Source of the DNA: Pseudomonadota bacterium
Lineage (GTDB): Bacteria; Pseudomonadota; Alphaproteobacteria; Rhizobiales; Xanthobacteraceae
Assembly: GCA_023392205.1 (NCBI GenBank)
Contig: JAEVZN010000462.1
Location: 1-13,222 of the forward strand
Reading direction: 5' to 3'
Length of the DNA: 13,222 bases
Within the stretch, counting starts at the first letter, position 1, and each line of letters opens with the position of its first letter. Of the stretch, positions 1 through 13,222 are shown in pieces. The notes beneath the pieces are model-generated. The model made no database searches and had not been told where the DNA came from. It worked only from the letters and a program-made list of their open reading frames with translations. The translations under genes were made by a program, and so were the position numbers.

Positions 1-82
1 CCCCGGTCCCGGCCGTCAATCGTCAAACGGTCGCGTTGGCTATGCGGAAAAGCGGCTCAGCGTTGCCGCTGAACGGACTGTT

Positions 83-96
83 TGTGCTAATTCACA
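83..96. promoter_or_regulatory. Possible operator dyad just upstream of the RidA-like gene
   Basis: TGTG-CTAATT-CACA forms a perfect four-base dyad with a six-base spacer, ending four bases before the ATG at 100. A protein bound here would block translation initiation or early elongation of the downstream gene. The dyad is short and could be chance. I see no convincing -35/-10 pair in bases 1-99, so the promoter may lie left of the window. Confidence 0.2.
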
Positions 97-99
97 CAG

Positions 100-1377
100 A
101 TGACGAATTCAAAGATGTTCCAGAAACTCGCTTTGCGCCATGTCGGCGTCGATTCCATTCCGGTTGCAGGCGGCGTGCGGGCCAGCGACTGGGTTTTTGC
201 CTCGGGCCTGTTGCCGTCCGAACTCGGCGATGCGGCCCGGCCTTATTCGGGTGAGGCCATCGCCACCACGCAATCGCGTTCGGTCTGGAACTCGGCCTGC
301 GACATTCTTGCGGAGGGCGGCAGCGACGTCTCGCGCATCGTCCGCTGCGACCAGTACTTCACCGATCATCGTGCGGTGCCGTTCTTCCACCAGATCCGCC
401 GCGAGGTCTGCGGAGACTATATCGCGCCGAGCACCTCGATCCTGCAGCCGGACATGTCGGTGCCGGGTGCAGTCATGACCATGGACATGATCGCGCTGGC
501 GGGATCGGTCCCGGTCGAGCCGATCTTCCCGGACGGTCTCGATATCCCGGCCACGTCATCCTTCGTGCCGGTGGTGAAGGCGGGCGATTTCGTTTTTGTC
601 GCGGGCTTCCTGGCCGCCAGCGGGATCGGCGACCTCGACGGCGTGGCGGCCGAGGCGAAAGTGCCCGAAGGACATCTATGGAAGGGTAACCGTATCCAGC
701 TCGAAAGCCGCTATCTGATTGTGAAGAAGCTGGTGCCGGCCCTGCGCGGTGCGGACCTGACCTTGCAGGACGTGGTCAAGGCCAATGTGTTCCTGCGCGA
801 TATCGAGGATGCGCCGGCCTTCAATCAGGTCTGGGCCGAGGTGTTCGGCGGCCATGTGCCGGCGACCGTCATCACGCCGACCAGCAAGCCGGGCTTTGCC
901 ATCGCCGACAGCCGGATCGAGATCAATCTCGTGGCGACGACACAACCGCACATGCGGAGGATCGATGGCGGTCGCGCAGCGCTTGCAACCTGTCAGGGAC
1001 ATCCTGTCGCGATCCATTGCGGCGATCTGCTGTTATTCTCCGGCATGCTTGCCAGCGATGCGGACGGACTCATTCCAGCGGCGCGAATCGCCACGCGCGA
1101 CCGCCACTGGTCGTCGGGCATTGCCGCGCAGATGCATCACCTGCTGGATTGTGCCGAGGAGGCGTGCGCGCAAGCGGGCACAAGTCTGAGCAATGTGGTC
1201 CGAATCCTGCAAGTGCACACCGATCTTGACGACCTGCTGCCGGCCCTCAAAGTCTGGCAGCAGCGCTTGCCGGATGTACCACTTCCCATCTCTGCGGCTC
1301 GCGTACCCGCTCCGCTGATCGTGCCCGGATGTTCCGTGCAACTCGATCTGTGGGTGCATGCGCCGCAGAATTCCTGA
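100..1377 (+). CDS. Three-domain RidA-like (YjgF/YER057c/UK114) protein
   Basis: This 425-residue protein contains three consecutive RidA-like domains, at roughly residues 15-135, 150-280 and 298-420. Ordinary RidA proteins have one domain of about 130 residues and hydrolyse reactive enamine/imine intermediates as trimers. Each segment shows the family pattern: a strand with 'FASGL', 'FVAGF' or 'LFSGM', a helical middle, a strand with 'VVRILQV'-like sequence, and a closing beta segment. At the position of the catalytic Arg of canonical RidA (P-A-R), my hand alignment gives Thr112, Thr256 and Ser398, so imine hydrolysis by the classical mechanism is doubtful. The single chain could form a pseudo-trimer; that is inference. 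No leader or membrane segment is seen, so it should be cytoplasmic. No strong ribosome site supports the ATG at 100; ATG at 115 is an alternative. The next gene starts 19 bases after its stop, suggesting one operon with the Bug binding protein. Confidence 0.85.
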   Translation: MTNSKMFQKLALRHVGVDSIPVAGGVRASDWVFASGLLPSELGDAARPYSGEAIATTQSRSVWNSACDILAEGGSDVSRIVRCDQYFTDHRAVPFFHQIRREVCGDYIAPSTSILQPDMSVPGAVMTMDMIALAGSVPVEPIFPDGLDIPATSSFVPVVKAGDFVFVAGFLAASGIGDLDGVAAEAKVPEGHLWKGNRIQLESRYLIVKKLVPALRGADLTLQDVVKANVFLRDIEDAPAFNQVWAEVFGGHVPATVITPTSKPGFAIADSRIEINLVATTQPHMRRIDGGRAALATCQGHPVAIHCGDLLLFSGMLASDADGLIPAARIATRDRHWSSGIAAQMHHLLDCAEEACAQAGTSLSNVVRILQVHTDLDDLLPALKVWQQRLPDVPLPISAARVPAPLIVPGCSVQLDLWVHAPQNS

Positions 1378-1396
1378 AGTCACCGGAGACCGATTA

Positions 1397-2392
1397 ATGA
1401 CCGATCACTCGATTATCAGCAGACGCGCCTTCGCAGCTCTTGGCTGCTTTGCGCTGGCGGGCGTCGCACTGTCGCCCGGCGCGATGGCACAGAGCTATCC
1501 GGACAAGCCGGTGCGGATCATCGTGCCGTTTTCGGCCGGTGGCGGCTCCGATACAGCCGGCCGTGCGATTGCGCAGAAGCTGCAGGAGAAGTTCGGCCAG
1601 TCCTTCTTTGTCGAGAACCGCACCGGCGCGGGCGGCAGCATCGGCGCAACGCAGGCCGCGCGCGCGGCACCGGACGGCTACACGCTTCTGCTCGGCTCCT
1701 CCTCGGAGATCGCGCAATATCCGAATGTGAAAACGGATGTGCCCTACAATTCGGAGAGGGATTTCGTGCCGATCGCGGAGGTCGCGCGCGTGCCGCTGGC
1801 GCTGGTGGTGAAGCAGGATCTGCCGGTCAAGTCGGTCGAGGAATTGCTCGACTACGCGCGCAAGAACCCGAAGAAGCTGAATTACGGCTCGGCGGGGCCT
1901 GGCTCCACCACGCATCTCGCCGTGGCTCTGTTCACCTCGATGACCAACACCGACATGGTGCATGTGCCCTACAAGGGCTCGGCGCCGGTGATCACCGATC
2001 TGCTTGCCGGCACGCTCGATCTGTCGATCTCGACCATGCCGGCGGTGCTGCCGCATGCCAATGGCGGCAAGATCAAGGTGCTGGCGGTCTCAACCGCGCA
2101 GCGTGCCAAGGCCATCCCGGATGTGCCGACGATTCAGGAAGCGGGCGTGAAGGGTTACGAAACCGGCCTTTGGACGGGCCTGTTCGCGCCGGCCGGGACG
2201 CCTGCGGAGATCGTATCGACGTTGAACAAGGCGGTCAACGAGGCGCTCGCGACTGACGACATGAAGGCGCTGCTCGCCAAGCAGGGCGCCGAGCCAAGCG
2301 GCGGCACACCGGAGGAATTCGCAAAACTGATCAAGCAGGATCTGACGATCTGGAAGGACGTCGCCGAAAAGAACAACATCAAGATCGACTGA
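1397..2392 (+). CDS. Bug-family (TctC-type) tripartite tricarboxylate transporter substrate-binding protein
   Basis: This is a periplasmic solute receptor of the Bug family, which normally delivers carboxylates or related small molecules to a TctAB membrane permease. The 331 residues fit the usual length of about 320-330. The N-terminus has an RR pair at residues 9-10, a hydrophobic stretch and a likely cleavage after A-M-A (residue 31). The mature start 'YPDKPVRIIVPFSAGG' followed by S-D is the family signature; the Asp near residue 52 is in the ligand pocket of known members. Later hallmarks are 'APDGYTLL', 'LNYGSAGPGSTTHL' and 'VHVPYKGSAP'. ATG 1397 is chosen because GGAG at 1385-1388 is eight bases upstream; an in-frame ATG at 1358 overlaps the previous gene and would bury the signal peptide. 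No tctA or tctB is in the window, so it is an orphan receptor here. The ligand cannot be read from sequence. Confidence 0.9.
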   Translation: MTDHSIISRRAFAALGCFALAGVALSPGAMAQSYPDKPVRIIVPFSAGGGSDTAGRAIAQKLQEKFGQSFFVENRTGAGGSIGATQAARAAPDGYTLLLGSSSEIAQYPNVKTDVPYNSERDFVPIAEVARVPLALVVKQDLPVKSVEELLDYARKNPKKLNYGSAGPGSTTHLAVALFTSMTNTDMVHVPYKGSAPVITDLLAGTLDLSISTMPAVLPHANGGKIKVLAVSTAQRAKAIPDVPTIQEAGVKGYETGLWTGLFAPAGTPAEIVSTLNKAVNEALATDDMKALLAKQGAEPSGGTPEEFAKLIKQDLTIWKDVAEKNNIKID

Positions 2393-2416
2393 GACAGGAT
2401 CGATCGTTGAAAGCGA

Positions 2417-2454
2417 AGGGGCCGCCTCCATCCGGAAGCGGCCCCTCTGTTTTT
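2417..2454. terminator. Strong intrinsic terminator between convergent genes
   Basis: A perfect nine-base stem (2417-2425 with 2438-2446, AGGGGCCGC/GCGGCCCCT) can extend by three more pairs past one mismatch, closing on an ATCC loop. It is followed by TCTGTTTTT on the plus strand, so it should end the RidA/Bug transcript. It lies 24 bases after the Bug stop codon and 40 bases before the stop of the converging minus-strand gene, where it may also act, though that side lacks a good T run. Confidence 0.85.
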
Positions 2455-2493
2455 CAGGATGCGCGGCCGGAACCGCGACATGGATGCGGAGAA

Positions 2494-3507
2494 TTACTTC
2501 TTCGCGGCCTTGTCGTAATAGGTGAGGTCGTAATACTTGGACGGATCGGTGAGTTGCTTCTTCGGCTCGCCATATTCGCTGCGCAGTTGCAAAGCGGTCT
2601 TGACGCCTTCCACATTCAATGTGGCATTGCGTTCGAAGCCGTTCTTGGGATGCAGGAGAACGTCGTAGGACTTGGCCGCAAGATCTTCCGACAAGTTGGG
2701 CGCGTTCTTGCGCAGGATGGCGATGGCTTCCGTCTTGTTGGCCGGGTTGTAGAGCCAGTCGAGGCCCTCTCGATAGCCGCGGATATAACCCACGAGCTGC
2801 TTTTCGTTCTCCTTCGCCCATGACCGTCGGGCGGCGCCGACCAGGCCCTGGTAATTGCCGAGTGCTTCGGAGCCGTCGGCAAGCCGGTTAAATCCGGCCG
2901 CTTCCGCGTTCACCTCGAACGGCGAGATCAGAAGGGTGGCCGCGTGTTCCTTTTTCATCAGCGCCTGATAGCGCTGCATGACGCCACCGGCCCTGACGAA
3001 CTCGAACTCCTCCGGCTTCAGTCCGGCATTGTTGAGAATTTTGCGCAGCACGAAGGCGTAGCCGGTGGTCAGCGCGTCGACAGATACCTGCTTGCCGCGC
3101 AGATCGGTGATGGCTTTCACCTCCGGAACCGCCACAAGCCGCAGGAAGCCGTTATCGCCACCCATGAAGGCGAAGATATCGGGCTCGACATCGGTCTTGG
3201 CCGCGCCCTGGCCCTCGCTATAGGCGATGACATTGTCGATCGCCGTCATCGCGATATCGTACTTGCCTTCGATCAGGTTCTTAAGCTGGTATTGCGAGTT
3301 CGGCGTGGGCGTGATGTTGAGGGTCACGCCATGTTTGTCGAAGAAACCCTTTTCCTGTGCGGCCCAGATCGGCCAGTTGAAGCCGCCTGGGAAGACGATC
3401 ACTTCAAGCGGCTTGGCCGATTGCGCGGTCGCGGGGCTCAAGCCGGCGGCGAACGAAATGGCGGCGGCCGCGGCCGCAGCTTTCATGGACTTGTTCAGAA
3501 ATGACAT
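2494..3507 (-). CDS. NMT1/SsuA-like ABC transporter substrate-binding protein
   Basis: This is a 337-residue periplasmic binding protein of the NMT1/THI5-SsuA-TauA superfamily, whose members bind nitrate, sulfonates, taurine, pyrimidine precursors or aromatic acids. A signal peptide is clear: Lys residues near the start, a poly-Ala hydrophobic core and a likely cut after A-T-A (residue 28). The mature protein opens with 'LEVIVFPGGFNWPIWAAQEKGFF', the usual first strand and helix, then 'NLIEGKYDIAMTAIDNVIAY' and 'DLRGKQVSVDALTTGYAF', the ligand-side segments. A perfect AGGAGG site (complement of 3515-3520) lies six to seven bases before the ATG, fixing the start. No ABC permease or ATPase gene is in the window. 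It follows the monooxygenase gene on the same strand after a 257-base gap, so it may have its own promoter but plausibly binds the substrate of that enzyme. Confidence 0.88.
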   Translation of the reverse strand: MSFLNKSMKAAAAAAAISFAAGLSPATAQSAKPLEVIVFPGGFNWPIWAAQEKGFFDKHGVTLNITPTPNSQYQLKNLIEGKYDIAMTAIDNVIAYSEGQGAAKTDVEPDIFAFMGGDNGFLRLVAVPEVKAITDLRGKQVSVDALTTGYAFVLRKILNNAGLKPEEFEFVRAGGVMQRYQALMKKEHAATLLISPFEVNAEAAGFNRLADGSEALGNYQGLVGAARRSWAKENEKQLVGYIRGYREGLDWLYNPANKTEAIAILRKNAPNLSEDLAAKSYDVLLHPKNGFERNATLNVEGVKTALQLRSEYGEPKKQLTDPSKYYDLTYYDKAAKK

Positions 3508-3545
3508 GGGCGGTCCTCCTAGCGTGTTTTTGTTGGTGCATCATG

Positions 3546-3566
3546 TTGCACATGAATCGTGCGCAA
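3546..3566. promoter_or_regulatory. Imperfect dyad upstream of the NMT1-like binding protein gene
   Basis: TTGCACA and TGCGCAA are separated by seven bases, matching at six of seven positions when one arm is inverted. The outer TTGC/GCAA half-sites resemble those of the MarR-side operator at 5520-5549, although the spacing differs. It sits about 40 bases upstream of the start codon, a suitable place for an operator. No clear -35/-10 pair was found next to it. The rest of the 257-base gap holds a run of T/A bases near 3590-3610 and the hairpin at 3710-3742. Confidence 0.25.
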
Positions 3567-3709
3567 TGCCACGACATTGAACGCGGCGTTTTGTTCTTTT
3601 TTTGGGAAAATGATTCCGCGCATCAGCGGATGCGCGTATGCGCACGGTCACGCGGCTGGCGCATGTCCGGCTGAAGCCTGATGCTGGCTTTATTATTGTC
3701 GGAAGGGAG

Positions 3710-3742
3710 TTCCCGCGCAGGTGTTATCTGCCTGCGCGGGAA
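3710..3742 (-). terminator. Hairpin after the monooxygenase gene, probable terminator
   Basis: A perfect 12-base stem (3710-3721 with 3731-3742) closes a nine-base loop, beginning 22 bases beyond the stop codon of the minus-strand monooxygenase gene. The stem is GC-rich and uninterrupted, as in intrinsic terminators, but the minus-strand sequence after it is pyrimidine-mixed and not a T run. It may terminate weakly, or protect the 3' end of the reductase/monooxygenase mRNA so that less message reads into the binding-protein gene. Confidence 0.5.
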
Positions 3743-3764
3743 AGATAGCGGGTCTTGTGAGCCG

Positions 3765-4844
3765 TCAGGCGGCGCGTCGTTCGATATGCTTGCCCTGGAA
3801 TTGCGGAGCCACTTCGGACATGAAGCGGTCCATCTCCTCGATGACCTGCTTGTGCGGCTTCATGCCGACATTGAAGTAGAGGATCACCTCGTCGAAGCCG
3901 GCCGCTTCCACTTTCTTCAGGATTTCGGTCAGGCGGGCGGTGTTTCCGATCAGCACCGAGTTTTCGGTGAGGTCTTCCGGCTTCACTGTCTTCAGCCGCG
4001 ACACCATGTCGATGAAATAGCGGTAGCTCGGAGGCGCGGTCTTCGGATCGCCCGGCAGCGAGGGGATGACGCATTCCTGATAATAGCGGATCTGCCGTTC
4101 GCGCTGCGCCTTTTCGGCCGCGGCGTCGTCGGCAAAATGTGTGAAATAGCTGCACATCAGCCGGCCCGGCTTGGTGCCGTATTTGGCGCAGCTTTCCTTG
4201 TACAGATCCGCCACCTGCTTCAACCCGCCGAAGGTCATGGCAGCGGCGAATGGTGCGACGATCAGACCGCATTCCAGCTTGGCGGCAAGTTCGATCGAGG
4301 GCTTGGAGAACGACGCTACATAGAGCGGCATCGGGTTCTGCAAGGGCTGCGGCGTGATGCGCACGTCCTCGAACTGGTAGTGCTTGCCATTATGGTCGAT
4401 GCGGTCGCCGCCCGAACCCCAGAGCTTGCGAAGAATTTCCACGCCCTCATTGAAGATCGACTGATTGTCTTCGAACGATACACCAAAGGGGATGTATTCG
4501 CGGCGATCATAGCCGCGCCCGGCGGCGAAATCGACGCGGCCGCCGGAGAGCAGGTCGAGCGTCGCCCATTGCTCGGCGACACGGATCGGATGATGAAGCG
4601 GCAGCACAGTCACCGCAGGCGCGAGGCGGATATGCTTGGTCTGCGCGGCGATATAGGCCAGCACCATTTCCGGCGACGAATTCACGCCGAGCGAATTGAA
4701 ATGATGCTCGCCGATCCACGCCGAATGCATGCCGAGCTTGTCGGCATACAGCGCCTCCGCCGTCAGGTCCTGGACGAACTGATTGGCGTTGCGCGTGTTG
4801 CCTTCGTAATGATTGTCCGACAGCGTGAAATAGCCGAATTCCAT
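3765..4844 (-). CDS. Luciferase-like (LLM class) flavin-dependent monooxygenase
   Basis: This is a 359-residue bacterial-luciferase-superfamily oxygenase, which uses reduced FMN supplied by a partner reductase to oxygenate an organic substrate. The family start is evident: 'MEFGYFTLSDNHY', then 'GMHSAWIGEHHF' at residues 38-49, 'LAPAVTVLPLHHPIRVAEQ' around 74-92 and 'LDLLSGGRVDFAAGRGY' at 96-112, the flavin-binding and barrel-strand segments. Length agrees with the alkanal-monooxygenase-like group and is shorter than NtaA/SsuD types. GGAGG (complement of 4851-4855) lies six bases before the ATG. The upstream gene on the same strand encodes a short-chain flavin reductase, giving a complete two-component monooxygenase. 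The substrate is unknown; the neighbouring binding protein and the RidA-like protein hint at a nitrogen- or sulfur-containing organic compound, which is inference only. Confidence 0.9.
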   Translation of the reverse strand: MEFGYFTLSDNHYEGNTRNANQFVQDLTAEALYADKLGMHSAWIGEHHFNSLGVNSSPEMVLAYIAAQTKHIRLAPAVTVLPLHHPIRVAEQWATLDLLSGGRVDFAAGRGYDRREYIPFGVSFEDNQSIFNEGVEILRKLWGSGGDRIDHNGKHYQFEDVRITPQPLQNPMPLYVASFSKPSIELAAKLECGLIVAPFAAAMTFGGLKQVADLYKESCAKYGTKPGRLMCSYFTHFADDAAAEKAQRERQIRYYQECVIPSLPGDPKTAPPSYRYFIDMVSRLKTVKPEDLTENSVLIGNTARLTEILKKVEAAGFDEVILYFNVGMKPHKQVIEEMDRFMSEVAPQFQGKHIERRAA

Positions 4845-4867
4845 GTTAGTCCTCCATTGGGTCTTGT

Positions 4868-4896
4868 CTTGTTGATTTAGTCTTGGCTTGTTGATT
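4868..4896. repeat. Short direct repeat in the reductase-monooxygenase gap
   Basis: The ten-base string CTTGTTGATT occurs at 4868-4877 and again at 4887-4896, a 19-base period, within the 92-base spacer between the flavin reductase and monooxygenase genes. In the transcript this is an A/C-rich unstructured leader (AATCAACAAG twice) upstream of the monooxygenase ribosome site. It may be a tandem duplication or a translation-enhancing or small-RNA target segment; no function is demonstrated. Confidence 0.45.
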
Positions 4897-4936
4897 GAAT
4901 TGCGGCCGGCAGCACATATGCGGCCGGCGGCGACGT

Positions 4937-5449
4937 TCAGCCGATAGGAACCACCCAGTCGATGCCTTCGCCGAGCCCGACCGTATATTGGCCGTCCTGA
5001 TAGAGAAGCGGCGCCACTTGGCCGCGCACCGCGACTTCACGCACCTTGCCGATCACAATCGAATGCGTGCCATAGCTCGACAACGCATCCGTGTCGCAGA
5101 ACACATTCGCCTGCGCTTCGATCAGATAGGGGCAATGCTCGTCGTCGCTCGCCCATTCGCCGGAGAGGAAACGGTCGGTCTCCGGAAAGCGACCACTGAA
5201 GGCGTCGGCGATATCGATCTGATGGCCCTGCAGAATGTTGATGCAGAAGCGGCCCGCGCGGATGAGCGGATCGTGCATCTTCGAGTTGCGATTGACGCAG
5301 AACAGGAGCGAGGGCGGGGCCATCGACACCGATGTCACCGAGGTCACGGTGATGCCGTGCCGTACCTGATCGTGTGCCGTGGTGACGACACTGACCGCGC
5401 TGGTCAGACGGCGCATGGCCAAGCGGAAATTCTGGTTCATCTGGTCCAT
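4937..5449 (-). CDS. Flavin reductase family protein (HpaC/RutF-like)
   Basis: This 170-residue protein matches the short-chain NAD(P)H:flavin oxidoreductase family, which makes free reduced FMN or FAD for a partner monooxygenase. Visible hallmarks are 'FRLAMRRLTSAVSVVTT' at the start, 'HGITVTSVTSVSMAPPSLLF' at about 31-50 with the following 'CVNRNS' (flavin phosphate region), 'FCINIL' at 68-73 and 'GTHSIVIGKV' at 127-136. The chosen ATG has GGGAGA (complement of 5455-5460) six bases upstream; Met4 is a less likely start. It is the first gene of the minus-strand cluster, 92 bases before the LLM monooxygenase, and is divergent from marR. Regulation by the MarR protein is suggested by the dyad inside its promoter. 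Confidence 0.9.
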   Translation of the reverse strand: MDQMNQNFRLAMRRLTSAVSVVTTAHDQVRHGITVTSVTSVSMAPPSLLFCVNRNSKMHDPLIRAGRFCINILQGHQIDIADAFSGRFPETDRFLSGEWASDDEHCPYLIEAQANVFCDTDALSSYGTHSIVIGKVREVAVRGQVAPLLYQDGQYTVGLGEGIDWVVPIG

Positions 5450-5491
5450 CGACGTCTCCCGGATGTTTTCCAGTGCGGCCGTTTATGGCTC

Positions 5492-5519
5492 TTGTTGTCT
5501 CGATCCTGACCGCTATAAT
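5492..5519 (+). promoter_or_regulatory. Candidate marR promoter with perfect TATAAT
   Basis: TTGTTG (5492-5497) and TATAAT (5514-5519) are spaced 16 bases apart on the plus strand. The -10 box coincides with the -10 box of the opposing promoter, so the two would compete, and the expected start point (about 5526) lies inside the dyad, which would give autorepression. A second possibility is TTGACA at 5599-5604 with a poor -10 near 5622-5628. Confidence 0.45.
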
Positions 5520-5543
5520 AATTGCAAATGCAATTGTTGTAAA
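5515..5543 (-). promoter_or_regulatory. Promoter of the flavin reductase/monooxygenase operon
   Basis: On the minus strand TTTACA (complement of 5538-5543) and TATTAT (complement of 5515-5520) are separated by exactly 17 bases, each one base from the sigma70-type consensus. Transcription would start near 5508, leaving a leader of roughly 60 bases before the ATG at 5449. The spacer holds the operator dyad at 5520-5535. Confidence 0.6.
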
Positions 5544-5549
5544 CGCAAT
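5520..5549. promoter_or_regulatory. Probable MarR operator: ATTGC/GCAAT dyad with a third half-site
   Basis: AATTGC-AAAT-GCAATT (5520-5535) is a perfect 16-base dyad. It overlaps a second, looser dyad, ATTG-N9-CAAT (5533-5549), giving three GCAAT-type half-sites in 30 bases. AT-rich dyads of this size are typical MarR-family sites, and the placement between the -35 and -10 boxes of the divergent operon is ideal for repression. The binding protein is inferred from adjacency. Confidence 0.6.
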
Positions 5550-5675
5550 AATATGGCAGGGATGCTGACCCATTCCGTACCGGACCTCGACCAAGGCTTT
5601 GACAGGCGTCAATCCTGTCTCCTAATGGCCTAACCTGACTTCCGATTGCACATGCCAGCCCGGCAAGGCGCTTCC

Positions 5676-6167
5676 GTGACCGACAGCAAGATCGAACTGG
5701 CCGATTATCTGCCCTATCTGCTCAACCGCGTTGCCGCCGCGCTTGTCGAGCGTCACGAGGTGGAACTGAAGCGGCACGACCTGACCATCGCGATGTGGCG
5801 TGTCCTGGTATCGCTGCTCAGTCGCGGCCGGCAGCGGCAGATCGATCTCGCCGACATGACCGCCATCGATGTGTCGACATTGTCGAGGTTGATCAGCCGC
5901 ATGATCGGCATGGACCTCGTCAGCCGCTCGCGCTCGGACAACAATAACCGCGAAGTGGCGGTCGAACTGACGTCCAAGGGTCGCGCATTGGTGATCCAAC
6001 TCGTGCCGCTCGGGCAGGCGCTGGAAGGCATCGCGATCGAGGGCCTTTCGCCGTCAGAACTCGCGACTGTTCGCGACGCGCTGCGGCGGATGTACGATAA
6101 TCTGCGCCGGAACTCGGGTAGCGATACGCCCGCCAGCCGCACGCATCTGCTGCGACAGCGCGCCTGA
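5676..6167 (+). CDS. MarR family transcriptional regulator
   Basis: This 163-residue protein is a winged-helix MarR regulator, normally a dimer released from DNA by a small aromatic or otherwise reactive ligand. The N-terminal dimerisation helix 'LADYLPYLLNRVAAAL' (8-23) is followed by 'LTIAMWRVLVSLLSRG' (36-51), a recognition helix around 65-76 ('DVSTLSRLISRM') and the wing with 'SRSRSDNNNREVAVELTSKG' (83-102), an almost textbook family wing. I choose GTG 5676 because AAGG lies eight bases upstream and the protein then begins at the normal point; ATG 5646 would add ten residues without a ribosome site. It is divergent from the flavin reductase/monooxygenase pair and most likely represses both that operon and itself through the ATTGC/GCAAT dyad. 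The inducer is unknown. Confidence 0.88.
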   Translation: MTDSKIELADYLPYLLNRVAAALVERHEVELKRHDLTIAMWRVLVSLLSRGRQRQIDLADMTAIDVSTLSRLISRMIGMDLVSRSRSDNNNREVAVELTSKGRALVIQLVPLGQALEGIAIEGLSPSELATVRDALRRMYDNLRRNSGSDTPASRTHLLRQRA

Positions 6168-6264
6168 ATAATTATCCTTGTATCGGGTATGACCCGCTCT
6201 TGACCTGCCGCAAGGCGTGGCCGGGTCCGGGCCACCAGGGTAGAATCCGGAAACGGAGGATTGC

Positions 6265-6984
6265 ATGAAGGCACGCGATGTCATGACCGAGCCGGTCATA
6301 TCGATCGATACGGACGCGTCGATCGATTCGGCCATCCGGCTGATGCTGGAGAAGAAAGTCAGCGGCCTGCCGGTGACGGACGCCGCCGGCAATCTGGCCG
6401 GCATCGTCACCGAAGGCGACTTCCTGCGCCGCTCGGAGGCGGGGACGAAGCACAAGCAATCGCGCTGGCTGGAATTTTTGATGGGTCCGGGCCTCATGGC
6501 CGATCAATATGTGAAGGAGCATGGCCGCAAGGTCGGCGAGGTGATGACCCGCGATGTGATCACGGGCGAAGAGGATACGCCGCTTGACGAGATCGTGTCG
6601 CTGATGGAGCGACGCCGCGTGAAACGCATCCCGATTCTGCGCGGGAACAAACTGGCAGGAATCGTGACCCGCGCCAATCTTCTGCGCGCGCTGGCAAGCA
6701 CCATGCAGGACATGCCCGCAGGGTCGCAGGACGACGCATCCATCCGGCAAGCCATCCTCGCGCAATTGCGCAGCGAGACCTGGGCGCCGGTCGCGACCGT
6801 CGATGCAATCGTGCGCGGCGGCGCGGTGACGCTGACCGGCTATGTGCTGGATGAGCGCCAGCGGACGGCGTTGAAAGTGCTGGTGGAAAATGTGCCCGGT
6901 GTCACCTCCGTGCATGACCGCATGGTCTGGGTGGAGCCGATGACCGGGCTCACCGTCGGACCGGACGGTGCGCAGACGCCCTGA
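6265..6984 (+). CDS. CBS-CBS-BON domain protein
   Basis: This 239-residue cytoplasmic protein has a CBS pair (about 1-58 and 92-148) followed by a BON domain (about 156-223). Each CBS half starts with the usual 'DVMT'/'EVMTRDVIT' segment and ends with 'GIVTEGDFLRR' or 'GIVTRANLLRAL', the adenosyl-nucleotide-binding strand and helix. The BON part shows 'VTLTGYVLDERQRTAL' and 'VPGVTSVHDRM'. CBS pairs sense ATP, AMP or related ligands; BON domains usually bind membranes or partner proteins. CBS-BON fusions are common single genes in Rhizobiales, but their role is not established. GGAGG about five bases before ATG 6265 fixes the start. It is followed after 28 bases by the converging DoxX gene, and nothing ties it to either neighbouring system. 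Confidence 0.87.
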   Translation: MKARDVMTEPVISIDTDASIDSAIRLMLEKKVSGLPVTDAAGNLAGIVTEGDFLRRSEAGTKHKQSRWLEFLMGPGLMADQYVKEHGRKVGEVMTRDVITGEEDTPLDEIVSLMERRRVKRIPILRGNKLAGIVTRANLLRALASTMQDMPAGSQDDASIRQAILAQLRSETWAPVATVDAIVRGGAVTLTGYVLDERQRTALKVLVENVPGVTSVHDRMVWVEPMTGLTVGPDGAQTP

Positions 6985-7012
6985 CGCACATCGTCCCGTC
7001 GCCCGCCGCCAT

Positions 7013-7486
7013 TCAGCGTGCGCGTTGCCGTGCGATCAGATGGTCGAGCGAGATCGCACCCGGCCCCTGCGCCATCAGCACCAGAAAGCACGCCGCCCAG
7101 GTGCCATGCGTCGGCCAGGCATCCGGATAGACGAAAATCTGGATCACCAGCGTCATGATCAGAAGCGACAGGGCGGCAAATCGGGTGGCAAGCCCCAGCA
7201 CCAGCAACACCGGAAACAGATGCTCGGCCGCCGTGGCCGCGTAGGCTGCGAGCGTCGGATCGACCAGCGGCAGCCGGTATTCATCCTCGAACAGGGCAAT
7301 TGCATTCTCGGAGACATGCCAGCCCTCGAGCTTGGTCTGGCCGGAGCGCCAGAACACCGCGGCAATCGGGATTCGCAGCATCAAAGCCGTGAACCAGTAG
7401 GGAATTGCACCCATGCCTTCATAGGCGCGCAACAGATATGCAGACATGCCGGATGGCTTTTGCGCAGCGAGCGGGGTGTCGGTCAT
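7013..7486 (-). CDS. DoxX family membrane protein, last gene of the bufferin operon
   Basis: This 157-residue protein has four predicted membrane segments and the DoxX-type pattern: 'ALMLRIPIAAVFWRSGQTKL' early, then 'AATAAEHLFPVLLVLGLATRFAAL', 'LLIMTLVIQIFVYP' and 'WAACFLVLMAQGPGAISLDHL'. DoxX proteins are inner-membrane proteins of the quinol oxidase/SURF4-like group and often end bufA-bufB-bufC operons, where they may couple bufferin maturation or export to the membrane; that role is not settled. The ATG overlaps the bufC stop as ATGA, so translation is coupled. A GGGAG ribosome site lies upstream within bufC. It ends 28 bases from the converging CBS-BON gene. Confidence 0.85.
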   Translation of the reverse strand: MTDTPLAAQKPSGMSAYLLRAYEGMGAIPYWFTALMLRIPIAAVFWRSGQTKLEGWHVSENAIALFEDEYRLPLVDPTLAAYAATAAEHLFPVLLVLGLATRFAALSLLIMTLVIQIFVYPDAWPTHGTWAACFLVLMAQGPGAISLDHLIARQRAR

Positions 7487-8259
7487 GATCGGGCTCCCTT
7501 GTCACAGGCGATCACCAGTCCCGACTGGATCAGGCCTGCGAGATTGGCGGTGAGGTCGAAATGCGGCGCGCATGCCAGTGCGTGTGTTGCTGCAACCGAC
7601 AGCGTTGCGCCTTCGGAAAGCATTGCGAGAAAATCAGCGCCGCCCGGCGGCAGGGCACGTACCAGTACCGTCGATTCCGGGCGGACGATAATCGCGTCCT
7701 CGCCGCCCTCGTCTTCGATTGCGCGCAGTGGCATCTCGCCCGCATTCATCGCCCAGATCGTCACCACCGGATGAAGTGAGCGGATCAGCGCAAAAGACGG
7801 ATGCAGCTTGCAGCGCATGTCCCCGATGTCGCCCGGATCGATGGCCTGAAAGAACTCCGGTGCGAGCGGCACGGCATCGGCGGCGTGATAGGCGCGGATG
7901 CGCGCATCTTCCAGACGCGCGACATCGCCGAGATAGGGCAGGGAGGTGGCCGGTTCGAAGGTGTCGATGAAGGCGCCAAAATCGTCGCCATATTCGTGCA
8001 GGATCTTCGAGCGTGGCAGATGCCGCGCGATATAGACACGTGCCATGGCGGCAAAGAATTCGTCGCCGACGATGCGCGCGGTGGCGGGAAACTTCGCGCG
8101 CAGTGCGTCGATCAGACCTGCAATGACATTGTTGCGATAGACCGCGAAGCGCCTATTCGGCGGCTGACCATGATGTGCCACTGCCTGCGGCGGCAGAGGC
8201 GCATCGGGATCGAGCAAGGCTGCGGCGAACGCCGCCTGTTGGACGATAAGCATGCTCAC
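7483..8259 (-). CDS. bufC: BufC-like DUF2063 protein, bufferin maturation partner
   Basis: This 258-residue protein matches the DUF2063 ('putative DNA-binding domain') family. N-terminal features are the usual '[12 protein letters not shown]', then '[33 protein letters not shown]' and '[22 protein letters not shown]', characteristic family blocks. In bufferin and methanobactin-type systems this family is the non-catalytic partner that presents the precursor peptide to the DUF692 iron oxygenase; the DNA-binding label is historical. It starts with GTG at 8259 overlapping the bufB stop by four bases (GTGA); ATG two codons later is an alternative. It overlaps the DoxX gene by four bases at the other end. 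The gene is intact, in contrast to bufB upstream, though its translation may be reduced by loss of coupling. Confidence 0.87.
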
Positions 8260-9148
8260 GCCGCCTTTGCCTGTGCGGCGCGTGACAGGATGCGTCCGGC
8301 CATCCGCGCTTCGCTGGCGAGAATTGGCCAGTCAGGCACATCGTTGTCCCATTCGATCAGCGTCGGCAGCGGACCGGTCTGCGCGATCACACGTTCGTAC
8401 AGCGCCCAGACCGGATCGGAGACCGGCGATCCATGAGCGTCGACAAGTAGTGGCGCGCCCGTCTCGTCGCACTGGGCGGCGTGGCCGCCGAGATGGATTT
8501 CCTTCACGCGTGCAAGCGGGAATTCGTGGATGTAGGATGCAGCGTCGGTGCCATGATTGGCCGCCTGCACCACCACATTGTTCACATCGAGCAACAGTCC
8601 GCAGCCGGTGCGCTTTGCGATTGTCGCGAGAAACGCCGCTTCCGTCATCGTGCTGTCGGCAAAGGCGAGATAGGTCGAGGGATTTTCCAGCAGGATCTCG
8701 CGTTGCAGCGTCTCCTGCACCTGGTCGATATGCGAGATGATGCGCGCAAGCGTGTCGTCATTATATGGCAGCGGGAGAAGATCGTTCAGGAATATCCCGT
8801 CATGCGAAGACCAGGCGAGATGTTCGGAAAAGCTGTGCGGTTGGTATCGGTCGCAGAGGCTTTCAGCCGCGAAAGATGATCGCGGTCGAGCGGCCCGGCG
8901 CCGCCGATGGACAGGCCGACGCCGTGGATCGACAGCGCGAAGCGCTCGCGCAGGGTGCGCAGCATGGCATGCGGTGGACCGCCTGCGCCCATATAATTCT
9001 CGGCATGGATTTCAACAAAGCCGATAGCATCGGCATCCTCGCGCATCGCTTCGAAATGCTGCGGCTTGAAGCCTGTTCCGGGTGTGGCAGGGAGTGCGGT
9101 CCTGAGCATGACGAGACCTTGCGATCGTATGGATGTGCGGAAGCGCAT
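8256..9148 (-). pseudogene. bufB: bufB: DUF692/MNIO bufferin maturase, interrupted by a one-base deletion
   Basis: DUF692 proteins are multinuclear non-heme iron oxygenases that convert precursor cysteines into heterocycles. Residues 1-97 read in one frame with 'TGFKPQHF', 'EIHAENYM' and '[11 protein letters not shown]'. After 'RLKA' the frame runs on through unrelated residues to a stop. Shifting by one base at 8858 restores the expected '[16 protein letters not shown]', then '[10 protein letters not shown]', 'LENPSTYL', 'DVNNV', 'EIHLGGH', 'LVDAHG' and 'IEWDNDVP', ending at 8256 with a four-base overlap with bufC. The rejoined product is 297 residues, or 284 from Met14 (9109), matching the family. 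One base is missing around 8858-8859. Unshifted, nearly all metal ligands after the first His/Glu set are lost. A sequencing error, a true mutation or recoding are all possible; I see no canonical slippery heptamer. ATG 9148 has GGAGG nine bases upstream; ATG 9109 has AAGG. Confidence 0.85.
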
Positions 9149-9157
9149 TCGCGTGAC

Positions 9158-9181
9158 CCTCCCCCTGGGGTGAGGGGGAGG
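9158..9181 (-). promoter_or_regulatory. Hairpin between bufA and bufB covering the bufB ribosome site
   Basis: CCTCCCCC and GGGGGAGG form a perfect eight-base stem with an eight-base loop, between the bufA stop (9205) and the bufB start (9148). In the minus-strand transcript the 3' arm is itself the GGAGG ribosome site for ATG 9148. The hairpin could lower bufB translation or act as a partial terminator/3' stabiliser, so that far more precursor than maturase is made. No T run follows. Confidence 0.5.
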
Positions 9182-9204
9182 GATGCCGCAAACGACAAGA
9201 GACT

Positions 9205-9486
9205 TCAGCTCTTGATTTCGGCGAGCGAGCCTTTGCCCTTCGGCGTTGTCATCGACACGCAGGTGCCCTTGGGTACGTATTTCCAGGCATTGCCCTGGTA
9301 ATCGACCTTCGAAGTGCCGGCGCAGGTGGTGCCCGGTCCGGCCGCGCAGTCGTTCTTGCCGGCGAGGGAGACACCGTAGCAGCGTTCGCGGTCGGCCTTG
9401 GCCTGTGCGAAAGCGGGTGAAGCGGACATGACGAGCGCGGCGGCGAAGGAGCCGGCGAGGGCCGTGGCGGCAAGCTTGGTGTTCAT
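9205..9486 (-). CDS. bufA: BufA-like DUF2282 bufferin precursor
   Basis: This 93-residue protein is a RiPP precursor of the DUF2282 family (bufferins), periplasmic copper-binding peptides matured by BufB and BufC. A signal peptide is clear: Lys4, a hydrophobic Ala/Leu core and a likely cut after A-F-A (residue 27). The mature part carries four cysteines at 36, 47, 55 and 76, in the family arrangement: 'RCYG', 'GKNDCAAG', 'TCAG', then '[10 protein letters not shown]' near the end. In characterised bufferins the two central cysteines become thiooxazole-type groups that chelate copper, while the outer pair can form a disulfide. The start is fixed by GGAGG six bases before the ATG. A GTAACG-N16-CGAA site lies about 90 bases upstream. 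It is first in the operon with bufB, bufC and doxX. The precursor is intact although bufB is frameshifted. Confidence 0.92.
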
Positions 9487-9574
9487 CGAAATCCTCCGGA
9501 ATTCAGATATTCAATGGCTGGCGCGGCGCCGTGATGGCGCGAGCGCGGACCGGACGCCCCGGCCTTGCATGTGT

Positions 9575-9600
9575 TTCGGCGGGATGCATTCGTGCGTTAC
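9575..9600 (-). promoter_or_regulatory. SigF-type promoter of the bufferin operon
   Basis: On the minus strand GTAACG (complement of 9595-9600) and CGAA (complement of 9575-9578) are separated by exactly 16 bases. This matches the GTAACC-N16-CGAA pattern known for Caulobacter SigF promoters, with one mismatch in the last base of the -35 box. Transcription would begin near 9568 and give a leader of about 80 bases before bufA. Confidence 0.72.
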
Positions 9601-9681
9601 ACTCGCTTGCGCGCGACCTGCTCACAGTCTTGTGTTCGAGAGCGGGGCGTCGAAAAACTGCGGATGGATTGCGACACTGGC

Positions 9682-9707
9682 GTAACAATGGTCTGCCTTG
9701 CTGCGAA
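9682..9707 (+). promoter_or_regulatory. SigF-type autoregulatory promoter of sigF-nrsF
   Basis: GTAACA (9682-9687), 16 bases, then CGAA (9704-9707) on the plus strand repeats the motif found in front of bufA, in opposite orientation and 82 bases away. It ends 21 bases before the sigma-factor start codon. Two copies of the same spaced motif facing outwards in one 242-base gap are unlikely by chance and point to shared control by the adjacent sigma factor. Confidence 0.72.
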
Positions 9708-9728
9708 TAATCGAAGGACGACAGACGT

Positions 9729-10277
9729 TTGAAAGCTCGCGAAGAGGACTGGGCGCAAGGCATGCGCGCGGGCAAAGCCGGCGATGCCACAGCCTATGAT
9801 CGCTGTCTGCGCGACATCGCGCAGGTCGTGCGAGTCTGGGTGCGTGGCGGGCTATACCGGGCCGGCGGCAATCCGGCCGATACGGAGGATGTGGTGCAGG
9901 ATATCCTGATCGCCCTGCATACCAGGCGGCACACCTGGGACGAGAGCCGCCCGATCGGCCCCTGGGTGGCGGGGATCGCGCGCTACAAGATCATCGATTC
10001 TCTGCGCCGCCGCGGAAAGCGTGCCGAATTGCCGATCGAGGATTTCATCGAGGTTCTGCCAGCTGAGCCTGAAGCGGAGGCCATGAGCGAGCGCGACATG
10101 ACTCGCATCCTTGATGTCCTGCCGGACGGTCAGCGCGCGGTGGTGCGATCCATCGCAGTGGACGGCGCATCCATTGCAGAGACGGCGCGACAACTCGATA
10201 TGAGCGAAGGTGCGGTGCGTGTCGCGCTGCATCGCGGATTGGGAGCCTTGGCCAAACGCCACCGAATCGAGACATGA
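9729..10277 (+). CDS. sigF: ECF sigma factor, SigF-like
   Basis: This 182-residue ECF sigma factor has a sigma2 domain (about 22-97, with 'DTEDVVQDILIALH' as region 2.2 and 'IGPWVAGIARYKIIDSLRRR' as 2.3-2.4) and a sigma4 domain (about 124-178, with 'LPDGQRAVV' and the helix-turn-helix 'SIAETARQLDMSEGAVRVALHRGLGAL'). It starts with TTG 9729, with AAGGA ten bases upstream; ATG 9762 is an alternative. Its stop overlaps the nrsF start as ATGA. In Caulobacter the SigF-NrsF pair responds to copper and other metal/oxidative stress and drives bufferin genes. Here the pair is divergent from the bufferin operon and matching promoters face both ways, so the assignment is well supported by context. Confidence 0.9.
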   Translation: MKAREEDWAQGMRAGKAGDATAYDRCLRDIAQVVRVWVRGGLYRAGGNPADTEDVVQDILIALHTRRHTWDESRPIGPWVAGIARYKIIDSLRRRGKRAELPIEDFIEVLPAEPEAEAMSERDMTRILDVLPDGQRAVVRSIAVDGASIAETARQLDMSEGAVRVALHRGLGALAKRHRIET

Positions 10278-10912
10278 AGACCGACGACCTCATCCGCGCA
10301 CTCGCGGCCGATCAGGAGCCTGCCGGACCGCCACCCGGTCTGTCACTGGCGCTCGCCGGTGCGCTCGGCTTTATGATTTCGGCCGCAGCTTTCGGCTGGT
10401 TTATAGGCCTGCGGCCGGGATTGTCCGAGTTGATCACTTCGCTGCCCTTCATGCTGAAGCCGGTGGAGACCGGATTGCTGGTGGTTGTGGCGGCGATTGG
10501 TCTGACTCGTCTTGCGCGGCCCGGCGTGCCGCTGGGCGGCGTGGTTCTTGTCGGTGCATTGGTGCCGGCCATTGTCATCGCCGCGCTGGCAGTTGAATTG
10601 ATGAGCGTGCCGCGCAGCGAATGGCTGGTGCGGCTCGCCGGCGCGCATTGGTATATCTGCCTTCTGAACATGGTGCTGCTTTCGCTGCCCATCCTCGCCG
10701 CGTTGTTGTTCGGATTGCGCTATGGCGCACCGACGCGCCCCACTGTGGCCGGGGCGGGAGCGGGCCTGCTGGCAGGGGCCTTGTCCACAACGCTTTACAT
10801 CTCCCATTGCCCCGACGATTCGCCGATCTTCGTGGCCGCGTGGTTCACGCTAGCGATCCTGATTGCAACCGGCATCGGCGCAATCGCAGGTTCCCGCCTC
10901 CTGCGCTGGTAA
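10274..10912 (+). CDS. nrsF: NrsF-like (DUF1109) membrane anti-sigma factor
   Basis: This 212-residue protein starts with a short cytoplasmic segment 'MKTDDLIRALAAD', typical of DUF1109 proteins, followed by six predicted membrane helices. NrsF holds the sigma factor at the inner membrane and releases it under stress. Two cysteines stand out: Cys129 in 'HWYICLLNM' and Cys179 in 'ISHCPDDSP'. They fall at almost the same positions as the pair needed for sensing in Caulobacter NrsF, and the 'HCPDD' block is the family hallmark. Translation is coupled to sigF by an ATGA overlap. A hydrolase gene follows after 53 bases with no obvious terminator, so it may be cotranscribed. Confidence 0.9.
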   Translation: MKTDDLIRALAADQEPAGPPPGLSLALAGALGFMISAAAFGWFIGLRPGLSELITSLPFMLKPVETGLLVVVAAIGLTRLARPGVPLGGVVLVGALVPAIVIAALAVELMSVPRSEWLVRLAGAHWYICLLNMVLLSLPILAALLFGLRYGAPTRPTVAGAGAGLLAGALSTTLYISHCPDDSPIFVAAWFTLAILIATGIGAIAGSRLLRW

Positions 10913-10965
10913 GCCGCCTGGAAGGGCGCAATAATCCCGCTGGACATAACAGCGAGGACTTGCCC

Positions 10966-11970
10966 ATGGTGCCTGCAGACGTCTCCAAAGATTTCAATCG
11001 CCGCAGCTTTATGACCGCAACCACAGCTACCATTCTTGCAGCCTCCGCAGGCGGCGCCGCCGCACAGGGACAGGCACCGGCGTCCGCCGCCGCAAAGGGC
11101 CCGGCCGTCTGGCTCGATCTCGACCAGAAGCAGCTGGACGATGCCTATGACCAGATCAAATACGCGCCCAACCTGCCGCAGATCGTCAAGCGCTACGGCA
11201 CCGCCAGCGAAGAAACCCGCAAGCATCTCGGTCAGCCGCGCCGGCTGTCCTACGGGTCGACGCCGGTGGAAGGCGCCGATCTCTATGCTGCGAAGCAACC
11301 CAATGCGCCGGTCCATGTCTTCCTGCATGGCGGGGCGTGGCGCAGCGGTCTTGCGCGCGACTATGCGTTCCCGGCCGAAAACTTCGTCAATGCCGGCGCG
11401 CATTACATTGCGGTGGATTTCACCAATGTGGTGGAGACCAAGGGCGACTTGATGCCGATGGCGGCGCAATGCCGCAACGCACTCGCCTGGATCTACAAGA
11501 ACGCGAAAAGTTTCGGCGGCGACCCCGACCGGATCTATCTGTCCGGCCATTCCTCGGGCGGCCATCTCGGCGGTGTGGTGATGGTCACCGACTGGGAGAA
11601 GGATTTCGGCGTCCCCAAGGACATCATCAAGGGCGCGGTACTGGTGTCGGGCATGTACGATCTGAAGCCGGTGCGGCTTTCAGCGCGCTCCAATTATGTG
11701 AAATTCACTGATGCGGTGGAGGACGCGCTCTCAAGCCAGCGCCATCTCGACAAGCTGAATGCGCCCCTGATCGTCGCGTATGGCTCTCTGGAAACGCCCG
11801 AATTCCAGCGCCAGAGCCGCGAATTTGCTGAAGCCGTTTCCAAGGCCGGCAAGCCGGTCGAGACGATCCGGGCTGAAGGCTATAACCATTTCGAGGAGAT
11901 CGAGACGCTGGCCAACCCTTACGGGCTGCTCGGACGGGCGGCGCTGGAGCAGATGAAGCTGCCGGCGTAA
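10966..11970 (+). CDS. Tat-exported alpha/beta hydrolase, arylformamidase-like
   Basis: This 334-residue hydrolase has a Tat-like leader: R12-R13 in 'FNRRSFM', a mild hydrophobic stretch and a likely cut after A-A-A (about 33). The fold markers are the oxyanion motif 'HGGAW' at 121-125, the nucleophile elbow G-H-S196-S-G, and His308 in 'GYNHFEEI'. The catalytic acid position seems to be Glu276 ('GSLETPEF'), where most relatives have Asp, by hand alignment. The block 'AYDQIKYAPNLPQIVKRYG' through 'LSYG' before the fold is typical of the kynurenine-formamidase-like group. It should cleave an ester or amide in the periplasm; the substrate is unknown. GAGG about eight bases before ATG 10966 fixes the start; a longer frame reaching back to 10621 only overlaps nrsF. 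It may be read from the sigF-nrsF transcript. Confidence 0.88.
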   Translation: MVPADVSKDFNRRSFMTATTATILAASAGGAAAQGQAPASAAAKGPAVWLDLDQKQLDDAYDQIKYAPNLPQIVKRYGTASEETRKHLGQPRRLSYGSTPVEGADLYAAKQPNAPVHVFLHGGAWRSGLARDYAFPAENFVNAGAHYIAVDFTNVVETKGDLMPMAAQCRNALAWIYKNAKSFGGDPDRIYLSGHSSGGHLGGVVMVTDWEKDFGVPKDIIKGAVLVSGMYDLKPVRLSARSNYVKFTDAVEDALSSQRHLDKLNAPLIVAYGSLETPEFQRQSREFAEAVSKAGKPVETIRAEGYNHFEEIETLANPYGLLGRAALEQMKLPA

Positions 11971-11986
11971 TCCTTCGCGACGTGGC

Positions 11987-12027
11987 GAGCGGCGCCATCG
12001 GGCAGGGTGCTGCCGGGCGCGCCGCTC
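11987..12027. other. Long hairpin between the hydrolase and kinase genes
   Basis: GAGCGGCGC (11987-11995) and GCGCCGCTC (12019-12027) form a nine-base stem. Inside it GGCAG (12001-12005) and CTGCC (12010-12014) form a five-base stem with a GGTG loop. The structure starts 16 bases after the hydrolase stop. There is no T run, so it may be a weak or factor-dependent terminator, or a structured 5' leader for the kinase gene. Confidence 0.4.
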
Positions 12028-12068
12028 CGCGGTCTTCGGTCGAGAGGGCGGCATGGTCATAGAGCGGC

Positions 12069-13013
12069 ATGATCATTGAGCAGATACGTCAGGTCGTCGA
12101 AAGGGCGGTCGAGCCTTATTCCGCGCGCGCTTTTGTCATTGCGCTGGTCTGCGTAGCGGCAGCGACCATCCTGCGTGTGGCCATCGGCCTGTTCGGCCCG
12201 GATATCCTTGCCTATGCATCCTATTTTCCGGCGGTAATGGTCGCGGCTCTGGTCGCGGGCGTTCCGGCGGCCGTTCTCGTCACCATTTTGTCGATAGTCA
12301 TGGTCTTGCTGTTTTTCGCGCCGGCGGAGCGCGACTGGGCGATGGATGCGGTCAATGCGCTGTTCTTCGCCATCTCCGGCGGGCTTATCATCCTGATTGC
12401 GGAAGCGTACCGGCGGCTGCTCGAAACCTACCGCGCTCAGGAGCGCGAGCGCAGCCTCATGCTGCGGGAGTTGGACCATCGCGGAAAGAACACCTTCGCG
12501 GTGGTGGAAGCGATCGTGACGCAGACCCTGCATGACGACAAGGCGCGTGCCGAGATCATCACCGGCCGCATCCGAGCGGTCTCTTCGACCAATGACATCA
12601 TCAGCCAGGCGGCCGACCTGCAGCCAGACCTGCGCACCCTGATCCAGGCCAAGTTCGCTCCATTCGGCGACTACCGTGCCAGTCTTACTGGCGACAATGT
12701 GCGGCTCGACGCAGACGCGGCGCGGAATTTATCTTTGGTTTTCCATGAACTGGTGACGAACGCCATCAAGCATGGCGCGCTGTCGCAACCGGCCGGTCGC
12801 ATCGAGATCGCGTGGGAGCGGGCCGGGCAGGATCTCACCATCCGCTGGACCGAGCGTGGCGGTCCGCAGACATCGGCACCGGACCAGCGCGGGTTCGGAA
12901 CGCGCCTCGTGTCCGGGTGCGTGCGCAATCTCGGTGGCCGGGTGGAGGCGGAGTTCCCGCCCGAGGGTCTTATCTGCACGATCACCATCCCGCACGGAAA
13001 AGCCCTGGCCTGA
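12069..13013 (+). CDS. HWE-family sensor histidine kinase with DUF4118-like membrane region
   Basis: This is a 314-residue inner-membrane histidine kinase. Residues 18-115 hold four tight hydrophobic segments with 'YFPAVMVAALVAG' between the second and third, as in the KdpD-type DUF4118 module. The kinase core begins at 131: 'LRELDHRGKNTFAVVEAIVTQTL' places the phospho-acceptor at His137. The N box reads 'LVFHELVTNAIKHGALS' (223-239), followed by 'IRWTERGGP' (258-266), whose W-x-E and the His before the N box define the HWE group. The glycine loop is 'RGFGTRL' (274-280). There is no PAS or phytochrome input domain and no response regulator in the window, so the signal and the partner are unknown. 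HWE kinases in alphaproteobacteria often act on PhyR-type general stress response proteins. The ribosome site is weak (GAG). Confidence 0.88.
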   Translation: MIIEQIRQVVERAVEPYSARAFVIALVCVAAATILRVAIGLFGPDILAYASYFPAVMVAALVAGVPAAVLVTILSIVMVLLFFAPAERDWAMDAVNALFFAISGGLIILIAEAYRRLLETYRAQERERSLMLRELDHRGKNTFAVVEAIVTQTLHDDKARAEIITGRIRAVSSTNDIISQAADLQPDLRTLIQAKFAPFGDYRASLTGDNVRLDADAARNLSLVFHELVTNAIKHGALSQPAGRIEIAWERAGQDLTIRWTERGGPQTSAPDQRGFGTRLVSGCVRNLGGRVEAEFPPEGLICTITIPHGKALA

Positions 13014-13022
13014 GCCGGGGCT
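13001..13022. terminator. Terminator shared by convergent genes
   Basis: AGCCCTGGC (13001-13009) pairs with GCCGGGGCT (13014-13022) in a nine-base stem with one G-T pair and a CTGA loop containing part of the kinase stop codon. On the minus strand the stem is followed by TTTCC, with the last stem base also T, so it best suits the minus-strand DUF892 gene. On the plus strand it is followed by TCCCTTGT. Confidence 0.55.
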
Positions 13023-13044
13023 TCCCTTGTGCAGCGGAATGCTG

Positions 13045-13222
13045 TCAGGCGGCCATCTGATTGAGCGAGCTCTCGGCAAGCTTGCTGAGGGTCGCGTCGG
13101 TCTTCTTTTCCTCTTCCAGCGTCTTTTTCAGGAGTCTTGAGACTTCCCGCATGCCGAGTTGATCGGCCCAGGCGATCAACGTCCCGTAGCGGGAAATCTC
13201 GTAATGCTCGACCGCCTGCGCA
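13045..13222 (-). CDS. YciE/YciF-like (DUF892) ferritin-like protein, C-terminal part
   Basis: The gene enters from the right edge and ends at the TGA at 13045, so only the last 58 codons or so are visible. They read 'AVEHYEISRYGTLIAWADQLG', then 'EVSRLLKKTLEEEKKTDATLSKLA', ending 'SLNQMAA'. The E-H-Y-E-I helix followed by 'TLEEEKKTD' is the last helix pair of the DUF892 ferritin-like family and carries the carboxylate/His residues of its putative di-iron site. In enterobacteria these proteins are RpoS-controlled stress proteins; in Rhizobiales they are often in general-stress regulons. It converges with the kinase gene over 31 bases. The start and promoter are outside the window. Confidence 0.85.
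   Translation of the reverse strand, partial: AQAVEHYEISRYGTLIAWADQLGMREVSRLLKKTLEEEKKTDATLSKLAESSLNQMAA

Follow-up and report, generated by a model that had tools for sequence, protein, structure and literature searches.

The bufferin operon at one end of the locus described here is of the Buf1 type, bufA-bufB-bufC-doxX, and we find that it is probably controlled by a divergently transcribed ECF16-type sigma factor together with the membrane anti-sigma factor NrsF, a reading to which we give a probability of about 85%. With this locus the copper-stress module, already known elsewhere, reaches a Pseudorhodoplanes-like bacterium. In the window, by which we mean the whole stretch of 13,222 nucleotides analysed, the features are as follows.

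7013-7486, minus strand: doxX-family gene, end of the bufferin operon (Pfam DoxX, E 5.7e-19)
7483-8259, minus strand: bufC, DUF2063 partner protein (Pfam DUF2063, E 2.2e-27)
8256-8720, minus strand: C-terminal part of bufB (MNIO maturase), second frame (Pfam MbnB_TglH_ChrH, profile 123-261 of 263, E 7.3e-54)
8786-9148, minus strand: N-terminal part of bufB, first frame (Pfam profile 3-83 of 263, E 3.9e-23)
9205-9486, minus strand: bufA, Buf1-type (DUF2282) bufferin precursor of 93 aa (Pfam DUF2282, PF10048, E 2.6e-25)
9575-9600, minus strand: sigma-F-type motif GTAAC-N17-CGAA facing bufA (strict match)
9682-9707, plus strand: sigma-F-type motif GTAAC-N17-CGAA facing sigF (strict match)
9729-10277, plus strand: sigF-like ECF sigma factor, TTG start as listed (Sigma70_r2, E 9.8e-12; r4_2, E 1.3e-11)
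10274-10912, plus strand: nrsF-like anti-sigma factor, DUF1109 (Pfam NrsF, E 1.5e-54, profile 1-204 of 204)

The families, strands and back-to-back order given for 7013-10912 in the preliminary description are borne out by the Pfam profile search, in which DoxX, DUF2063, the BufB family, DUF2282, an ECF sigma factor and NrsF follow one another in the claimed order. Four-base overlaps join bufC to bufB, doxX to bufC and sigF to nrsF. The DUF2063 partner and DoxX gene that characterise a Buf1 cluster are both present by Pfam, and the NCBIfam HvfC and HvfX models score below their cut-offs on the window (39.3 vs 142 and 62.6 vs 80). BufA has the four conserved cysteines of a DUF2282 precursor (residues 36, 47, 55, and 76) and an N-terminus that, judged by eye, resembles a signal peptide; its score with the NCBIfam BufA2 model is far below the cut-off (21.8 vs 60). 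A plasmid origin was considered and rejected: megablast against plasmids yielded five records, whose short matches cover 1-2% of the window.

The sigF-like protein scores 248.4 bits with NCBIfam NF009165 (cut-off 198) and shares a strand and one predicted operon with the DUF1109 anti-sigma gene, the arrangement of SigF-NrsF (ECF16) pairs. NrsF lies well above the Pfam NrsF cut-off (185.3 vs 26.8) and below that of the AntiSigF_NrsF equivalog NF042994 (123.6 bits vs 300); on these sequence scores we file it as a member of the Pfam family and not as a strict orthologue. It contains the two conserved cysteines of such proteins, at positions 129 and 179, and a motif search recovered the two of them in 41 of the 45 relatives. 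A search for solved structural relatives of NrsF gave none at E 0.1.

The case for control by sigma-F is carried by the gap of 242 bases between bufA and sigF. We scanned the 13.2 kb window with a strict motif, GTAAC-N15-17-CGAA, modelled on the published sigma-F promoter, and found only two matches, both in this gap and one in each operon direction; the two together arose in none of 5000 shuffles of the gap. Sequences of the GTAACC-N16-CGAA type thus precede both sigF and its putative target operon, with A or G as the sixth base. Among 44 related loci with the divergent layout, the strict literature motif faces bufA in 11, sigF in 11 and both in 8. A broadened motif, to which a CGTA variant was added after inspection of the loci and which raises the counts for that reason, faces bufA at 35 loci and sigF at 42, with 33 having both; the corresponding means for shuffled sequence are 0.15, 0.085 and 0. 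In a further 36 loci, which lack an adjacent pair, the motif stands before bufA in six of the seven genomes with an NrsF above the cut-off and in none of the 29 without one (Fisher p 3.6e-6). The earlier proposal that sigma-F drives the bufferin operon as well as its own thereby gains support at the level of sequence, as motifs face both operons and recur in relatives, and by analogy from the regulation of homologous genes reported for Caulobacter (PMC3511200) and for S. meliloti RpoE7 (PMC6180224). GTAAC-N16-18-CGWA before bufA is a simple candidate marker for bufferin operons run by sigma-F. The Rhizobium-labelled loci in our set mostly carry CGTA, not CGAA.

The divergent arrangement of sigF-nrsF and bufA is recurrent. 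Comparison across genomes found it again in 44 of 80 loci identified as BufB relatives. We also surveyed 100 genomes belonging to the same family as the L006 genome, where a divergent NrsF gene lies within 2 kb of 22 of the 37 DUF2282 genes. The same survey holds 94 NrsF genes against these 22 divergent pairs, so most NrsF genes do not adjoin a DUF2282 gene. Three DUF2282 genes have an NrsF gene on the same strand about 3 kb away.

The arrangement is also already known: PMC3511200 describes sigF-nrsF/CC3254-3257 of Caulobacter, and PMC6180224 describes rpoE7-ecfR7/SMb20527-20530 of S. meliloti. The idea that a single-locus arrangement is unusual finds no support. The Caulobacter crescentus locus holds the same six families as the window, and Table 1 of PMC3511200 numbers nrsF (CC3252), sigF (CC3253), and the DUF2282, DUF692, DUF2063, and DoxX genes (CC3254-CC3257) consecutively, so the earlier remark that these partners are spread over more than one locus in Caulobacter does not fit the CC numbering. 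In PMC8224329, nrsF is tagged CCNA_03273 beside CCNA_03362-03366, yet the genes are termed one cluster. CC3252 is second in the sigF operon and CC3254 is the first gene of CC3254-3257, which suggests that the Caulobacter locus is likewise divergent (PMC3511200). Its promoter class, GTAACC-N16-CGAA, resembles that of the window apart from the sixth base, and its NrsF has two conserved cysteines, C131 and C181, as does the window NrsF (PMC3511200); the window differs in that bufB is interrupted. In S. meliloti, rpoE7-ecfR7 encodes an ECF16 sigma factor and an anti-sigma factor with four divergent target genes, SMb20527-SMb20530, which the authors liken to CC3254-CC3257, and promoter motifs are predicted on both sides (PMC6180224). 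Buf1 clusters in general share the DUF2282, MNIO, DUF2063, and DoxX core with the window and can include sigma factor and NrsF genes (PMC12452194), the broken bufB being the only difference.

Onto the genes, two promoter motifs, cysteines and conserved layout observed here we place a mechanism whose signal, release step, modification and copper binding follow published relatives. NrsF would keep sigma-F at the inner membrane, and thiophilic metal stress, most likely copper, may act on NrsF through its conserved cysteines and so free sigma-F. From the two divergent promoters that share the gap, the freed sigma factor would transcribe both sigF-nrsF and bufA-bufB-bufC-doxX. BufB and BufC would then modify the central cysteines of BufA, which is predicted to be exported and to bind excess copper. 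As points against the sigma-F model we count the broken bufB, the low strict-motif counts, the unresponsive S. meliloti rpoE7, the weak auto-regulation of Caulobacter sigF under Cr and Cd, the unraised Cr/Cd sensitivity of mutants, and the many NrsF genes away from DUF2282.

As for the inducing signal, the Caulobacter system is induced by copper, with a rise in the sigF transcript (PMC8224329). PMC3511200 reports no induction of sigma-F genes by oxidants, no strong auto-regulation of sigF under Cr or Cd stress, and no raised Cr/Cd sensitivity in sigF, CC2906 or CC3255 mutants; PMC6180224 reports no rise of S. meliloti rpoE7 or its target with H2O2, CdCl2 or K2CrO4. Release of sigma-F on oxidative stress, as had been suggested, is therefore unsupported by what these two sources report. 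Two published observations point toward it: a Caulobacter sigF mutant is impaired in stationary-phase resistance to oxidative stress, according to earlier work cited in PMC8224329, and the more distant ecfF-osrA of Bradyrhizobium japonicum, a group 16 ECF sigma factor and predicted anti-sigma factor with a related promoter, is induced by H2O2, a difference from the systems above (PMC3420878). The window pair might by the same token respond mainly to oxidants and control methionine sulfoxide reductases, its bufferin neighbourhood being incidental. The targets in Table 3 of PMC3420878 do include peptide methionine sulfoxide reductase (Msr) genes, alongside one cytochrome c biogenesis protein and several hypothetical ones, and OsrA has cysteines 129 and 179, numbered exactly as in the window NrsF. 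We nevertheless consider this account improbable, because a sigma-F motif precedes bufA in the window and in relatives and tracks the presence of NrsF; Table 3 names no buf family, though one could hide among the hypothetical proteins.

The operon had been called complete, a description that does not hold for bufB as sequenced, and such a reading needs a check of this one gene. An intact MNIO maturase gene, typical of Buf1 clusters, is missing: bufB is split over two reading frames, with the frame change near 8860. Alignment with relatives shows the first frame leaving the homologous sequence near 8860 and then reaching a stop, while three-frame translation lets the homology be followed in the second frame as far upstream as about 8861. 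A single open frame spans the two matched BufB parts in 79 of 80 relatives, the sole exception, L043, having an in-frame stop. A programmed frameshift was rejected because the gene is read in one frame in those 79 relatives and inspection by eye found no usual slippery heptamer. With the break as sequenced, the modification step in our scheme should fail, unless the break arose in sequencing or the activity is supplied in trans by another BufB.

We think it somewhat more probable than not that the operon is whole and that the change of frame arose through an error in sequencing or assembly. With the junction masked, bufB scores 374.7 bits against a BufB-model cut-off of 310 and gives alignments covering 100% of its length with many homologues 284-285 aa long, so that its family identity is clear and the sequence is well conserved on either side of the break. 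The best Pfam profiles of 14 other scanned genes are covered almost fully, which makes bufB the only broken gene found among 15, and bufA, bufC and doxX are intact by Pfam. Against an error, the site as read by eye has no long homopolymer, and none of the 120 homologues listed is an intact conspecific copy, the best being 76% identical. The operon may instead be decaying through a real bufB frameshift, its promoters still working and its bufferin unmodified or modified by another enzyme. The frame change itself, confined to one gene and set against 79 intact relatives, fits such decay, which we regard as possible but doubtful given the high masked score, the full-length alignment and the intact neighbouring genes; the absence of further lesions fits either an error or a change that took place very recently. 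Were the frameshift real, this would still be a sigma-F-controlled bufferin operon lacking its own maturase, with a peptide left unmodified or modified in trans by another MNIO enzyme. We add, as an unlikely extension, that alphaproteobacterial bufferin operons might form sigma-F-dependent and -independent classes, told apart by one promoter motif even where sigF is located at a different genomic site. With the intact homologue P0022 as query, BufB has solved relatives in 3bww and 8hci.

The bufferin operon and the sigF–nrsF pair of the window lie back to back. The preliminary description had named the neighbours as DUF2282, DUF692, DUF2063 and DUF1109 proteins, and since a profile search with Pfam recognised every one of these families, that naming stands. 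The genes are:

7013-7486, minus, DoxX
7483-8259, minus, DUF2063 (bufC)
8256-8720 and 8786-9148, minus, MNIO maturase family (BufB, two parts)
9205-9486, minus, DUF2282 (bufA)
9729-10277, plus, ECF sigma factor (sigF)
10274-10912, plus, NrsF (DUF1109 anti-sigma factor)

At three junctions of this region adjacent genes share 4 bases, and short overlaps of this kind are common in operons.

The operon had also been described as complete, a claim that is not borne out: as sequenced, bufB consists of two ORFs in different frames, which cover positions 3-83 and 123-261 of the 263-position Pfam profile. Three-frame translation places the switch of frame in the homologous sequence near 8860. Of 80 related loci, 79 read through from one matched part to the other in a single open frame; the sole exception (L043) has an in-frame stop there. 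To search for homologues we joined both parts by an X at the junction and started at an internal Met as in relatives, giving a 284-aa query; 7976 of the 8000 candidates scored passed, and 120 were listed. The homologues among the matches listed are mostly 284–285 aa long, and because the best of them is 76% identical to the query, these 120 show no same-species copy. Against the curated BufB model, whose cut-off is 310 bits, the junction-masked protein reaches 374.7 bits, close to the 390.1 of an intact homologue (P0022), and the 14 other window genes scanned cover their best Pfam profiles nearly in full. Thus the lesion looks like a single frame change.

In Caulobacter, sigma-F is reported to be restrained by NrsF, whose cysteines matter; under dichromate CC3254–CC3257 are sigF-dependent, and the CC3254 and sigF promoters are alike (PMC3511200). 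The sigma-F regulon is described as copper-induced, and sigF inactivation as severely impairing growth with copper (PMC8224329). Bufferin clusters containing sigma factor and NrsF genes have already been catalogued (PMC12452194). A bufferin operon beside its probable sigma-F regulator, as in the window, is therefore a further example of an established type of arrangement. The present analysis contributes a bufB that is broken as sequenced and, within a narrow search of the literature, a correlation between the bufA promoter motif and NrsF.

The Caulobacter sigma-F promoter is given as GTAACC-N16-CGAA (PMC3511200). With the sixth base left free and a spacer of 15–17 after GTAAC, we found exactly two matches in the window, at 9682-9707 (plus, facing sigF) and 9600-9575 (minus, facing bufA). 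Of 5000 shuffles of the 242-base gap, 5 contained a plus match, 6 contained a minus match and none contained both.

We compared the layout in the best 80 of 155 confirmed BufB relatives. The top seven loci, all from metagenome bins, are labelled Pseudorhodoplanes, Pseudolabrys or Xanthobacteraceae in six cases and Rhizobium in one. Across the neighbourhood the nearest is L006 (Pseudorhodoplanes), with identities in the best tblastn segments of 72% for NrsF, 66% for sigF, 74% for the downstream esterase and 67% for a CBS protein. In all 80 loci bufA, both bufB parts and, where found, bufC and doxX share a strand and keep the same order. A doxX match is present in 59 loci, bufC without doxX in 20 and neither in 1, some loci stopping at a contig end. 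Divergent sigF and nrsF lie within 1.5 kb of bufA in 44 loci, and neither gene was matched in 35. The remaining locus, L022, has an nrsF match without a sigF match directly adjoining bufA (5870-6268, minus); its genome carries a second NrsF, and its bufA is without the promoter motif.

Within the 44 divergent loci, the strict motif occurs towards bufA in 11, towards sigF in 11 and both ways in 8, with at least one match in 14 loci (shuffle means 0.17, 0.11 and 0 for bufA-ward, sigF-ward and both). The other 30, mostly Rhizobium and kin, instead have GTAAC-N17-CGTA, sigF-ward in 29 and bufA-ward in 23. When CGTA is included, a variant admitted only after inspection of the loci that show it, the counts become 35 bufA-ward, 42 sigF-ward and 33 both (shuffle means 0.15, 0.085 and 0), leaving 9 of the 44 loci lacking this motif bufA-ward and 2 sigF-ward.

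The 36 loci without an adjacent sigF–nrsF pair bear on which factor reads bufA. Six have the motif within 500 bases before the bufA match (shuffle mean 0.155). Searching all 36 whole genomes, we found NrsF above the cut-off in seven: the six motif-bearing ones and that of L022. The motif is thus present in 6/7 genomes with NrsF vs 0/29 without, with a Fisher p of 3.6e-6 that is indicative only, given the relatedness of the genomes and the incompleteness of some. Two of the 29 (L026 and L053) have weak NrsF-like matches below the cut-off; if these are counted as positive, the comparison becomes 6/9 vs 0/27. This co-occurrence supports sigma-F as the factor that would read the bufA promoter. In the Labrys loci L012, L025 and L034, which have no sigF or nrsF match and whose genomes carry NrsF elsewhere, overlapping sigma-F-type motifs lie on both strands about 250–285 bases before the bufA match.

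A separate survey covered 100 genomes from the family to which the L006 genome belongs. NrsF was above the cut-off in 68 and DUF2282 in 35, and 33 of these 35 also have NrsF (Fisher p 1.5e-5). With two below-cut-off NrsF rows left out, and with contig breaks that may hide some neighbours, an NrsF gene lies divergently and no more than 2 kb away for 22 of 37 DUF2282 genes, and divergently at 4.5 kb for 1. Another 3, in G076, G077 and G080, show a different layout, with NrsF on the same strand about 3 kb off, and for the remaining 11 the contig carries no NrsF within 6 kb. The majority of the 94 surveyed NrsF genes do not adjoin a bufferin gene.

In the NrsF of the window there are two cysteines, at positions 129 and 179. 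These numbers are identical to those reported for OsrA, the predicted anti-sigma factor of B. japonicum (PMC3420878), and close to those in Caulobacter NrsF, C131 and C181 (PMC3511200). A motif search recovered both cysteines in 41 of 45 relatives. The four exceptions are L047, whose match is partial, and L055, L071 and L074, where the residues flanking the second cysteine are different. The protein scores 123.6 against an NCBIfam equivalog cut-off of 300, so we place it in the family without calling it a proven orthologue.

Elsewhere in the window are genes for a luciferase-like monooxygenase and a flavin reductase (3765-4844 and 4937-5449, minus), with a MarR-type regulator nearby (5646-6167, plus); in L003, another of the BufB-related loci, the buf operon likewise has relatives of these three genes nearby. 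Three segments of a 425-aa ORF at 100-1377 match the L-PSP (Rid) family.
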